This document shows, piece after piece, positions 1 to 64,000 of a stretch of DNA of 64,000 nt. A program made the translations under genes and the position numbers. Under the pieces are notes generated by a model that saw nothing but the letters and a program-made list of their open reading frames with translations, did no database searches and was not told where the DNA came from. Source of the stretch: Alicyclobacillus acidocaldarius subsp. acidocaldarius Tc-4-1 (GTDB lineage: Bacteria; Bacillota; Bacilli; Alicyclobacillales; Alicyclobacillaceae); NCBI RefSeq assembly GCF_000219875.1, contig NC_017167.1, positions 2,627,361 to 2,691,360 of the forward strand, written 5' to 3'. Position 1 is the stretch's first letter. Each line of letters begins with the position of its first letter.

Positions 1-1777
1 CGAGAACGAACGCGGCATGTTTCGCGCTCGCCGTTTTGGCACTCTTCCACTGCTGCACGATTTGGTTCCACTGCTGTTGCAGCGAGGGCGTGCCCGGCGG
101 ATTCAGAATGGCCTGCCACTGGGCGGGCTGCTCCTTCGTCCACTTGTTGATGATAGCGATGTCCTTTTGCACTTCCTTCTGCAGCGGGATCCAGTCGTTC
201 CAGCTCACGCCGGTGTTCGGATTCTGCGGGTTGCCGTACTTGGCGACAGACGCCGGATCATACGGCGTGTTGTACCACGGGAGCACGTGCTGCACCTGTT
301 GCGGTGTCCAACCATAATCGCCAGGGAAGTAGATGCCCTGGCTCGCCTGGATGTCCATGTTGGCCGGCTCGAACCAGTTGACAGCGCCCGCCGCGACGAC
401 GAATCCGGGTTGGATGCCCTTGAGCGGCCCCTCCCAGACGAGCGCGCTGTAGTCCGCCTGATTTTCCTGGACAATCTTGGTCTGGATTCCGAGGTTCTGC
501 TGCAGTTCCTGGGAAATGGCCTCGGCGACCGGCACGCCCTGTTGGTTCACGTCTGGCACCGGCGCGTACAAGTACAGAACCGGCAGCCCCTTGCCGTTTG
601 GATAACCGGCTTCCGCCAAGAGCTTCTTGGCTTCGGCTACGTTCTCAGGCAACCCCTTCTCGTACTTGGCGGCCGGCCAGCCTGGCGTCGAGAACGTGTT
701 GGTTACGCCGCCCATCCCGTCCAACACGTCCTGCACGATGGGCTGGCGTTCGATGGCCATGGCGATGGCCTGTCGCACCTTCGTGTTGTAATACGGCGAC
801 GGAATAGCGGAATGGTCCCACTCGAGGTATTCGATGCTGTAATCCGGTGCGACGTGGAGTTGGCTGTTCAAGTTGTGCGTCTTGATGTACTGCAGATCTG
901 ACGGCGATCCGACGAGCGCGACGTCCAACTTGCCCGCCATGTAGTCCTCCACGGCGACCGTGGTGCCTGGCACCAGGTTGATGACCTTCGCGTTCCCGTG
1001 GTTGACCTCACCGGGATGGCCCACGTATTTCGGGTTCGGCACCAGCGTGATAGTCCCGTTCGGCGTAAACGATTTCACAATGTACGGCCCGTCGCCCACG
1101 AAGTACTGCGGCAGATACCAGTTCGTCGGGTGCGCATTGACCACCTTGGGATCCAGCGGCATCGATGCGGACACCGCCAACTCGCCCAGGATGTAGTGCG
1201 GCGTCGTGGTCGTGATCTGCAACTCATAATTATTGATGACCTTGATGCCCACTTGGCTCGCCGGCACGGCGCCCGAGTGGTACTGATAAGCGTTCTTCAC
1301 GTTGTTGAGCACGCTCGCCCAGAGCTGAGCCTGCGAGTTGGCCGGGTTCAGCTGGCGCATCCATGCGTAATAGAAGTCTTGCGCCGTAACCGGATCCCCG
1401 TTAGACCAGCGCGCGTCGTGGCGCAGGTAGATGGTCCAGGTGAGTCCGTCCTTAGAAAGAGAATAGCCCGAAGCGATTTTCGGCACAATCTGATTTTGTT
1501 GATTGTATCCGTAGAGTCCTTCCAGAATCGTGCCCTGGTCCACCAGGATCTGCGCCGCCCACTGCGACGGATCGAGCGATGAGATACCAGGCGGCGAAGG
1601 ATACGTGATGGTCACGGTTCCATTGGTCCCAGCCGCCCGCACGGGAACCGCCGAAGCTGCGCCGCTGTTGGACGTCGTGCTGTGATTTTGGGCCGAGGTG
1701 GCGCATCCCACGAGACCTCCGCTTGCCACAAGCACAGCGACCGGCACATGCCACTTTCTGAGTTTCCGCTTGGCCAC
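1..1777 (-). CDS. Family-5 extracellular solute-binding lipoprotein (peptide ABC transporter), 3' end outside window
   Basis: Secreted lipoprotein of the OppA/DppA class that would deliver an oligopeptide or similar ligand to an ABC importer. The GTG start at 1777 follows an AAGGAG site. A Lys/Arg-rich N terminus and hydrophobic stretch end in a lipobox (GGLVGC), followed by a Ser/Thr/Ala-rich linker. The mature part begins with the family pattern TILEGLYGYNQQNQIVPKIA and has WTIYLRHDARWSNGDPVTAQ, typical of these proteins. 592 codons are visible with no stop, so the gene ends just beyond base 1. No permease or ATPase gene is seen on the visible side. Ligand unknown. Confidence 0.9.
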   Translation of the reverse strand, partial: MAKRKLRKWHVPVAVLVASGGLVGCATSAQNHSTTSNSGAASAVPVRAAGTNGTVTITYPSPPGISSLDPSQWAAQILVDQGTILEGLYGYNQQNQIVPKIASGYSLSKDGLTWTIYLRHDARWSNGDPVTAQDFYYAWMRQLNPANSQAQLWASVLNNVKNAYQYHSGAVPASQVGIKVINNYELQITTTTPHYILGELAVSASMPLDPKVVNAHPTNWYLPQYFVGDGPYIVKSFTPNGTITLVPNPKYVGHPGEVNHGNAKVINLVPGTTVAVEDYMAGKLDVALVGSPSDLQYIKTHNLNSQLHVAPDYSIEYLEWDHSAIPSPYYNTKVRQAIAMAIERQPIVQDVLDGMGGVTNTFSTPGWPAAKYEKGLPENVAEAKKLLAEAGYPNGKGLPVLYLYAPVPDVNQQGVPVAEAISQELQQNLGIQTKIVQENQADYSALVWEGPLKGIQPGFVVAAGAVNWFEPANMDIQASQGIYFPGDYGWTPQQVQHVLPWYNTPYDPASVAKYGNPQNPNTGVSWNDWIPLQKEVQKDIAIINKWTKEQPAQWQAILNPPGTPSLQQQWNQIVQQWKSAKTASAKHAAFVL

Positions 1778-1959
1778 GTTGCTCACTCCTTCTTCCTGTG
1801 TCTTGGTGTTTTCGCCCGTCGAGAACGCTTTCAACGACCCCCATCATGCCTCATGCGATTCATGCACCGCCCAGGCCTGGACGCGTACACCACCCCCTGA
1901 TCCCCTTCCAGCGGAGTGGAATCAAGGCGCACAAATCGATTTGCCTTTAGACAAAACGA

Positions 1960-1999
1960 TTTGGCTGATGTCTCAAACATAAAATTGAGACATGCCAAA
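1960..1999 (-). terminator. Long stem-loop, probable terminator after cel9A
   Basis: ATGTCTCAA (1968-1976) pairs perfectly with TTGAGACAT (1985-1993) around an 8-nt loop. After a 2-nt bulge the stem continues with TTTGGC (1960-1965) against GCCAAA (1994-1999). On the minus strand it is followed by a T-rich stretch (TCGTTTTGT). It sits 60 bases after the cel9A stop and 180 bases before the binding-protein start, so a terminator is the simplest reading. A bound operator for the binding-protein gene is the alternative. Confidence 0.55.
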
Positions 2000-2058
2000 A
2001 TCAATAGTCTTATTGGGCGATCCTTGTCTTTTTAAGCTTGTGCTCGTGAGGCCATCCT

Positions 2059-3672
2059 TCACCTCTCGCGCGCTTCAAGCAAACCTGCGATGACAAACAC
2101 GGCAGGTGAATTCCAATAGACGGCGACCTCGTTGGTCGAGTAGCTGTCCTGATGATCGAGGTACGCCTCCATCGCGGGCCTCCCCGAAAGTCGCGCGTGG
2201 GCGATCTCGTCCTGCAGGTTCCGGTTTGGGCCTCCCACCACCATGCCTGGAACGGGATCGTCCACATCATCCGCAGCCGAGGGGCGATGATGGGGATGAC
2301 GCACGGGGCGTTGGCCAAAGCCCGTGACGTAGCACTGACCGAGCGGATTGGCGCCAAGCAGGTAGTCTGCCGAGCGCTGGGCCACCGTTCGCGCCGCGGG
2401 ATGAGGGATCCCGACGCCTTCGGCCAACAAAAACGCCATGGCGCGGTTCAAGAGCACCATATTGCTGCCCCAAATGAAATCCTCGTCCCGCATGGGAATG
2501 CCGAAGGGATGCGATTCGGCCATGGCGGCGAGCGCGTCGAGCTCTCGGAGAAGCCGACCTTTCACCCGGCTTCGCACGTCTTCCGACACGGCGGCGCTGG
2601 GCGCGCGCAGGTATTCCATTACGCCGTAGAGCGCCACGTCCGCCCATCCCAGCTCCCAGGGGAGGTCGAGATCAAGCAGGGGCTCGCACACGCGTGCCCA
2701 CCCGGGATCACCGGTCATGCGAAGCATGGCGCTGGACGCCCACAACAACTCGTCGCGGAGTTCTCTGTCGCCGTATTCGCCTGTGAGGATTCCCGCGGGA
2801 TTGCGAAACGGCCGCATTTCGTGTTCGCTGAGCCACGCATACGCGCGTTGCGCAGCGTCTGCGCAGCGCGAGGCGAGAGTCGGATCGTGGGCGCGGTACA
2901 CCAGGGCGGCGTGCGCCATGGCGGCGCAAAATGTGGCCGTTGCCGCGTAAGAGACAGGGCTGAGGACGAGCGGGGCAGTGTCGTCTTCGGGGCGGGTGTC
3001 GAGCCGCGGAAAGGAAGGCGTAGTGACTTTATGGTATACGCCGCCTGTCGCCGGATCCTGCATGGTGAGCAGCCAGACAATCTCCTCGCGCGCCACCTCG
3101 AGCGCCGGCGGCAGGTGAGGCGCCCGGTGCACCGAGCGCATGGGGCGGACGTGCGCAAGCGCCCCCGGGAAGTACTCGTGAGCGAGAAGAAGATCCGCGA
3201 CGGCCTTGGCGGCGGGAACCGTGTATTTGCCGTAATCGCCAGCGTCGTGCCAACCGCCCGGGCAGGCCACGGCGTGCTCCGCGCCCAACACCCTGGCGTC
3301 GCTCGTATGGCACGGACCATGCGCCCATGGACCTGCTTCCTCTTCTGGCAGCGCGACGCCGCAGAGCTGATAGTCGAAGAATCGCACCATGGCTTCGAGC
3401 ACGTCGCGATACGCGCGGCGATGCACATGGATTCGCGCCTCGAGAGGCCCCACCGTCAGGAGGTAGATCCCCGGCACTCGAAGCGCGGTGAAATTGCCGG
3501 CCTGCCAATCCCCGCCGACGGGCTTCGTCATCCCCGCGAACACGGCCTGCCCCTCCGGCGTGCGCAGCGCGAACGGCTGAGCCTCGCGAGCCCGAATCCA
3601 AAAGCGCTTGTCACCACCGGTCAGATACCCAACTTGATTACAAAAAATCGATTTGGACACGCGCGACGGCAT
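2059..3672 (-). CDS. cel9A: GH9 endoglucanase, cytoplasmic
   Basis: Endo-beta-1,4-glucanase of glycoside hydrolase family 9, an inverting enzyme that cuts beta-glucan chains. The ATG at 3672 lies 7 bases after GGGAGGGG and gives 537 residues, the length of A. acidocaldarius Cel9A. Residues 1-85 form the Ig-like domain and the rest the (alpha/alpha)6 barrel. The catalytic motif WHDAGDYGKY puts the base Asps at D143 and D146; the acid E515 is in TNEVAVYWNSP. Cys104, Cys121, His122 and His142 fit the structural zinc site known for this enzyme. There is no signal peptide or secretion linker, so it should act inside the cell on imported cello-oligosaccharides. It lies 64 bases after nadA with no clear terminator between them, so read-through from the nad operon is possible. 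Confidence 0.95.
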   Translation of the reverse strand: MPSRVSKSIFCNQVGYLTGGDKRFWIRAREAQPFALRTPEGQAVFAGMTKPVGGDWQAGNFTALRVPGIYLLTVGPLEARIHVHRRAYRDVLEAMVRFFDYQLCGVALPEEEAGPWAHGPCHTSDARVLGAEHAVACPGGWHDAGDYGKYTVPAAKAVADLLLAHEYFPGALAHVRPMRSVHRAPHLPPALEVAREEIVWLLTMQDPATGGVYHKVTTPSFPRLDTRPEDDTAPLVLSPVSYAATATFCAAMAHAALVYRAHDPTLASRCADAAQRAYAWLSEHEMRPFRNPAGILTGEYGDRELRDELLWASSAMLRMTGDPGWARVCEPLLDLDLPWELGWADVALYGVMEYLRAPSAAVSEDVRSRVKGRLLRELDALAAMAESHPFGIPMRDEDFIWGSNMVLLNRAMAFLLAEGVGIPHPAARTVAQRSADYLLGANPLGQCYVTGFGQRPVRHPHHRPSAADDVDDPVPGMVVGGPNRNLQDEIAHARLSGRPAMEAYLDHQDSYSTNEVAVYWNSPAVFVIAGLLEARER

Positions 3673-3736
3673 ATCGAATCCCCTCCCACCGGCTTGCAGG
3701 AGAGAGGATTCGACGCCTCGCGTGGCGATACCTGCC

Positions 3737-4705
3737 TCAGCCGATGGCCACCATCCGCTCGATGGCGACCCGCGCGCGATCCGCCACGTCAGCCGGCACC
3801 GAGATGACCGTCTCGAGACGGGCGAGCGCGTCCCGCACCTTCTCAAGCGTAATCATCTTCATGAACGGGCAGACCGCAGCGCGGTTCGCCGGGATAAACG
3901 TCTTGTCCGGATTCTGACGCTCCATCTGGTACAGGATGCCGACCTCCGTCGCCACGATGAACGCGCGCTTGTCGGATTCGCGCGCCCGTTGCAGCATGCC
4001 GCTTGTCGAGAGGACATGCGTGCGATCCGCCGGCAGTTGCCCTTCGGCAAGCAGGTACATGTTGGACGTCGAGCAACCACACTCGGGGTGAATCAGGAGT
4101 TCCGCATCAGGATGAGCCGAGAGCGTCGCCTCGATATCGTGCGGCCGGATGCCCGCGTGGACGTGGCATTCGCCCATCCAGATGTGCAGGTTCTCTCGCC
4201 CGGTCACCCGCTTCACATACGAGCCGAGAAACATGTCAGGTAGAAACAGGATCTCTCGGTCTTCGGGAATGCTCTGGACCACCTGCACGGCGTTCGAAGA
4301 CGTGCAACAGTAGTCGCTCTCCGCCTTCACTTCCGCCGACGTGTTGACATAGGAGACCACTACGGCGCCCGGATGCTCCGCTTTCCACGCGCGCAGCTCA
4401 TCCGCCGTGATGGAATCCGCCAGCGAACAGCCCGCGTTCGGATCAGGCAACAGCACCGTCTTGTCCGGGTTGAGGATGGCCGCCGTCTCCGCCATGAAGT
4501 GGACGCCGCAGAGCACGATCACGTCGGCATCGGCGCGCATCGCAGCGCGCGCGAGCGCGAGCGAGTCCCCCAGCACATCCGCAATGTCCTGAATTTCCGG
4601 CAGCTCATAGTTGTGCGCCAGGATCAGGGCGTTCCGCTTTTTCTTCCACGCCAGAATTTCGTCAATCAAATCTTGGCGTTCCTCCTTCGTCTCCAGCACA
4701 TGCAT
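3737..4705 (-). CDS. nadA: Quinolinate synthase NadA
   Basis: Condenses iminoaspartate with dihydroxyacetone phosphate to quinolinate, the second step of de novo NAD synthesis; a cytoplasmic [4Fe-4S] enzyme. The protein has 322 residues and three repeated family domains. The cluster ligands are likely Cys93 (NAGCSLAD), Cys180 (GECHVHAG) and Cys279 (VCPFMKM). Other family motifs are [14 protein letters not shown] and HPECGCS. The start has GAGGGGG five bases upstream. It is the last nad gene, 30 bases after nadB. Confidence 0.95.
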
Positions 4706-4735
4706 TCCCCCTCAGGTCGTGATCGCCACAGACGT

Positions 4736-6223
4736 CTAAGCCCGATGCGCCTTGCACATTCGGCTTGGGCGAGCGTAGGCCGGAACGGGCGCCGGCGCGT
4801 CCATTCGCACGTGACTGCCTCGGCTCTCTTTTCTCCAGAGTGCCGAGCGCGCGATGAGCGACGCGGCCAGCACCGCCCCAGAGCTGGGATATCGGTCCGC
4901 CATGCCTTCAAGCTCCACGAGCGCCGCCCGCAGCCCCGACTCGTCGCGCACGAGTCCGACGGATCGCCACAGGACGGGAGCGAGTTTGGGGAGTGCCGCC
5001 GCGTCTTGATCTGGATGAAGAAGCCACGTGGGATCTTCTGGGGTGTGCGTGCAAGCGAGTGGCTGCTCTCGCACGGCTTCCCCAAACCGCAGGCCCATGA
5101 CGACACACTCGAGCAGCGAGTTGCTCGCCAGCCGATTGGCCCCGTGCACGCCCGTGCACGCCGTTTCACCGAGTGCGAAGAGCCCGGGCACCGAAGTGCG
5201 CCCGGCCAGATCCGCCTCGACGCCGCCCATGAGAAAGTGCGCGCCAGGCGTCACAGGAATGGGCTGCGAAGCGAGGTCCAGGCCGGCGCGGCGAAGCCGA
5301 GCCGCGATGGACGGGAAGCGCGCCGCGACATCCGGAACCCGAGTCGCGTCGAGATAGACCCGATGGCCTTCCGCCTCCGCCCTCGCGATGGCGAGCGCGA
5401 CCACGTCCCGCGTGCGGAGGTTGTCCGCCGGATCGGCAAAAAGCGGCGCACCGCCCTCCGTGACGAGCACCGCGCCTGCGCCGCGCAGCGCCTCGGAGAG
5501 AAACATCGCCTCGCTATCCTGCCCAAGCCACATCGTCGGATGAAACTGCACAAACTCGAGATTCGCGAGCGTGGCGCCCGCGTGATAGGCGAGCGCGACG
5601 CCTGCGCCCACCGCGCTCGGTGGATTCGACGTGCGGCCGAAGAGGGCGCCCACCCCGCCCGTGGCGAGCCCCGCGGCGCGACGAGCCGCGACAAATCGTT
5701 GACGGGCCCCGTCCCAGGTCCACACGCCGACGGCCCGCCCCGTCGCGTCCTGCGCAATGCCCACGCAGTGCTCCCGACGGATTTCGATCCGCGGATGGCG
5801 CGCGGCCGCCTGCCAGAGCGCTTCGGTGATGAAGTGCCCGGTGGCGTCTCCGCCCGCGTGAACGATGCGCTCTTTCGTATGGCCGCCTTCCCGGCCCAGG
5901 GCGAGCCGCCCGGACGAATCGCGATCGAACGGAACCCCGAACTGTGCGAGCCACGCGACAACACCCGGCGCTTCTTCGGTCAATTCGCGCACACGCTGGG
6001 CGTCGCATAGCCCGGCACCCGCGCGCAGCGTGTCTTCGGCGTGCAGTGCCGGGTCGTCACCCTCGCTGAGCGCGGCCGCAAGCCCCCCCTGCGCCCGCGC
6101 TGAGCTCGACGTGCGCGGCCCTTCCCCCGCGATGACGCACACGTCCTCGGCCTCGGCCGCGGCGAGCGCGGCGGTGAGCCCTGCGATCCCGGCTCCGACG
6201 ATCACGACGCCTGCCGCTTCCAT
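4736..6223 (-). CDS. nadB: L-aspartate oxidase NadB
   Basis: FAD flavoprotein that oxidises L-aspartate to iminoaspartate, the substrate of NadA. The 495 residues begin with the dinucleotide-binding GAGIAGLTAAL motif. The succinate-dehydrogenase-like active-site segments SSSARAQGGLAAAL and GREGGHTKERIVHAGG follow, then GVHGANRLASNSLLE near residue 350. The ATG at 6223 follows a GGGGG stretch, and the gene begins 15 bases after the nadC stop, consistent with co-transcription. Confidence 0.95.
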   Translation of the reverse strand: MEAAGVVIVGAGIAGLTAALAAAEAEDVCVIAGEGPRTSSSARAQGGLAAALSEGDDPALHAEDTLRAGAGLCDAQRVRELTEEAPGVVAWLAQFGVPFDRDSSGRLALGREGGHTKERIVHAGGDATGHFITEALWQAAARHPRIEIRREHCVGIAQDATGRAVGVWTWDGARQRFVAARRAAGLATGGVGALFGRTSNPPSAVGAGVALAYHAGATLANLEFVQFHPTMWLGQDSEAMFLSEALRGAGAVLVTEGGAPLFADPADNLRTRDVVALAIARAEAEGHRVYLDATRVPDVAARFPSIAARLRRAGLDLASQPIPVTPGAHFLMGGVEADLAGRTSVPGLFALGETACTGVHGANRLASNSLLECVVMGLRFGEAVREQPLACTHTPEDPTWLLHPDQDAAALPKLAPVLWRSVGLVRDESGLRAALVELEGMADRYPSSGAVLAASLIARSALWRKESRGSHVRMDAPAPVPAYARPSRMCKAHRA

Positions 6224-6238
6224 GTCGACAAGCCCCCT

Positions 6239-7085
6239 TTACGCGAGTTCCACGTCGATATCGAGCCCCACGTCCACGGCCTGGGCGCGCATGGTGATGT
6301 GGCTCATGGAGATGAGGTCGACGCCCGTCTCCGCCACAGCCCTCAGCCGCCCCGGGCGCATGTTGCCAGAAGCCTCCAGAAGCACGCGGCCCCCGGTGCG
6401 CCGCACCGCCTCGCGCATGATCTCGAGGTCCATGTTGTCGAGGAGCACCACGTCGGCGCCCACCGCGATGGCCTCCTCCAGTTGATCTAGGGATTCGACC
6501 TCCACTTCGACCTTGTGGACAAACCCCAGCCCGCGCCTTGGCGCGCAACACGGCCTCGCGGACGCCGCCCGCGATGGCGATGTGGTTGTCCTTGATGAGC
6601 ACCATGTCGTCGAGCGCAAACCTGTGATTCCAGGCGCCTCCAACGCGGACCGCGTACTTTTCCAGCGCCCTCCATCCGGGCGTGGTCTTCCGCGTGTCCA
6701 GGATGCGCGCCCTCGTTCCCGCGATTTCGCGGACGGCGTCGCGCGCAGCGGTGGCGATGCCCGTCAAGCGGGACAGAAAATTGAGCGCCGTGCGCTCCGC
6801 GCCGAGGATGGCCCGCGCCGCGCCCTCCACCCGCATCACGATTTGAGGTCCGTCGAGATCGATCCCGTCCGCGCAGGCCACTGTGACCCGGAGAGTCGGA
6901 TCTACCTCATGAAACACCCACGCGGCCACGTCCGTGCCGCACACCCTGGACGGCTCTTTGATCCACACGCTCGCGCGCGCCGTCGCATCGGCTGGGATGA
7001 CCGCTTCGGTCGTGAGATCGCCACGGCCCAGGTCTTCCGCGAGCGCGAGGCGGACGAGATCGCGCGTCACCACGTCGAGCCACAT
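6239..7085 (-). pseudogene. nadC: Nicotinate-nucleotide pyrophosphorylase NadC, single-base frameshift
   Basis: Would convert quinolinate and PRPP to nicotinate mononucleotide, completing the nadC-nadB-nadA operon. The ATG at 7085 follows GGAGGAGG. The first ~188 codons encode a normal N-terminal part (LALAEDLGRGDLTTE, TRKTTPGWRALEKYAVRVGG, MVLIKDNHIA). The frame is then lost at a G4 run (CCCC on the plus strand, 6524-6527). Removing one G joins AVLRAKARAG to FVHKVEVEVESLDQLEEAI and continues through VLLDNMD and LLEASGN to a TAA at 6239. The corrected length is 281 residues, normal for NadC. This is either a real mutation or a consensus error; an operon otherwise intact favours error or a very recent event. 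Confidence 0.85.
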
Positions 7086-7148
7086 CGCCCTCACGCCTCC
7101 TCCTGCGCGCCTCGCCACCTAGCCAGGCGCACCACATCTGTCTAATCA

Positions 7149-7162
7149 ACTGTATATACAGT
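7149..7162. promoter_or_regulatory. Perfect 14-bp palindrome upstream of the nad operon
   Basis: ACTGTATATACAGT is a perfect palindrome 64 bases upstream of the nadC start and 85 bases upstream of the divergent radical SAM gene. Its TATATA centre could overlap a -10 element. Position and symmetry suit a repressor such as an NAD or nicotinate regulator (NiaR/NadR type), but I cannot confirm the match to a known motif. Confidence 0.5.
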
Positions 7163-7246
7163 AGCACACACAGCGTGGCGTTTCACCTGGAAATTGCGCG
7201 GGACTTGCGAAACGAAGGAAACGGAAATATACTGAAATCAGAACAT

Positions 7247-8281
7247 ATGTTCGACTTTGAGCAGGTCGAGCCTAGGGGGAGTGCCAGGGTGGAGGCGCCG
7301 AAGTTTCTTCATCTCGAGGTGAAACGGGCGCTGAACCGGGTCCGAGCCTCGAACATGCCCTTTACATGGTCGCTGAATCCGTATCGAGGCTGCGGACACG
7401 GTTGCGCCTTCTGCTATGCGCGAGGCACGCACGAATATCTCGGGTACAGCGCGGACGACACGTTTCGCTCGCGCATCCACGTGAAGCGAGATCTGCCGGC
7501 CGTTCTCGAGGCGGAACTCGAAGCGCGGCTGGCGCGAGCAGGCGGAGACCTCGAGCGGATGGCTGCCTCTCTCGGCACGGTGGCCGTCGGCACGGCGACG
7601 GACCCGTATCAGTCAGCCGAAGCGCGCTTCCACATCACGCGCCAGTGCCTCGAGATCCTCATCCGGTACGGCGTCCGGTTCAGCATCACGACGAGATCGC
7701 CACTCGTGCTGCGAGACATCGACCTTCTGCGGAGCGCCAGGCTGGAGGGCGTGCACGTGAGCCTGCACACGCTGGATGCCGAGATCTGGCGCGCGTTCGA
7801 GCCCGCCACGCCGCCGCCCGCCGTCCGGCTGCGCGCGATGGGGCAGCTCGCGCAGGCCGGGATTCCCGTGAGTGTCTTCGTCGCACCCGTGCTCCCCTAC
7901 CTGACGGACGACGCCCACTCCATCGCGGCGGTGATGCAGGCCGCCCGGGTGGCAGGCGCCACGGATGCCATGGTGTCTCCTCTGCGGCTGGCACCTGAGG
8001 TCAAGCCGTGGTTCTTCTCCGTCCTCAAGCGCGCGTACCCGGCGATGGTTCCCCGATACGAACGGCTGTACGCGGGCCGCGCCTATCCATCGCGCGCGTA
8101 CGCCGAGCGGTTGTACGCGGTTGAAGCCCTCGCCAGGCGAATGGCGGGTCTTGCGCCGCGGCAGACGCCCACGGACTCGCAGGATGCCGAGCCGGCCGCG
8201 CAGACGGCAAGACTTGCGCGCGCGGAACCAGGGAATACCGCGCCCGGTTCCCGCTACATTCAGTTGACGCTGCCGCTTTAG
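7247..8281 (+). CDS. Radical SAM protein, SplB-like / Rv2578c-like
   Basis: Probable [4Fe-4S] radical SAM enzyme of the spore-photoproduct-lyase-like family; its substrate is not known. The cluster motif is Cys49-x3-Cys53-x2-Cys56 in NPYRGCGHGCAFCYAR. Further family segments are KRALNRV, TATDPYQ and ITTRSPLVLRDIDLL. The ATG at 7247 gives 344 residues with the usual ~45 residues before the cluster. The frame stays open up to a GTG at 7175, but neither start has a convincing ribosome site. The gene stands alone between two minus-strand operons, and its stop is 3 bases from the thiF stop. Confidence 0.85.
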   Translation: MFDFEQVEPRGSARVEAPKFLHLEVKRALNRVRASNMPFTWSLNPYRGCGHGCAFCYARGTHEYLGYSADDTFRSRIHVKRDLPAVLEAELEARLARAGGDLERMAASLGTVAVGTATDPYQSAEARFHITRQCLEILIRYGVRFSITTRSPLVLRDIDLLRSARLEGVHVSLHTLDAEIWRAFEPATPPPAVRLRAMGQLAQAGIPVSVFVAPVLPYLTDDAHSIAAVMQAARVAGATDAMVSPLRLAPEVKPWFFSVLKRAYPAMVPRYERLYAGRAYPSRAYAERLYAVEALARRMAGLAPRQTPTDSQDAEPAAQTARLARAEPGNTAPGSRYIQLTLPL

Positions 8282-8284
8282 GCA

Positions 8285-9316
8285 TCACATGCCGATGTAC
8301 TGCGCGTAAAGCGAACGGGCGCGGGCGGGATCGTCCGTGCCGTGCACCAGCGCCCGGCCGTTGGGAAACACGGTGAGCGCGATGCCTTCTGTCTCAAATC
8401 GGAGCAGAGCGTCATTCGCGCGCACAGTGCCAAGCGGCCGCAGGCGCTCGGCGAGCGCTGACAGCGAAAGCGCCACGTTCTCCTGAGGCCGCACCTGAAT
8501 CGTCTGGCGGCCGCAGAAGGTGATGGAAAGCGCCCGGCGGCCAGCGCGGAGGGCCACAAAGTCGCGTCGCCCGCAACACGGGCAGTCTCGCTTCGGCCCG
8601 CCCATGCGGATGAGGCGCACGTCGGTATGCCAGACGTCGGCCTGGAGGATGGCGTTCGACAGGGCGTCCTCGCGGCCCGAAAGGTACTTCAGCACCTCCG
8701 CTACCTGGTACGACGCCATCCACTGCACAATGGGCGAGATGACGCCGACCGTGTCGCACGTGTCGTGTCCCACGCGGGCGCCGTAGCCCAGCAGACACAC
8801 GAGGCACGGCGTCCGGCCGGGGCGCAGAAACGCGCTCGTGCCGTGCGCCTCCACCGCGCCCGCGTAGGCCCACGGGATGTTGTGCTTGACCGCGACTTCG
8901 TTCACCAGATACCGGACCTCGAAGTTGTCGCTTCCGTCGATCACGACGTCCACGTCGGCGAGCAGGTGCTCCGCGTTCGAGGCGTCGAGATCGTCCACCA
9001 CGGCTTCGATGGCGATGCCGCTGTTGGCGGCCGCAAGCGCGTTGCGCGCCGCAATGGCCTTCGGCGTGGCGTTCCGGGCGTCCTCCTCGGTGTACAGCAA
9101 CTGGCGCTGCAGATTCGACGGCTCGACGACGTCCCGGTCGATGAGGCGCAGATAGCCCACGCCGGCGCGCGCGAGCTGCGCGGCACTCGCGGTCCCGAGT
9201 GCGCCGAGCCCCACCACGGCCACGCGAGCTTGCGAGATGCGCGCCTGTCCCGCCTCGCCGATGGGCCGAAAGCGAATCTGGCGCGAATATCGGTCCTTGA
9301 AGTCGAAATCCGTCAT
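8285..9316 (-). CDS. thiF: Sulfur-carrier adenylyltransferase ThiF
   Basis: E1-like enzyme that adenylates the C terminus of ThiS so that sulfur can be loaded for thiazole formation. It has the ATP-binding GLGALG (36-41) and the catalytic-region Asp in DGSDNFEVR (D130). Zinc cysteines are Cys171/Cys174 (CLVC) and Cys245/Cys248 (CPCC), and the conserved Cys is 187 (HDTCDTVG). At 343 residues it has the extended C-terminal domain seen in Bacillus ThiF (longer than MoeB). Last gene of the thiazole operon, 15 bases after thiG. Confidence 0.92.
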   Translation of the reverse strand: MTDFDFKDRYSRQIRFRPIGEAGQARISQARVAVVGLGALGTASAAQLARAGVGYLRLIDRDVVEPSNLQRQLLYTEEDARNATPKAIAARNALAAANSGIAIEAVVDDLDASNAEHLLADVDVVIDGSDNFEVRYLVNEVAVKHNIPWAYAGAVEAHGTSAFLRPGRTPCLVCLLGYGARVGHDTCDTVGVISPIVQWMASYQVAEVLKYLSGREDALSNAILQADVWHTDVRLIRMGGPKRDCPCCGRRDFVALRAGRRALSITFCGRQTIQVRPQENVALSLSALAERLRPLGTVRANDALLRFETEGIALTVFPNGRALVHGTDDPARARSLYAQYIGM

Positions 9317-9331
9317 GGCGCGGCCTTCCTT

Positions 9332-10183
<852 letters not shown>

Positions 10184-10384
10184 TCAACCGCCGCCGACAA
10201 ATCGCACCATCTCGATCACGTCGCCCTCCTGAATCACTTCGGCTTCGAACGCCTGCCGGTCCACAATCTGCCCGTTCCGCTCGATGGCAACCGGCTCGCC
10301 GTCGAGATCGTAGTGGCGGACGAGATCGAGCACCGTCATGCCATCCGGAAGGGAGACGTCCTTACCGTTCAAGCGTATCCGCAC
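10184..10384 (-). CDS. thiS: Sulfur-carrier protein ThiS
   Basis: Small ubiquitin-like sulfur carrier for thiazole synthesis. The 66 residues end in the required Gly-Gly tail (MVRFVGGG), the site of adenylation by ThiF and thiocarboxylation. The GTG at 10384 follows GGGGAGG by 8 bases. The start lies inside the 3' end of thiO (23-base overlap), so translation is probably coupled. Confidence 0.95.
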   Translation of the reverse strand: MRIRLNGKDVSLPDGMTVLDLVRHYDLDGEPVAIERNGQIVDRQAFEAEVIQEGDVIEMVRFVGGG

Positions 10385-11519
10385 GCACCTCACCTCCCCA
10401 GGCCGAGAAGCGCGTTGGCGGCCAAAACGGCAACCACAGATCCTCGGGCGCACGGCCGAGCGCAGCGCTCGCCACGATGCGGCCCGTGATGGGCGCGAGC
10501 AACACGCCGTTGCGAAAGTGGCCCACGGCGAGAATGAGCCCCTCCGCGCCGGGCCACGGCCCGATGACCGGATCGGCCGATTCCCCCGCGAGGCGCGGGC
10601 GAAGCCCGCTCCAGGCGCGCAGCCACTCGCCGCCGCGAAGGCCGGGCACCGCGTCGAGCGCCCTTGCCGCGAGTGTAGCGAGGCCATCCACGGTGTTGCG
10701 CTTGTCGTAACCGGCGTCCGGCTCTTCCGTCGCGCCGATCACGACTGTGCCATCCCGTTTGGGCACCAGGTACGTTCCGGCGTCGTAGACGGTGCGGCGC
10801 AGCCCAGCGCCGCGCGGAGGGCGGACGGCGAGCATCTGCCCCTTCACCGGGCGCACCTCGAGCGGAACCCCGAGCGCGCGAAGCAGAGGAGAGGCCCACG
10901 CGCCCGCCGCAACGACGACACAATCCGCCGCGTACACCTCTCGCGCGCCCCGGACGCGCCAGCGCTCACCATCGCGCTCGACGCGCAGCACCTCCTCGCC
11001 CTCGTAGACGTCGCACACACTCGCCACACACGCCCGCAGCGCCGCGCTGAGCCTCGGCGCGTGCACGTTCCCGTCGCGCGGCAGGTAGAGGGCGCCGAGC
11101 ACATCGCCCGCCACGCCTCGCTCGAGCTCGCGCACCTCCCCGGGGTCCAGCCAAACGGCCTCATCGCCAGCCGCGCGTTGCCAGTTCATCCGCTCCTTCA
11201 GTTGCGTGGCCGCACCCTCGGAACGCGCGAGCTGCACAATTCCATTCTCCACCCACTCGACGTCAATGCCGGCCTCCTCAAGGAGCGCCGCTCTAAACTC
11301 CGGGTACATCGCGCGGCTCTCGCGGCACAGCGCGTAAAACGCGTCTGGCGCGTGCGCCTCGAGCTGCGCGCCGAGCATCCCCGCCGCCGCGCTCGAGGCC
11401 TCGCCCCCCAGCCGGCCGCGATCGACCACGGCCACGGACAGCCCCTCGCGCGCCAGCGCCCGCGCCGACGCCATGCCAATCGCGCCGCCGCCCACCACCA
11501 CGGCGTCATACGCGCGCAC
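10362..11519 (-). CDS. thiO: Glycine oxidase ThiO
   Basis: FAD enzyme that oxidises glycine to dehydroglycine, the imine used by ThiG in aerobic bacteria. The 385 residues start with the Rossmann motif VVGGGAIGMASARALA, then GGEASSAAAGMLGAQ. The C-terminal FAD-contact region has WSGLRPRLAGESADPVIGP and GHFRNGVLLAPITG. The GTG at 11519 has GGGGGG seven bases upstream and overlaps the end of tenI by 14 bases. Confidence 0.93.
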   Translation of the reverse strand: MRAYDAVVVGGGAIGMASARALAREGLSVAVVDRGRLGGEASSAAAGMLGAQLEAHAPDAFYALCRESRAMYPEFRAALLEEAGIDVEWVENGIVQLARSEGAATQLKERMNWQRAAGDEAVWLDPGEVRELERGVAGDVLGALYLPRDGNVHAPRLSAALRACVASVCDVYEGEEVLRVERDGERWRVRGAREVYAADCVVVAAGAWASPLLRALGVPLEVRPVKGQMLAVRPPRGAGLRRTVYDAGTYLVPKRDGTVVIGATEEPDAGYDKRNTVDGLATLAARALDAVPGLRGGEWLRAWSGLRPRLAGESADPVIGPWPGAEGLILAVGHFRNGVLLAPITGRIVASAALGRAPEDLWLPFWPPTRFSAWGGEVRADTLER

Positions 11520-12198
11520 GCCGCATCCCCCCTTCCAGCGTTGGAAACGGGACCTTGGGCGTCACGGGCGATCTCGCCATGGCCTCTTTGAGCCTCGCCG
11601 CGGCCGCGCGCGGATCCGCGGCCTCCACCACCGCGCCGATCACGGCCACGCCGCTCGCGCCGGTCGCCAACACCTCGCCCACGTTTCCCGCGTCAATGCC
11701 GCCAATCGCCACCACCGGGATGGACAGCACCTCGACCACCCGAGCGAGCTCACGCACGCCCTTTGGCGGCAGTCCCGGGTGAGACGCGGTCGGGAAGATG
11801 TGGCCGAACGTGACGTAGTCTGCGCCCGCGGCCTCGGCGGCCTTCGCTTCCTCGATCGAATGCACGGAACAGCCGACGACAAGCCCGCCGCCCGCCCGCT
11901 TGACCACCTCGCGCGCGACCGCCACCGGCAGCGACTTGGCCGCCAGATGCACGCCGTCCGCGCCTGCCGCCATTGCCACGTCCAGGCGGTCGTTCACCAA
12001 CACGCGCGCGCTCGCTCCCGCCTCGCGGATCCGCGCCAAAAGCGCACACGCGAATTCGAACACGGCGAGAGCCGGCGCCTTCTTCTCCCGGACCTGAATC
12101 ACGTCGGCCCCGCCTAACGCCGCAAGCCACAGCGCGTCTTCGAGCGGAACCTTTGCGCCGCGGGCGCGATCACTCAACACATGGAGCACATGGGTCAT
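11506..12198 (-). CDS. tenI: Thiazole tautomerase TenI (ThiE-like)
   Basis: Aromatises the thiazole tautomer released by ThiG. The 230-residue (beta/alpha)8 protein resembles thiamine-phosphate synthase ThiE (IQVREKK, NDRLDVAMAAGADGVHL) but has AAKSLP where ThiE has GQxD, the segment with the metal-binding Asp. It carries the TenI signature YVTFGHIFPT with His133 at the position of the TenI catalytic His. The gene order tenI-thiO-thiS-thiG-thiF matches the B. subtilis operon. ATG at 12198 with GGAGA eight bases upstream. A second ThiE activity cannot be excluded from sequence alone. No TPP riboswitch was recognised in the 105 bases upstream. Confidence 0.8.
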   Translation of the reverse strand: MTHVLHVLSDRARGAKVPLEDALWLAALGGADVIQVREKKAPALAVFEFACALLARIREAGASARVLVNDRLDVAMAAGADGVHLAAKSLPVAVAREVVKRAGGGLVVGCSVHSIEEAKAAEAAGADYVTFGHIFPTASHPGLPPKGVRELARVVEVLSIPVVAIGGIDAGNVGEVLATGASGVAVIGAVVEAADPRAAAARLKEAMARSPVTPKVPFPTLEGGMRRARV

Positions 12199-12303
12199 GC
12201 TGTCATCTCCAAAAGAAAAGCCGCACCCCATCGGGCACGGCAGGTTTCCAGTCTGAACCTCGCAAACGCGCCGCCGCATCGGCAGCTATCCGTTTTTTCG
12301 GAC

Positions 12304-13233
12304 TTACTTCGAGAGCGCCTCCGTCAGCACCGGCACAATCTGCTTCTTGCGCGAGACGACGCCCTTCAACAAGGCCTGATGCTCCTCGAGCTTCACGCCG
12401 TACGCCTCTTCGACTGCGTGCGCCGCGCTTCCAAGCGCCAGGCCGACCGAGTCGTTGTTCAAGATGTCCGTCACGACGAAGAAGAACAGATCCAGGCCCT
12501 TTTCGGCGATCTTCTTCTCGATGGCCTGCAGGATCTCGGCCTTCTTGGCGAGCACGTCGTTCACGTCGACCGCGTTGACCTGCGCGATCTCGACCTTGTG
12601 GTTCCCCATCTGGAACTCCTTTGCGTCGAGCGTCAGCAATTCGTCGACCGTCTTCTGGCTGAGGTCCGCGCCCGCCTTGAGCATCTGAAGGCCGTACTCC
12701 TCGAGCTTCACGCCAGCCAGCTCGGCGAGCTCGCGCGCGGCCTTCACGTCCTCCTCCGTGCACGTGGGCGATTTGAGGAGCAGCGTGTCCGAGATGATGG
12801 CCGAGAGCATGATGCCGGCCACATGGCGCGGGATCGACACGTTCTTCTCTTTGTACAGCTTGTTGAGAATGGTGGCCGTGCACCCGACCGGCTCCGCGCG
12901 GTAGTAGAGCGGATCCGCCGTCTCGAAGTTCGCGATGCGGTGGTGATCGATGACCTCCACCACCTTCACCTGGTCGACGTCCGGCGCGCTCTGCTGCCGC
13001 TCGTTGTGATCCACCAGGATGACCTCGTCCACTTCTCCCGCCACGCTTTCGACCACGCGCGGCGCGGCCACGCCGAAATGGCTCAGGACGAACTGCGTCT
13101 CAGGGTTGGGCTCGCCGAGCGCAACGGGCTCCACGTCCTCCCCCAGTTCGCGCTTCAGGTGAGCGTATGCGATCGCGGACGTGATCGCGTCGGTATCCGG
13201 ATTTCGATGGCCGAAAATCAAGCGCTTCGCCAT
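12304..13233 (-). CDS. ppaC: Manganese-dependent inorganic pyrophosphatase
   Basis: Family II (DHH) pyrophosphatase that hydrolyses PPi to phosphate in the cytoplasm. The 309 residues show the metal ligands at the canonical numbers: His9, Asp13, Asp15 ([11 protein letters not shown]), Asp75 (VDHNE) and His97 (IDHHR). The start at 13233 has GGAGGAG upstream. The C-terminal DHHA2 domain covers about residues 190-309. It sits 105 bases upstream of tenI with no strong terminator, so it may lead that operon. Confidence 0.95.
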
Positions 13234-13317
13234 GCAGCCGACTCCTCCAAGCGATTTTGTAAACATTCGAATCCAGTATATCAGGTCGGAGGGCCTGTTT
13301 GCACCAATCGCGGGGCA

Positions 13318-14565
13318 TCATGCGTTCGAAGCCACATCTGCCGAGGGACCACCGGCGGTGCCTTTCGGCGCGACGCGCCACCAGCCTATGGTGAGCGCGG
13401 CGCAGGCGGCGGAACAGAGCCACATCCACGCCGCGACGGGGACCACGTGCAACGAAGCGCCGGCGAGCGCGGACGCAAGCGGGACGGCCACGCCCGCGAA
13501 CGAGTAGATCAGGCCGAACGCGCGGCCCCGCACCTCCCCGGGAATCGCGCGCTGCATCAAGGCAAAGCCGATGGCGTTGATGATGGCGACCGACACGCCC
13601 AGCACAACATTCATCGCGAGCGAGAGCCACACGGAACGAGAGAAGCTGAAGATGAGCATTGCAAAGGACGTCAGGGCGCCGAAGGTGAGAAGTCCGGTGC
13701 GCGCGCTCATCCGCGCGGCGAGTCCCGCGAACAGGCTCCCGAGCAACTGTCCGAGCGACAGCGCCGCGTTGATGGCGCCGAATTGGAGGGCGCCTCCGTG
13801 GAGCACGCGGTGCGTCCACACCGACAACAGCACGTCCACGCCTGCAAAGAAGAAGTTCAGGAGCACGATGAGGGGCAGGACGGCAACGAACCAGCGAATT
13901 CGCGCGACGGCGCGCCAACCTTCCACCATCTGCGAGACCACAGAAGCCTTCGGCCTCGGTTCCGCCGCGCCATCCCGCCAGATCCGGCCCTCGCGCCGCC
14001 ACAGGCGAATGACGTTCGCCACGGCGGCGGCACTCGCGAGAAAGCTCAGGCCGTCGATGGCCGCGATCCAAGGGATGCCGATGGCGGCGAGCGATGCGCC
14101 GCCGATGGCCGAGCCGACGGTCAGTGCCAATCGCGACGTCGTCATGACCAGACCATTGGCCGCCGTCAGATCCTCGTCGGGCACCAGGCGCGGAAGAATG
14201 ACGCTCTCCGCCGGCCCAAACAGACTCCCTCCGAGGCCGTGCGCGGCCAGGATGACAAGCGTGACCACCACAAACGCGTGGGGCCAAAGGGCGTACACGA
14301 GAGCGCCGAACAGCGAGACCGAGGCGCGAGCGAGATCAGTCCAAAGCATCACGTAGCGGGCGTCCCAGCGATCAACGAAGCTGCCGCCCACCGCAGACAG
14401 GAGGTTGGGAAGTGTCAGGGCCAGGCCCGCGGCGGACAACAGATACGGCGAGCGGAGCTGAACTTCCCAGTACGCCATGATGAAAAACAGCTGCGTGCCG
14501 AGCTGTGACAAGACCTGCCCCAGCCAGACCGAGGTGAACGCCGGCCATCGGAATACCCGTAACAT
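13318..14565 (-). CDS. MFS transporter, 12 membrane segments
   Basis: Major facilitator permease of 415 residues in the MFS_3 / TetR-efflux-like group that includes many drug and siderophore exporters. It has about twelve hydrophobic segments. The loop after helix 2 carries VDRWDARYVMLW, a variant of the DRxGRR-type signature, and FGPAESVILPRLVPDEDL precedes the middle of the N-terminal half, as in this subgroup. The start has GAGGAG eight bases upstream. It begins 27 bases after the stop of another MFS gene and is likely co-transcribed with it. Substrate unknown. Confidence 0.85.
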   Translation of the reverse strand: MLRVFRWPAFTSVWLGQVLSQLGTQLFFIMAYWEVQLRSPYLLSAAGLALTLPNLLSAVGGSFVDRWDARYVMLWTDLARASVSLFGALVYALWPHAFVVVTLVILAAHGLGGSLFGPAESVILPRLVPDEDLTAANGLVMTTSRLALTVGSAIGGASLAAIGIPWIAAIDGLSFLASAAAVANVIRLWRREGRIWRDGAAEPRPKASVVSQMVEGWRAVARIRWFVAVLPLIVLLNFFFAGVDVLLSVWTHRVLHGGALQFGAINAALSLGQLLGSLFAGLAARMSARTGLLTFGALTSFAMLIFSFSRSVWLSLAMNVVLGVSVAIINAIGFALMQRAIPGEVRGRAFGLIYSFAGVAVPLASALAGASLHVVPVAAWMWLCSAACAALTIGWWRVAPKGTAGGPSADVASNA

Positions 14566-14592
14566 CGCGCTCTCTCCTCACTGGGTTTGACG

Positions 14593-16125
14593 TCACTCCA
14601 CCGTCTCGCCGCTCGGAGCGTTGGACCAGGCCGGCGCCCGAAAGCGAGATGTCCCAAACATCCACACCGCCACCACGGTCAGCACACATGGAACGAGATC
14701 CCAAAGGAACGCAGAGTGAATGGACTGATTCAGCGCGTCTGTGAGCTTCTGCAGCACAAAGCCGGGCATGTGCTCGCGCGTCTCAGGCGACATGATGGCG
14801 CGAGGATCCATGTGGCTGAACGCGCTCGCCTGAGGAACGCCTTGAAACGCCTCGGCCACTTGATGGGCGAACGCGTGCTTCTGAATCGCGCCGTAGATCA
14901 CAATCCCGACCGTCATACCGAGTTCGCGGACGAAGCTGTTCGTGGAACTGCCCGCGCCGCGGTTTTGCGCGTCGAGATCGCCCATCGCGGCCATGCCGGT
15001 GACGGAGAAGAATGGCCCGATGCCAAGCCCCACCACGGCCATGTCGAGGATCACGCGCCACGTCGGCGTATCGGCCCGGAGCCCGAGAAGCAGCGCGATG
15101 CCGGCGCAGAAGACGATGGCGAACGGCAAGAGCACGGTGCGATAAGGCGCGCGGCTCGCGAAGCGCCCCGCCATCGGCGCGGTCACGGACGATCCGACCA
15201 TCATCGGCAGGAGAAACAGCCCCGCATCGATGGGCGATCCGCCGCGCACGCCCTGCACGTAAATCGGCACCCACACCACCGCGACGATGTACGCGCTGCC
15301 GCTCAAGATCCCTGCCACGTTCGAGACAGCGAAGGATCGCTTTCGAAAGAGGTGAAGCGAGACCACGGGCTCCTTGGCGCGCAGCTCCACGGCGAAAAAG
15401 AGCGCGAGGAGCGCCGCGGAAACGGCGAAACCGGCCAGGATGGGCGCGGAGTTCCACGGATACGTCTGTCCGCCGAATTCCAGCGCGAACGTGAGCGCCG
15501 TCACGCCGGGCACCAGCGTGAAGATGCCGAGCCAGTCAATGGCCTGCCGGCCGTGCCGCGCCGACTCGCGGTACGCGCACAGGATGAGCAGAAACGCGAC
15601 AACACCAATCGGCACGTTGATGTAGAAGACGATCCGCCACGACCAGTGCTGGGTGATGTACGCGCCGAGAAGCGGGCCGAAGATGCTCGCCATGCCGAAG
15701 ACCGCGCCAAAGAGCCCCGAGAACTTGCCCTGCTCCTTCGGCGGCACTACGTCAAAGATGATCGTGAACGCAATGGGCATCAGCGCACCGCCGCCAATCC
15801 CCTGAATCGCGCGGTAGATGGCGAGTTCAGTCATGTTCTGCGCCGTCCCACACAGGATGGAGCCGATGAGAAACGCCGCGATGCCAAACATGAAAAACCG
15901 CTTGCGCCCGTACATGTCGGACAACTTGCCGAAGATGGGCATGCCGGCCATCTCCGTCAGCATGTACGCCGCCGTGATCCACACAATCTGCTCGAGGCCG
16001 CCCAGGTGCGCCACGATGTTGCCCGTCGCGGTGGCCACAATCGTGTTGTCCATGGCCGCGACAAAGATGCCCAAGAGCAGGGCCAGCACCACGAGCCCTT
16101 GGTTCGAAGTCCGATCTACCTGCAC
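14593..16125 (-). CDS. DHA2-family (EmrB-like, 14-segment) MFS multidrug transporter
   Basis: Proton-coupled drug exporter of the 14-helix DHA2 family. From the GTG at 16125, six bases after GGAGG, the protein has 510 residues, normal for the family. It shows the motif A loop FGKLSDMYGRKRFF, the helix-1 motif DNTIVATATGNI, and the motif C-like GPLLGAYITQHWSWRIVFYINVPIG. It starts 16 bases after the second bactofilin stop and is followed by another MFS gene, so the two exporters may be tail genes of the yhbD-bactofilin transcript. Confidence 0.87.
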   Translation of the reverse strand: MQVDRTSNQGLVVLALLLGIFVAAMDNTIVATATGNIVAHLGGLEQIVWITAAYMLTEMAGMPIFGKLSDMYGRKRFFMFGIAAFLIGSILCGTAQNMTELAIYRAIQGIGGGALMPIAFTIIFDVVPPKEQGKFSGLFGAVFGMASIFGPLLGAYITQHWSWRIVFYINVPIGVVAFLLILCAYRESARHGRQAIDWLGIFTLVPGVTALTFALEFGGQTYPWNSAPILAGFAVSAALLALFFAVELRAKEPVVSLHLFRKRSFAVSNVAGILSGSAYIVAVVWVPIYVQGVRGGSPIDAGLFLLPMMVGSSVTAPMAGRFASRAPYRTVLLPFAIVFCAGIALLLGLRADTPTWRVILDMAVVGLGIGPFFSVTGMAAMGDLDAQNRGAGSSTNSFVRELGMTVGIVIYGAIQKHAFAHQVAEAFQGVPQASAFSHMDPRAIMSPETREHMPGFVLQKLTDALNQSIHSAFLWDLVPCVLTVVAVWMFGTSRFRAPAWSNAPSGETVE

Positions 16126-16141
16126 ACAAACCCTCCTCGCG

Positions 16142-16816
16142 TTATTCAGGCCTACCCGCGTCGATGACCCGCCCCACCTTGGCGTCCGGGTGCGCCTCGT
16201 ACGACTGACCATATTCCACGCGTTCAATCTCGCATCCTGGGCCAAGCCGCACCACCTGCGCCCGCACCACGCGGGCGCGGGTGTGAACGAGGTGGACCTC
16301 GTCCGCCTCAATGACGTCCGCCTCGAGCGTCCCGTGCCTGCGCATCGACGATTTCCAGAGATACCGCGGCAGCTCGACGGTGAGCCGACCCATCCCCATC
16401 TCGCGCACCCGGCACGGGCCGTGCAGCCGAAACCGGGCCTCGTCCGCGGAGAACAGCCCCTCAACGGTCAGCGCACCGCGAATGAGGGCGCGATCGGCGC
16501 CGCAGTTTCCACGGACGACGACCTCGCCCGCCGTCTTGAATACTCCCGCAGACAAGTGCCCGTCGCATTCGAGCGCCCCCATCACCTGCAGCTTGGCGGC
16601 GGTCACATCACCGCGACAGCTCGCCTGTCCCATAATGGTCGCCGCCTCCGCCGACACGTCCGCTCTCGCTTCCAGCTCGCCCATCACGCGGAGGCGCTCA
16701 CAGGTGAGTGGCCCCTTGACGACCGCCTGCCCCATGATCCGCACGCGCCCGAAGTCGCCACCCGCCGCGGTGGACTGGCCCATGACCGTCAGCTTCGGCT
16801 TCGCCCCGTCTCCCAT
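16142..16816 (-). CDS. Bactofilin-like polymer-forming protein (second copy)
   Basis: Predicted right-handed beta-helix cytoskeletal protein of the bactofilin (polymer-forming) family. Short repeats such as LTVMGQ, VRIMGQAVVKGPL, LRVMGELEARADV and LQVMGALECDGHL make up the beta-helix over most of 224 residues. The ATG at 16816 has GAGGGGG upstream. Together with the preceding bactofilin and a YhbD-like protein it matches the B. subtilis yhbD-yhbE-yhbF (BacE/BacF) locus, whose bactofilins affect motility. No membrane segment is visible. Confidence 0.85.
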   Translation of the reverse strand: MGDGAKPKLTVMGQSTAAGGDFGRVRIMGQAVVKGPLTCERLRVMGELEARADVSAEAATIMGQASCRGDVTAAKLQVMGALECDGHLSAGVFKTAGEVVVRGNCGADRALIRGALTVEGLFSADEARFRLHGPCRVREMGMGRLTVELPRYLWKSSMRRHGTLEADVIEADEVHLVHTRARVVRAQVVRLGPGCEIERVEYGQSYEAHPDAKVGRVIDAGRPE

Positions 16817-16829
16817 CTCCGTCGCCCCC

Positions 16830-17525
16830 TCAGATCTGCACCGCTTCGCCAATCACGGCCGAACCACGCCGCTCGAACGACGTGCGGTATTCGACGCGAT
16901 CGACCCGGCAATCGTCGCCGATGACCACCACGTCTCCCCGGATCCGGCGCGCCAGCACCGCCTCCACCTCGATACGGTCCCCTTCAATCATCTCCACCTC
17001 GAGCCTCGGCTTCGAGAACCATCCCCCGCTTCCAACCGCAGCTGTGAGCGACGAGCAGCCAATCTCCCGCACTTTGGACTTGCCCATCAACTCAAACTCG
17101 ATCACGTCCGCGTTCATCAGCGCCCCGCATTGCACATTGCCCGTCACGCGGACGCGCTCCGCCTCGATGGGCCCCTCCACCTTGACACGCCCGCCAATCT
17201 TCAGGACGCCCGCGCGCAGGGCACCCTGGATGCGCGCCATGCCTGAGACTTCGGCCTGCTCCGCCACCTCGCAGTTGCCGTCCACGTCGCACAGCCCGTT
17301 GATCTCGAATGCCCCCGCCCAAATGGCGCCGTCCACGGACATGCGGCCGTTTACCTCGAGTCGGCCCTCGACCCGCAGGCTGCCATCCACCTGCGCGCTC
17401 CCATTCACTTCACACGTCTCGCAAGCGATATCTCCCTGCATCTTCGCCATACCGTTGACCTCGACCCGCCCGTACGTCCCGCCGCCCATCGACGTGCGGC
17501 CGGACACCTCTAGATCCTCAGGCAT
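16830..17525 (-). CDS. Bactofilin-like polymer-forming protein (first copy)
   Basis: Paralogue of the next gene with the same beta-helix repeats (VEVNGMAKMQGDI, CEVNGSAQVDGSL, LEVNGRMSVDGAI). The repeats carry VNG where the partner mostly has VMG. The ATG at 17525 lies eight bases after GGGGAGGAG; an upstream GTG at 17564 overlapping the yhbD stop is also open but has no such site. 231 residues. Probably assembles with its partner into filaments at the membrane or cell pole; role inferred from the family. Confidence 0.85.
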   Translation of the reverse strand: MPEDLEVSGRTSMGGGTYGRVEVNGMAKMQGDIACETCEVNGSAQVDGSLRVEGRLEVNGRMSVDGAIWAGAFEINGLCDVDGNCEVAEQAEVSGMARIQGALRAGVLKIGGRVKVEGPIEAERVRVTGNVQCGALMNADVIEFELMGKSKVREIGCSSLTAAVGSGGWFSKPRLEVEMIEGDRIEVEAVLARRIRGDVVVIGDDCRVDRVEYRTSFERRGSAVIGEAVQI

Positions 17526-17560
17526 ACGCGATCTCCTCCCCGATTTGACCATGGTTACCT

Positions 17561-18184
17561 TCACATCAGCTTCAGCTTCAGCTGTTCCACAGCGCTCGCC
17601 ACATCGACGGAGAACGCGACGTTGGCCTGCGGGTCAAGCGCGATCTCGGCGTTTGGCGCGCGCGCCAGCCAGGTCCCGACGCCGAGCTTGCGGACGAGAT
17701 CGACACGCATCTGCATGTCACGAAACACTGTTACGAAACGAGGGTACGCGGCGGTGAGCTGCCGCGCCTCGTCCACGCTGACCTGGCCGCTCTCCAGCGC
17801 CTCGTGCACGAGGTATACGCAGACGATGTCCGGAAATGCCAAGATGCGGGCGTTCGGAACCGCGTCGGCGTAGAGGCGCCAGGCGAGATCGCCCACAATC
17901 CCGAGGCGCACGAGGTCATCTCCTGCGCGCTCAATCTCGACGCCCGCCGGCGAGAGGCGCTTCGCCAGTTCATCGAGCGGAACGTCTTCCTTCCACTGTT
18001 TAATCTGCTCGATGCGACTGAGAATCTTGTCGCGGGGAAAGAAGGTCTCCTGGCCGGTGAACGTAGCCTTGCGGATGAACCACTCCTCCGGGATGAGCTT
18101 CTTTCGCTTCCAGCGGTACAATTGGCCGTAGGAAATCCCGGCGAGATCGAGTAACTCCTTTTTCGAGATCAGTTCCTCGTCCAT
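17561..18184 (-). CDS. yhbD: YhbD-like protein with MerR-type helix-turn-helix
   Basis: The N-terminal 45 residues (ISKKELLDLAGISYGQLYRWKRKKLIPEEWF, split by a turn) look like a MerR-type winged helix and recognise-and-bind fold. The remainder is the DUF4004-like region of B. subtilis YhbD. It heads the two-bactofilin operon, as in B. subtilis. The start at 18184 has GGAGATG ten bases upstream. A perfect inverted repeat 27 bases upstream of the start may be its own operator. Function as an autoregulator is inferred. Confidence 0.75.
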   Translation of the reverse strand: MDEELISKKELLDLAGISYGQLYRWKRKKLIPEEWFIRKATFTGQETFFPRDKILSRIEQIKQWKEDVPLDELAKRLSPAGVEIERAGDDLVRLGIVGDLAWRLYADAVPNARILAFPDIVCVYLVHEALESGQVSVDEARQLTAAYPRFVTVFRDMQMRVDLVRKLGVGTWLARAPNAEIALDPQANVAFSVDVASAVEQLKLKLM

Positions 18185-18210
18185 TGAACATCATCTCCGA
18201 CGACGCCATC

Positions 18211-18228
18211 GTAACATAACAATGTTAC
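18211..18228. promoter_or_regulatory. Inverted repeat GTAACAT-N4-ATGTTAC before yhbD
   Basis: Two perfect 7-base arms (18211-18217 and 18222-18228) around AACA form an 18-bp symmetrical site just upstream of yhbD. Location and symmetry suit an operator for the MerR-type YhbD protein or another dimeric repressor. Confidence 0.5.
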
Positions 18229-18299
18229 ATTTCGCAAGTGCCACTTCACCGGGGCCTGAGAAGTGAGTCGCCGGCCGCGCCAACGCGCGCCGCTGATTC

Positions 18300-18327
18300 A
18301 AAAAGCGCCTGCCACGAGGGCAGGCGC
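18300..18327 (-). terminator. Rho-independent terminator of the binding-protein gene
   Basis: On the minus strand GCGCCTGCC and GGCAGGCGC pair perfectly around a 5-base loop, followed directly by TTTTT. It lies 15 bases after the stop of the gene ending at 18342. Confidence 0.9.
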
Positions 18328-18341
18328 CTTGCATTCTTCGT

Positions 18342-20123
18342 TCACTTCGTCACATACCAGTACTGCATCTCGGGCAGGCCGTCTGCCGCGTTCAGGTGCT
18401 GCAACACGCCCTGCACGTGCGGAGCCACCACGACGAGCGTGGCCGGATTGACCGTCCACAAAAACGGCAGAACCTTTGCCGTGTACATCTCGTACTCGTC
18501 GAACACCTTCATGGTCTGCGCTTCGGTCGGATACGGCTGGTGCGTGGCGTTGATCAGCTGGTCTTCCTTCGGATCGCTGAAGCCCGTGCCGCTCGACGCG
18601 CCGGTGTTGAACAGTCCCTCGCCGGTCGGGTAGTAACCAGGACCGTTGTACACCCAGCCGGAGCCAAGTGCGAGATCCCAGGAGTGGTTGCTCGAGTCCG
18701 ACGTGATGGAGATGAACTGCGAGAACGGCTCGCCCTTGAGCTGCACCTTCACGCCGATCTGCGCCAGGTCCTGCTGAACGAGCTCCGCCTCCTGCTGCGT
18801 CGACTCGCTGCCGGTGACGTACATCATCGTGAACTCCATCTTCTTGCCTTGCGCGTTGGTCATGACACCGTTCTTCAGGTGCCAGCCGGCGTTCTCCAGT
18901 GTCTGCTTCGCCTTCGCGAGGTTGAAGCTGTAGAGGCCGTTCACGGCCGGATCATAGAACTTCGTCGCAGGCTGCGGCGGAATCGGCCCGTACAGGGGCA
19001 CCGCGAAGCCCTTGTAGATGTCCTTCACGATGGTCTGGCGGTCAATCGCCATCTGCAGCGCCTGGCGAACCGGCAGCTGATCAAAGATGCTGGCATTCGG
19101 CGAGCCCTTGTACATGTTCATCTCAATCCAGAAGATGCCGAATGCATATTCCGGTGTCACCGTGTCGCCCATCGAGGTGAGCGCGGACTCGGAGCCGAGC
19201 TGCGACTGATCCAGGTAACCCACATTGATCTGACCGCTGCGCAGCGCGGCGAATTCTGCCTCGTTCGAGCCCTCGTACTGGAAGACAATCTTGCTCACCT
19301 GAGGCTTGTGGCCCGCGTAGCTCGGGTTCGGGACAATCACCCACTCCTGCTTATCCTTGGCTAAGAGCGGCTTGAACGGGCCGTCGACGACCTTGTCGAA
19401 CATCATGTTGGTCGCATTGGCACCCAGGTACTTGATCTCGTCGACGATGTTCGACTTCACGTCCATGTAGGAAGCAGGAAGCGGCGTGAGCTGGATGATG
19501 CCGTTGTAGATGAACCACTGCTGGTTCGCCGGCTGCTTCAGGGTGATGGTGACCTCGTACGGGCCATTCGCCACCACGCTCTTCACGCCGTTCGGAATGT
19601 CGCCGGTGCCCACACCCACAAACGGCCACGGGCTCGGCGCGTTCGGCGCAGACGCCGCCTTAATCACGTTCCACGTGAAAAGCACGTCCTTGGAAGTCAC
19701 CGGTTGGCCGTTGGACCACTTCCACTTTGGATTCAAGAAAATGTGATAGACCGTACCTTGCTTGTTGTAGGTGATGTTCTTCGCGATGGAATCCTGCCAG
19801 TTGATGCTGTAATCGTTGTTCAGCACCAGCATCGGGATGTACATCTGATCCACAATCTGAGCGTTATAAAGCGAATCGTTCGCCGCGTTAAAGATGGGAA
19901 GGAACCAGTTGAGGTCCGTCTGCGGAGGCAGCGCGTAATCAATGACGCCCGCGGGATTGACACTGGCCGCGCCAGCCGATGCACTGGTCGCACTCCCTAC
20001 ATTCGAAGGAGATGTGCTGTACGAAGTGTTATTGGCGGCCGTGCCGCACCCTGTGACCCCCAGCACAATGGCTGCTGCAGCTGCGCCAGAAACAAGCGCT
20101 CGTTTTCTCATTTTTCGCACCAT
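18342..20123 (-). CDS. Family-5 solute-binding lipoprotein (peptide type), copy A
   Basis: 593-residue OppA-type lipoprotein. The ATG at 20123 follows GGGAGG by five bases. A basic N terminus and hydrophobic segment end in the lipobox LGVTGC. The mature part shows YHIFLNPKWKWSNGQPVTS and FDQLPVRQALQMAIDRQTIVKD, standard for the family. It is closely similar along its length to the neighbouring gene upstream (copy B), including the C-terminal PEMQYW. No ABC permease or ATPase gene accompanies the pair, so either a transporter encoded elsewhere is shared or these act as scavenging receptors. Confidence 0.92.
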   Translation of the reverse strand: MVRKMRKRALVSGAAAAAIVLGVTGCGTAANNTSYSTSPSNVGSATSASAGAASVNPAGVIDYALPPQTDLNWFLPIFNAANDSLYNAQIVDQMYIPMLVLNNDYSINWQDSIAKNITYNKQGTVYHIFLNPKWKWSNGQPVTSKDVLFTWNVIKAASAPNAPSPWPFVGVGTGDIPNGVKSVVANGPYEVTITLKQPANQQWFIYNGIIQLTPLPASYMDVKSNIVDEIKYLGANATNMMFDKVVDGPFKPLLAKDKQEWVIVPNPSYAGHKPQVSKIVFQYEGSNEAEFAALRSGQINVGYLDQSQLGSESALTSMGDTVTPEYAFGIFWIEMNMYKGSPNASIFDQLPVRQALQMAIDRQTIVKDIYKGFAVPLYGPIPPQPATKFYDPAVNGLYSFNLAKAKQTLENAGWHLKNGVMTNAQGKKMEFTMMYVTGSESTQQEAELVQQDLAQIGVKVQLKGEPFSQFISITSDSSNHSWDLALGSGWVYNGPGYYPTGEGLFNTGASSGTGFSDPKEDQLINATHQPYPTEAQTMKVFDEYEMYTAKVLPFLWTVNPATLVVVAPHVQGVLQHLNAADGLPEMQYWYVTK

Positions 20124-20152
20124 TTGTACCTCCCTATGAACGCCTAGAGAAT

Positions 20153-20184
20153 GCCCGCATCGAACGGTGTCGATCGATGCGGGC
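20153..20184. repeat. 11-bp inverted repeat between the two binding-protein genes
   Basis: GCCCGCATCGA (20153-20163) pairs perfectly with TCGATGCGGGC (20174-20184) around a 10-base loop. No T run follows on the minus strand, so it is more likely an RNA-stabilising or processing hairpin, or a weak terminator, between the two genes. Confidence 0.6.
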
Positions 20185-20294
20185 CAGTAGCAGGTGTAGA
20201 ACCAAGGACACCCCTAGTATAGCAAGTCCAATTGCGCATTGCACGCATTTTTTAAAGAGATCTTCAATACAACTCCACACTTGCGTGCACAGCC

Positions 20295-22052
20295 TCACTG
20301 ACCCGACACTGTCCAGTACTGCATCTCCGGAATCCCCACCGCGCCGTTGTAGTACGGCAGCACGTTGTGGACGTTCGGCGCGATGACCGCGACCGTCGCG
20401 TTGTTCACATTCCAGAGCATCGGCAACTGCTCTGCCGTGTAGAACTCGTATTGATAGAAGTGCTTCATCGTCTCGGCTGTGGAGCTGTACGGTTCGTGCG
20501 TCGCATTGATGAGCGCGTCCTCGGTCGGATTGCTGTAGCCCGTACCACTCGGCGCACCCGTGTTAAACAGGCCATCGCCGGACGGATAATAGCCGGGGCC
20601 GCTGTAGATCCACCCGGAGCCGAGCGCGAGATCCCAGTTGGTGTCCTTCGGATTGCTCGTCAGCGAAATTAACTGATCAAACGGCATCCCCTTTAGCGAC
20701 ACCTTGACACCAATCTGGGCAAGCTCCTGCTGAATCAGTTCGGCCTCTTGCACCGTCGTCTCGACGCCCGTGGCATAGATCATGGTGAAATTCATCTTCT
20801 CGTTGCCTTTGGTCATGACGCCGTTTTTCAGCTGCCATCCGTGGGCCTCAAGCAACTTCTTCGCGGCGGAAGGATTGTAAGGATACAGCTTGGCCACGGC
20901 CGGATCGTAGAACTGCGTCTTGGGTTCGGGCGGAATGGGCCCGTGAAGCGGTACCGCGTACCCCTTATAAATGTCCTGCGCAATTTCGTCGTTGTTGATG
21001 GCCTGCATCAGGGCCTGGCGGACGTAGAGCTGATTGAAGATCTTCGAGTTGGGCGAGGCCGGGTACATGTTCATCTCCGTCCAAAAGACCGCAAACATGT
21101 ATTCGGGCGCGACCGTGAAGCCGGATGACTTTAACTGCGGGATGGCTGCGGATTCGGACGGATCGATGTATCCGACATTGACCTGGCCACTGCGCAGCGC
21201 TGCGAGCTCCGATTCGTTGGAACCCTCGTACAAGAAAATCAACTTCGACACTGTGCTCTTGTGGCCGGCGTACATCGGGTTCGGCTTGAGCACCCACTCC
21301 TGGCGATCCTTCGCATACACCGGTTCAAACGGCCCGTCGACGACCTTGTCAAACATCATGTTCGGCCCATTCGCCCCGAGATACTTCAGCTCGTCCGTCA
21401 TGTTCTTCTTGACATCCATGTACTTCGCCGGCATCGGCGTCATCTGCATGAGACCGTTGTAAATGAACCACTGTTGGTTGGTCGGCTGTTTCAGCGTGAC
21501 CGTCACTTCGTACGGGCCATTCGCCACGACGCTCTTGATCCCGTTCGGAATGTCTCCCGTGCCCACGCCGACGTAAGGCCATGGGGAGGGCGCGTTTGGA
21601 GCGCAGGCCGCTTTCATGACGTTCCACGTGAAGAGCAAATCCGAGGACGTCACTGGTTGACCGTTGGACCATTTCCACTTCGGGTTCAGGTAGATGTGGT
21701 AGACCGTTCCGGAGGAATTGTAGGTGACCTTTTCGGCAATGGAATTCTTCCAGTCAATTTGATAGTTGTTGTTCAGTTGGAGCAGCGGCACGAACATCTG
21801 GTACACGAGCTGCGCATTGGCCAGCGTGTCCGTGGGCCCGGTGAAGAGCGGCAGGAACCAGTTCAGGTCTGTGGCCGGCTGGACGGCGTACTCAATCACG
21901 CCCCCGTTTGCACTGGCGGACGCTGCACCCGCGTTTCCGCCGACCGCGTGAGAAGAGCTCTGCACCCGGGAAGAGGCACCACACCCCGTGGCCCCCAGCA
22001 CGATGGCTGCCGCCATTCCTGCAGCGGCGATTCCTTTTCCGCGACGTTTCAC
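20295..22052 (-). CDS. Family-5 solute-binding lipoprotein (peptide type), copy B
   Basis: Paralogue of copy A, 585 residues from the GTG at 22052; an earlier in-frame ATG (22091) has no ribosome site. GAGGGGG is 11 bases upstream. Lipobox LGATGC. Shared segments include LNPKWKWSNGQPVTS, VGVGTGDIPNGIKSVVANG and YPSGDGLFNTGAPSGTGYS. The tandem arrangement indicates local duplication, perhaps with changed ligand preference. It probably has its own promoter in the ~200 bases before it. Confidence 0.92.
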   Translation of the reverse strand: MKRRGKGIAAAGMAAAIVLGATGCGASSRVQSSSHAVGGNAGAASASANGGVIEYAVQPATDLNWFLPLFTGPTDTLANAQLVYQMFVPLLQLNNNYQIDWKNSIAEKVTYNSSGTVYHIYLNPKWKWSNGQPVTSSDLLFTWNVMKAACAPNAPSPWPYVGVGTGDIPNGIKSVVANGPYEVTVTLKQPTNQQWFIYNGLMQMTPMPAKYMDVKKNMTDELKYLGANGPNMMFDKVVDGPFEPVYAKDRQEWVLKPNPMYAGHKSTVSKLIFLYEGSNESELAALRSGQVNVGYIDPSESAAIPQLKSSGFTVAPEYMFAVFWTEMNMYPASPNSKIFNQLYVRQALMQAINNDEIAQDIYKGYAVPLHGPIPPEPKTQFYDPAVAKLYPYNPSAAKKLLEAHGWQLKNGVMTKGNEKMNFTMIYATGVETTVQEAELIQQELAQIGVKVSLKGMPFDQLISLTSNPKDTNWDLALGSGWIYSGPGYYPSGDGLFNTGAPSGTGYSNPTEDALINATHEPYSSTAETMKHFYQYEFYTAEQLPMLWNVNNATVAVIAPNVHNVLPYYNGAVGIPEMQYWTVSGQ

Positions 22053-22254
22053 AGTCTCTCGAACCCCCTCAATGTTCTGGAAATCTCTCATTTGAACCGA
22101 GATTTCAGAGAAACGAACTCATTGTACGACTCGCAGATGCCCGTGTAAAGGGGAAGATGTGTAACAACTGGACATCTTGCGTCCGAAAATGTTTTCCGCA
22201 AGTCAAGAAAATGGACACACCGGCCGTTCGCCGATGTGCCCGCGCATCTCTCCG

Positions 22255-22698
22255 TCAAATGCCTAGCAGCTTCTTCACGAGCGGAATCTGCCCGCGGTGG
22301 TGCGCCGTGTGCGCGATGGCGTAAGCGGCGAGTTGCCGCTTGTTCACCTCGCCGACACCGAGCTTGGCGCCCGGCTGATCCAACTCCTCAGCCGTGAGGT
22401 GATCAAACGCCTCCTTGGCCAGCCGCTCGTTTTCCGACCACATCGCCTTGATCTTCGCGACATCCCAACTCGTCGCCAAAAACGGCGCCCGCGCGTCGAT
22501 GTCTGTCGGTTCTCCCTTCAACTGCGCGAAGAAGCGGCGTTCCACGAGCAGCGTGTGTTCCAAAATGGACGCGATGTTGTTGAAGTTGTCCGCCGGCTTC
22601 TTGACCCACTGATCGTCCGTCAGCCCATCGACCATCTGATGAATCGTCGCGTGGACCTTCACGTACAAATCGTGGAGATCCTGCATCTCTTTCAACAT
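22255..22698 (-). CDS. DinB/YfiT-family metal-binding four-helix protein
   Basis: 147-residue four-helix bundle of the DinB superfamily, many members of which use a nickel or zinc site and thiol cofactors. The likely metal triad is the His in SILEHTLLVE (helix 2) and the two His in AIAHTAHHRGQIP (helix 4). ATG at 22698 with GGAGGGA upstream. It stands alone, divergent from the epimerase gene. The substrate is not predictable. Confidence 0.85.
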   Translation of the reverse strand: MLKEMQDLHDLYVKVHATIHQMVDGLTDDQWVKKPADNFNNIASILEHTLLVERRFFAQLKGEPTDIDARAPFLATSWDVAKIKAMWSENERLAKEAFDHLTAEELDQPGAKLGVGEVNKRQLAAYAIAHTAHHRGQIPLVKKLLGI

Positions 22699-22836
22699 GA
22701 GCTCATCCCTCCCTCAGATTCGCCGAAACGTTGCGCGTTCCATCGGCGCGCCCTCCTCCATTGTAGCGCGATCCCGTCCGCCAGAACGATTTGCTACAAT
22801 TCAAAATAGACCTTCCATGTACAGGGGGATATTCTC

Positions 22837-23703
22837 GTGCGCATCTACCTGCTAGGCGGATCCGGGTTCATCGGCCACCACCTCGCGCAACAACTCGAGC
22901 GCCAGGGCCACGTCCTGGACGTCGTGCGACGGCCTTACACCTCGCACGCCCTTCGCGAGCACTTCGCCAGGAGCATCCAGGGCGGCGAGCCGTACGCCAT
23001 CTGCAACCTTGCCGGCGCCTCGCTCAACCAAAAACGATGGAGTGCGGCCTATCGGCGCGAGATCGTCCAGTCGCGCGTCGACACGGTCCGGGCCGTGATC
23101 GCAGCGGTTGAAGGTTTGCCTGCGGCACCGACCGCGTACGTGCAGGCGTCCGCCGTCGGCTACTACGGCCCGTCCCTCACGGAGACGTTCACCGAGGCGT
23201 CTCCGCCTGGAAACGACTTTCTGGCGCGCGTCTGCGTAAGCTGGGAGCAAGCCGCCGAGCCCCTCCGCGCCCTCACGCGCGTGGCCTTTGTTCGATTTGG
23301 CATGGTGCTGGGGCAAGACGGAGGCGCGCTGCCGCTCATGTGGCCGGTGTTTCAACTGGGGCTCGGAGGAACACTCGGGCGAGGAAATCAGTGGATTTCC
23401 TGGATCCACGTCGACGACGCCGCCCGACTCGCCGCATGGATTGTCGCAGACAACCGCCTCGACGGCGCGTTCAACGCCACCGCGCCTCACCCTGTCCGGA
23501 TGCGCGACTTCACGCGCGCGCTCGCTGAGGTGCTCCACCGCCCGCACCTCGCCCATGTCCCTGGTCCTGTGCTGCGACTTGCACTAGGACGGCGCGCCAC
23601 GCTCGTCCTTGACGGCCAGCGCGTCCTACCTCAGCGCGCGCTTGATCTCGGCTTTTCCTTCGCCTTCCCCACGCTCGAGGAGGCCCTCCGGGACTTCCTG
23701 TAA
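22837..23703 (+). CDS. TIGR01777-type NAD(P)-dependent epimerase
   Basis: Short-chain-like nucleotide-sugar epimerase fold protein, related to YfhF/YfcH. It has the NAD motif GGSGFIGHHLAQ at 7-18, NLAGASLNQKRW, the catalytic-type Tyr region ASAVGYYG, and the DUF1731 C terminus with LVLDGQRVLPQRALDLGFSFAFP. The GTG start at 22837 follows AGGGGG. 288 residues. The physiological substrate is not known for this group; in B. subtilis it is a single-copy housekeeping gene. Confidence 0.88.
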   Translation: MRIYLLGGSGFIGHHLAQQLERQGHVLDVVRRPYTSHALREHFARSIQGGEPYAICNLAGASLNQKRWSAAYRREIVQSRVDTVRAVIAAVEGLPAAPTAYVQASAVGYYGPSLTETFTEASPPGNDFLARVCVSWEQAAEPLRALTRVAFVRFGMVLGQDGGALPLMWPVFQLGLGGTLGRGNQWISWIHVDDAARLAAWIVADNRLDGAFNATAPHPVRMRDFTRALAEVLHRPHLAHVPGPVLRLALGRRATLVLDGQRVLPQRALDLGFSFAFPTLEEALRDFL

Positions 23704-23799
23704 GCGAGACTTGTGCCCCACCCCGTCCTGCCCTTAGAATGAAATCGATTTCCCCATCAATCTTTTGCAGGGAAAGACAAGAAAGGAGGCTGTCGAGCC

Positions 23800-25128
23800 A
23801 TGGCCACGCGCTTTCGCTGGGTCATCATAGGTCTTTTGTTTTTCATCACAGTGGTCAACTACATCGACCGATCCGCCATTTCGTACGCCATCGGCGACAT
23901 CGCGCAGGTTCTGCACCTGAACGACAGCCAGGTGGGCATGATCCTCGGCGCCTTTGGCATCGGCTACATGATCACCACGTTCTTCGGCGGCATCTGGGTT
24001 GATCACGTCGGCGCCCGATGGGCCCTGTTCTTTGCTTCGCTCTTGTGGAGCCTGTCCATCGGACTGACGGGCGTCGCTGCGTCGTTCACCGTCATCTACC
24101 TCATGCGCATCCTTCTCGGTGTGGCGGAAGGGCCGAACTTTCCAGCCGTCAACCGGGCGGTCGGCGACTGGCTGTCGCCTCGCGAACGAGCTATCGCGCT
24201 GTCCAACTCGCTCGTGGCCGTCCCACTCGCGCTCGCCATCGGCGCCCCGATTGTGACGTCCTTGATTCTCGGTGTCGGCTGGCGAGGGATGTTTATCATT
24301 CTCGGCATTGTGGGGCTTCTCTGGGTGCCCGTCTGGTTCTTCTTGTTCCGCGACTTTCCGGAGCATAGCCGCCACGTCAATGACGAGGAGTTGCGCCACA
24401 TTCGCGCGTCCGAACACGTGGATCGCACGCGACCGGCGAAGGAAATGCGCTTTCGCCAGGCGCATCACGTGTCATCAGGGCGGCTGTGGAAGTACCTTTT
24501 GGTCAACCGCACCTTAATGGCGAACAACTGGTCGTTCTTCGTCTTCGGCTATTATCTCTTCTTCTTCATGACGTGGTTGCCATCCTATCTGAAGAGCGAA
24601 TACCACCTAAACCTGAAGTCGGTCGGTGCTTTCTCCATCTTGCCGTGGGCGCTTGCCACCGTGCTGTTGTGGCTCGTGGGTTACCTCTCGGACTGGATCT
24701 TGCGCCGGACTGGCAGCCTGCGGCTGGCGAGATCGTATCCCATCTGGATCTCGCAACTGCTTTCCGCGCTGTGTGTCGTGCCGCTCACCTTTACGCACGA
24801 CCTCACGACGGCCATCGTGTTCATCACGCTCGCAGTGGGTTTTGGAATGAGCGCCAACTCGACCTTCTACGCCATGAATGTGGATCTCATGCGAGAGCGA
24901 ACGGGCACCGCGCTTGGCGTGATGGACACGTTCTTCGCAGCCGCTGGCTTCCTTGCGCCAGTCATTACCGGATGGATTGTGAACGCGACGGGAAGCTTCA
25001 AGAGCGCCTTCTGGCTCATGGCCGTGCTCGCCGCGACCTCTGTCCTCGCCGTGCTCATCTTCCATCAGCCGGATAAACAGCGGCGGATTGATACCTCTGC
25101 CAACTCTTCTCCGACGCTGACGCAATGA
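23800..25128 (+). CDS. MFS transporter, anion:cation symporter (sugar acid type)
   Basis: 442 residues, twelve membrane segments, ACS family (glucarate, galactonate and hexuronate transporters). The signature VNYIDRSAISYAIGDIA follows helix 1. GGIWVDHVGARW is motif A, and RILLGVAEGPNFPAVNRAV is the family helix-4 motif. The ATG at 23800 follows AAGGAGG. A strong terminator lies right behind it. No catabolic gene is adjacent, so the substrate is open. Confidence 0.87.
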   Translation: MATRFRWVIIGLLFFITVVNYIDRSAISYAIGDIAQVLHLNDSQVGMILGAFGIGYMITTFFGGIWVDHVGARWALFFASLLWSLSIGLTGVAASFTVIYLMRILLGVAEGPNFPAVNRAVGDWLSPRERAIALSNSLVAVPLALAIGAPIVTSLILGVGWRGMFIILGIVGLLWVPVWFFLFRDFPEHSRHVNDEELRHIRASEHVDRTRPAKEMRFRQAHHVSSGRLWKYLLVNRTLMANNWSFFVFGYYLFFFMTWLPSYLKSEYHLNLKSVGAFSILPWALATVLLWLVGYLSDWILRRTGSLRLARSYPIWISQLLSALCVVPLTFTHDLTTAIVFITLAVGFGMSANSTFYAMNVDLMRERTGTALGVMDTFFAAAGFLAPVITGWIVNATGSFKSAFWLMAVLAATSVLAVLIFHQPDKQRRIDTSANSSPTLTQ

Positions 25129-25135
25129 CGCCTGA

Positions 25136-25170
25136 GGCCCCGCGGATCGTTCCCCGCGGGGCCCTTTATT
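25136..25170 (+). terminator. Rho-independent terminator
   Basis: GGCCCCGCGG pairs with CCGCGGGGCC around an 8-base loop, followed by CTTTATT. It starts 7 bases after the MFS stop. Confidence 0.85.
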
Positions 25171-25268
25171 GCGTTCGTCGTCAACGCGGCCTGACTCTAC
25201 GCCGCTACTCCGCAAAGCTAGATTGGATCGCGCGAAAGGTTCGAAAGGCGCAAGGCGGAGAGGCGAAA

Positions 25269-26926
25269 CTATGGGTTTTTAAGCACTCGGTAGAGTTTCC
25301 ACATGCCGAACCTCTTCTGCAGGCGTACCCACGGCGCCCCATGGGTGTAGAGGGTCGGGTATGTCCGATTTACGACGTCAAATTGATATCCATTTACCGG
25401 ATCTGGAACAAGTATATATTGGACGTGATGCGTCCACGGGTAGCGCAGCGCACTGGCAAAGTCGTAGTCGCTCGTAATCACGAGATGTCGCGGTTGTCGC
25501 ACATGGAGAATGGCATCGAAGGCAGAGTACGAATCCATAAGGACAGTCGCGCTGGGAAGATCCTGATTGATATACTGCGCAACTTGCTGTTGAATTCGGA
25601 GCTGTTGAATCACCTCATTTTGTCCATGTGAATGAGACTGTATTCCTCCGGCGCGACCGTGGCATTTCGTTCCATGATTCGACCCGTGAACCCGCCAGAG
25701 ATCACAATCGACAGGGCCATCGCGACTTGCGCGAGCCCTCGCCACCATCGCCCCAATTGTATGGCATCCAAGCGCATTTCGTACGTCCACCAGGCAACCG
25801 CAATCGGAAGCGGATAGAAGAAGAATCGCAACCAGCCATATGATGCTCCATGAAGGAGCAAAAAGAACTGTAGCGATGGAATGGATGCAGCGAGCACGAG
25901 CAGTTGTAACGTTTCCCACCGAACCAGTCGACCGCGAGTGAGCCGGTAGACAAGCACCATACCCACAGGAATCACAAATATCCAGATTCGTTGCCACATG
26001 AACAGGAGAACGCGAACCGGATGATGCTCAATTGAGCGATACTTGGAGGCGGAGGAGAGCATGCTCGTCAGCGACAAGTTGGAATACGCGGAGTGGAGGA
26101 AGTAGAACGGATCGTGCATGATCTCGGCGTTGAGCACCATCCACACAATACCTGAATATACGGCAGGCAAGAGCAATACGATCGCTGTGGCGGCGGCGTA
26201 CCACAAACGCTCCTGGCTGCGGAACCGACGGTATGCTCGGCGAGACATGAGCAAGCGCACCTGTGCATCTGCCGGGGCACGGCGCAGCGCGTCCGACAGC
26301 ACGACTGCAAACAGCCCCACTCCGAACGCAACCGCCTCATAGCGAGCCCAAAACGCCATGGCAAGCGCACACCCTGCAATGACCAGCCTTGAAACGGCAT
26401 AGTCATCCTTCCATGACAGGTAGTTTAATAGACAGATCACCAGAAAGCAGGCAAAGATCATCTCACTCATGCCGTTGGCGCCGTAGAGGAACATGAAGGG
26501 GTGCAGCGCAAGACACAAAACGACCACAAAGGAAGTGACCTTCGAAACCTCAGCCCAAAGGAGAGCCCGGTGCAGTGCGAACGCCATCGCCGCAGATGCA
26601 ACGGATGTTACGAACACGCCAGCCAACGCGTCTGAAGCGATGGGCGGAAACCAACGCCACAATGCGACTGGCGGCAACTCAAACATGCTCGGCAGTGGAT
26701 TCCACACAAAGCCAATCGCACCCAGATGCGGATCCCGGCTAAACAACACGTAAAATGCATTGGCCACGCGGCTGAGGGCATCCTCCTGTAAGTCACCCTG
26801 GACTGCGTACAGATAGCAACCGAAGACGAACTCAGCCGCAAACACGATAGCAGACAGAACCCAGCCACTCCGGTGTTTTCTCGGAACGGATGCGTTCGTC
26901 ATTGAAAGTTCAACCCATTTTGTCAC
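25269..26926 (-). pseudogene. Membrane glycosyltransferase (GT39/ArnT-like) with a frameshift
   Basis: Polytopic protein resembling lipid-linked-sugar-dependent mannosyl or arabinosyl transferases. The GTG at 26926 has AAGGAG eight bases upstream and overlaps the preceding glycosyltransferase stop by 17 bases. About ten membrane segments are followed by EEYSLIHMDKMR and a stop at 25610. In another frame the soluble C-terminal domain continues from NEVIQQLRIQQQ to WKLYRVLKNP at 25269, including HVRQPRHLVITSDYDFASAL. Adding one A to the A4 run (TTTT on the plus strand, 25618-25621) gives IHMDKNEVIQQ and a single 552-residue protein. It is therefore an inactivated gene or a sequence error. Confidence 0.8.
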
Positions 26927-27688
26927 TCAGGAACGCTCCTTGTGATGGGAGATGCACCTTGCCGGTCGTCAAACCATGCGGCGTCTTGTTCCAATGAAAC
27001 GGCCTGCGAATGAGTTCCCACAACGCACGATACGTGGCAACAGACATAAGGAGCCAATACAGCGGCGATAAAATCGCCGAAAGGACCAATCTGAAAGACA
27101 ACAACGCAGATCCACGCCGCTGACTCTTCTCAACCTCGAGGTACATTCCGACCATGTTGCTGTATACAAACACAAAATTGCCGATGAACAATAAAACAGA
27201 GGCTAAGTAGTAAATGAAGCCCGGGAATAGTGTCGGAATCCATGACGCATGACACATGAACCAGAGTATCAACAGCAGCCAAAAGAACGGATTCACAAGA
27301 GGTAAAAACGGTGTTCCGAGGATCATAGCCTGAAACCCCAAGAAGCCTTTCGCGCCGAGATCGCGCCACAGTTGCACCGGGTGCCTCATGTTCACCAGCC
27401 ATGTGATGAGATAGCCCTTCACCCATCGGGCTCGCTGCCGAATCCAGGAACGAACCCGACTATTGGCTTCTTCCCACGTGGTGGAGTCCACCAAGGCCGT
27501 CTGGTATCCATGTTTGTACAGCCGCACGCCGAGGTCGGCATCCTCCGTCACATTGAACGGGTCCCACGCACCAACTTTCCTCAAGACCTCAGTTCGAAAG
27601 TGATTGGAGGTGCCACCAAGCGGAATGGGGACATTCATAGCCATGACACCAGGGAGCAAGATGCCGAACCAGTTGCTGTATTCCTGAG

Positions 27689-27694
27689 AAAACC
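27689..27694. repeat. Target site duplication, left copy
   Basis: AAAACC directly outside the left end of the IS element, identical to 29377-29382. Confidence 0.85.
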
Positions 27695-29376
27695 CCTGAA
27701 TCCGTGACGAGTAGGTGCGAAAATTGCTGAAGCGCTCGTGGTTGGTCCTGTAGAATTGAGATAGTTCGGATATCGGCTGTATTCAATCCCTCTTCACCAT
27801 CGGGGTGAACCACTTGCGTTTCATCATTGAAGAATCCGATGAAGTCATCGTCACGCATTCGGGAATGACCCTTGTCGGCGTGTTGCTTGATAAAACCAGA
27901 ATCGGCGAGCGGTTGAATCAGACCCGCCTGCCTGGTATGGGCAAACCGGATATTTCAAACCGGGACGTGGCATACTCATACATCGGGCTGCTTTGCCAAG
28001 GCAAGACCGACTTCGACCACATCGAAGCGTTTCGAGATGACGAGTTTTTCATGATCGCACTGCAAGTAGACAACGTGCCTTCGAGCCCGACGCTGCGCCA
28101 GCGTTTGGACATGGTTGCCGGAAAATCCGGCTGGGAGTCCATTCTCCGGGAAGAGTCCGCAAGGCTCCTGAGAGCCCTCGATGTAACTCTGCATCCGATT
28201 GAACTGGGCGTGCCTGCAGAGCGTCGAACTTACATCCCGCTGGATATCGACGTCAGTCCCTTTGATAATTCCGGCACGAAGAAGGAAGGCGTGTCCCGTA
28301 CATACAAGGGGCACGACGGATATGCTCCCATCTTTGCTTACCTTGGCCAAGAGGGCTACGTGGTCAATGTCCAGTTGCGTGAAGGCAGTACCCACGTACA
28401 AAAGGGCACGTCGACTTTCCTGCGGGAGAGTATTCAGTATGCAAGGCAGGTGACGGACCTCCCGCTTCTGGTTCGTCTGGATGCCGGCAATGACAGTGCA
28501 GAAAACATCGCCGTGTGTCGCTCCCAGGACAGCAGGGCCGAGTTCATCATCAAGCGCAACTTGCGAAAGGAGAGCCCCGAGGCCTGGCTTGTGATTGCCC
28601 AGCGACACGGGACATGTCATGAACCTCGTCCCGGCAAGAAGGTATATCATGGTTCGCTGATGTGTCCCGTCAAGGGTGTATCCGAACCAGTTCGCATGGT
28701 GTTCGAAGTTATCGAACGGACCATGACGGCCGACGGCCAAATCTTATTGGTACCGGACATTGAGGTCAGCGCCTACTGGACCTCACTGCCGGATGACCCG
28801 GCTGTGATCATTCGCCTGTATCACGACCACGCCGTGATGGAACAGTTCCACAGCGAAATCAAGACGGATCTGGACGCCGAGCGGCTGCCCTCGGGTAAAT
28901 TCGCCACGAACAACTTGGTATTGCACTTTGTATGCGTGGCGTACAATCTGCTGCGAGTGATCGGCCAGGAGAGTCTGAAGCGAAATGATGCGCCGCTACG
29001 AAAAAAGGCAGAACGTCGCCGGATCCGGACTGTGATTCAGAACCTGATGACACTGGCTGCGAAGATGGTGCGACACGCCAGACAGACCAAGCTGAAATTG
29101 GGGTACGGGAATCGATGGCTCCCGGCATTTCGGCGATTGTACTTGGCCTTTGCGTAACGTGAACTGTGTCGAGCAAAGACACTGCATATGACCTGACATG
29201 GAAACCGAACCCAACCATTCACGAGTCCAGGGGGGACATCTGCCTTTTCGCCGCACTGGCTCCAACCGATATTCACAATCCCTAAGAAAATTGAATGTAC
29301 ATCCGTGAAATCGCAGTGAAGGGGCTTGCGAGAACACACATCAGCCTCTTTCCATCGGCCCTGTCACGGATTCAGG
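27695..29376 (+). mobile_element. IS1380-family insertion sequence, 1682 bp, complete
   Basis: Perfect 14-bp terminal inverted repeats CCTGAATCCGTGAC (27695-27708) and its complement (29363-29376) bound the element, with one transposase gene inside and ~200 non-coding bases at the right end. It is flanked by the direct repeat AAAACC on both sides. Length and single long transposase match the IS1380 family, though I recall shorter target duplications being usual there. The insertion cuts a glycosyltransferase gene. Intact ends, frame and target repeats indicate a recent event. Confidence 0.93.
27805..29157 (+). CDS. IS1380-family DDE transposase
   Basis: 450-residue transposase. The first acidic residue of the DDE triad is in IPLDIDVSPFDNSGTKKE, the second in LLVRLDAGNDSAENI, and the Glu in MEQFHSEIKTDLDAERLPS, which is the IS1380 pattern. 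KFATNNLVLHFVCVAYNLLR follows the Glu as usual. The GTG start at 27805 is the longest open frame; no strong ribosome site is seen. The gene is on the opposite strand to the gene it interrupts. It appears functional. Confidence 0.92.
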   Translation: MNHLRFIIEESDEVIVTHSGMTLVGVLLDKTRIGERLNQTRLPGMGKPDISNRDVAYSYIGLLCQGKTDFDHIEAFRDDEFFMIALQVDNVPSSPTLRQRLDMVAGKSGWESILREESARLLRALDVTLHPIELGVPAERRTYIPLDIDVSPFDNSGTKKEGVSRTYKGHDGYAPIFAYLGQEGYVVNVQLREGSTHVQKGTSTFLRESIQYARQVTDLPLLVRLDAGNDSAENIAVCRSQDSRAEFIIKRNLRKESPEAWLVIAQRHGTCHEPRPGKKVYHGSLMCPVKGVSEPVRMVFEVIERTMTADGQILLVPDIEVSAYWTSLPDDPAVIIRLYHDHAVMEQFHSEIKTDLDAERLPSGKFATNNLVLHFVCVAYNLLRVIGQESLKRNDAPLRKKAERRRIRTVIQNLMTLAAKMVRHARQTKLKLGYGNRWLPAFRRLYLAFA

Positions 29377-29382
29377 AAAACC
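29377..29382. repeat. Target site duplication, right copy
   Basis: AAAACC directly outside the right end of the IS element, identical to 27689-27694. Confidence 0.85.
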
Positions 29383-30755
29383 ATCTGGTAAGCAAGTTCT
29401 GGCTCGCATTGTAATAGTTCAGTTTCGCCTGCACGCACGCATACTCGGCGGGGAGCTTGCGGAATGCTGCGATGACCTTCTTCAATTGGTCGAGTTCTGG
29501 ACGATCTTCGGCATCATAAATCACCACAAACTCTCCGCGCGCATGGATCAAGCCGAAATTACACGCTTTGGGCTTCGTCTGAGGGTAAGATTTGGGGACA
29601 ACGACAAATGAGACGTAGTACGGCGGCGACAGGGCTCGTGCTGCTTGCAACGTCTCGAGATCATCCTCCTCGAACAAAAGGCGGATATCCAATTTGTGTT
29701 TCGGATAATCAAGCTGCATCAGATGTTCCAGAAGACCAGGCAACACGTTCGCCTCGCGATAGAGCGGCACGAGAATGGTGTACGTCGGCAACTCGCGTTC
29801 AGACAGGGAGGCCAGATCCTCGTCGGTAACGGAGACAAAGCCCTCCCCTTGTGCACCACGATAGAGCATCACGACCTTCATCAACGCGAACAAAACATAG
29901 CAAAGCTGCAGCACCAAATTGATGGCGAGAGCTGTGCTCCGAGGCACCAAGGTAATGCCTGTGCCCAAGGCGATCAGCACCAAAATACCCACCACGATTT
30001 GTGCTCGCGTCAGTAGAAAAGACGCCGAATTCTGAGGCTGTTCTTCGGCGAGCCGCTCCACACTTTCAAACCGCATCTCGTCTGCGTAAATCAGGTTCCA
30101 AAGTTGGTCAAGTTCGTACCGGGTGGCAAGTTGTTGACGAATCGGCTTATCGAGATACATTGTGAGTTCGCGCATGCGCGCTTCGTCCAGGACATCGTGA
30201 ACAGCGACCCAAATCTGCGATGCATCTTCATCGATCACGACCGCCCCCAGCCTTCGCGCCACGTCTTCTGGGAGTTTACGGAGGGTTTGAAGTCGAGGTG
30301 GCCAGACCACCCTCTCATGCTTGAGCTGTTCCGCCAGAAGGCGGTAGACGTCCACCGGCTTCGCGTAGCCGCGCGCCACGACGATGTCACCCAAGCGCCC
30401 GCCGGTGACAGCTTGTTCGAGAAGAGCGGCTTCGAGTTGTTCAGACGTAAGAATACCTTGTTCGACCATAAGCATGCCCAAGGGTATTTGTTCATTTGAA
30501 AACCCACGCGCATTTCCCATAAATATCTCCGTCTCCCAGGTATCTTTGACCACGCCATTCGAGTCCAATGCGACTCGTCACTCATTCTAGTAGAAATACG
30601 CGTGATATGCGCCATTCGGATGACCGTCAACACAGGAAAATCACAAACGGTGAATCCGCGTGTTCGGAACACACCCGAGCCGTATTGAGACAAACCACCT
30701 CAGGCATACGCTGTCACATGGGTGCGGAGTCCTCGCCCATGGAAGGAGACAGTCC

Positions 30756-31004
30756 ATGCCTTCTCTCATCGTCATCGGCACGGCCGCGGCAGATGCCGCC
30801 GTTCAGAATGCGGGCATTTTTCTCGGCGAGGGCAACGTCGGCGGATGGGACGCCAACCGCAAGATGTCCAACGCCTACAGCGGCACGTATGGGGCCTTTA
30901 ACTTCCTGCCCGCCATGGTGAATGTCAATGTGGACAACTTCGAAGTGGTGGATGGCGCCATCAACGACACGGACTTCAAGCTCACCGTGGGCGCCAATGG
31001 ATAA
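30756..31004 (+). CDS. Small tandem-family protein 1 (unknown)
   Basis: 82 residues, first of five tandem paralogues. Start ATG after GGAGA. It has the family core QNAGIFLGEGNVGGWDANRK at 17-36 and VDNFEVVDGAINDTDFKL near the end. The other four have TPQQNAG; here the segment is AAVQNAG, so it is the most divergent at this point. No signal peptide, cysteine or membrane segment. I do not recognise the family; the compact beta-rich character and Gly/Asn/Asp content would fit a small structural protein, but that is inference. Confidence 0.8.
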   Translation: MPSLIVIGTAAADAAVQNAGIFLGEGNVGGWDANRKMSNAYSGTYGAFNFLPAMVNVNVDNFEVVDGAINDTDFKLTVGANG

Positions 31005-31043
31005 CAGCACTCGAGTCGAGCGGAACGAAGGCGGAGGGTTGAC

Positions 31044-31292
31044 ATGCCAAGCGTCATCTTGCTCGGTTCGCTCCTCATGAACACGCCCCAGCAGAACGCG
31101 GGTGCCTTCGTAGGCGAATACAATTTTGCCGGCTGGGACGCCAACCGCAAAATGAGTCAGGCGCACGGCGGAGAATTCGGCTTCTTCAATTGGAGCCCCG
31201 GATTCTACAACCTGAACCTGGATAGCTTTGAAGTCGTGGATGGCGCCATCAACGACGCGGACGCCAAGCCCGTCATCGGCAATAATCTGTGA
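31044..31292 (+). CDS. Small tandem-family protein 2 (unknown)
   Basis: 82 residues, 39 bases after the first copy. ATG with GGAGGG five bases upstream. Core NTPQQNAGAFVGEYNFAGWD and DSFEVVDGAINDADAKP. It is closest to copy 1 in the C-terminal half, where both have FEVVDGAIND and an acidic pair. Same lack of cysteines and membrane segments. Function unknown. Confidence 0.82.
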   Translation: MPSVILLGSLLMNTPQQNAGAFVGEYNFAGWDANRKMSQAHGGEFGFFNWSPGFYNLNLDSFEVVDGAINDADAKPVIGNNL

Positions 31293-31326
31293 ACACGGTG
31301 TGTCGTGACGCACAACAGGGGAGGGG

Positions 31327-31581
31327 ATGGCCATTCCTGCACTCGTCTTTATCGGAGCCAACAACTCCATGACACCGCAGCAGAACGCGGGCACGTTCAT
31401 CGGCCAGGTCAACAACGGAGCCTGGGACGCGAACATGAAGTTTCAGGCGGGAAAAAGCGGCAACTATGACGTGATGAGCTACAATCTGCAGATCTGGAGC
31501 CTGCTGTTCGACAGCTTCGAATTCATCGACGGTCAGGTGAACACCCTCGGCCTGAAGCCGGACGTCGAAGGCAACGTCTAA
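31327..31581 (+). CDS. Small tandem-family protein 3 (unknown)
   Basis: 84 residues. The ATG directly follows a GGGGAGGGG stretch, so spacing is tight. Core MTPQQNAGTFIGQVNNGAWD and FDSFEFIDGQVNTLGLKP. The insertion of two residues at the N terminus (MAIPALV against MPSVIL) is particular to this copy. Function unknown; expected to be co-expressed with its neighbours. Confidence 0.82.
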   Translation: MAIPALVFIGANNSMTPQQNAGTFIGQVNNGAWDANMKFQAGKSGNYDVMSYNLQIWSLLFDSFEFIDGQVNTLGLKPDVEGNV

Positions 31582-31612
31582 ACGCGCCCTTGATGCGAAG
31601 GAGGCGATTCCC

Positions 31613-31858
31613 ATTCCAGTGCTGATTCTGAGCGGCGTGCTGAACGCCATGACGCCGCAACAGAACGCGGGCGTATTTCTTGGGCAAATCAATATCGGCG
31701 GCTGGGACGCCAACCAAAAGTACGGCGCCGGCAAGGCGCTCGACGCAGGGGTCTTCAACGTCCTCATCAGCGCCAACACGCTGTTCGACAGCTTCGAAAT
31801 GATGGACGGCGTGATCCACGATCAAGACCTAAAATTAAGCTACGAGTGGAACTTCTGA
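31613..31858 (+). CDS. Small tandem-family protein 4 (unknown), probable ATT start
   Basis: 81 residues if started at ATT 31613, which lies eight bases after AAGGAGG and makes the N terminus M-P-V-L-I-L, matching the M-P start of copies 1, 2 and 5. The first conventional start, GTG 31619, is 14 bases from the ribosome site and would lose the conserved Met-Pro. Core MTPQQNAGVFLGQINIGGWD and FDSFEMMDGVIHDQDLKL. Function unknown. Confidence 0.78.
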   Translation: MPVLILSGVLNAMTPQQNAGVFLGQINIGGWDANQKYGAGKALDAGVFNVLISANTLFDSFEMMDGVIHDQDLKLSYEWNF

Positions 31859-31912
31859 ATGCGGAACGCTGTAGAGGAGGCTGCCATCCAGGCCAGGACT
31901 GGAGGTTGACGC

Positions 31913-32161
31913 GTGCCAACGGTCATTGCCTTTCAAGCCATTTTGAGCAACACGCCGCAACAGAACTCGGGAATTTTCATCGGCGAGATCAACATCGGCG
32001 GCTGGGACGCGCACGTCAAATCGAACGCCGCGCAAGCCGCTGTACTGGGCTCTCGCAATGTCCACCTGCTCACGCGCAACCTGAATGTGGATAGCTACGA
32101 ACTCTTGGACGGCCTCATCTTCGACCAGGATTTCAAACCGACGTGGGGCATCCAATGTTGA
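31913..32161 (+). CDS. Small tandem-family protein 5 (unknown)
   Basis: 82 residues, last of the five. GTG start at 31913 with GGAGG seven bases upstream. Core NTPQQNSGIFIGEINIGGWD and VDSYELLDGLIFDQDFKP. It is closest to copy 4 (GQ/GEINIGGWDA). It is the only copy with a cysteine, at the C terminus. A bidirectional hairpin terminator follows 17 bases later, ending the cluster. Function unknown. Confidence 0.82.
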   Translation: MPTVIAFQAILSNTPQQNSGIFIGEINIGGWDAHVKSNAAQAAVLGSRNVHLLTRNLNVDSYELLDGLIFDQDFKPTWGIQC

Positions 32162-32178
32162 ATTCATGGATCGAGAGA

Positions 32179-32202
32179 AGGCCGCCCGGCCGGGCGGCCT
32201 TG
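32179..32202. terminator. Bidirectional terminator hairpin
   Basis: The perfect palindrome GGCCGCCCGGCCGGGCGGCC (32181-32200) is flanked by AA and TT, between the convergent ends of the five-gene cluster and the PfpI-like gene. The T run is short on both sides. Confidence 0.75.
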
Positions 32203-32204
32203 TT

Positions 32205-32759
32205 TCATCGGGCGTTCAGCAGTTTCAGAAATTCGCGCATGAAGCCAGGCAGATCTGGCCACGCGTGTCCGGACACGAGGTTTCCCTCCACATACAGCGT
32301 CTCTGAGGCGTACTTTGCGCCCATGCCCTCGACGCTCGGCTTGCAGGCGATGTACGCCGTCATGGTGCGCCCCTGCAGCTTGTCGCGCACCACCTCAAGA
32401 ACCTGCGCCGCATGACAAATCGCCCCAACGGGCTTATTGGCATCGAAGAAATGACCCACGATGCGCGGCACATGCTCGTTCAGCCGGATGTACTCTGGCG
32501 CCCGGCCACCAGGCAGGATGAGGCCGTCGAATTCCTCCGGCCGAATGTCGGCAAAAGCCGCGTGCGCCTGAATGAGGTATCCCGGTTTCTCCGTATAGGT
32601 CTCCCAGCCCGTGAAATCGTGGACGACGGTGTTCAGTGTCTTCTTGGTCGGCGCTGCGATGACGGCGTCGATCCCTTCCTCGAGGAGCCGATAGTAAGGA
32701 TAGTAGATTTCCAGGGCTTCGACCGCGTCTCCCGCTAAGATGAGCACCTTCTTGGCCAT
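32205..32759 (-). CDS. DJ-1/PfpI-family protein
   Basis: 184-residue glutamine-amidotransferase-like protein of the DJ-1/PfpI superfamily, whose members act as deglycase, chaperone or protease. The nucleophile elbow is GAICHAAQV with Cys115 and His116. ILPGGRAPEYIRL carries the conserved strand, and Glu15 (DAVEALEIYYP) fits the residue that tunes the cysteine. ATG at 32759 with GAGGAGAGGG upstream. It is monocistronic, and the actual reaction is unresolved for this type. Confidence 0.87.
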   Translation of the reverse strand: MAKKVLILAGDAVEALEIYYPYYRLLEEGIDAVIAAPTKKTLNTVVHDFTGWETYTEKPGYLIQAHAAFADIRPEEFDGLILPGGRAPEYIRLNEHVPRIVGHFFDANKPVGAICHAAQVLEVVRDKLQGRTMTAYIACKPSVEGMGAKYASETLYVEGNLVSGHAWPDLPGFMREFLKLLNAR

Positions 32760-32904
32760 CTGAACATCCCTCTCCTCGTTCCGATTGAACGCCTCGCAGG
32801 GCGTCCATCTCCATTGTATGGGACTTCAGCCATCTCGTCCACGCCAGCCTTTCGACAGTCCGTGTCAAGTTGTCGTAGGGGAGGACCTCACCGCTTAGGT
32901 TGAG

Positions 32905-34343
32905 TCAGGCAACCGTGGCTGAAACTCTGGCGAGCTCACGAAGCACGTACTTCACCCATGGTCGGTCCGCATGCGGACCGACCAATGCTGGCATGTGTTT
33001 TTCCAGCCAAGTCGCCGCTTCTTCGACCCGTCTCGCGATTTCCGCCTCGTTCACTGGCTTTGTCTTCACCGGCACTTCCGCCTGCATTTCCGAACGAGAA
33101 GGCGTGTTGGCCCGCAGAGGCTCGTGATTGGCGCGCGTTGCAATCAGCCGCACTAACGCATCCGCCCCTGGCTTGCTCCAACGTGCCCCATGGCGCTTCA
33201 TCCGTCGCGCCACGTGGTGGAACACCTGGCCCTCAATTGCACCCAGACTCACCACATCATCATCGCCCACAATGCCTTGCCAATTCTTCTCCATGTATGA
33301 TTTCAGCTTCGAGATACGCTGCTTCTTCGCCCCTTCGCTTTGCTTCTCCATCTTCGTCAGCACCTTTTTCTACCCGCGACCACTCCTCGGTTCTCACCGC
33401 ATCCCATACCTTCCGGTAGCCTGCGTCTCCCGTCCCAAGGCCGCAACCATCGCCTGCCGCAGGTGAAAGGGATCCAATCGATATCGAGCCCCAGGGAGCA
33501 TTCCGACGCCCTTCTTCGCCCATTCCGCCCCGTCCGCGCCGAGCCAACATCGTTTCACGCTGGCCCAATCCCACACGCGCCCAAAAGAGGACACCGCTTC
33601 CTCCCAGAAGCGTTCAGCTTCCTCAGTCCCCGCGACCACCTGTCGATTCATCAGGGCGCGCCGTTCCCGCCCTTGTTCCTGCTTGCCTTCATACGCCACG
33701 GCCACCTTCAATTCGAAGTGTGACTGGCCATCTTCCTCCCTGCGCCCTCGGACATACACGCCATCCGCTTCCACGAAGAGTGTCTCGGCTTTGCGTCTCC
33801 CTCCCGGAGCGTCTCCTTGTTCGAACACCTTCTCCCGCTCCAGCTCCGCTCGGACGCGCTTCTCCCCTCCGAGCCTTTGCACTTCTTGCCAAATCGCCAT
33901 CGCGCTGATGTCCGGCACCCAAGTCTGTAGAATCTCTGCCGCGCGCCGGTACGACACATCTAAAGCCAACGCCACAGCTTGGTCTCTTAACTTCCCGCTC
34001 AATCGACGACGGGGTTCGAACCCTGCTACCTCATCCAACAGGAAGCGACGTTCGCCCGTCTTTCGATTGCGGTAGTAACGCCGACGATACGTGATCTCTC
34101 CCAGGGTGGACACGACCGTCCGTGGTTTACGCTGAATAAGTTCCCACTCATTTCGGTCACGCTCCGCCGCCAGCTTCTCGTCCCACGCTTCGAGCAAGCG
34201 CGGAACCATTCCCTCATGAATTCGCCGAAGGACCTCATGAGCCTCTCTTCAAGAATCGCGAAGTCGCACGGATGCTCAGACAACCACAACAGATTCATCC
34301 ACAGCGGCAGGAAACCCGCCGCGCCATCACGAATATCCAACAT
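32905..34343 (-). pseudogene. ISLre2/UPF0236-type transposase, at least three frameshifts
   Basis: Remnant of an ISLre2-like transposase. Pieces in order: MLDIRDGAAGFLPLWMNLLW from 34343; EAHEVLRRIHEGMVPRLLEA after a shift near 34245; FVEADGVYVRGR, WLGADGAEWAKKG and RLDPFHLRQAM in the same frame; DAGYRKVWDAVRTEEWSRVEK after a shift at the CCC run 33434-33436; and VLTKMEKQSEGAKKQRISK to the stop at 32905 after a shift near 33363-33369. The C-terminal EGQVFHHVARRMKRHGARWS is a family signature. Outer ends with GTAGGGG (32875-32881 and complement 34442-34448) may be the degraded inverted repeats; I see no target duplication. Confidence 0.88.
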
Positions 34344-34492
34344 GAGAGACCTCACCTCTTCATCCGCGCTCCGAACGCGGGTTGTTTTTGTGCTCAGTGA
34401 GGTCTCTTCTCTTTGTCCCCGGAAAATCCTCCCGAGAACAACCCCTACTCAAACTTTATACGCTCCTTTCGGACACGGTTCGACTGCCTGAG

Positions 34493-35374
34493 TTACCCGC
34501 CGGCGCCCGCCCGAGCCGTCTGCTCGGCGAACGCGACGAGATCGACCGCAACCTGGCTGACCTCCTGCATGGCCGACGCCAAGGCTTCCATGGCGGACCG
34601 CTGCGCTTCCGCTTCCCGGTCCACCCGCTCGATGGCCTCGTTCAGGGCCTCGAGCATCTCCACCATGCGGCGCGTGTTCTGCGCAATCACGTCTGTCTGT
34701 TCCCTGGCCCCTTCCGCCAACCGCCGAATTTCGCGGGCGATCACGGCAAACCCGCGCCCGCTCTCCCCTGCGCGCGACGCCTCAATCGAGGCGTTCAGCC
34801 CGAGAATGCGGCTCGTGTCGGCAATCTCCCGGACCTCGTCCGAGATGGACCGCACGTCGCGAACCGCGGTCAGCACGGAACGGGACTCGCGCGCGATGTC
34901 GCCGAGGCTCGTGGCCAGAACCTGCATGGACGCGGCCATCTCCTGCAGCGTCGCGCTCGTCTGCTGCACGGACGACGAGAGCGTCGTCGCCAGGCCGACG
35001 AGCCGCTCCTTCGCGTCCACGCGGGTACACGCGCAGAAGGCGCCGACGGGTTCACCGCCCTCCGCGGCGATAGGCACCGCCTTGATGACCACCGGCAGGC
35101 CCAACACGGAGGCATCCAGGCGAACTTCGCGCACCCGCCCTTCGCGCACGGCCTCATACAGCCCGTCGCCCGGCCGAAGCTCATAGCCTTCCGTTACCGT
35201 GAGCGCGAACGTCCGCGCGGGGACCACCGCCCAAATTCGCGTCCGATCCGCCACAAGGATGGCTACATCATCCAAAAACGCTCGTTGGGCCAACCTTGCA
35301 AAACGAAGCGCATCGTTGAGCGCCGGATGCATGGCCTGATGTTGCTCCAACGGGACAGTCGATCCGACTTCCAC
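34493..35374 (-). CDS. Soluble methyl-accepting chemotaxis-type receptor
   Basis: 293-residue cytoplasmic chemoreceptor without membrane segments, similar in build to B. subtilis YfmS. The N-terminal ~130 residues form a sensor region with a Cys-rich GAFCACTRVD. The C-terminal coiled coil contains the signalling tip IADTSRILGLNASIEASRAGE and GRGFAVIAREIRRLAE, expected to contact CheA and CheW. GTG at 35374 with GGAGGAGG six bases upstream. It is preceded by a terminator, so expressed from its own promoter. The signal is unknown. Confidence 0.88.
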   Translation of the reverse strand: MEVGSTVPLEQHQAMHPALNDALRFARLAQRAFLDDVAILVADRTRIWAVVPARTFALTVTEGYELRPGDGLYEAVREGRVREVRLDASVLGLPVVIKAVPIAAEGGEPVGAFCACTRVDAKERLVGLATTLSSSVQQTSATLQEMAASMQVLATSLGDIARESRSVLTAVRDVRSISDEVREIADTSRILGLNASIEASRAGESGRGFAVIAREIRRLAEGAREQTDVIAQNTRRMVEMLEALNEAIERVDREAEAQRSAMEALASAMQEVSQVAVDLVAFAEQTARAGAGG

Positions 35375-35469
35375 ACACATCCTCCTCCACGGCCAGCCAT
35401 CCTTCCCTTCGATACTCGGTTCCACACGCGCCAGGCATCCTCCTGCTCAAGGAACGAAGTCAAATCGAA

Positions 35470-35493
35470 GGGGCGCCAGCAACCTGGCGCCCC
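35470..35493 (-). terminator. Terminator-like hairpin after the APC permease
   Basis: GGGGCGCCAG (35470-35479) pairs perfectly with CTGGCGCCCC (35484-35493) around CAAC. On the minus strand only TTCGATTTG follows, so the U tract is weak. It is located 17 bases after the permease stop. Confidence 0.6.
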
Positions 35494-35510
35494 TTCTGGA
35501 ATCCGGTTTT

Positions 35511-37103
35511 TTATTCGGCGTCCACGAGCTGCGGGTTTTCCCCCTCGGGGAAGTTGGGCTTGGGGAATCCGCTGCGCACGCCCCAAAGGTAGAAGACAAG
35601 CGCGGACACGGCGACTACCACCATATCCCACCCGTAGGGCAGGACGCCGATGCCGCCGAACTTGCCGCTGCCAAGGAACGAGACGAGCGCCATCCACAAC
35701 AGATACACGATGAGCCAAAGCCCGCGGCGGAAGTGCTCCGAAAATCCGCGCCAGCCCGCCTTCTCGGTATAGTAGAAGTAAATCGGCAACCCGATGATGA
35801 TGACGATGATGACCTCGCCCGTCAGCGGCCACTGCGCCCAGTACAGGATGAGCGACGCGAAGATGAACGCGATAGGAGCAATGACGGCCATCCCCGGGAC
35901 TCGCACCGGGCGCTCGACGTTTTCGCCCATCTTGCGGAACGCCATGACGGCGATGGGTCCGGTGACGTACGAGATGAGCGTCGCGACCGAAATCACCCCG
36001 GAAAGCTCGCCCCAGCCCCGGAACATCAGCATGAAGATGTACGCGATGACGAGGTTCAGCCACATCGCCGCGCGTGGCACGCCGTAGCGCGGGTGAATCC
36101 GGCCGAACACCTTCGGAAAGTAGCCGTTCGCCTCCAGGCCGTGGACCATGCGCGCGGTCGTCGCCGTGTACGTGATGCCCGTGCCGGACGGCGACACGAA
36201 CGCGTCCAGAAAGAGAATGATGGCGAGCCAGTTCACGTTCAGGGCGAGGGCGAGATCGGCAAACGGCGATTTCAGGTTGATGCTCGCCCAGCCGTGGCTC
36301 AGCAGGTTCCCCGGCATCGAGCCGATGAACGCGGCCTGCAAGCAGAGGTAAATCACGCCGGCGAGTAGAACGGAGCCGATCACGGCGAGCGGCACGTTCC
36401 GGCTCGGGTTGCGGGCCTCGCCCGCCAGGTTGATGGGGCTCTGGAAGCCGTTAAACGCAAAGATGACGCCAGACGTCGCGATGGCCGTCAGGACGCTCGC
36501 CCATCCGTTGGGCGCAAACCCGCCGTACTGCGTGAAGTTGTGCGTGTCAAAGTGAGCGGCGATGAGGCCAATCACAGTGAGCGCAGGAATGATGAACTTG
36601 AACACAGTGATGAGCGTGTTGGCACGGGCGAACAGCTTCACCGTCCAGTAGTTCAGCAAAAAGTAAATGAAGACGAGGATGGCTGCCAGAAGCAAGCCGG
36701 GCGGCGTGAGCGTCTTGTTGACGTACAGGTGGTGCGTCCACTGAGCCCAGTGCCAGGGCCACGAGCTCATATACTGAATCGATGCCTCTGCCTCAATCGG
36801 GATGACGGACGCAATGGCAATCCAGTTCGCCCAACCGGACAAAAACCCGACGAACGACCCATGCGAATAATGCGCGTAGCGCACCATGCCGCCGGATCGC
36901 GGGAACATGGGGCCAAGTTCCGCATAGGTCAGGCCGATGAGTAAAATGACAGCCATACCCAGGATCCAGGCGACGATTGCGGCCGGACCTGCGACCTTGG
37001 CGGCCTTCCACGCGCCGAACAGCCAACCCGAGCCGATGATGGATCCGAGCCCGGTCATGGTCAGCGCGACGAGATGAATCTCTCGGCGCATGCCCTTGTC
37101 CAT
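35511..37103 (-). CDS. APC-superfamily amino acid permease
   Basis: 530 residues with about 13-14 membrane segments, amino acid/polyamine/organocation family. The first helix carries MTGLGSIIGSGWLFG, the backbone-binding G-rich unwinding motif, and FNGFQSPINLAGEARNPSRNVP marks helix 6. Helix 8 contains DAFVSPSGTGITYTATTARM. ATG at 37103 after GGGGAGG. It is divergent from an aldehyde dehydrogenase gene 438 bases away, hinting at uptake and breakdown of an amine or amino acid, though no specific substrate is shown. Confidence 0.87.
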   Translation of the reverse strand: MDKGMRREIHLVALTMTGLGSIIGSGWLFGAWKAAKVAGPAAIVAWILGMAVILLIGLTYAELGPMFPRSGGMVRYAHYSHGSFVGFLSGWANWIAIASVIPIEAEASIQYMSSWPWHWAQWTHHLYVNKTLTPPGLLLAAILVFIYFLLNYWTVKLFARANTLITVFKFIIPALTVIGLIAAHFDTHNFTQYGGFAPNGWASVLTAIATSGVIFAFNGFQSPINLAGEARNPSRNVPLAVIGSVLLAGVIYLCLQAAFIGSMPGNLLSHGWASINLKSPFADLALALNVNWLAIILFLDAFVSPSGTGITYTATTARMVHGLEANGYFPKVFGRIHPRYGVPRAAMWLNLVIAYIFMLMFRGWGELSGVISVATLISYVTGPIAVMAFRKMGENVERPVRVPGMAVIAPIAFIFASLILYWAQWPLTGEVIIVIIIGLPIYFYYTEKAGWRGFSEHFRRGLWLIVYLLWMALVSFLGSGKFGGIGVLPYGWDMVVVAVSALVFYLWGVRSGFPKPNFPEGENPQLVDAE

Positions 37104-37541
37104 GAAATTCCTCCCCTGTGTGTGCGGATTCCGTGATGTGCCCTCCCGCGGCGTCGGAGCACCCGCAGTGTCTCTGCGTGATCGCTTTCATGCGCATGTA
37201 TGAGGGCACAAACTGTCCACCATACGCCCCATGATGCCGCAAGGAGCTCAGCTCTGTCAACCGAGATACTTATTGGAATTGATGGACGATTTCGATCCTC
37301 CCGAGATGGACGATCAGTTCTCAACTTTTCCATTTGCGAAACGGCGCATGTCCGAATCGTTGAACGCGCAAGAACCTTCCCGGCATGAACGGACATCCTC
37401 GTTCATATCATCGGATTGGGTCAAGAAATTGAAAGACCTACGAACCCGATTTCTAGGGTTGAATCTTCGCAAGTCTCTTAATATGATGGAGTTGAAAGCG
37501 GTTTTCAACCGTTTTCTGACTCAAGTAAGGAGGGGACATGG
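37104..37541. other. 438-bp divergent intergenic region
   Basis: Non-coding region between the permease and the aldehyde dehydrogenase, less GC-rich than its surroundings and expected to hold two divergent promoters. The only clear structure is the inverted repeat at 37491-37509. A 109-codon frame crossing it on the plus strand looks non-coding. Confidence 0.6.
37491..37509. promoter_or_regulatory. Inverted repeat GTTGAAA-N5-TTTCAAC before the aldehyde dehydrogenase
   Basis: Perfect 7-base arms (37491-37497, 37503-37509) end 32 bases before the aldehyde dehydrogenase start, a position fitting a repressor operator or a leader hairpin. Confidence 0.45.
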
Positions 37542-39035
37542 GTGGCAGTTCAAGAAGTGAACGCGAGCGCTCTGCATCCGGATGTCGTCGAGTTTCTCAC
37601 GGGTCCCAAGGGCTTGTTTATTGACGGCGAATTCGTTCCCTCACTCTCCGGTAAAACCTTCAAGTCTATCAATCCCGCGACGGAAGAAGTCCTGGTAGAA
37701 GTCGCCGAGGCGGAAGCCCCCGATATCGACCGCGCGGTCAAAGCTGCTCGTCGCGCCTTTGAGTCCGGTCCGTGGTCGCGCATGAGCGCCGCAGAACGGT
37801 CTCGGTTGCTCTACAGACTGGCAGATCTGATGGAAGAACATAAGCTGCAGCTCGCTCAGCTGGAGACACTCGATAACGGCAAACCCATTCGCGAGTCCCT
37901 GAACGCAGACCTTCCCCTTGCGATTGAACACATTCGCTACTACGCCGGCTGGCCCACCAAAGTCGTGGGACAGACCATCCCAGTAGCAGGAAAATACTTC
38001 AATTACACGCGCCACGAGCCCGTTGGCGTAGTGGGCCAGATCATCCCGTGGAACTTCCCGCTCCTCATGGCGTGCTGGAAAATCGGCGCTGCGTTGGCCA
38101 TGGGCTGCACGGTGGTACTCAAGCCGGCCGAGCAGACGCCGCTCTCCGCACTCTACCTGGCCAAACTGATTCAGGAAGCCGGCTTCCCACCGGGTGTCGT
38201 TAACGTCGTGCCGGGCTTTGGCGAGACCGCTGGACAGGCGCTCGTGGAGCATCCGGACGTCAACAAGATTGCGTTCACCGGATCGACGGAAGTCGGCAAG
38301 CTCATCATGCGCAACGCTGCGGCTACGCTGAAGCGCGTCACGCTTGAACTCGGCGGCAAGTCCCCGAACATCATTCTCCCCGATGCCGACATGAGCCGAG
38401 CCATCCCAGGCGCGTTCATGGGGATCATGTTCAACCAGGGCCAGGTGTGCTGCGCCGGATCGCGCCTGTTCGTGCAGAAGAAAGCGTACGACAACGTGGT
38501 GGCCGATCTCGTCTCCCTCGCGAAGAAGATCCGCCAGGGCCCGGGTCTGGACCAAAGCACGGAGATGGGACCGCTCGTGTCCGATGAACAGGAAAAGCGC
38601 GTGCTCGGCTACATCGAGAAGGGCGTGGAAGAGGGCGCCGAGGTCCTCGTGGGCGGCGGCAAGGCCACGGATCGCGGATACTTCGTGCAGCCGACCATCT
38701 TTGCCAACGTCCGGGACGACATGACCATCGCGCGCGAAGAGATCTTCGGACCGGTGGTCGCGGCGATGCCGTTTGAAGACCTGGACGAAGTCATTGCGCG
38801 CGCGAACGACACGGAGTACGGCCTGGCGGCCGGTGTGTGGACGGAGAATATCCGCAACGCCCACTATATCGCCAGCAAGCTGAAGGCCGGCACTGTTTGG
38901 GTCAACTGCTACAACGTGTTTGACGCGGCGGCTCCGTTTGGTGGATACAAGCAGTCTGGTATCGGGCGCGAAATGGGCTCGTATGCGTTGAACAACTACA
39001 CGGAAGTCAAGGACGTCTGGATCAGCTTGAGCTGA
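37542..39035 (+). CDS. NAD(P)-dependent aldehyde dehydrogenase
   Basis: Oxidises an aldehyde to its acid. 497 residues with the full ALDH set: cofactor segment [19 protein letters not shown], Lys194 in [16 protein letters not shown] loop, catalytic Glu269 in LELGGKSPN and nucleophile Cys303 in [11 protein letters not shown]. The C-terminal [13 protein letters not shown] is typical of the betaine/phenylacetaldehyde/ALDH1-like group. GTG start at 37542 after GGAGGGG, with a strong terminator behind it. The specific substrate is unclear. Confidence 0.92.
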
Positions 39036-39053
39036 ATCTCGCATGCAAGTGAG

Positions 39054-39080
39054 GCCCGGCGAAGCGCCGGGCCTATTTTT
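39054..39080 (+). terminator. Rho-independent terminator
   Basis: GCCCGGCG pairs with CGCCGGGC around a 3-base loop, followed by CTATTTTT; 18 bases after the aldehyde dehydrogenase stop. Confidence 0.92.
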
Positions 39081-39179
39081 GTCACCCAAATTGGCAGATG
39101 TGGACGTTTGTAGACACCGGCGCTCCCATGCTCGCCTATTGTGTGCAGAAAGAGATTCTCTTGGCGAGGAGGACGCCCA

Positions 39180-40208
39180 GTGTCACAGCCTAACATTCCG
39201 AATATCAACCCATCCATCACGCTCACTCGGGATGACGCGGTCAACCTGCTTCTCTCGTCCATCGCGCTCGAGGAACTCGGACTTGGCCACCTCACGAACG
39301 CGGAGGCGGAAAAGATCCAATACGTCCTCGGTACGTTGACGGGCGCCACCGGAACCCAACCGTCGCTGGATGACCTACTCACGCTCAATCAATCGGTGAA
39401 CGCCACGCTGGACAACATCATCCGCAAAGAGCTCATCTTGGACAGCAAGCTCAGCAACGTGATGTCGCTAGCGAATGTCGGCCCTACCGGTCCCACAGGA
39501 CCTACAGGGCCTACCGGACCGACGGGACCCACAGGGCCAACTGGACCCACAGGACCCACAGGACCCACAGGACCCACAGGACCCACAGGACCCACAGGAC
39601 CCACAGGACCCACAGGACCCACAGGACCCACAGGACCCACAGGACCCACAGGACCCACAGGACCGACTGGACCGACTGGACCCGCGGGTTCGAGCGCCAT
39701 CATTCCGTACGCATCTGGGCTGCCCGTCGCGTTGACGACCGTGGCCGGCGGTCTGGTGGGCACCACGAGCCTTGTCGGGTTCGGCAGCTCAGTGACGGGC
39801 GTCACGCTGCTCGGCTCCGGCCAGATCGATCTCACGGGCGCCGGGGGGACGCTCCTCAACTTCGCGTTCTCCATGCCGCGCGCTGGGACCATCACGTCCA
39901 TCGTCGCGTACTTCAGCGCCACCGCCGCCCTGAATCTGCTTGGCACGACGGTGACCATCACCGCACAGCTGTATGAGTCGACGACGCCAAACAACACGTT
40001 CTCGCCCATCCCGGGGGCGTCTGTCATGTTGACACCTCTCACCGGCACCATCGCCGTGGGGCAAATCGCTACCGGCAGCGCCACGGGGCTTTCCATCCCG
40101 GTCAGCGCTGGCACGCGGCTTCTGCTCGTCTTCTCAGCGACGGCAAGCGGCCTGTCCCTCGTGCAGACCGTCGCGGGTTACGCCTCGGCGGGCGTTGCCA
40201 TCAGTTGA
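39180..40208 (+). CDS. Collagen-like surface protein with BclB-type C-terminal domain
   Basis: 342 residues from GTG 39180 (GAGGAGG upstream). Residues 1-100 form a leader domain (PNITL-like start, [20 protein letters not shown]). Residues 101-169 are 23 Gly-Pro-X triplets, 22 of them GPT, forming a collagen triple-helix stalk. Residues 170-342 match the C-terminal trimer-forming domain of exosporium BclB ([36 protein letters not shown]). There is no signal peptide, as with spore-surface proteins assembled from the mother cell. Thr in GPT is the known O-glycosylation site in Bacillus BclA, and a GT2 gene lies 1.1 kb away. Spore-surface location is inferred. Confidence 0.9.
39480..39686 (+). 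repeat. Collagen repeat; 13 identical 9-bp units at its core
   Basis: 23 Gly-Pro-X triplets. Bases 39543-39659 are 13 perfect tandem copies of GGACCCACA; the flanking triplets use varied codons (GGC CCT ACC, GGG CCA ACT). The identical core shows recent expansion by slippage and may vary in number between strains, or be collapsed in assemblies. Confidence 0.95.
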
Positions 40209-40237
40209 CCAAGGCTCGGAGACGGTCGAACTCCCTC

Positions 40238-40921
40238 TCAAGGATTCGGCCGTCTCCTGCGCGCGCTGCGCCGAAGGCTTTGAGCCCCCTTCCGCCCGAG
40301 CGGTGTCCACAGCTGGTGGGCCGGATCGCGCTCGATGCGAGAAACGCGCGACGCCGGGCCTCGCAGGAAGGGCAAGGAATGCAAGGTCTCCGCGTTCCTC
40401 GCGGACTTGCCAAGATGGCCACACGCCTCCTCAATTCGTTCAAGAAACCCTTGTCTCGCACGTCGCCAGGCGCCGCTCAACTCCGCGATTCCCGCGTCAT
40501 CCACCCGCTGATCCACGAGGTGAACCAGCCGGAGCAGCACCACGACGCCCTCCCACACGCCCTGCGAACCGCGGTCCCGTCGCGCGCCTGCCGCGTGGCC
40601 GAGAGCGGCCTCGAGTGCCTCGCATTCCCAGCGAAACGCCTCCCAATGTCCCGCGTACATGGCAAGCCGCGCGTGCGCCTCCTCCTCGGCGCACGGCCAG
40701 CTGTTCTCCATTTGTCGACACAAACGCACAAGGAGCTCGCGAAGGCACTTTAGCGACTCATGATGCACGAGCGCCATGAGCCCTGTCGATCCGGCATTCG
40801 CGCGCACCGCGGCGGCCAACAGGCGCGCGGACGCCGCCTCCAACTGAGCGAGCCGCTCCAAAACCAGAACAGCCGATGGAGCCCCTGAACGCGAAGCGAT
40901 GTCCCCTATTCCCCGCAACAT
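40238..40921 (-). CDS. Hypothetical helical protein next to the collagen-leader gene
   Basis: 227 residues from ATG 40921, overlapping the end of the upstream collagen-leader paralogue by 16 bases. It is rich in Ala, Leu and Arg with long helical stretches (AVLVLERLAQLEAASARLLA, LKCLRELLVRLCRQME) and several Cys, and a basic C terminus. The ribosome site is weak (GAGGGTG). Overlap and orientation suggest coupling to the leader gene. I do not recognise the family, and the call rests on composition and position. Confidence 0.45.
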   Translation of the reverse strand: MLRGIGDIASRSGAPSAVLVLERLAQLEAASARLLAAAVRANAGSTGLMALVHHESLKCLRELLVRLCRQMENSWPCAEEEAHARLAMYAGHWEAFRWECEALEAALGHAAGARRDRGSQGVWEGVVVLLRLVHLVDQRVDDAGIAELSGAWRRARQGFLERIEEACGHLGKSARNAETLHSLPFLRGPASRVSRIERDPAHQLWTPLGRKGAQSLRRSARRRRPNP

Positions 40922-41217
40922 TCCGGAGCACCCTCGCAGGGCAGCATTCTCATCACCGCGTCGAGCTTCATCTGAAGCAGCAATTCCTTGCGAATGAGTG
41001 TGCGAAGCGTTCGCTCCACAGCCTCGTTGACACACAGGAGTTCTTCCATCGACAGTTGCGGATCCGCCACCGCCTTCTGCAACTTCTCGCCCTCGGCGTT
41101 CAGAATGTGGGCCAGCCCCAGCTCCTCCATCGCGATAGAGGCGAGCAAGAGATGAACCACCTGTTCCCTCGTCAGCTCGATGTCCGGCCGAATGTCCGGA
41201 ATATTGGGCATGGACAC
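40906..41217 (-). CDS. Leader-domain-only paralogue of the collagen-like protein
   Basis: 103 residues. GTG 41217 (GGAGG eight bases upstream) starts V-S-M-PNIP, parallel to V-S-Q-PNIP of the collagen-like protein. IELTREQVVHLLLASIAMEE, LAHILNAEGEKLQ and RTLIRKELLLQMKLDAVM align with the leader domain residues of that protein. It ends in CEGAPECCGE without any Gly-Pro-X repeat. It may cap or template the spore-surface layer or pair with the collagen leader. Divergent from the GT2 gene. Confidence 0.8.
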   Translation of the reverse strand: MSMPNIPDIRPDIELTREQVVHLLLASIAMEELGLAHILNAEGEKLQKAVADPQLSMEELLCVNEAVERTLRTLIRKELLLQMKLDAVMRMLPCEGAPECCGE

Positions 41218-41305
41218 AGCGCATTCCTCCCTCCCTCCACCTGTATGCAGGCCATCGCCCAAGCGCGCCAGGCGGACGCGCGCCTTCGCGCGACGGTCGT
41301 CCGCC

Positions 41306-41315
41306 GCATAAGGTA
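41306..41315 (+). promoter_or_regulatory. Candidate mother-cell sigma (SigK-type) -10 element
   Basis: GCATAAGGTA fits the SigK -10 pattern gCATAnnnTA, 26 bases before the GT2 start. The -35 (AC) is not at the ideal distance. On the opposite strand CATACAG (complement of 41241-41247) is near the leader gene, similar to SigE/SigK -10. Weak evidence, but it agrees with a sporulation role. Confidence 0.35.
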
Positions 41316-41340
41316 AAGGTGCAACCTGGGAGGAATGCGC

Positions 41341-42426
41341 ATGGCCACCTGGTCCCTTTGCATGATTGTCCGAAATGAGGAGGACACGCTTCCGCGCTGC
41401 CTCGCGTCCGTCGGCGATCTCGCCGACGAGATCATCGTCGTCGACACGGGTTCGACGGATCGCACATCTGAAGTGGCCCGATCTTTCGGCGCACACGTGC
41501 ACCCTTTCACGTGGCGCGACGACTTCAGCGCGGCGCGTAACTACGCGTTCAGCCTCGCGACAGCCGACTACATTTTCTGGCTCGACGCGGACGACGTCAT
41601 CCGCGCAGAGGATTTCTCCACATGGAAAGACCTGAAGACCTCGCTGGATCCCGGTGTCGACGCCGTCACCGCCTGGTACCATCTCGCGTTTTACGGCGAT
41701 ACACCATCGTACAGTTCCCGACTGGTTCGCGTGGTGCGGCGAGCTGCCGGCTTTCTCTGGCGTGGCCAGGTGCACGAATACCTGGAGGTCCGGGGCAACG
41801 TGCTCCACTCCGACGCGGCCGTCTGTCACCGCCCCGTGCGACACGACGCGGACCGCAACCTGCGCATCTACGAGGCGCGCATCCGCGCCGGGGAGTTGCT
41901 CGGCGCGCGCGACACGCTCTACTACGCGAACGAGCTTGTCGATCACGGCCGGATTGTCGAAGCGATGACCCAATACGAGGCGTTCCTCAAGATGCCTGAC
42001 ATTTGGAAGGAAGATGCCATCTTCGCCTGTTATCGGCTCTCGGATTGCCACCTCCGGCTCGGTCAGCAGGAGGAGGCGCGCATGGCCGTGCTGCGATCGT
42101 TCCTGTACGACGCACCCCGTTCCGAGGCGTGTTGCCGGCTCGGACACGCGGCGCTTGAACAGGGCGATCTCGACGCGGCGCTGTCGTGGTATCGGCTGGC
42201 CATCCTCTGCCGCCGCCCTCCTGGATTCGTGGGCTTTCTCAACCGCGCCTGCGAGACCTGGCTGCCCCATATCCAACTCTGCGTGATTCTCGCGCGGCTC
42301 GGGCGCATCGGGGAGGCTTACGAACACAACGAGTGGGCAGCGAAGTTTCTCGGCAGCGAAGATCCGATGATTCTCCACAACCGCGCACAACTCGCCGCGA
42401 TGCTTCAAGCGTCAGAGGGCGCGTGA
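41341..42426 (+). CDS. GT2-family glycosyltransferase with TPR-like C terminus
   Basis: 361 residues from ATG 41341 (GGAGG seven bases upstream). The GT-A domain begins LCMIVRNEEDTLPRCL, with the GSTDRT loop and the metal-binding WLDADD. The C-terminal ~170 residues are helical repeats resembling TPR (WKEDAIFACYRLSDCHLRLGQ). It is divergent from the collagen-leader paralogue. In spore-forming bacilli similar GT2 enzymes next to collagen-like genes glycosylate the GPT stalk; that role is inferred here. No membrane segments. Confidence 0.85.
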   Translation: MATWSLCMIVRNEEDTLPRCLASVGDLADEIIVVDTGSTDRTSEVARSFGAHVHPFTWRDDFSAARNYAFSLATADYIFWLDADDVIRAEDFSTWKDLKTSLDPGVDAVTAWYHLAFYGDTPSYSSRLVRVVRRAAGFLWRGQVHEYLEVRGNVLHSDAAVCHRPVRHDADRNLRIYEARIRAGELLGARDTLYYANELVDHGRIVEAMTQYEAFLKMPDIWKEDAIFACYRLSDCHLRLGQQEEARMAVLRSFLYDAPRSEACCRLGHAALEQGDLDAALSWYRLAILCRRPPGFVGFLNRACETWLPHIQLCVILARLGRIGEAYEHNEWAAKFLGSEDPMILHNRAQLAAMLQASEGA

Positions 42427-42453
42427 CGGGCAGGCCCGCCGCGCGCCCAAGCC

Positions 42454-43512
42454 TTACTTCTGCACGGGCTGCAGGTGTTGCATGACGATGGCCGCCGACT
42501 GCGTGTTGGCCGGCCCGGGCGTGATCCACAGGTTCTGTTTCGTGGGCCAGCCCGTGTAGTTGCTGTCGTTGTACTCGTACCAGTACGCGCCTACGAGAAG
42601 GGGAATGACCGGCATCTTCTCGGCGGCGATGCGTTCAATCTGGTACATGATCTTTTTCTGCTCCGCGAGATCGGTCGTCTGCGCGAACGCGTTCAGCAGT
42701 TTGTCGACCTGGGGATTGTGGAACCCTTCGACGTTGAACGATCCGTTCGAGTCAAGCAGATCGTAGTACTGGAGATAGGGCGTCGGGCCTTCGTTCGTCC
42801 AAGAGATGGCGAGATCGTACTTGCCGGGAATCACGCCGTGCGCACTCGCGGTCGGCGCGATGTTGCTGTAATACGTGCCGAACGTGACTTGCTCGATGTT
42901 GACCTTGATCCCGATCTTCGCGAGGTCCTGCTGGATCAGGAGGCAGTCTTCGTCCCAGTCGCTCCAACCCGATACGACCTCGAGGTTAAACGACAACTCC
43001 TTCCCGTCCTTGGCGTAGATTCCGTTCTTGTCCTTCTTGAATCCAGCCGCCTGAAGCAACTGTTCAGCTTTTGCGTCGTTCACAGGCGGGAAGTGCAGGT
43101 ACGAGGACGGCAACGTCGGATCGAGCCAGGACTTGTAGTTTGGCAGCGGCAGGCTGATGGGGTTGGCCACGCCTTCGTAACCCGTCTCGCCGATCACGGA
43201 GAGCTTCTGGCGGTCAATGGCCAGGCTAATGGCTTCCCGCACGTTCGGGATGGCGAGCAGCGGATTCGAGAGGTTGGGATACAGCTCGACGATGTTGTCA
43301 GGCGGGAAGTAGTAGTGGTTGTGCGGGTTCACGTCGACGTAGGTCTTTTGCACGTTCGGAATGTCCAGATTGCCATACTGCACCTGGCCTTCCGCGAGGG
43401 CGAGATCCGCGCTCTGATTGCTCGTGAAAGCCGGGTAATCGCTTGCAAATGGAATCGCTTCTTGCTCGCCTCGCTCACCCCACTCCAAAGAAATCGCTTT
43501 CAAAGAAAACAT
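42454..43512 (-). pseudogene. Family-5 solute-binding protein, N-terminal part lost
   Basis: Only the C-terminal ~335 residues remain, from AFTSNQSADLALAEGQVQYG through VREAISLAIDRQKLSVIG, IKVNIEQVTFGTYYSNIAPT and MPVIPLLVGAYWYEYNDSNY to the stop at 42454. The lipobox, linker and N-terminal lobe (about 200 residues) are absent. The sequence before it, up to 43512, is unlike the family and merges into the LysR promoter region. Probably a deletion remnant, without an export signal or clear start. Confidence 0.8.
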
Positions 43513-43567
43513 ACAACGCGTCCGTCAACTGCGCAAGCCCTATTCTCACAACTTTCACGCGAGGTCC

Positions 43568-43579
43568 GTTCCGCGGAAC
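43568..43579. promoter_or_regulatory. Palindrome GTTCCGCGGAAC before the LysR gene
   Basis: Perfect 12-bp palindrome about 80 bases upstream of the LysR-type gene; could be its own binding site, as LysR regulators usually control their promoter. Confidence 0.4.
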
Positions 43580-43660
43580 ACCGCGGTTGACAGAAGGCCT
43601 GAGCTCATGTGTCATGGTAGCAAACGCATCGGGGAAATTCGGCGGATCGGGAGGATGCGC

Positions 43661-44533
43661 ATGGAACTTATCCAACTCGAGTACTTTTTGGCGGTCGCAG
43701 AGCACCAGAGCTTTCGCCGCGCTGCGGACGCCATCCGCGTCTCGCAACCCGCGCTGTCGCGCGCCATCCAGAAGCTCGAGGGCGATCTCGGCGCGCCGCT
43801 CTTCGTGCGCACCGCGCAGGGCGTGCGCCTCACGCCGTGCGGCGAGGCGTTTCTGCCTCACGCCCGCCAGGCGCTCGCCGAGGTGGCTGCGGGCGTTCGC
43901 AAGGTCGCCGAGCTCACGGGCCAGGCCCGGGGCGTGCTCCACGTCGGCCTCATCTACTCGCTCGGCACGCGCTTCCTCCCCGACGTCATTCGCACGTTCA
44001 CCCGCACGCACCCCGGGGTGACCGTCCGGCTGTCCGAAGCGCCGACCCAGAAGCTCTTGCAACAGCTTGATGCTGGCGAGATCGACATCGCGTTCTGCAC
44101 GCCGCAACACGCGCCGCACCTGACGCTCGTCGAAATCCTGCAGGAGGAACTCGTGGCCATCGTCCCCCCGGATCACCCGCTCGCGGCGAAGGACCAGTGT
44201 CATCTGTCCGATCTCGCCGACGAGCCATTCGTGGCGTACGCGCGTGAAAGCGGTATCCGCCACGTGATTGAACGCTACTGCGCGGAGGCGGGATTCACGC
44301 CGCGCGTGGCCATGGAAGGCGTCGAGGATCTGACCGTGGCAGGGCTCGTGGCTGCGGGCGTCGGCGTCGCCGTGGTGCCCCTGCACGCCCAGATCGCTCA
44401 GCTGCCCGTCCACCTTCTCCGGCTGTGCGAGCCGTGCAAGCGGTCCGTCTACATGGCCTGGCACAGCCACACGCCTCTGTCACCCGTCGCCCGCGCATTC
44501 ATCGCATTTGTGAAGCGCATGTGCGCACCGTAA
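43661..44533 (+). CDS. LysR-family transcriptional regulator
   Basis: 290 residues. The ATG at 43661 is six bases after GGGAGG and starts the usual MELIQLEYFLAVAEHQSFRR winged helix with SQPALSRAIQKLE as the recognition region. The C-terminal periplasmic-binding-like domain senses an unknown co-inducer. Its divergent neighbour is a truncated binding-protein gene, so its original target may have been lost; it could also act on the downstream hydrolase. Confidence 0.9.
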   Translation: MELIQLEYFLAVAEHQSFRRAADAIRVSQPALSRAIQKLEGDLGAPLFVRTAQGVRLTPCGEAFLPHARQALAEVAAGVRKVAELTGQARGVLHVGLIYSLGTRFLPDVIRTFTRTHPGVTVRLSEAPTQKLLQQLDAGEIDIAFCTPQHAPHLTLVEILQEELVAIVPPDHPLAAKDQCHLSDLADEPFVAYARESGIRHVIERYCAEAGFTPRVAMEGVEDLTVAGLVAAGVGVAVVPLHAQIAQLPVHLLRLCEPCKRSVYMAWHSHTPLSPVARAFIAFVKRMCAP

Positions 44534-44665
44534 CGGCCCGGGAGGCATCCGTTTCAGACCGCGCATGGCGTCCAGCGCGCGCACGAATCCCCGCATTTCT
44601 ACCCGAGCCCGGCAACCTGCTACACTTGAGGGTGGACGTTTTCAACGACGGGAAGGGGACTTCAC

Positions 44666-45310
44666 GTGGAAATTCGCCGCTTCGTCATCTCGCCCATCCA
44701 GTCCAACTGCTACGTGCTTGCCGAGTCGTGGGAGCGCGGCGCGAACGCCGTCGTCATTGACCCGGGCGATCTCGCCCTGGATCCCGTGTTTTCATTCATC
44801 GACGAGGTGGGTCTCAAGCTCGTCGCCAACTGGAACACGCACGGCCACTTTGATCACGTCATCGGCGCGGACCGCCTGCGCCAGCGGTACAGCGTGCCGT
44901 CGTACCTCCACCGGGACGATCTCGTCACGTGGAACCGCGCCCCGCACTGGTACCGGGCGTACCTCGCGGACGATGCGCCGGATTTGCGCCAACCGGACGC
45001 TTGGCTGCAGGACGGCGATGAACTTACGCTCGGCGACGAAACGTTCACCGTATGGCACACGCCAGGCCATTCGCCGGGAAGCGTCTGTTTCGTCGGCAAG
45101 CACGTGGTGTTCTCCGGGGACACGTTGTTTGCAGGCACTATCGGACGTGTGGATCTGGAGGGATCAGATCCGGGAGCCATGCAGGCGTCGCTCAAGCGCA
45201 TCCTCCAATGGCCGGATGATCTCGAGATCTACCCAGGTCACGGGCCTGCGACGCGCATGGGACACGAACGAAGACACAACCGATTTCTGCTGGAGGTCAT
45301 GCAGGGTTGA
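44666..45310 (+). CDS. MBL-fold metallo-hydrolase (glyoxalase II-like)
   Basis: 214-residue zinc hydrolase. The metal motif is THGHFDH (His59, His61, Asp63, His64), followed by WHTPGHSPGS, FSGDTLFAGTIGRVDLEG and YPGHGPAT. The set matches small hydroxyacylglutathione-hydrolase-like enzymes such as YqgX, which act on thioesters or persulfides. GTG 44666 follows AAGGGG. It is convergent with the MFS gene across a hairpin. Confidence 0.88.
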   Translation: MEIRRFVISPIQSNCYVLAESWERGANAVVIDPGDLALDPVFSFIDEVGLKLVANWNTHGHFDHVIGADRLRQRYSVPSYLHRDDLVTWNRAPHWYRAYLADDAPDLRQPDAWLQDGDELTLGDETFTVWHTPGHSPGSVCFVGKHVVFSGDTLFAGTIGRVDLEGSDPGAMQASLKRILQWPDDLEIYPGHGPATRMGHERRHNRFLLEVMQG

Positions 45311-45318
45311 AAGGCATC

Positions 45319-45342
45319 GAGGCGGAGCGCATGCTCCGCCTC
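45319..45342. terminator. Hairpin between convergent genes
   Basis: GAGGCGGAGC (45319-45328) and GCTCCGCCTC (45333-45342) pair perfectly around a 4-base loop in the 39 bases between the MBL-hydrolase and MFS stops. No strong T run, so termination would be moderate. Confidence 0.5.
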
Positions 45343-45349
45343 GCCGCGG

Positions 45350-46657
45350 TCATGGAATAGGCATTTTGGCCGCCGAAGACGCGCCCGCCTGGGCATTCCG
45401 GGACGGGATGCGGTCGAGATCGGTCAACAGGAACGCGTAGCTCAACACGCCAATGAAGAGAATCACGGCCGCGCAGAGGAACGCATCCATGAACGATCCC
45501 GTCGCCTGCACAATGAAACCGGTTACAATTGGAGCAAGTATGCCCATGGCGTTGTTGCCAAACGTAAGAAACCCCGTGAGGACGCCCACCGTGCCCTTGG
45601 GCGCGATGAACGTCGGAATGCTCATCGCGATGGACGAGGTGCAGACCAAGGCGCCGAGCGCGATGGAGATGAAGAACACGGCCCAGCCTGGCGAACGCGT
45701 GTACGCAGCGCCGATGACCGTGAGCCCGAGGAGCAAGCACACCACGAGCACGGTTTTGCGCACCCGAAGCGGATCCCTGCCTCGCCGAACGAGCCAGTCG
45801 ATGAGAAAGCCCGCGACAAACAGCTCGGACGCGAACCCGACGAGCCAAGGAATGGCTGCGAACCAGCCTGTCTTCAGGACCGACATGTGCATCTGGCCCT
45901 CCAGATAGCCCGGAAGCCAGGACAAGAACAGCCAGAACGAGTAGGCGTACGCCGCAAATCCGATGAACACGCCCCACACCTTGCGGTAGCGCAACAGATG
46001 GCCCAAGTTGCGCCACAGCCCGCCTTCCGCTTGACCTTCCTCCTGCGATCCGCCCTCCTCGATGTACGCCAACTCTTCCCGCGACAGCCACTTGTCTTCG
46101 CGCGGATCGCGATACATGGCCCAGTAGATGAACACGTAAACGACGCTCAGAATGCCCGTTGCGATGAAGCCGCCGCGCCATCCCCACTCCGTGATGGCAA
46201 ACGCCAGGAGCGGCGCGCCAATCGCGCTCGCGAGCTTGGACTCCGAGTCATACAGGGACACCGCCCGCGCGCGCTCCGCGACGGGGAACCAGTAGCCCAC
46301 GGACTTCACCGCCGCCGGGAAATACGGCGCCTCGCCGATGCCAAGCAGCACGCGCCCCAGCAGGAGCAACCCCTGCCCCGTGGCCGCCGCCGTGACGAAG
46401 CAGGCGATGGACCACAGCACCATCCCCAGGCGAATGACCCATTTGACGCCAATTTTGTCGAGCAAGGCACCCACCGGAATTTGCAACAGCGCATACGACC
46501 AACTGAAGGCCGAGAGCACGATGCCCATCTGGCCAGCCGTCAGGTGAAACGTGCCCTCAATCGGCTTCGTGGCCATCGAAGTGGCCGACCGGTCCAAGTA
46601 GTTGACAATCACGCCCACGGCGATCAACACGCCGATCCACCAACGCCGGTGTTTCAC
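45350..46657 (-). CDS. MFS transporter, ACS (sugar acid) type
   Basis: 435 residues, twelve membrane segments. GTG 46657 follows AAGGAGGAG. Family motifs: VNYLDRSATSMATKPIEGTF, VGALLDKIGVKW (motif A), RVLLGIGEAPYFPAAVKSVG. It is the third gene of an operon with a zinc dehydrogenase and a sugar isomerase, so it probably imports the sugar, sugar acid or polyol they process. Confidence 0.87.
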   Translation of the reverse strand: MKHRRWWIGVLIAVGVIVNYLDRSATSMATKPIEGTFHLTAGQMGIVLSAFSWSYALLQIPVGALLDKIGVKWVIRLGMVLWSIACFVTAAATGQGLLLLGRVLLGIGEAPYFPAAVKSVGYWFPVAERARAVSLYDSESKLASAIGAPLLAFAITEWGWRGGFIATGILSVVYVFIYWAMYRDPREDKWLSREELAYIEEGGSQEEGQAEGGLWRNLGHLLRYRKVWGVFIGFAAYAYSFWLFLSWLPGYLEGQMHMSVLKTGWFAAIPWLVGFASELFVAGFLIDWLVRRGRDPLRVRKTVLVVCLLLGLTVIGAAYTRSPGWAVFFISIALGALVCTSSIAMSIPTFIAPKGTVGVLTGFLTFGNNAMGILAPIVTGFIVQATGSFMDAFLCAAVILFIGVLSYAFLLTDLDRIPSRNAQAGASSAAKMPIP

Positions 46658-46681
46658 GCCATCTCCTCCTTGTCTCACGGA

Positions 46682-47497
46682 TTACGCCGACCGCCATCTC
46701 GCCTCTTCAAGCGATTGCAGAAGCGCCGGAAAGCCTCGCCGGCCGAAGTACTCGAGCGATACGAATCCCTGATATCCGCGTGCGGCAAGTTCCCGCAGCA
46801 CGCGGTCGTTGTCCACGTCCCCCGACGGATCGAACGCCGAGACGGGGACGCTCTGGTACCACGCCTCATGATTCCAATGATAGTTTTTGCAGTGCACGTG
46901 CCGAACGGCTGGATACACCTCCCGAAGCACTTCGAGCGGGTCGAGGTGATCCGGGTTGAAGTTGGCAGCATCGAAAATCAGGCCGAGATCGCCACCCGGA
47001 ACCGAGTGAAGCAGGCTTCGCAGGCTGTCGAGGGAGTCCGCAAACGTCTGGTAATGGGTCTCCACCAGGAGGTCCGATCCCATGCTTTGCGCGATGAGGC
47101 GCGCTTCGACCAGTGCGGCCAGCGACTCGTCCCACAGCTCGGGGCTCGCCGCGCGCGAAGGCAGGTGCCCGAAGAACGTCCGAATGGCGGCTCCGCCAAG
47201 CGCGGAGGCCATCTCGGCGTAGCGGCGCACGTCCTGGAGGTCCGAGTCGCGATCGCGCGGGCTGCGGGAGAAGTAGGTGTAGCCGCTGATGACCGGCACG
47301 CTGAGACCCTCGTCGGTGAGCCTCGACGCGAGCTCCTCGAGCGCCGACCGACCGGCCGCGGCATAGGGCTCCACATGGCCGACCCAGAGTTCCAGACCGT
47401 CCACGGGGACGCCGGACCTCCGCCAGCTGCGGACGAGCAGTAGGATGTCGTCGAGCGACCGCTCCTTCATCCCGGTGGTGCACACGCTCCACTTCAC
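46682..47497 (-). CDS. Xylose-isomerase-like sugar phosphate isomerase/epimerase
   Basis: 271-residue AP-endonuclease-2-like TIM barrel. Candidate metal and base residues are in LLVETHYQTFADS, LIFDAANFNPDH, HCKNYHWNH and FVSLEYFG. GTG 47497 overlaps the dehydrogenase TGA as GTGA, with AAGGAGGTG upstream, so translation is coupled. It probably isomerises or epimerises the product of the dehydrogenase; the exact sugar is not evident. Confidence 0.85.
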   Translation of the reverse strand: MKWSVCTTGMKERSLDDILLLVRSWRRSGVPVDGLELWVGHVEPYAAAGRSALEELASRLTDEGLSVPVISGYTYFSRSPRDRDSDLQDVRRYAEMASALGGAAIRTFFGHLPSRAASPELWDESLAALVEARLIAQSMGSDLLVETHYQTFADSLDSLRSLLHSVPGGDLGLIFDAANFNPDHLDPLEVLREVYPAVRHVHCKNYHWNHEAWYQSVPVSAFDPSGDVDNDRVLRELAARGYQGFVSLEYFGRRGFPALLQSLEEARWRSA

Positions 47498-48501
47498 CGC
47501 GATGCACCTCCTTCGAAGGCGATGAGCGCCTTGCCTGGCTTGCCGGAAAGCGCGTGACGGTACGCCTCGGCGTATGCCTCGAGCGGCCATATGCCCGCAC
47601 ACAGGTTGTCGAAGGCGTGGCGCAGGTCGGGATCGCCCTTCAGTCGCGCGAGCGCGTCCTCGAAGTCCTGTCGGACGTAGATGATGGACCCGAGAAGGGA
47701 CGCCTCCTTGCGGACGAACACCTGCATCGGGAGACGCGCCTCCTCCGCCAGACCCAGCGCGACGATGCAACCCCCTGGTTGCACGCACGCCACGGCCGTG
47801 GCGATGGCGTCCGGCGCACCCGCGGCCTCGATGACCACCGCGTAGCTGTCGAGCGCGAGCTCCGAGGCGAGCGCCGTCCGCACCCCGGGCACAATCCCTC
47901 GAACGAACGCCAAGCGATCCTCACGTACGTCCGCCGCCGTCACTCGGGCGCCGAGCGACTGCGCCAGCATCGCGCAGAGCGCGCCCTCCGTGCCGCTGCC
48001 CAGGACAAGCACCTCATCGCCCACGTTAATCCGTGCCCGGTGGACAGCGTGCCACGCCACGGCGAACGGTTCCACCATCGCGGCCTCCACGTCGCTCACC
48101 TCGTCGGGCACCGGCACCGCGTACTTGGCCTCCATCAGCCAGTCTTCCGCGAATCCCCCCGGCGCGTTGATGCCAATGGACGCCTTGTGGACGCACACGT
48201 TGGTCTGCCCGCGGCGGCAAGGCGCGCATTCGCCGCAATAGGTGTTGGGGATGATCACGACGCGATCGCCCGGCGCAAGGTCCACGCCTTCCCCCACTTC
48301 GACGACGCGGGCCACGAGTTCATGTCCTGGGCGGACGGGATAGTTCGCGTGGCGCAGGTGGCCGTGATACACCTTGGTATCCGAGCCGCAGATGCCGCCC
48401 ATGATGGTGTGAAGCCGCACCTGACCGGTTCCCGGCGATCCCGCCGCCTCTGCTTCGCACAGGTGCAAGCGCGAAGGCGCTTCCATCACCAGTTGTCGCA
48501 T
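47494..48501 (-). CDS. Zinc-dependent medium-chain dehydrogenase (sorbitol dehydrogenase-like)
   Basis: 335 residues. Catalytic zinc ligands are Cys and the GHE Glu/His in GGICGSDTKVYHG and YPVRPGHELVARVVEVGEGV. The structural zinc site is YCGECAPCRRGQTNVC. The NAD motif is VLVLGSGTEGALCAMLAQ, with G-x-G-x-x-G adjusted. ATG 48501 after GAGGTGA. First gene of the operon; oxidises a polyol or sugar, likely feeding the isomerase. Confidence 0.9.
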   Translation of the reverse strand: MRQLVMEAPSRLHLCEAEAAGSPGTGQVRLHTIMGGICGSDTKVYHGHLRHANYPVRPGHELVARVVEVGEGVDLAPGDRVVIIPNTYCGECAPCRRGQTNVCVHKASIGINAPGGFAEDWLMEAKYAVPVPDEVSDVEAAMVEPFAVAWHAVHRARINVGDEVLVLGSGTEGALCAMLAQSLGARVTAADVREDRLAFVRGIVPGVRTALASELALDSYAVVIEAAGAPDAIATAVACVQPGGCIVALGLAEEARLPMQVFVRKEASLLGSIIYVRQDFEDALARLKGDPDLRHAFDNLCAGIWPLEAYAEAYRHALSGKPGKALIAFEGGASR

Positions 48502-48638
48502 AGGGTGTTCACCTCGAATCTCGCTCGCACTTCCCCGGCCGGGTTGATTTGAATGTACCATCCGCAGGCGCAATGGCGCCAATACCGTTCTTGCGCCCGG
48601 GCGATGCACAACGGTTATCGGCACTGCCGCGGGGATGC

Positions 48639-48679
48639 AAAAAAGCCCCCTGCGGCGGGGCGTGCGGAGCCGCAGGGGG
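48639..48679 (-). terminator. Rho-independent terminator of ahpF
   Basis: On the minus strand CCCCCTGCGGC and GCCGCAGGGGG pair, followed by CTTTTTTG. It begins 32 bases after the ahpF stop. Confidence 0.92.
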
Positions 48680-48710
48680 AAGTGGGAACTGGATGGGACG
48701 GTTGCGAGCA

Positions 48711-50240
48711 TCAGTGACGAATCAGGTAGTCAAACGCGCCGAGCGCGGCGGTCGCGCCGGAGCCCATGGAGATGATAATCTGCTTGTACGGCACATTGGT
48801 GCAGTCGCCCGCCGCAAACACGCCCTCGACGCTCGTCTGGCCACGGCTATCGACGACAATCTCACCGAACCTCGTCTTCTCGACGAAATCGCCGAGCCAC
48901 TCCGTGTTCGGCACGAGGCCAATCTGCACGAACACGCCTTCGAGCTCCAACTGGTGCTCCTCGCCCGTGGCGCGATCGGCGTAGCGAATGCCCGTCACGC
49001 GCTCCGTGCCGAGGATCTCCTTCGTCTCCACGTTCGTAAGCACCGTGACGTTGGGCAGACTGAAGAGCCGCTTTTGCAAGATCTCGTCTGCCTTTAGCTG
49101 CGGCAAAAACTCGAGCACGGTGACGTGCGACGCGAGCCCGGCGAGATCGATGGCCGCCTCGACGCCAGAGTTGCCGCCGCCGATCACGGCCACGCGCTTG
49201 CCCTGGAAGAGCGGGCCGTCGCAGTGCGGGCAGTAGGCCACGCCCTTGGTCTGCAACTCCTTCTCGCCAGGGACGCCCAGGTTGCGCCAGCGCGCACCTG
49301 TCGCGATGATGACCGTCTTCGACCTGAGCGTCGCACCGCTTTCGAGATCGACCTCGATGAGATCGCCTTTTCGCAATTGTTTCGCGCGTTGAGATTTGAT
49401 AATGTCGATATTGTAATGGCGGACATGTTCCTCAAGCTGGGCGGCGAACGTCGGCCCTTCGGTGTATTTCACGCTGATGAAGTTCTCGATGCCGAGCGTG
49501 TCGTTCACCTGGCCGCCGAACCGGTCCACCACGATGCCGGTTCGAATGCCCTTGCGGGCCGCGTAAATGGCCGCACTCGCGCCCGCGGGGCCGCCGCCAA
49601 TCACCAGGACGTCGTACGGATCGCGCGCATTCAGGTCGGAGACGTCCGCTTGGCTGCCGAGCTTCGCGAGAATGTCCTCCACCGACATCCGACCGCTCTC
49701 GAAGAACTCCCCGTTGAGATACACCGTCGGCACCGCCATCACGTTCTTCTCTTCGACTTCCGATTTGAACACGGCGCCGTCAATCATGGTGTGCCGAATG
49801 TTCGGATTCAGGACACTCATCAGGTTGAGAGCCTGCACGACATCCGGGCAGTTGTGGCAACTTAGGCTGACGTACGTCTCGAATTCGTACGTGCCCTCGA
49901 GGCTCTGAATTTGTCGAATGACCGACTCTTCCACCTTGGGCGGCCGACCACTCACGTGGAGCAGCGCCAAAACCAGCGAGGTGAACTCGTGTCCAAGCGG
50001 TGCGCCGGCAAACACGATGCCCGTGTCCTCGCCTGGGCGGTTCACGCTGAAGCTCGGGCGCCGCGGAAGATCAGCCTCTTCCACGTGAATCTTGGACGAC
50101 ATCGATTTCAATTCGTTCACGAGCTCCATCATATCGCGGGAGGCGTCGTCGGACCCGGGCGCAACCCGGATCACGACGTCGCCTTCCATGAGCTCGAGGT
50201 ACTGCTTCAGTTGCTCTCGAATGTCATCGTCGAGCACCAT
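48711..50240 (-). CDS. ahpF: Alkyl hydroperoxide reductase subunit F
   Basis: NADH-dependent FAD disulfide reductase that regenerates AhpC. 509 residues: an N-terminal tandem thioredoxin-fold domain with Cys128-x2-Cys131 (SCHNCPD), then the FAD motif [14 protein letters not shown] near 211, the redox pair Cys337-x2-Cys340 (YCPHCDGP) and the NAD motif [17 protein letters not shown] 50240, 18 bases after the ahpC stop and with GGAGG in the gap, so it is co-transcribed with ahpC. Confidence 0.95.
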
Positions 50241-50258
50241 GGTTAGGCCAACACCTCC

Positions 50259-50822
50259 TCAGATCTTGCCGACGAGATCGAGGCTCGGCTTGAGCGTCTT
50301 CTCGCCTTCCTTCCACTTCGCCGGGCAGACCTCACCAGGGTGATTGCGGACGTACTGAGCGGCCTTCACCTTTGGAATCAGCGTCGAGGCGTCGCGGCCA
50401 ATCCCGTCCGCCGTAATCTCGATAGCCTGGATGACGCCGTCCGGATCGATGAGGAACGTGGCGCGCTCCGCGACTCCCTGATCCTCGATGAGCACGTCGA
50501 AGTTGCGGCAAATCTCGTGCGTCGCGTCGCTGATCATCGTGTAGGTGATCTTCTGGATGGACGGCGACACGTCATGCCAAGCCTTGTGCACGAAGTGCGT
50601 GTCCGTCGAAACGGAATACACTTCGACGCCGAGCTTCTTCAGCTCGTCATAGTGCTCCTGCAGATCCTCCAACTCCGTCGGGCACACGAACGAAAAGTCC
50701 GCCGGGTAGAAGCACAGGATACTCCACTTGCCCAACAGATCTTGATCCGTCACCTCAATAAACTCGCCGTTGCGGAATGCCATGGCCTTGAAAGGTTGAA
50801 TTTTCTTTCCCACGAGCGACAT
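50259..50822 (-). CDS. ahpC: Peroxiredoxin AhpC
   Basis: Typical 2-Cys peroxiredoxin reducing hydrogen peroxide and organic peroxides. 187 residues with the peroxidatic Cys47 (FSFVCPTEL) and resolving Cys166 (GEVCPAKW). Start ATG 50822 after AAGGAGGAGG. Divergent from perR; the region between contains a PerR/Fur-like box, as expected for the PerR regulon. Confidence 0.96.
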
Positions 50823-50948
50823 GGACAATCCTCCTCCTTCGTAAACTAGATGGATAGATGTATGTCCTCCGCCGAAGCGGGATGGACCGAAGTGGGCTCG
50901 TCTCGCACGCGTGAGCGCTTTGCAGAATGAGAACGTTGAACTATAATC

Positions 50949-50963
50949 AACTCGTAACGAGTT
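50949..50963. promoter_or_regulatory. Inverted repeat AACTCG-TAA-CGAGTT in the ahpC-perR region
   Basis: Perfect 6-base arms around TAA, six bases from the PerR-like box. Could be a second operator or a structural palindrome. Confidence 0.4.
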
Positions 50964-50968
50964 GTACT

Positions 50969-50983
50969 TTAGAATCATTCTCA
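50969..50983. promoter_or_regulatory. PerR/Fur-type box
   Basis: TTAGAATCATTCTCA has the 7-1-7 layout of PerR and Fur operators (TTATAATnATTATAA-like) with one arm mismatch. It lies between divergent ahpC and perR and probably allows PerR to repress both in the absence of peroxide. Confidence 0.7.
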
Positions 50984-51066
50984 TCTAGGTCGCATTATAA
51001 AAAAGCGATGACGGTTGTCAAAGGGGATAGAATCGAGTAAAACCACGGATGAAAGGAGGGGGTGAC

Positions 51067-51495
51067 ATGCAGGCGCAGAAGGACGCTGTGCAGCTGTTGA
51101 AACATGCCGGCCTGCGCGTGACCCCGCAGCGAGAAGCCATTCTCCAGTTTTTGCTGAACTATAACGGTCATGCGACCGTGGACGATATTTACACGTCGCT
51201 CCAGGACCGCTTTCCTAGCATGAGCGTATCCACCGTCTACAATACAGTGAAGCAACTGTCGCAGGTGGGCCTTGTGAAGGAGATTGGCGTTGGCGACGGC
51301 GCGAGCCGGTTCGACATCAACGTCGAACCCCACCATCACCTCGTCTGCACGCGCTGCGGCGCGCTGTTCGACTTTTACCTCGAGGAGCCGATTCGCTTGT
51401 CCGTTCCGCCAGAGGCCGAGGGATTCGAAGTGGAAGACTACCACGTCGAGGTGCGCGGCGTCTGCCCGCGGTGCAAGAAGCAGCAGGTGTCGTGA
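51067..51495 (+). CDS. perR: Peroxide-sensing repressor PerR
   Basis: 142-residue Fur-family repressor. The ATG at 51067 follows AAGGAGGGGG. With a two-residue offset, all PerR regulatory-metal ligands are present: His35, Asp83, His89, His91, Asp102 (B. subtilis His37, Asp85, His91, His93, Asp104). The structural zinc site is Cys94/Cys97 and Cys133/Cys136. Asp102 rather than Glu marks PerR instead of Fur. Oxidation of the histidines would release it from DNA. Confidence 0.93.
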   Translation: MQAQKDAVQLLKHAGLRVTPQREAILQFLLNYNGHATVDDIYTSLQDRFPSMSVSTVYNTVKQLSQVGLVKEIGVGDGASRFDINVEPHHHLVCTRCGALFDFYLEEPIRLSVPPEAEGFEVEDYHVEVRGVCPRCKKQQVS

Positions 51496-51528
51496 CAAGT
51501 TCATCTCGAGGTTTCTTTCGACACGAAG

Positions 51529-51557
51529 GGACCAGCTGTCACCTGCCTGGTCCCTTC
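51529..51557 (+). terminator. Hairpin after perR
   Basis: AAGGGACCAG pairs with CTGGTCCCTT in the gap between the convergent perR and acyl-CoA ligase genes. The T run is poor, so a partial terminator. Confidence 0.5.
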
Positions 51558-51579
51558 TCCGTGCCCTTCTGAACCTTCG

Positions 51580-53166
51580 TCAGTGAACCCGTTTCTCCAT
51601 GCCAGCCCACAGCATTTCGCGAAGCTTAAACTTCTGAAGCTTGCCCGTCGCTGTTCGAGGCAACTGATCCACGAAGTAGAATGCCTTCGGCACCTTGAAG
51701 TGAGCAAGTCGCGCCCGGCAAAACGCCCTTAGCTCCTCTTCCGTCAATACCTCCCCCAGCTTCTTCACGACGAATGCAACGGGAACCTCGCCCCACTGAT
51801 CGTCCGGCCTCGATACAACCCCAGCCTCAATGACGTCGGGATGCTCATAGAGCACGCCCTCGACCTCCACAGACGACACGTTCTCGCCACCCGAAATGAT
51901 GATATCCTTCAGCCGATCGACAATTTCGATGTGCCCATCCGGGTGGACAACCGCCAGATCGCCCGTGTGAAACCATCCATCGCGAATGACCTTGGCCGTT
52001 TCGTCCGGATTTTTGTAGTAACCATCCATGACGACGTTGCCGCGCGCCACAATTTCGCCTACCTCCTGACCATTCCACGCTACTTCCTGACCGTCCTCGC
52101 GCACCACCTTCACTTCTCCGGCAAAGACCATTTCCACTCCTTTCCTCGCCTTGGCCCGCGCGCGAGCGTCACCTTGGAGCCGCTCATGGGCCTGCGTCCA
52201 CTCGCAATAGGTAATGAACGGAGAGGTTTCCGTCAGACCATAAACGTGCAAAATTTCCATTTGAAGAAATTTTTCCGCCTTCTCGATCACGGCCGCAGGC
52301 GGCGGGGAACCCGCCGTGGCCATGCGAGTGCGGCGATTCAGTCGCACGTGCTCCACATCAGGGTGTTGAAGGATCATGTTGAGAACCGTTGGCGCTGCGC
52401 ACGCGAGGGTCACCCCCTCGTTCACATACAGGCGAAGGATGACCGCCGGATCCACCTTGCGCAGACAGATGTGCGTGCCGCCCACCGCCGTGATGGCCCA
52501 CACCCCTCCCCAGCCGTTCACATGAAACAGAGGCAGGGTATGCAAGTACACATCATCATGCGCGACGCGAAGATGGAACAAAAAGTCGGCCGCGTTGAGG
52601 TAACTGTTGCGGTGCGTGAGGACCACGCCCTTGGGCCGTGAGGTCGTCCCACTCGTGTAATTGATACTGATCGGCTGATCTTCATCAATGTGGGTCTCAA
52701 TGGGGTCATCCGAAGCGCGCTCAAGCAATGCCTCGTAGTCGCAAGCATCGAGGGGCGAATCGTGGCTTGCAATCTGAATGACGTGGCGCAGTCCTGATCG
52801 TCCGCGTAGGATGGGTTCCACCACATGACCCCACTCACTATCGACAATGAGCACCTCGCTCTCGCTGTGATCGAGAATGTAAGCGATTTCTTCCGGCTGG
52901 AGGCGAATGTTGATGGGCACAATGATGGCACCCAACTGGCAGATGCCAAAGAAAGCTTCAAGCATGGGATGGGTGTTGGGACACAGCACCGCGACCTTGG
53001 AACCTTGGGCCACACCAAGCTCCAGCAGGGCATGGGAGAGCCGGCCGACGCGGCTCGAGAATTCACTGTACGTAAATCTTTTCTCACCATCCACCACAGC
53101 GATCTTGTGTGGATAAAGCTTGCGCGCCCGGCGCAGCCAATCGACAGGCGTGAGCGGAACTCTCAT
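51580..53166 (-). CDS. Long/medium-chain acyl-CoA synthetase (AMP-forming)
   Basis: 528 residues. The AMP-binding core is INYTSGTTSRPKGVVLTH, followed by HVYGLTETSP, GWFHTGDLAVV and GRxKD-type VDRLKDIIISGGENVSS, with the catalytic Lys near the end (PRTATGKLQKFKLRE). ATG 53166 follows AGGAGG. It activates a carboxylic acid, probably a fatty acid of medium length; the specificity cannot be read from sequence. Monocistronic. Confidence 0.92.
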   Translation of the reverse strand: MRVPLTPVDWLRRARKLYPHKIAVVDGEKRFTYSEFSSRVGRLSHALLELGVAQGSKVAVLCPNTHPMLEAFFGICQLGAIIVPINIRLQPEEIAYILDHSESEVLIVDSEWGHVVEPILRGRSGLRHVIQIASHDSPLDACDYEALLERASDDPIETHIDEDQPISINYTSGTTSRPKGVVLTHRNSYLNAADFLFHLRVAHDDVYLHTLPLFHVNGWGGVWAITAVGGTHICLRKVDPAVILRLYVNEGVTLACAAPTVLNMILQHPDVEHVRLNRRTRMATAGSPPPAAVIEKAEKFLQMEILHVYGLTETSPFITYCEWTQAHERLQGDARARAKARKGVEMVFAGEVKVVREDGQEVAWNGQEVGEIVARGNVVMDGYYKNPDETAKVIRDGWFHTGDLAVVHPDGHIEIVDRLKDIIISGGENVSSVEVEGVLYEHPDVIEAGVVSRPDDQWGEVPVAFVVKKLGEVLTEEELRAFCRARLAHFKVPKAFYFVDQLPRTATGKLQKFKLREMLWAGMEKRVH

Positions 53167-53337
53167 AAGCATCCTCCTGGCACGATAGAATACATGATAC
53201 TCTGACATATGGACTTGAGTGCTCGCAAGGGTGTCGGTAGGACGTCTTCACGAATTCCGGTAAGCACAGATCAATAGTCACGTCACTACACTTGAGCGGG
53301 CGGCGACTTCCTTCACCGCCCGTAGCAGCCCACCACG

Positions 53338-54747
53338 TTACGACCGGATTGCATCTCCCCCGCGCCTGCCGCGCCCTGTATACCACCGCTTGACCGCATA
53401 CACCACCATGAGCACCGCCACGCTCACCAAGCTCAGCACCAACTGCGAAAGGTCGCCTGGCTGGAACGCCATGGCCACAATCACAGCGGTCATGGCCGCG
53501 ATGCAGAGGTACGTCAGGAACGGGTACAGCCACATGCGCACTTTGAGTTGCTCGCCCTCCCGCTCCATGCGCCGGCGCATGACGAGCTCCGAACAGGCGA
53601 TGAGCAGATAGATGAAGAGTCCCACGGCGCCGGACGAGTTCAACAGGAACAGGAACACGTGCTGCGGCGACACGTAATCCATGATGATGGACAGATAACC
53701 GACGATGGTGCAGAACAAAATCGCCCGAGCCGGCACGCCACGCCGGTTGGTCCGGAGCAGCGCCTTCGGCGCATTCCCCTGATACGCCAGCGCAAACAGC
53801 ATGCGCGAAGCGGTGTACAGCCCGGAATTCAAGCAGGACAGAACGGCCGTGATCACGACGACGTTCATCGCGGCCGCCACGCCCGGGATGTGCAGCATGC
53901 TGAGCGCGCTGACGTACGGGCTCGCGAGCGCTTTGCTGTCGTTCCAAGGGATCATGGTGACAATCAGGAAGATGGACAGGACGTAGAACACGAGCACGCG
54001 CCAGATGACGGAGTTCGTCGCCCGCGCCACCGCCTTGGCAGGCTCCTTCGACTCGGCCGCCGCGATGGTCACAATCTCCGAACCGAAGAACGAAAAGATG
54101 AGCGTCGTGACGTCGGCGAACAGCGCTCCTACGCCCTTCGGCGCGAAACCGCCGTGCGAGACAAGGTTGGAGAAGTTCAGGCGAGATCCCGGCCACAAGC
54201 CGAGCACAAACAGCCCCGCCAACACGATGAAGACGACGATGGCGGCCACCTTGATAAACGCGAACCAGTACTCGAATTCGCCGTAGGACCGAACGGACAA
54301 CAGATTCGATAGCGTCAATAGCAGGAGCAGAATGAGAGATAAGACCCAAAGCGGCACGCCTGGAAACAGCCAGTTATGGAGCGTCAGCGCACCCGCTGTC
54401 GCCTCCACTGCCACGACAATGACCCAGAAGTACCAGTATAGCCAACCCATGAGAAAACCAGCCCACTCGCCGAGCGCCATCCGGCCGTACTCCGCGAACG
54501 ACCCGACCGCGGGTCGCGCCGTCGCCATCTCGCCCAGCATGCGCATGATGAGGATGACGAGGAATCCCGCGAGCGCGTACGACACCACCGCCGCCGGTCC
54601 GGTGGTCTGGATGACCGCACCGCTGCCGACAAATAGCCCTGCGCCAATCACGCCGCCGAGCGAGATCATCGTCATATGGCGCATGCGAAGCGCCTGGCGA
54701 AGAGAGGCGCGCTCAAGGCCCGCCTTGACTTCTCCCTTCGTTGCCAT
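53338..54747 (-). CDS. Amino acid permease, probable proline/GABA-type (APC family)
   Basis: 469 residues, twelve membrane segments, AAT subfamily (GabP, ProY, AnsP). The first helix has MISLGGVIGAGLFVGSGAVI, and GEWAGFLMGWLYWYFW is the helix-3 region. ATG 54747 after GGAGG, 13 bases after the proline dehydrogenase stop. The context suggests proline import for catabolism; the annotation of the substrate is inference. Confidence 0.88.
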   Translation of the reverse strand: MATKGEVKAGLERASLRQALRMRHMTMISLGGVIGAGLFVGSGAVIQTTGPAAVVSYALAGFLVILIMRMLGEMATARPAVGSFAEYGRMALGEWAGFLMGWLYWYFWVIVVAVEATAGALTLHNWLFPGVPLWVLSLILLLLLTLSNLLSVRSYGEFEYWFAFIKVAAIVVFIVLAGLFVLGLWPGSRLNFSNLVSHGGFAPKGVGALFADVTTLIFSFFGSEIVTIAAAESKEPAKAVARATNSVIWRVLVFYVLSIFLIVTMIPWNDSKALASPYVSALSMLHIPGVAAAMNVVVITAVLSCLNSGLYTASRMLFALAYQGNAPKALLRTNRRGVPARAILFCTIVGYLSIIMDYVSPQHVFLFLLNSSGAVGLFIYLLIACSELVMRRRMEREGEQLKVRMWLYPFLTYLCIAAMTAVIVAMAFQPGDLSQLVLSLVSVAVLMVVYAVKRWYTGRGRRGGDAIRS

Positions 54748-54760
54748 GTGCAATTCCTCC

Positions 54761-55684
54761 TTACGCCTTGACGAGCGACTTGAGGACGAAACCGACGTTC
54801 GCCGGGCGCTCCGCGAGACGGCGCATGAAGTAGCCGTACCAGTCCTCGCCGAACGGCACATAGATGCGGACCTTGTAGCCCTCGCGGGCGAGCGACTCCT
54901 GAAGCTGCGGGCGAATCCCGTACAGCATCTGAAACTCCCACTGTTCATCCGGAATCCGAAGTTCCCGCACGCGCTCCTTGGCCCATGCGATGATGTCCTC
55001 GTCGTGCGTCGCGATGGCGGTCTTGCCGCCGGATTGCAACTGAAGATCAATGATTCGCTTGTAATTCTCGTCTACATCCCGCTTCTCCGGATAGGCGACG
55101 GAGGGCGGTTCCTTGTACGCTCCCTTGACCAGGCGGAGATTCGGCTTGAGCGGCGCAAGCGCGCGGATATCCTCGGCGCTCTTGTACAAATACGCCTGGA
55201 TCACAGTCCCGATGTGCTTCGTCCCGAACTCCGCGTGCAGTTTGCGATAGATGGCAAGCGTCACCTCGTTGTGCGCATAGTCCTCCATGTCGATTCGGAC
55301 AAAGCGCCCCGTATCGCGCGCCCGCGCGACGATCTTATACATGTTCTCCATGCACAGGTCTTCATCGATGTCGAGTCCCAGTTGCGTGAGTTTGACCGAC
55401 AGATAGACGTCGTACGGCAGATCGGCGAATCGCTCGAGCGTGTGCACGCAGAAGTCCGCAGCCTGGCGAGCCTCCTCGGCGCGATCCACAAATTCCCCGA
55501 GATGGTCGAGCGTCGCGGCGAGCCCCCGCCGATGCAGTTGCTCCACGGCTCGCACGGCATCCTCCAGGGACTCACCCGGAACAAAGCGTCCCGCCCCGAG
55601 CCGGAAGCCGAAGCGGCGCGCCCACCGCTCCGCATGGCGGTTTCGAGACAACCAGAGCAGTGTATCGCGCATGAGTTGTTCCAT
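54761..55684 (-). CDS. Proline dehydrogenase
   Basis: FAD enzyme that oxidises proline to pyrroline-5-carboxylate. 307 residues, the small monofunctional Bacillus/Thermus type. It has VRIDMEDYAHNEVT, VKGAYKEP, TAIATHDEDII, and the C-terminal YVPFGEDWYGYFMRRLAERPAN that holds the substrate carboxylate. Start ATG 55684 after AAGGAGGGGG. It forms an operon with the permease and is divergent from a regulator. No P5C dehydrogenase gene is in the window (the ALDH at 37.5 kb is not of that type). Confidence 0.93.
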   Translation of the reverse strand: MEQLMRDTLLWLSRNRHAERWARRFGFRLGAGRFVPGESLEDAVRAVEQLHRRGLAATLDHLGEFVDRAEEARQAADFCVHTLERFADLPYDVYLSVKLTQLGLDIDEDLCMENMYKIVARARDTGRFVRIDMEDYAHNEVTLAIYRKLHAEFGTKHIGTVIQAYLYKSAEDIRALAPLKPNLRLVKGAYKEPPSVAYPEKRDVDENYKRIIDLQLQSGGKTAIATHDEDIIAWAKERVRELRIPDEQWEFQMLYGIRPQLQESLAREGYKVRIYVPFGEDWYGYFMRRLAERPANVGFVLKSLVKA

Positions 55685-55841
55685 GCGTATCCCCCTCCTT
55701 CATGTTGCAAGCGCTCGCTGTCTGGGCACATGCACAAAGTGTCTAAAAACTTGACAATGAGTTCGTGATGTGTCTCTATTGTAGACACACGAGCTATGAA
55801 AGCGCAATATGTTCCAATTGCCACCTCTGGGGGAGATGTGA

Positions 55842-57176
55842 ATGCCGGGCGAGATCGCGCGGACATCCGGACTTCCATCCCATCTTATCCTGCGCGCGCT
55901 GCTCGATATCGTGGACGACGCGGTGACCGTGGTGGATCGCGCGGGAACCGTCGTCGCTTGGAACCGAGCGGCCGAGGCGCTGTATGGCGTCCCCGCGGAG
56001 GACATCCTCGGGCGACCCATCACCGACTTCTTCTCCATCGAATCCCTCGCCGTGCACAGCGTCCTCGCGACTGGCGCGCACATCGACCATGCGTATCACC
56101 GCCCGCGCCCGGACGTGCACGTGCTCATCTCCGCGGCGCCCGTCCGGGACGAAAACGGCGAGATTGCCGGGGCCATCGCGGTCGAGCGAGATATGACTGT
56201 CCTCGTCCGCATGGGAGAGGAGAACGCCCGCTATCTGGTCCAGACGCAATGCGACCTGCTGCAGACGCAGACGGTCGAGCGCGCCCTTGAAGCCCTGACC
56301 GCCCCAGGCGGGCCGCGGCACGCGCTCGTGGTCGGCGAACTCGGCACGGGAAAACGCACGCTTGCCGAAGCATCTCATCGCCTGCTTCGGCTCGAGGGCC
56401 CGTTCCTCGCCGTGCGCGCCGAGCCTCGCGCCGCGGCCTTGATGGACGTGGCGCTCTTTGGGGCGGACGGATCGCTCGTCTTATCGCCTGACGCCCGCCG
56501 GGAGGGATGGCTCGAACGCGCTGCCGGCGGCACGCTCCTGCTTCAGGACGTGCACCTCATGCCAAGTGCGGTGCAGGCGAAACTCGCCCGGGCCATCGAG
56601 GAGGAGCGATTCCGGCCGCTCGGCGGCCAGCGGGACCTTCCCTTGCGATGCCGGATCCTCGCCACCGCGCCCACAGCGGACGCGATCGATCCGGCCCTTG
56701 TGCGCGCGCTCCCGAGGGTCGAACTGCCGCCCATGGCCGAGCGACGAAACGAAAGCCTGCTTTTCTTCCACTTCTGGCTCAAGCGGTGGGCCAAGGAGCG
56801 CGGGGTATTGCCGCCGCGCCTGTCGGAGGAGGCGGCTGGATTGATCCAGGCGTATCCGTGGCCTGGCAACCTTGCGGAGATGGCGCAGGCGGCGCGGAGG
56901 GCGGTGTCGCTGGCGGAAGGCGAAGTGCGGCCCGAGCACCTGCCGGAAGCGGTGCGGGCCGTGCACCTTAGGCCGGCCCGGCGCCGCGTGCCACTCGCCC
57001 ATCAATCGAAGGAGCTGGAACGCGCGCGCATCCGCGAGGCGCTCGAGGAGTCCGGGGGAAACAAATCGCGCGCCGCCCAAATCCTCGGCATCTCCCGGGC
57101 GGCGCTCTACTACAAGCTGAAGCAACACGGCATGGACGAGATCACGCGATCCCGTCGACCAGCTTCCCGGGGTTGA
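55842..57176 (+). CDS. PAS-AAA-Fis regulator with degenerate sigma-54 activator core
   Basis: 444 residues: PAS domain (about 14-125), AAA-like central domain (about 150-360) and a Fis-type helix-turn-helix (NKSRAAQILGISRAALYYKL, about 410-430). Walker A is GELGTGKRT. GAFTGA, needed to contact sigma-54, is missing: the region reads FGADGSLVLSPDARREGW. Walker B is LLLQDVHLMP without the usual Asp-Glu. It may regulate the divergent proline genes by a sigma-54-independent mode, as TyrR does. ATG 55842 after GGGGGAGA. Confidence 0.85.
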   Translation: MPGEIARTSGLPSHLILRALLDIVDDAVTVVDRAGTVVAWNRAAEALYGVPAEDILGRPITDFFSIESLAVHSVLATGAHIDHAYHRPRPDVHVLISAAPVRDENGEIAGAIAVERDMTVLVRMGEENARYLVQTQCDLLQTQTVERALEALTAPGGPRHALVVGELGTGKRTLAEASHRLLRLEGPFLAVRAEPRAAALMDVALFGADGSLVLSPDARREGWLERAAGGTLLLQDVHLMPSAVQAKLARAIEEERFRPLGGQRDLPLRCRILATAPTADAIDPALVRALPRVELPPMAERRNESLLFFHFWLKRWAKERGVLPPRLSEEAAGLIQAYPWPGNLAEMAQAARRAVSLAEGEVRPEHLPEAVRAVHLRPARRRVPLAHQSKELERARIREALEESGGNKSRAAQILGISRAALYYKLKQHGMDEITRSRRPASRG

Positions 57177-58512
57177 GCATGTCGGCCGGATCGAGCAGGC
57201 GCTTCACGGCCTGCATCAGGGCGAGGGCGTCGCCGTGCTCCTGCTTCTGGTATTTCATCTTGCCGAGCCCGACGCCATGCTCGCCGGTGCACGTGCCACC
57301 GACGGACAGGGCGTACTCCACCAGGTGGTGCGAGAGCTCGTAGGCGCGGCCGAGATCGTCCGGGTCGGTCGGGTTGACCATGAGGCTCACGTGGAAGTTG
57401 CCGTCGCCGACATGCCCGACGATGCCCCCGCGGATGCCGAGCCGCTCTATCCATGTCTCCGCCACGTCGACCGCCTCGGGCAGCTTCGACATGGGCACGC
57501 ACACGTCGGTCGAGAGGTGCGCGAGCCCTGGGTACGTGCGCATGAGCGCGTACGCCGCGTTGTGCCGCGCGTGCCAGAGCTTTTGGCGATCCCGCTCGTC
57601 CATGACGACGGAGACGCGGGCTGCGCCAGCGTCGCGCAGGATCTCGTCGACCGTCCCCATGTCGGCCTGCACGGCAGCCTGTGAGCCCGACAGCTCAAGG
57701 AACAGGGTCGGTGCAGGCGTGTACGACGTGTCGAACTGGCGGTTGATGATCTCGATGTACGGCTTCGTCACGAGCTCGCACCGCGTGAGCTGGAGCCCGC
57801 TGCCGATGAGCATGCACACGGCGTCCACGGCGTCGCGAACGGTCGCAAACTCCGCGGAGGCGGCGAGCGTCGCCTCGGGTACGCCGTAGACGCGGAGCCA
57901 TAGCTTCGTGAACAAGCCTAGTGTGCCTTCCGATCCCACGAAGAGTTCCACGAGGTTGTAACCCGAGCTGGACTTGGCGGCGAGTGTGCCTATCTCCATC
58001 ACGCGCCCGTCCGCGAGCACCACCTCGAGCTTCCGCACGTTCGCCTTCATGGGACCGTATCGGACCGCCGTCGTGCCGCTCGCGTTGGTCGCCGCCATGC
58101 CGCCGAGGGACGCGTTGGCGCCGGGATCGACCGGAAACATGAGGCCGTATGGGCGCAGGGCGTCGTTCAGCTGCTGGCGCGTCACGCCGGGCTGGACACA
58201 GACGAGGAAGTCGTCCGGCCGGATCTCGAGGATGCGGTTCATGCGCGAAAAATCGACCGAGATGCCGCCGCGCACCGGAATGGCCTGGCCCTCGAGGCCC
58301 GATCCGGCCCCGTACGCGACGAGCGGCACGCCGTGCGCGTGCGAGAACCGCGCCAGGGCAACGACATCCGATGTCTCCTCGGGAAAGGCAACGGCATCCG
58401 GCAGGTGTTCCGGGTGATACGATTCGTCCTTCGCGTGCGCTCGGCGAACACTTTCGCCAAAGCTGAGCTTGTCACCGAGTTCTTCTTTCAGCGTGTCCCA
58501 CGGGATGGTCAT
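57142..58512 (-). CDS. glcD: FAD-linked glycolate/D-lactate oxidase (GlcD-like)
   Basis: Oxidises a 2-hydroxy acid to a 2-oxo acid. 456 residues. The FAD domain has VPLVAYGAGSGLEGQAIPV and PGANASLGGMAATNASGTTAVRYG. The substrate domain contains HVGDGNFHVSLMVNP and the C-terminal GTCTGEHGVGLGKMKY. ATG 58512 follows GGAGG. Its end overlaps the regulator's 3' end by 35 bases (convergent). Divergent from an MFS carboxylate transporter, supporting a lactate or glycolate role. No GlcE/GlcF subunits are seen nearby. Confidence 0.88.
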   Translation of the reverse strand: MTIPWDTLKEELGDKLSFGESVRRAHAKDESYHPEHLPDAVAFPEETSDVVALARFSHAHGVPLVAYGAGSGLEGQAIPVRGGISVDFSRMNRILEIRPDDFLVCVQPGVTRQQLNDALRPYGLMFPVDPGANASLGGMAATNASGTTAVRYGPMKANVRKLEVVLADGRVMEIGTLAAKSSSGYNLVELFVGSEGTLGLFTKLWLRVYGVPEATLAASAEFATVRDAVDAVCMLIGSGLQLTRCELVTKPYIEIINRQFDTSYTPAPTLFLELSGSQAAVQADMGTVDEILRDAGAARVSVVMDERDRQKLWHARHNAAYALMRTYPGLAHLSTDVCVPMSKLPEAVDVAETWIERLGIRGGIVGHVGDGNFHVSLMVNPTDPDDLGRAYELSHHLVEYALSVGGTCTGEHGVGLGKMKYQKQEHGDALALMQAVKRLLDPADMLNPGKLVDGIA

Positions 58513-58648
58513 GGTCCCGGCCTCCATTTCTGTCGCAGGCCTGCGCGCACGGCGCCTGTCCCAGGGGCTTACGCGCCGCGCAAATGTCGTATAGGATGAA
58601 AAGGGATACATGTCGGCCTGTTCTGATTCTAAAGCGAGGTGACCCCGT

Positions 58649-59884
58649 ATGTCGACCGCGTACGCGCCTTCGCCCGACGCGGCAAAGCCGAAGGCCCCGC
58701 TCCGAGCGCTTGTCTCCATCGCCCTCGCGTGGGCCTTTGACGCCATGGACTTTTCCCTGCTCACGTTCGTCATTCTGGACATCATGAAGGACTACCACGT
58801 CGCGCTCACGCTCGCAGCTTCCGTCTCGTCAGCGACCACATTCGCTCGGCTCGGCGGCGGATTTCTGGGAGGACTCCTGAGCGATGCGAAAGGGCGCAAG
58901 ACCAGCCTGATCTTCTCCATCTTCTGGTTCAGCGTGTTCGAGTGTCTAACGGGCTTCTCGCTCGGCTTCACGCTGCTCATGATTGTGCGGATCCTCTACG
59001 GCCTCGGGATGGGATCCATGTATGCGAGCGGCACGCCGATGCTGATGGAGATGATCCCGTCTCGCTGGCGCGGCTTCGCCTCGGGCCTTCTGCAGTCCGG
59101 TTTTTCGTTTGGCTACATTTTCGCGGCCATCATCTATCGCCTCGGATACGGCCATCTCGGCTGGCACGCGCTCTTTTTCATCGCGTGCATTCCCGCCGTG
59201 ATCGTCGGCATCTTCATCGCGGTGGCCTTGCCGGAGTCGGACCGCTGGCGCGAGGCGCGGACGAACGAACGGCGGGGCATCCCGGTGGGCGAGTTGTTTG
59301 TCCGCGGCCGCGCATGGAACACCGTGCACGCGGCCATTGTGGCCATCATCGCGTTCAGCGTCACGTATCCCATCAACACGTTTTACGCAACGCTCCTCAA
59401 GCAGACCGGGCATTTTTCACCCACCGTCGTGGCGAATACCATCATCATCCTGAACGTCGCAGGGATTTTGGGCAACATCCTCGGGGGCCTGGTGTCGGAT
59501 TGGATAGGGCGCAAGTGGACGCTGATTCTGTCCGCCATCGGCACGGCGCTGACGTCCGTCGTGTTTTTGCACATCCAGAGCGCGGGCTACCGGGACGTCT
59601 TCACGTTCCTCATCGGCCTGTTCTCCATCGGCGGCGTGTGGTCGGTCATCCCGGCCTATTTGGCTGAACACTTCCCCACCGCGGTGCGGTCCACGGGGCA
59701 GGGCACGACGTACCACATCGGCGCAGCGCTTGGCGGCGCGGTGGTGCCGCTCATCGTGTCGTCCATCGCGCCTTCCGTCGGTGGTCTCGCGCACGCCATG
59801 ACGGACTCGGTGGCCATTGCATCGATCCTGGTGATTGTGGTGGCGCTCCTGTGGCGAGAGTCGAAAGGAGAGGCGCTGGAATAA
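58649..59884 (+). CDS. MFS carboxylate transporter (ShiA/sialate-lactate type)
   Basis: 411 residues, twelve membrane segments. Helix 1 has WAFDAMDFSLLTFVI, then GGLLSDAKGRKTS (motif A) and the second-half repeat GGLVSDWIGRKW. The AMDxx sequence and layout resemble sialate/lactate/aromatic acid symporters. ATG 58649 after GAGGTGA. Divergent from glcD, so a 2-hydroxy acid import role is likely but inferred. Confidence 0.83.
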   Translation: MSTAYAPSPDAAKPKAPLRALVSIALAWAFDAMDFSLLTFVILDIMKDYHVALTLAASVSSATTFARLGGGFLGGLLSDAKGRKTSLIFSIFWFSVFECLTGFSLGFTLLMIVRILYGLGMGSMYASGTPMLMEMIPSRWRGFASGLLQSGFSFGYIFAAIIYRLGYGHLGWHALFFIACIPAVIVGIFIAVALPESDRWREARTNERRGIPVGELFVRGRAWNTVHAAIVAIIAFSVTYPINTFYATLLKQTGHFSPTVVANTIIILNVAGILGNILGGLVSDWIGRKWTLILSAIGTALTSVVFLHIQSAGYRDVFTFLIGLFSIGGVWSVIPAYLAEHFPTAVRSTGQGTTYHIGAALGGAVVPLIVSSIAPSVGGLAHAMTDSVAIASILVIVVALLWRESKGEALE

Positions 59885-59886
59885 GC

Positions 59887-59908
59887 GAGGGCCGCGTCGG
59901 CGGCCCTC
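59887..59908. terminator. Bidirectional hairpin between convergent genes
   Basis: GAGGGCCGC and GCGGCCCTC pair around GTCG in the short gap between the MFS and lipase stops. The U tract is short on both strands. Confidence 0.6.
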
Positions 59909-60848
59909 ACCGTTTCCACGCCCGCAAATGGCGCTCCAACCAATGCCACACGTCCTGATACACCTCGGCGCGATTCGTCTCGTTGAGGACCTCATGCCGC
60001 GCGCCGGGATACAGTTTGACCGTCACGTCGCGCACCCCGGCTGCCGTGAGCGCCTTTGCGAGCCGCTCGACGCCCTTGCCCATCTTCCCCACCGGATCGC
60101 GCGAGCCGGCGACGATGAGCACCGGCAGGTCGCTCGGGATGCGGCGGAGATTCTCGACGCGCTGCAACTCCCGCACGCCGCCGAAATAATCGATAAAGAA
60201 GCCGCAGGTGTGCATCTGTCCACAGCGCGGGTCCGCGATGTAGGCGTCGACCACCGCCTCGTCGCGCGACAGCCAGTCGAGCGGCGTGCGGTTGGGCTGA
60301 AACGGCTTGTTGAAGTTGCCAAACGTCATCTTGTACAGCCGCTCGCTCGGCGATCTTGTCCCCAGCCGCGCCGCCTCCCGCCGCGCGAGATACAGCCCCA
60401 CAGCCAGTTCCACGCGGCTGACGAAGCCGGCGCCTGACAGCACGGCACCTCGGAGCCTCGCGCCGTGCTGCTCCATGTAGGCGAGTGAAAGCCAGGAGCC
60501 CATGCTGTGGCCCAACAGGACAATGGGCACGTGCGGATGCTCCGCCTCGATGCGCGACGTGACCCGCGCCATGTCGTCCATGACGCGCTGAAACCCGTCG
60601 TGATCGCCAAAATGGCCGAGCAGCCCCATGGCCTGGCCCGTCTGCCCATGCCCGCGGTGATCGTGCCCGTAGACGGCGCACCCCCGCGAGGCCAGAAATT
60701 GCGCGAAGTCGCTGTATCGCTCGATGTGTTCGGCCATGCCATGCGCGATTTGCACGCAGGCGCGCGGTGATCCTCGATGTTCAGGCGCCCACGTGCGGCC
60801 GTAAATCTGCACGCCGTCTGGCGCATCGAGCGTCCATGCCTCCACCAT
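59907..60848 (-). CDS. Alpha/beta hydrolase, monoacylglycerol-lipase-like
   Basis: 313 residues, Hydrolase_4 family. Catalytic Ser115 is in GHSMGSWLS, the Asp in VAGSRDPVG, and the His in GARHEVLNE. AHGMAEHIERYSDFAQFL and YGHDHRGHGQT are the typical oxyanion and strand segments. ATG 60848 is 123 bases after the lactate permease stop, so partial co-expression is possible. No signal peptide. Likely acts on glycerides or lysophospholipids. Confidence 0.88.
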   Translation of the reverse strand: MVEAWTLDAPDGVQIYGRTWAPEHRGSPRACVQIAHGMAEHIERYSDFAQFLASRGCAVYGHDHRGHGQTGQAMGLLGHFGDHDGFQRVMDDMARVTSRIEAEHPHVPIVLLGHSMGSWLSLAYMEQHGARLRGAVLSGAGFVSRVELAVGLYLARREAARLGTRSPSERLYKMTFGNFNKPFQPNRTPLDWLSRDEAVVDAYIADPRCGQMHTCGFFIDYFGGVRELQRVENLRRIPSDLPVLIVAGSRDPVGKMGKGVERLAKALTAAGVRDVTVKLYPGARHEVLNETNRAEVYQDVWHWLERHLRAWKR

Positions 60849-60971
60849 CGCCGCACCCCCTCGTTGCCGTCTTGGTTCGACGCGGAGGTTGCGTTTCCTG
60901 CCATTTCGTCCACGCGACGGCGGCGCCAGCCCGGAAGCTGACGCCGCCCATCCATGCGCGCCGCGTCACGG

Positions 60972-62594
60972 CTAAAGTTTGGGCACCATGCCGCTCCACG
61001 CGTGCGCCTGGAGCACCACGAGGACGCCAAGGATGACCGTGAGTACGATGCTGTGCCAGAACGTGCGGCGGATGACGAGTCCCTCCTTGCCGCGCAGCTC
61101 GCCAGTCGATACGCCCGTCGTGACGTTTTGCGGCGAGATCATCTTGCTCATCACGGCGCCCGAGGAGTTGGTCGCCGCCATCAGGATGGGATTCAGGTGC
61201 AGGCGATTCGCCGCCACCACCTGCAGATTGCCGAAGAGCGCGTTGGACGACGTGTCCGAGCCGGACAAGAAGCATGCAATCCAGCCGAGGAACCCGGAGA
61301 AGAACGGGAACCAGCTCCCGAGCGCCGCCACGGCCACGCCGAGCGTGTACGCCATGCCCGAGTAGTTGTACAGGTAGGCGAGCCCGAGGATGAACATGAC
61401 CGTCAGGATGGGAAACGTGAGCTGCTTCCACGTGTCGGCCGCCGCGAGCCAGAACGTCTTCCAGCCGGCGCGCAAAAAGATGGCTGTGAGAATGACCGCC
61501 ACCAGGATGGCCGTGCCCGTGGCCAGTGGCTGGAAGGTCCACTCCGCCTCGTACGGCTTGTTGTAGAGCGTGAGGAATACCTGCTTGTCGAGCCCCGGCC
61601 AGTGCACCTTTGTCGCGCCGATGTCCGCGATTTTCAAAAACGTCCAGACGATCACGACGCCCGTCACCGTGAGCCACGGCACCCAGCCGCGCCACAGCCC
61701 TCCAACCGGCGCCTCAGACGTCGCAGCCATCTCGCGGTGCGCCCCCGTGTGGGCGAATGACCGAAATTGGTCCGTGTCCTTCGGGCGCCACACCCTCGTG
61801 AACAGCACGATGCAGATGAGCGAGACGAGCGCGGCCAAACCATCTGGCAGCGCCGGGCCGATGAAGTTCGCCACAGCGAACTGCGTCAACGCGTACGACA
61901 GTCCGCCCACGAGGGCGACAGGCCAGGCGCCGCGGAGCGCCTTCCATCCTCCCATGATCCCAATCACGTAAAACGGCAAAATGAAGGCGAAGATGGGCAG
62001 CTGCCGCCCGACCATTGAAGATAAAGCGCTTACATTGAGGTTCGTGACGGATCCAAGCGTCACGATGGGAACGCCGAGCGCGCCGAACGCGACGGGCGCG
62101 GTGTCGAAGATGAGGGCGTACGTGACCGCGTCGAGCACCGGAAAGCCGAGCCCAACCAAGAGCGCAGACGCAATGGCGACCGGCGTGCCAAAGCCCGAGA
62201 TGCCTTCCATCAGCGCGCCGAAGCTGAACGCGATGATGAGCATCTGGATGCGGCGGTCCTCCGTCGCGTATCGGTACATCCAATCCCGGAACTGCGCGAA
62301 CGCGCCCGTCCGCTGACTCAAGTTGTAGAGCCACATCGCATTCCACACAATCCACATGATGGGCCATAGTGCAAACACCATGCCTTCGGCCACCGAGTCG
62401 AACGCCAAATGAGCAGGCATGTGCCAACCCGCCACGGCCTCGATGAGCCCCACCACGAGGCCCGACAGCGCCGCAATCCAAGCGGGTGCACGCACGACGC
62501 CGAGCAACACGAGCACGATGACAATGGGAATGATGCCGACCAAAAACGAGAGGCCCGTCGAATGCCCGATGGGCGTCAGCAGTTGATGAAACAC
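60972..62594 (-). CDS. lctP: L-lactate permease LctP
   Basis: Proton-coupled L-lactate/glycolate importer. 540 residues from GTG 62594 (GGAGG seven bases upstream), about 13-14 membrane segments. Signature segments: TERRRIQ-like cytosolic loop ATEDRRIQMLIIAFSFGALM, ISGFGTPVAIASALLVGLGF, and GSDTSSNALFGNLQVVAANR near the C terminus. It fits with glcD, the carboxylate MFS and malate synthase around it. Confidence 0.93.
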   Translation of the reverse strand: MFHQLLTPIGHSTGLSFLVGIIPIVIVLVLLGVVRAPAWIAALSGLVVGLIEAVAGWHMPAHLAFDSVAEGMVFALWPIMWIVWNAMWLYNLSQRTGAFAQFRDWMYRYATEDRRIQMLIIAFSFGALMEGISGFGTPVAIASALLVGLGFPVLDAVTYALIFDTAPVAFGALGVPIVTLGSVTNLNVSALSSMVGRQLPIFAFILPFYVIGIMGGWKALRGAWPVALVGGLSYALTQFAVANFIGPALPDGLAALVSLICIVLFTRVWRPKDTDQFRSFAHTGAHREMAATSEAPVGGLWRGWVPWLTVTGVVIVWTFLKIADIGATKVHWPGLDKQVFLTLYNKPYEAEWTFQPLATGTAILVAVILTAIFLRAGWKTFWLAAADTWKQLTFPILTVMFILGLAYLYNYSGMAYTLGVAVAALGSWFPFFSGFLGWIACFLSGSDTSSNALFGNLQVVAANRLHLNPILMAATNSSGAVMSKMISPQNVTTGVSTGELRGKEGLVIRRTFWHSIVLTVILGVLVVLQAHAWSGMVPKL

Positions 62595-62971
62595 AGGCTT
62601 CCCTCCATCCACGGCCTTCAGGCTTCAAGCGAGTTGTTCACGTTGTAGCGCTGCTTCACTCGAGATGAGCGTCCCTCCCTCGCCCCAGGGGAGCCAATTC
62701 CCCGCTTTTGAGGTCATTGTAGTCCCGGGCTTGCGCGCCTGAGAACGGGGCATGCGCGTCCTTTCAAAAGATTCTGCATCCCAGAATTCGCCCACCAAGA
62801 GTTGGATGGCAAACCATCGCCCGCAGCGCAGCCCCTCTTTCGCAGCGCCGGTCACCAACACACTGCGCCACGCTGTTCTGTAATTCAGAACAGTGTTTCT
62901 TCTTGCACAACGACATGCTATCATGAAAGCGTACCCAGGGTTGCGAAGTTGCGAGGGAGGAGAGATTTCGG
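62595..62971. other. 377-bp divergent intergenic region with operator-like repeat
   Basis: Region between lctP and malate synthase with no convincing gene. The inverted repeat at 62873-62893 is the main structure. TATCAT at about 62919-62924 could be a -10 for the malate synthase gene, with only a weak -35. Confidence 0.6.
62873..62893. promoter_or_regulatory. Inverted repeat CTGTTCTG-N5-CAGAACAG before malate synthase
   Basis: Perfect 8-base arms (62873-62880 and 62886-62893) around TAATT, about 25 bases upstream of the putative -10 and 79 bases before the start. Good candidate operator for a repressor of two-carbon or lactate metabolism. Confidence 0.6.
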
Positions 62972-64000
62972 ATGTCGGGATCGTACGCTTGCCCACAGGG
63001 CGTGGAAATTATCGGCGAGTACAAGCCAGAATTTGCCGAGATTTTGACGACAGACGCGCTGCAATTCATCGCGGAGCTTGAGCGCCGCTTTGGGCCGCGG
63101 CGGGACGAACTGCTGCGCCTGCGCAAGGAGCGAGACGAGCGGTTGCTCGCGGGCGAGTGGCCAGACTTCTTGCCGGAGACCAAGGAGATCCGCGAGAGCG
63201 AATGGACTGTTGGGCCCATTCCTGCGGATCTGCAGGATCGGCGGGTCGAGATCACGGGGCCCAGTTCGGACCGGAAGATGGTCATCAACGCCCTGAACTC
63301 TGGCGCCAAGTGCTTCATGGCGGACTTTGAAGACGCCTGCGCACCGTCCTGGGAGAACGTCGTGCAAGGCCAGATCAACATGCGGGACGCGGTTCGCCGC
63401 ACCATCGAGTACACGAGCCCCGAGGGGAAGCATTACAAGCTGAATGACGAGGTGGCCGTGCTCATCGTGCGCCCTCGCGGCTGGCACCTGCCCGAAAAGC
63501 ACATCCGGGTGGACGGCCGGGTAGCCACGGGCGCGCTCGTCGACTTCGGGCTTTACTTCTACCACAATGCCAAGGAGCTTTTGGCGCGCGGCACCGGTCC
63601 CTACTTCTACCTGCCGAAGATGGAGAGCCACCTCGAGGCGCGGCTGTGGAACGACGTGTTCAACTACGCCCAGGACGCGCTCGGCATCCCGCGCGGCACC
63701 ATTAAGGCCACCGTGCTCATCGAGACCATCCTCGCGACGTTCGAGATGGACGAGATCCTGTACGAGCTGCGCGATCACGCCGCGGGGCTCAACTGCGGCC
63801 GCTGGGATTACATCTTCAGCTACATCAAGAAGTTCCGCAATCACCCGGAAGTCATCCTGCCCGACCGGGCGCAGGTGACGATGACGGTGCCGTTCATGCG
63901 CGCGTACACCCTGCTCACCATCCGCACGTGCCACCGGCGCAAGGCGTTCGCGATGGGCGGCATGGCGGCGCAGATTCCCATCAAGAACGACCCCAAGGCG
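62972..64000 (+). CDS. aceB: Malate synthase A, 3' end outside window
   Basis: Condenses glyoxylate and acetyl-CoA to malate, the second glyoxylate-bypass step. 343 codons are visible. Motifs: [50 protein letters not shown] and [19 protein letters not shown], with the start of [17 protein letters not shown] 62972 after GGAGGAGAG. The gene runs off the window end (malate synthase A is usually ~530 residues). Isocitrate lyase is expected downstream but is not seen. Confidence 0.95.

Follow-up and report, generated by a model that had tools for sequence, protein, structure and literature searches.

GerP, the nearest described system to the gene array reported here, is located in the inner layer of the spore coat, where it is believed to provide channels for germinants (PMC11841064), and the gerP operon carries a sigma-K promoter (PMC2817736). 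For the start codons of the array, the comparable cases come from other genera. In Staphylococcus, cvfC1 has a conserved AUU start, and ccpN and infC have AUA starts (infC of S. aureus among them); in S. aureus reporters, AUU and AUA gave about 10% of AUG expression in poor medium (PMC13009471). Streptomyces sigR has a GTC start that is repressed by IF3 (PMC5472188).

Here we describe five consecutive open reading frames of about 80 codons each at positions 30756-32161 on the forward strand of a 64,000-nucleotide stretch of Alicyclobacillus acidocaldarius subsp. acidocaldarius Tc-4-1 DNA (the window). The locus has the following features, with dN/dS ranges taken against five related loci.

30687-30712, forward strand: putative mother-cell promoter, GAGACA at 30687-30692 and CATACGCT at 30705-30712, kept in six of six aligned species
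30714-30743, forward strand: small 5' leader hairpin, immediately 5' of the copy 1 ribosome-binding region and reaching into it
30756-31004, forward strand: copy 1, ATG start, 82 aa, dN/dS 0.00-0.05
31044-31292, forward strand: copy 2, ATG start, 82 aa, dN/dS 0.00-0.07
31333-31581, forward strand: copy 3, probable AUU start at 31333, with an alternative ATG at 31327 closely behind GGGGAGGGG, dN/dS 0.00-0.04
31598-31604, forward strand: Shine-Dalgarno sequence AAGGAGG for copy 4, with ATT 8 nt and GTG 14 nt further on
31613-31858, forward strand: copy 4, 81 aa from a probable AUU start at 31613 (GTG at 31619 in the open reading frame list), dN/dS 0.03-0.09
31913-32161, forward strand: copy 5, GTG start (TTG in A. 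mali), 82 aa, dN/dS 0.00-0.06
32178-32205, forward strand: predicted intrinsic terminator, a 10-bp GC-rich stem at 32178-32201 followed by GTTT

A profile of the five copies recovered each of them from the 3.12 Mb genome of the strain at E 2.7e-41 to 4.6e-39 and found one further, weaker place (E 4.3e-13), with nothing else at E<=10, so their paralogy is far beyond chance. They can be aligned end to end, 15 columns being invariant, and share 35-55% identity with copy 2, bearing out the original prediction of five tandem paralogues. The shared motifs that it listed hold loosely: copy 1 reads AAVQNAG in place of TPQQNAG, copy 3 reads NNGAWDA (AWDA in place of GWDA), and in the second motif copies 1 and 4 end in KL, not KP, and copy 3 lacks D.D. 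As had been proposed, inspection of the alignment by eye found a single Cys, the last residue of copy 5, and the proteins were judged, likewise by eye, to have no signal peptides or membrane segments. The array is under purifying selection (dN/dS 0.00-0.09 in 25 comparisons with the five related loci), and on these values we ruled out that the copies are pseudogenes. As a separate observation, dS between copy 5 and its A. fructus counterpart (L075) is 0.018, against 0.25-1.03 for copies 1-4; copy 5 alone therefore appears to have been recently recombined or transferred relative to A. fructus.

Searches with the five copies gave no Pfam match at E<=1, NCBIfam matches only of E 0.06 or more, and no PHROGs match at E<=0.1. 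A sequence search of solved structures returned three matches of E 0.77 or worse, the best a mastigoneme protein. The family had been called unrecognised, which stands in that these three curated collections hold no name for it, but must be qualified by a distant kinship to gerPA/gerPF that emerges through its relatives. Structure prediction of the monomer, which had been suggested as a check, did not help: copy 2 (48 sequences) reached a pLDDT of 48.7 and a two-domain relative (12 sequences) 33.3, neither fold being usable.

The five-copy profile detects these proteins in 35 of 41 Alicyclobacillaceae genomes, counting the source genome; the largest number in any single genome is 22 matches, spread over several contigs. 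Across the wider phylum, sampled with 398 genomes, the profile matched weakly in 14 besides the source genome; SpoIVA was uninformative as a sporulation marker, being present in 13 of these 14 genomes and in 336 of the 398. Among 24 named loci, 20 are titled Alicyclobacillus, two Alicyclobacillaceae bacterium and two Bacillota bacterium, and the closest relative of copy 2 is copy 2 of A. mali. We ruled out a phage or plasmid origin on the basis of conservation across the bacterial family; a search of plasmid records with the DNA and two relatives gave no match. The weaker place in the source genome is a sixth relative, the second half of a 163-aa open reading frame about 1.2 Mb from the array. 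Under a broader profile its first half also belongs to the family, making this a two-domain protein, and in the two-domain relative found in Alicyclobacillaceae both halves are family members. We also noted one copy in a related genome (L021, 1769-2017) whose first half resembles one paralogue and whose second half resembles the adjacent one, a chimera that suggests gene conversion within the array.

The relatives tie the family to GerPA/GerPF. Among 48 family members, 12 match PF10676 (GerPA/GerPF) at E<=1, the best at 1.3e-5. The 163-aa open reading frame gave E 0.015 in a Pfam scan. Other weak Pfam matches in the 48 relatives (DUF4316 in three members; H_lectin, Flavokinase and four others in at most one member each; best 0.012) were attributed to chance. 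A bridge was provided by nine sequences of other Firmicutes (L128-L136), one of which, L128, scores 24.4 bits against PF10676, under its curated cut-off of 27.3 bits. In profile comparisons, the window-type alignment (81 rows) matched the bridge with a probability of 98.7%, and the bridge matched 47 GerPA-like sequences at 77.7% over 63 columns. Directly, the window-type profile reached GerPA at an insignificant 4.4% over 12 columns, so the link is transitive. When the columns of the GerPA alignments were shuffled, none of 30 controls scored as high as the real alignment with any of the five queries, with a slim margin for the window-type profile (17.0, against 16.8 for the best control). Given these transitive links and the PF10676 matches, the array family is weakly supported as distant kin of GerPA/GerPF, and we do not claim membership in the PF10676 family.

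The array proteins resemble GerPA/GerPF in their size of 70-85 aa, in having no membrane segment by eye and in occurring as several paralogues per genome, and the bridging relatives carry the N-S-G-V-F-x-G-D/E ... K ... D-x-D-x-x-D pattern. The array proteins differ in having no Pfam match and in their GWDA and TPQQ motifs. The original view of the locus as an undescribed system thus needs modifying: the five copies miss the gerP Pfam model, yet gerP is the nearest described system.

Gene order in relatives also points toward the spore. In 20 neighbourhoods that we chose, partly for their gene arrangement, a GerPC-like gene, a GerPA-like gene and an Hsp20 gene stand in that order beside family genes in eight; Hsp20 occurs in ten and the two-domain gene in 16, and the order Hsp20, single-domain gene, two-domain gene recurs in five (L054-L057 and L068). 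The GerPC-like and GerPA-like labels of these neighbours come from weak Pfam matches: the GerPC-like neighbour is a short coiled-coil gene with PF10737 matches of 0.09 and 0.15 in two genes. The GerPC model exceeds its cut-off in four of 21 relatives and not in the source genome, where a search with the GerPA (PF10676) and GerPC models found nothing at E<=1. At 1.453 Mb, that genome has a run of GerPC-like, GerPA-like, Hsp20 and two-domain genes that includes no single-domain array gene; the two-domain gene lies directly 3' of the Hsp20 gene, and this locus is about 1.2 Mb from the array. Bacillus subtilis reportedly has a cotP (Hsp20)-ydgA-ydgB locus in which an Hsp20 gene is followed by GerPA/F-like domains in two separate genes. 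The 1.453 Mb locus is similar in having an Hsp20 gene and then GerPA/F-like domains; it differs in joining them in one two-domain gene, and no GWDA array is known from the B. subtilis locus. Literature searches for cotP/ydgA with sporulation and for gerPA with ydgB found nothing. As in gerP, some relatives have GerPC-resembling neighbours, and the putative promoter would be of the late mother-cell type. Unlike gerP, the array is a five-gene tandem set away from the core locus, with apparent AUU starts, and its relatives have Hsp20 and two-domain partners.

In the window, the neighbours are of another kind. On the reverse strand at 26910-30568 lies a family 2 glycosyltransferase gene with an MshEN domain, split by a DDE transposase gene (27805-29157, forward strand), and a convergent DJ-1/PfpI gene (32205-32759, reverse strand) follows the array. 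Further on, a UPF0236 (PF06782) open reading frame at 33394-34209 on the reverse strand matches only profile positions 29-276 of 400 and is therefore probably partial; we take UPF0236 to be a transposase-like family. Neither the split glycosyltransferase gene nor the DJ-1/PfpI gene is a known spore gene, which, together with the insignificance of the direct comparison with GerPA, would fit a role of the array elsewhere in the mother cell or in the envelope, its likeness to GerPA/GerPF being remote or convergent. The bridge sequences, the shuffled controls and the synteny in relatives all argue against this reading, and we consider it unlikely.

The -10 elements recognised by sigma-E and sigma-K are of the CATA type. 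Ahead of copy 1, GAC, a gap of 12-13 nt and CATACGCT are kept in the six aligned species (this one included), and the sequence further 5' diverges; A. mali and one other genome (G002) have other sequence upstream of the promoter. The mother-cell-type -10 element CATANNNT occurs within 150 bp 5' of 36 of 48 first-in-cluster genes, compared with a shuffled mean of 5.5 and maximum of 11, these 48 regions coming from related species, so that they are not independent, and a few representing internal domains. In controls, it preceded 13 of 164 open reading frames of 250 aa or more and appeared in 7.8% of 5000 random windows. Alignment on CATA revealed 32 sites with a GGGACA-like block at varying spacing. 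In the window, the -35-like block stands 12 nt before CATA, a spacing unlike that of the sigma-K consensus; a literature search for CATANNNTA together with spore coat found nothing. Among five core operons that were also inspected, two carry CATANNNT in the roughly 220 bp preceding them, that of the source genome not being one of the two, and a search of this genome for GGGACA-N11..15-CATANNNT gave no match, the array's own block being GAGACA.

The leader hairpin is not significant relative to shuffles (-18.5 kcal/mol for 30712-30760, z -1.64), and its sequence is largely kept across the aligned species. At the other end, the strong terminator placed there by the original prediction is borne out as a predicted stem-loop (-29.7 kcal/mol, z -3.1 for a 61-nt stretch), perhaps shared with the convergent DJ-1/PfpI gene. 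The link to spores that had been proposed is supported by the GerPA/GerPF profile similarity of relatives, by their synteny with GerPC-like, GerPA-like and Hsp20 genes, and by the mother-cell-type -10 element.

An assembly of related small proteins with several kinds of subunit, as first proposed, is plausible. One form that it could take is a spore appendage or other fibre in which the copies differ by position along the fibre. A tandem set whose copies diverge around a fixed core, with no catalytic motif seen, would suit such a structure, as would the spore linkage through synteny and, weakly, a monomer that does not fold alone, as obligate polymers may not. Ena spore fibre subunits, however, are said to be disulphide-linked, whereas the array has its one Cys at the end of copy 5. 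Neither Pfam nor solved structures gave a match to a spore fibre protein, Ena-type proteins included, and the relatives link instead to coat permeability proteins. We thus found no support for the appendage idea and regard it as very improbable.

The original prediction made no mention of AUU starts, of the sixth relative or of the operon in relatives. We read the start column in 159 distinct family sequences, which gave ATG 75, GTG 26, TTG 11, CTG 1, ATT 23, ATA 1 and ATC 0; the remaining 22 have other codons and were taken as internal second domains. Thus 24 family genes, in 14 genomes, have an Ile codon at the start position, 23 of them ATT and one ATA. Within the coding sequences of these 24 genes, isoleucine is most often encoded by ATC (ATC 68, ATT 50, ATA 11; n=129). 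The absence of ATC from the start position has p 5e-9 if rows are independent, a value that overstates the case because the ATT rows are largely orthologues. A Shine-Dalgarno-like match lies 3-12 nt 5' of the Ile codon in all 24 genes under a lax test and in 23 under a stricter one, and the match is longer, with a mean of 5.9, compared with 5.0 for ATG/GTG/TTG genes (p 0.009, again with rows that are not independent). Two members, L063 (ATA) and L029 (ATT), contain no ATG, GTG or TTG, either in the open frame 5' of this position or within the first 20 codons.

For copies 3 and 4, these codons could instead be internal or chance isoleucines, with ATG 31327 as the start of copy 3 and GTG 31619 as that of copy 4. 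Both standard codons exist in the window; an ATG precedes copy 3 in five of six close species read, and the GTG of copy 4 is also found in L072, L074 and L075. Orthologues speak for the Ile codon: the ATT of copy 3 is conserved while L072 and the more distant L063 have ATC in place of the upstream ATG, and the ATT of copy 4 is conserved in the orthologues read while the GTG is GTC or GTA in L076, L071 and L063. The total absence of ATC among the 24 Ile starts, the two members with no standard start available and the distance of the copy 4 GTG from its Shine-Dalgarno sequence all weigh the same way, and we judge standard starts for both copies improbable. Copies 3 and 4 most likely start at ATT 31333 and ATT 31613, and not at the ATG and GTG of the standard open reading frame list. 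Copy 4 is the clearer AUU case; copy 3 is ambiguous because ATG 31327 is present.

A tree built without the start residue requires four changes between standard and non-standard starts, with CTG counted as non-standard, and is based on few columns with many weak forks. Within the main AUU clade, L035 has an ATG start. Another member (L064) carries CTG in the start column, preceded by a Shine-Dalgarno-like sequence; the tree places it as sister to the ATT genes of L040 and L041. The infC gene of the source genome, at about 2191 kb, reads GGAGGTGA CAC CCC ATA AGC AAA; with no standard start codon close to the 5' end of the gene, translation probably begins at AUA.

The array resembles Staphylococcus cvfC1, ccpN and infC in combining a non-canonical start with a strong Shine-Dalgarno sequence and conservation among species. 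It differs in that the Staphylococcus starts were shown by ribosome profiling and reporters, whereas those of the array are apparent from sequence and involve several paralogues of a spore-type family. Similarly, sigR of Streptomyces has a conserved non-canonical start that keeps one partner below the other; that case concerns a sigma factor/anti-sigma pair with GTC, not ATT, and was shown experimentally. Literature searches on AUU starts and on Alicyclobacillus start codons found none reporting these starts in the titles or abstract openings among the matches listed, which does not prove their absence from print.

Collectively, these data make it reasonably probable that the five genes form an expanded branch, of an Alicyclobacillaceae type, within the small GerPA/GerPF-like coat proteins, expressed in the mother cell, with copies 3 and 4 dosed by AUU starts. 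From the sigma-E/K-type promoter and the single terminator, we infer that the five genes would form one transcription unit active in the mother cell late in sporulation. The five proteins would probably be incorporated into the spore coat, where the related paralogues may co-assemble into a layer or pore that, as in GerP, would control how small molecules (germinants) cross the coat. Copies 3 and 4, with AUU behind a Shine-Dalgarno sequence, should be held low by IF3 because of that start codon, their translation staying below that of copies 1, 2 and 5, and such unequal initiation would give a fixed, unequal ratio of subunits. Conserved AUU initiation in two of the five copies, lowering the dose of two subunits, is probable on the codon pattern.

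A broader version of this model, which we put forward tentatively as a possibility, is that the start codon sets the composition of a coat layer made of many paralogues. One operon would use AUG, AUG, AUU, AUU and GUG. IF3, whose own start in this genome appears to be AUA, would keep the share of the AUU copies low and fixed; that share could perhaps rise when initiation fidelity changes late in sporulation. If the model is true, this would be, to our knowledge, the first example in which several paralogues of a single assembly retain non-canonical starts.

The array family is best described, on present comparisons, as a distant variant of GerPA/GerPF, and the surprising part is its apparent conserved AUU initiation. 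The apparent AUU starts, in several paralogues and 14 genomes, would extend a very short list, and gene finders limited to ATG, GTG and TTG would misplace or miss them. For Alicyclobacillus, a nameless family would gain a testable place as a divergent GerP-like coat system, a candidate that stands in a genome without curated GerPA or GerPC matches at E<=1.
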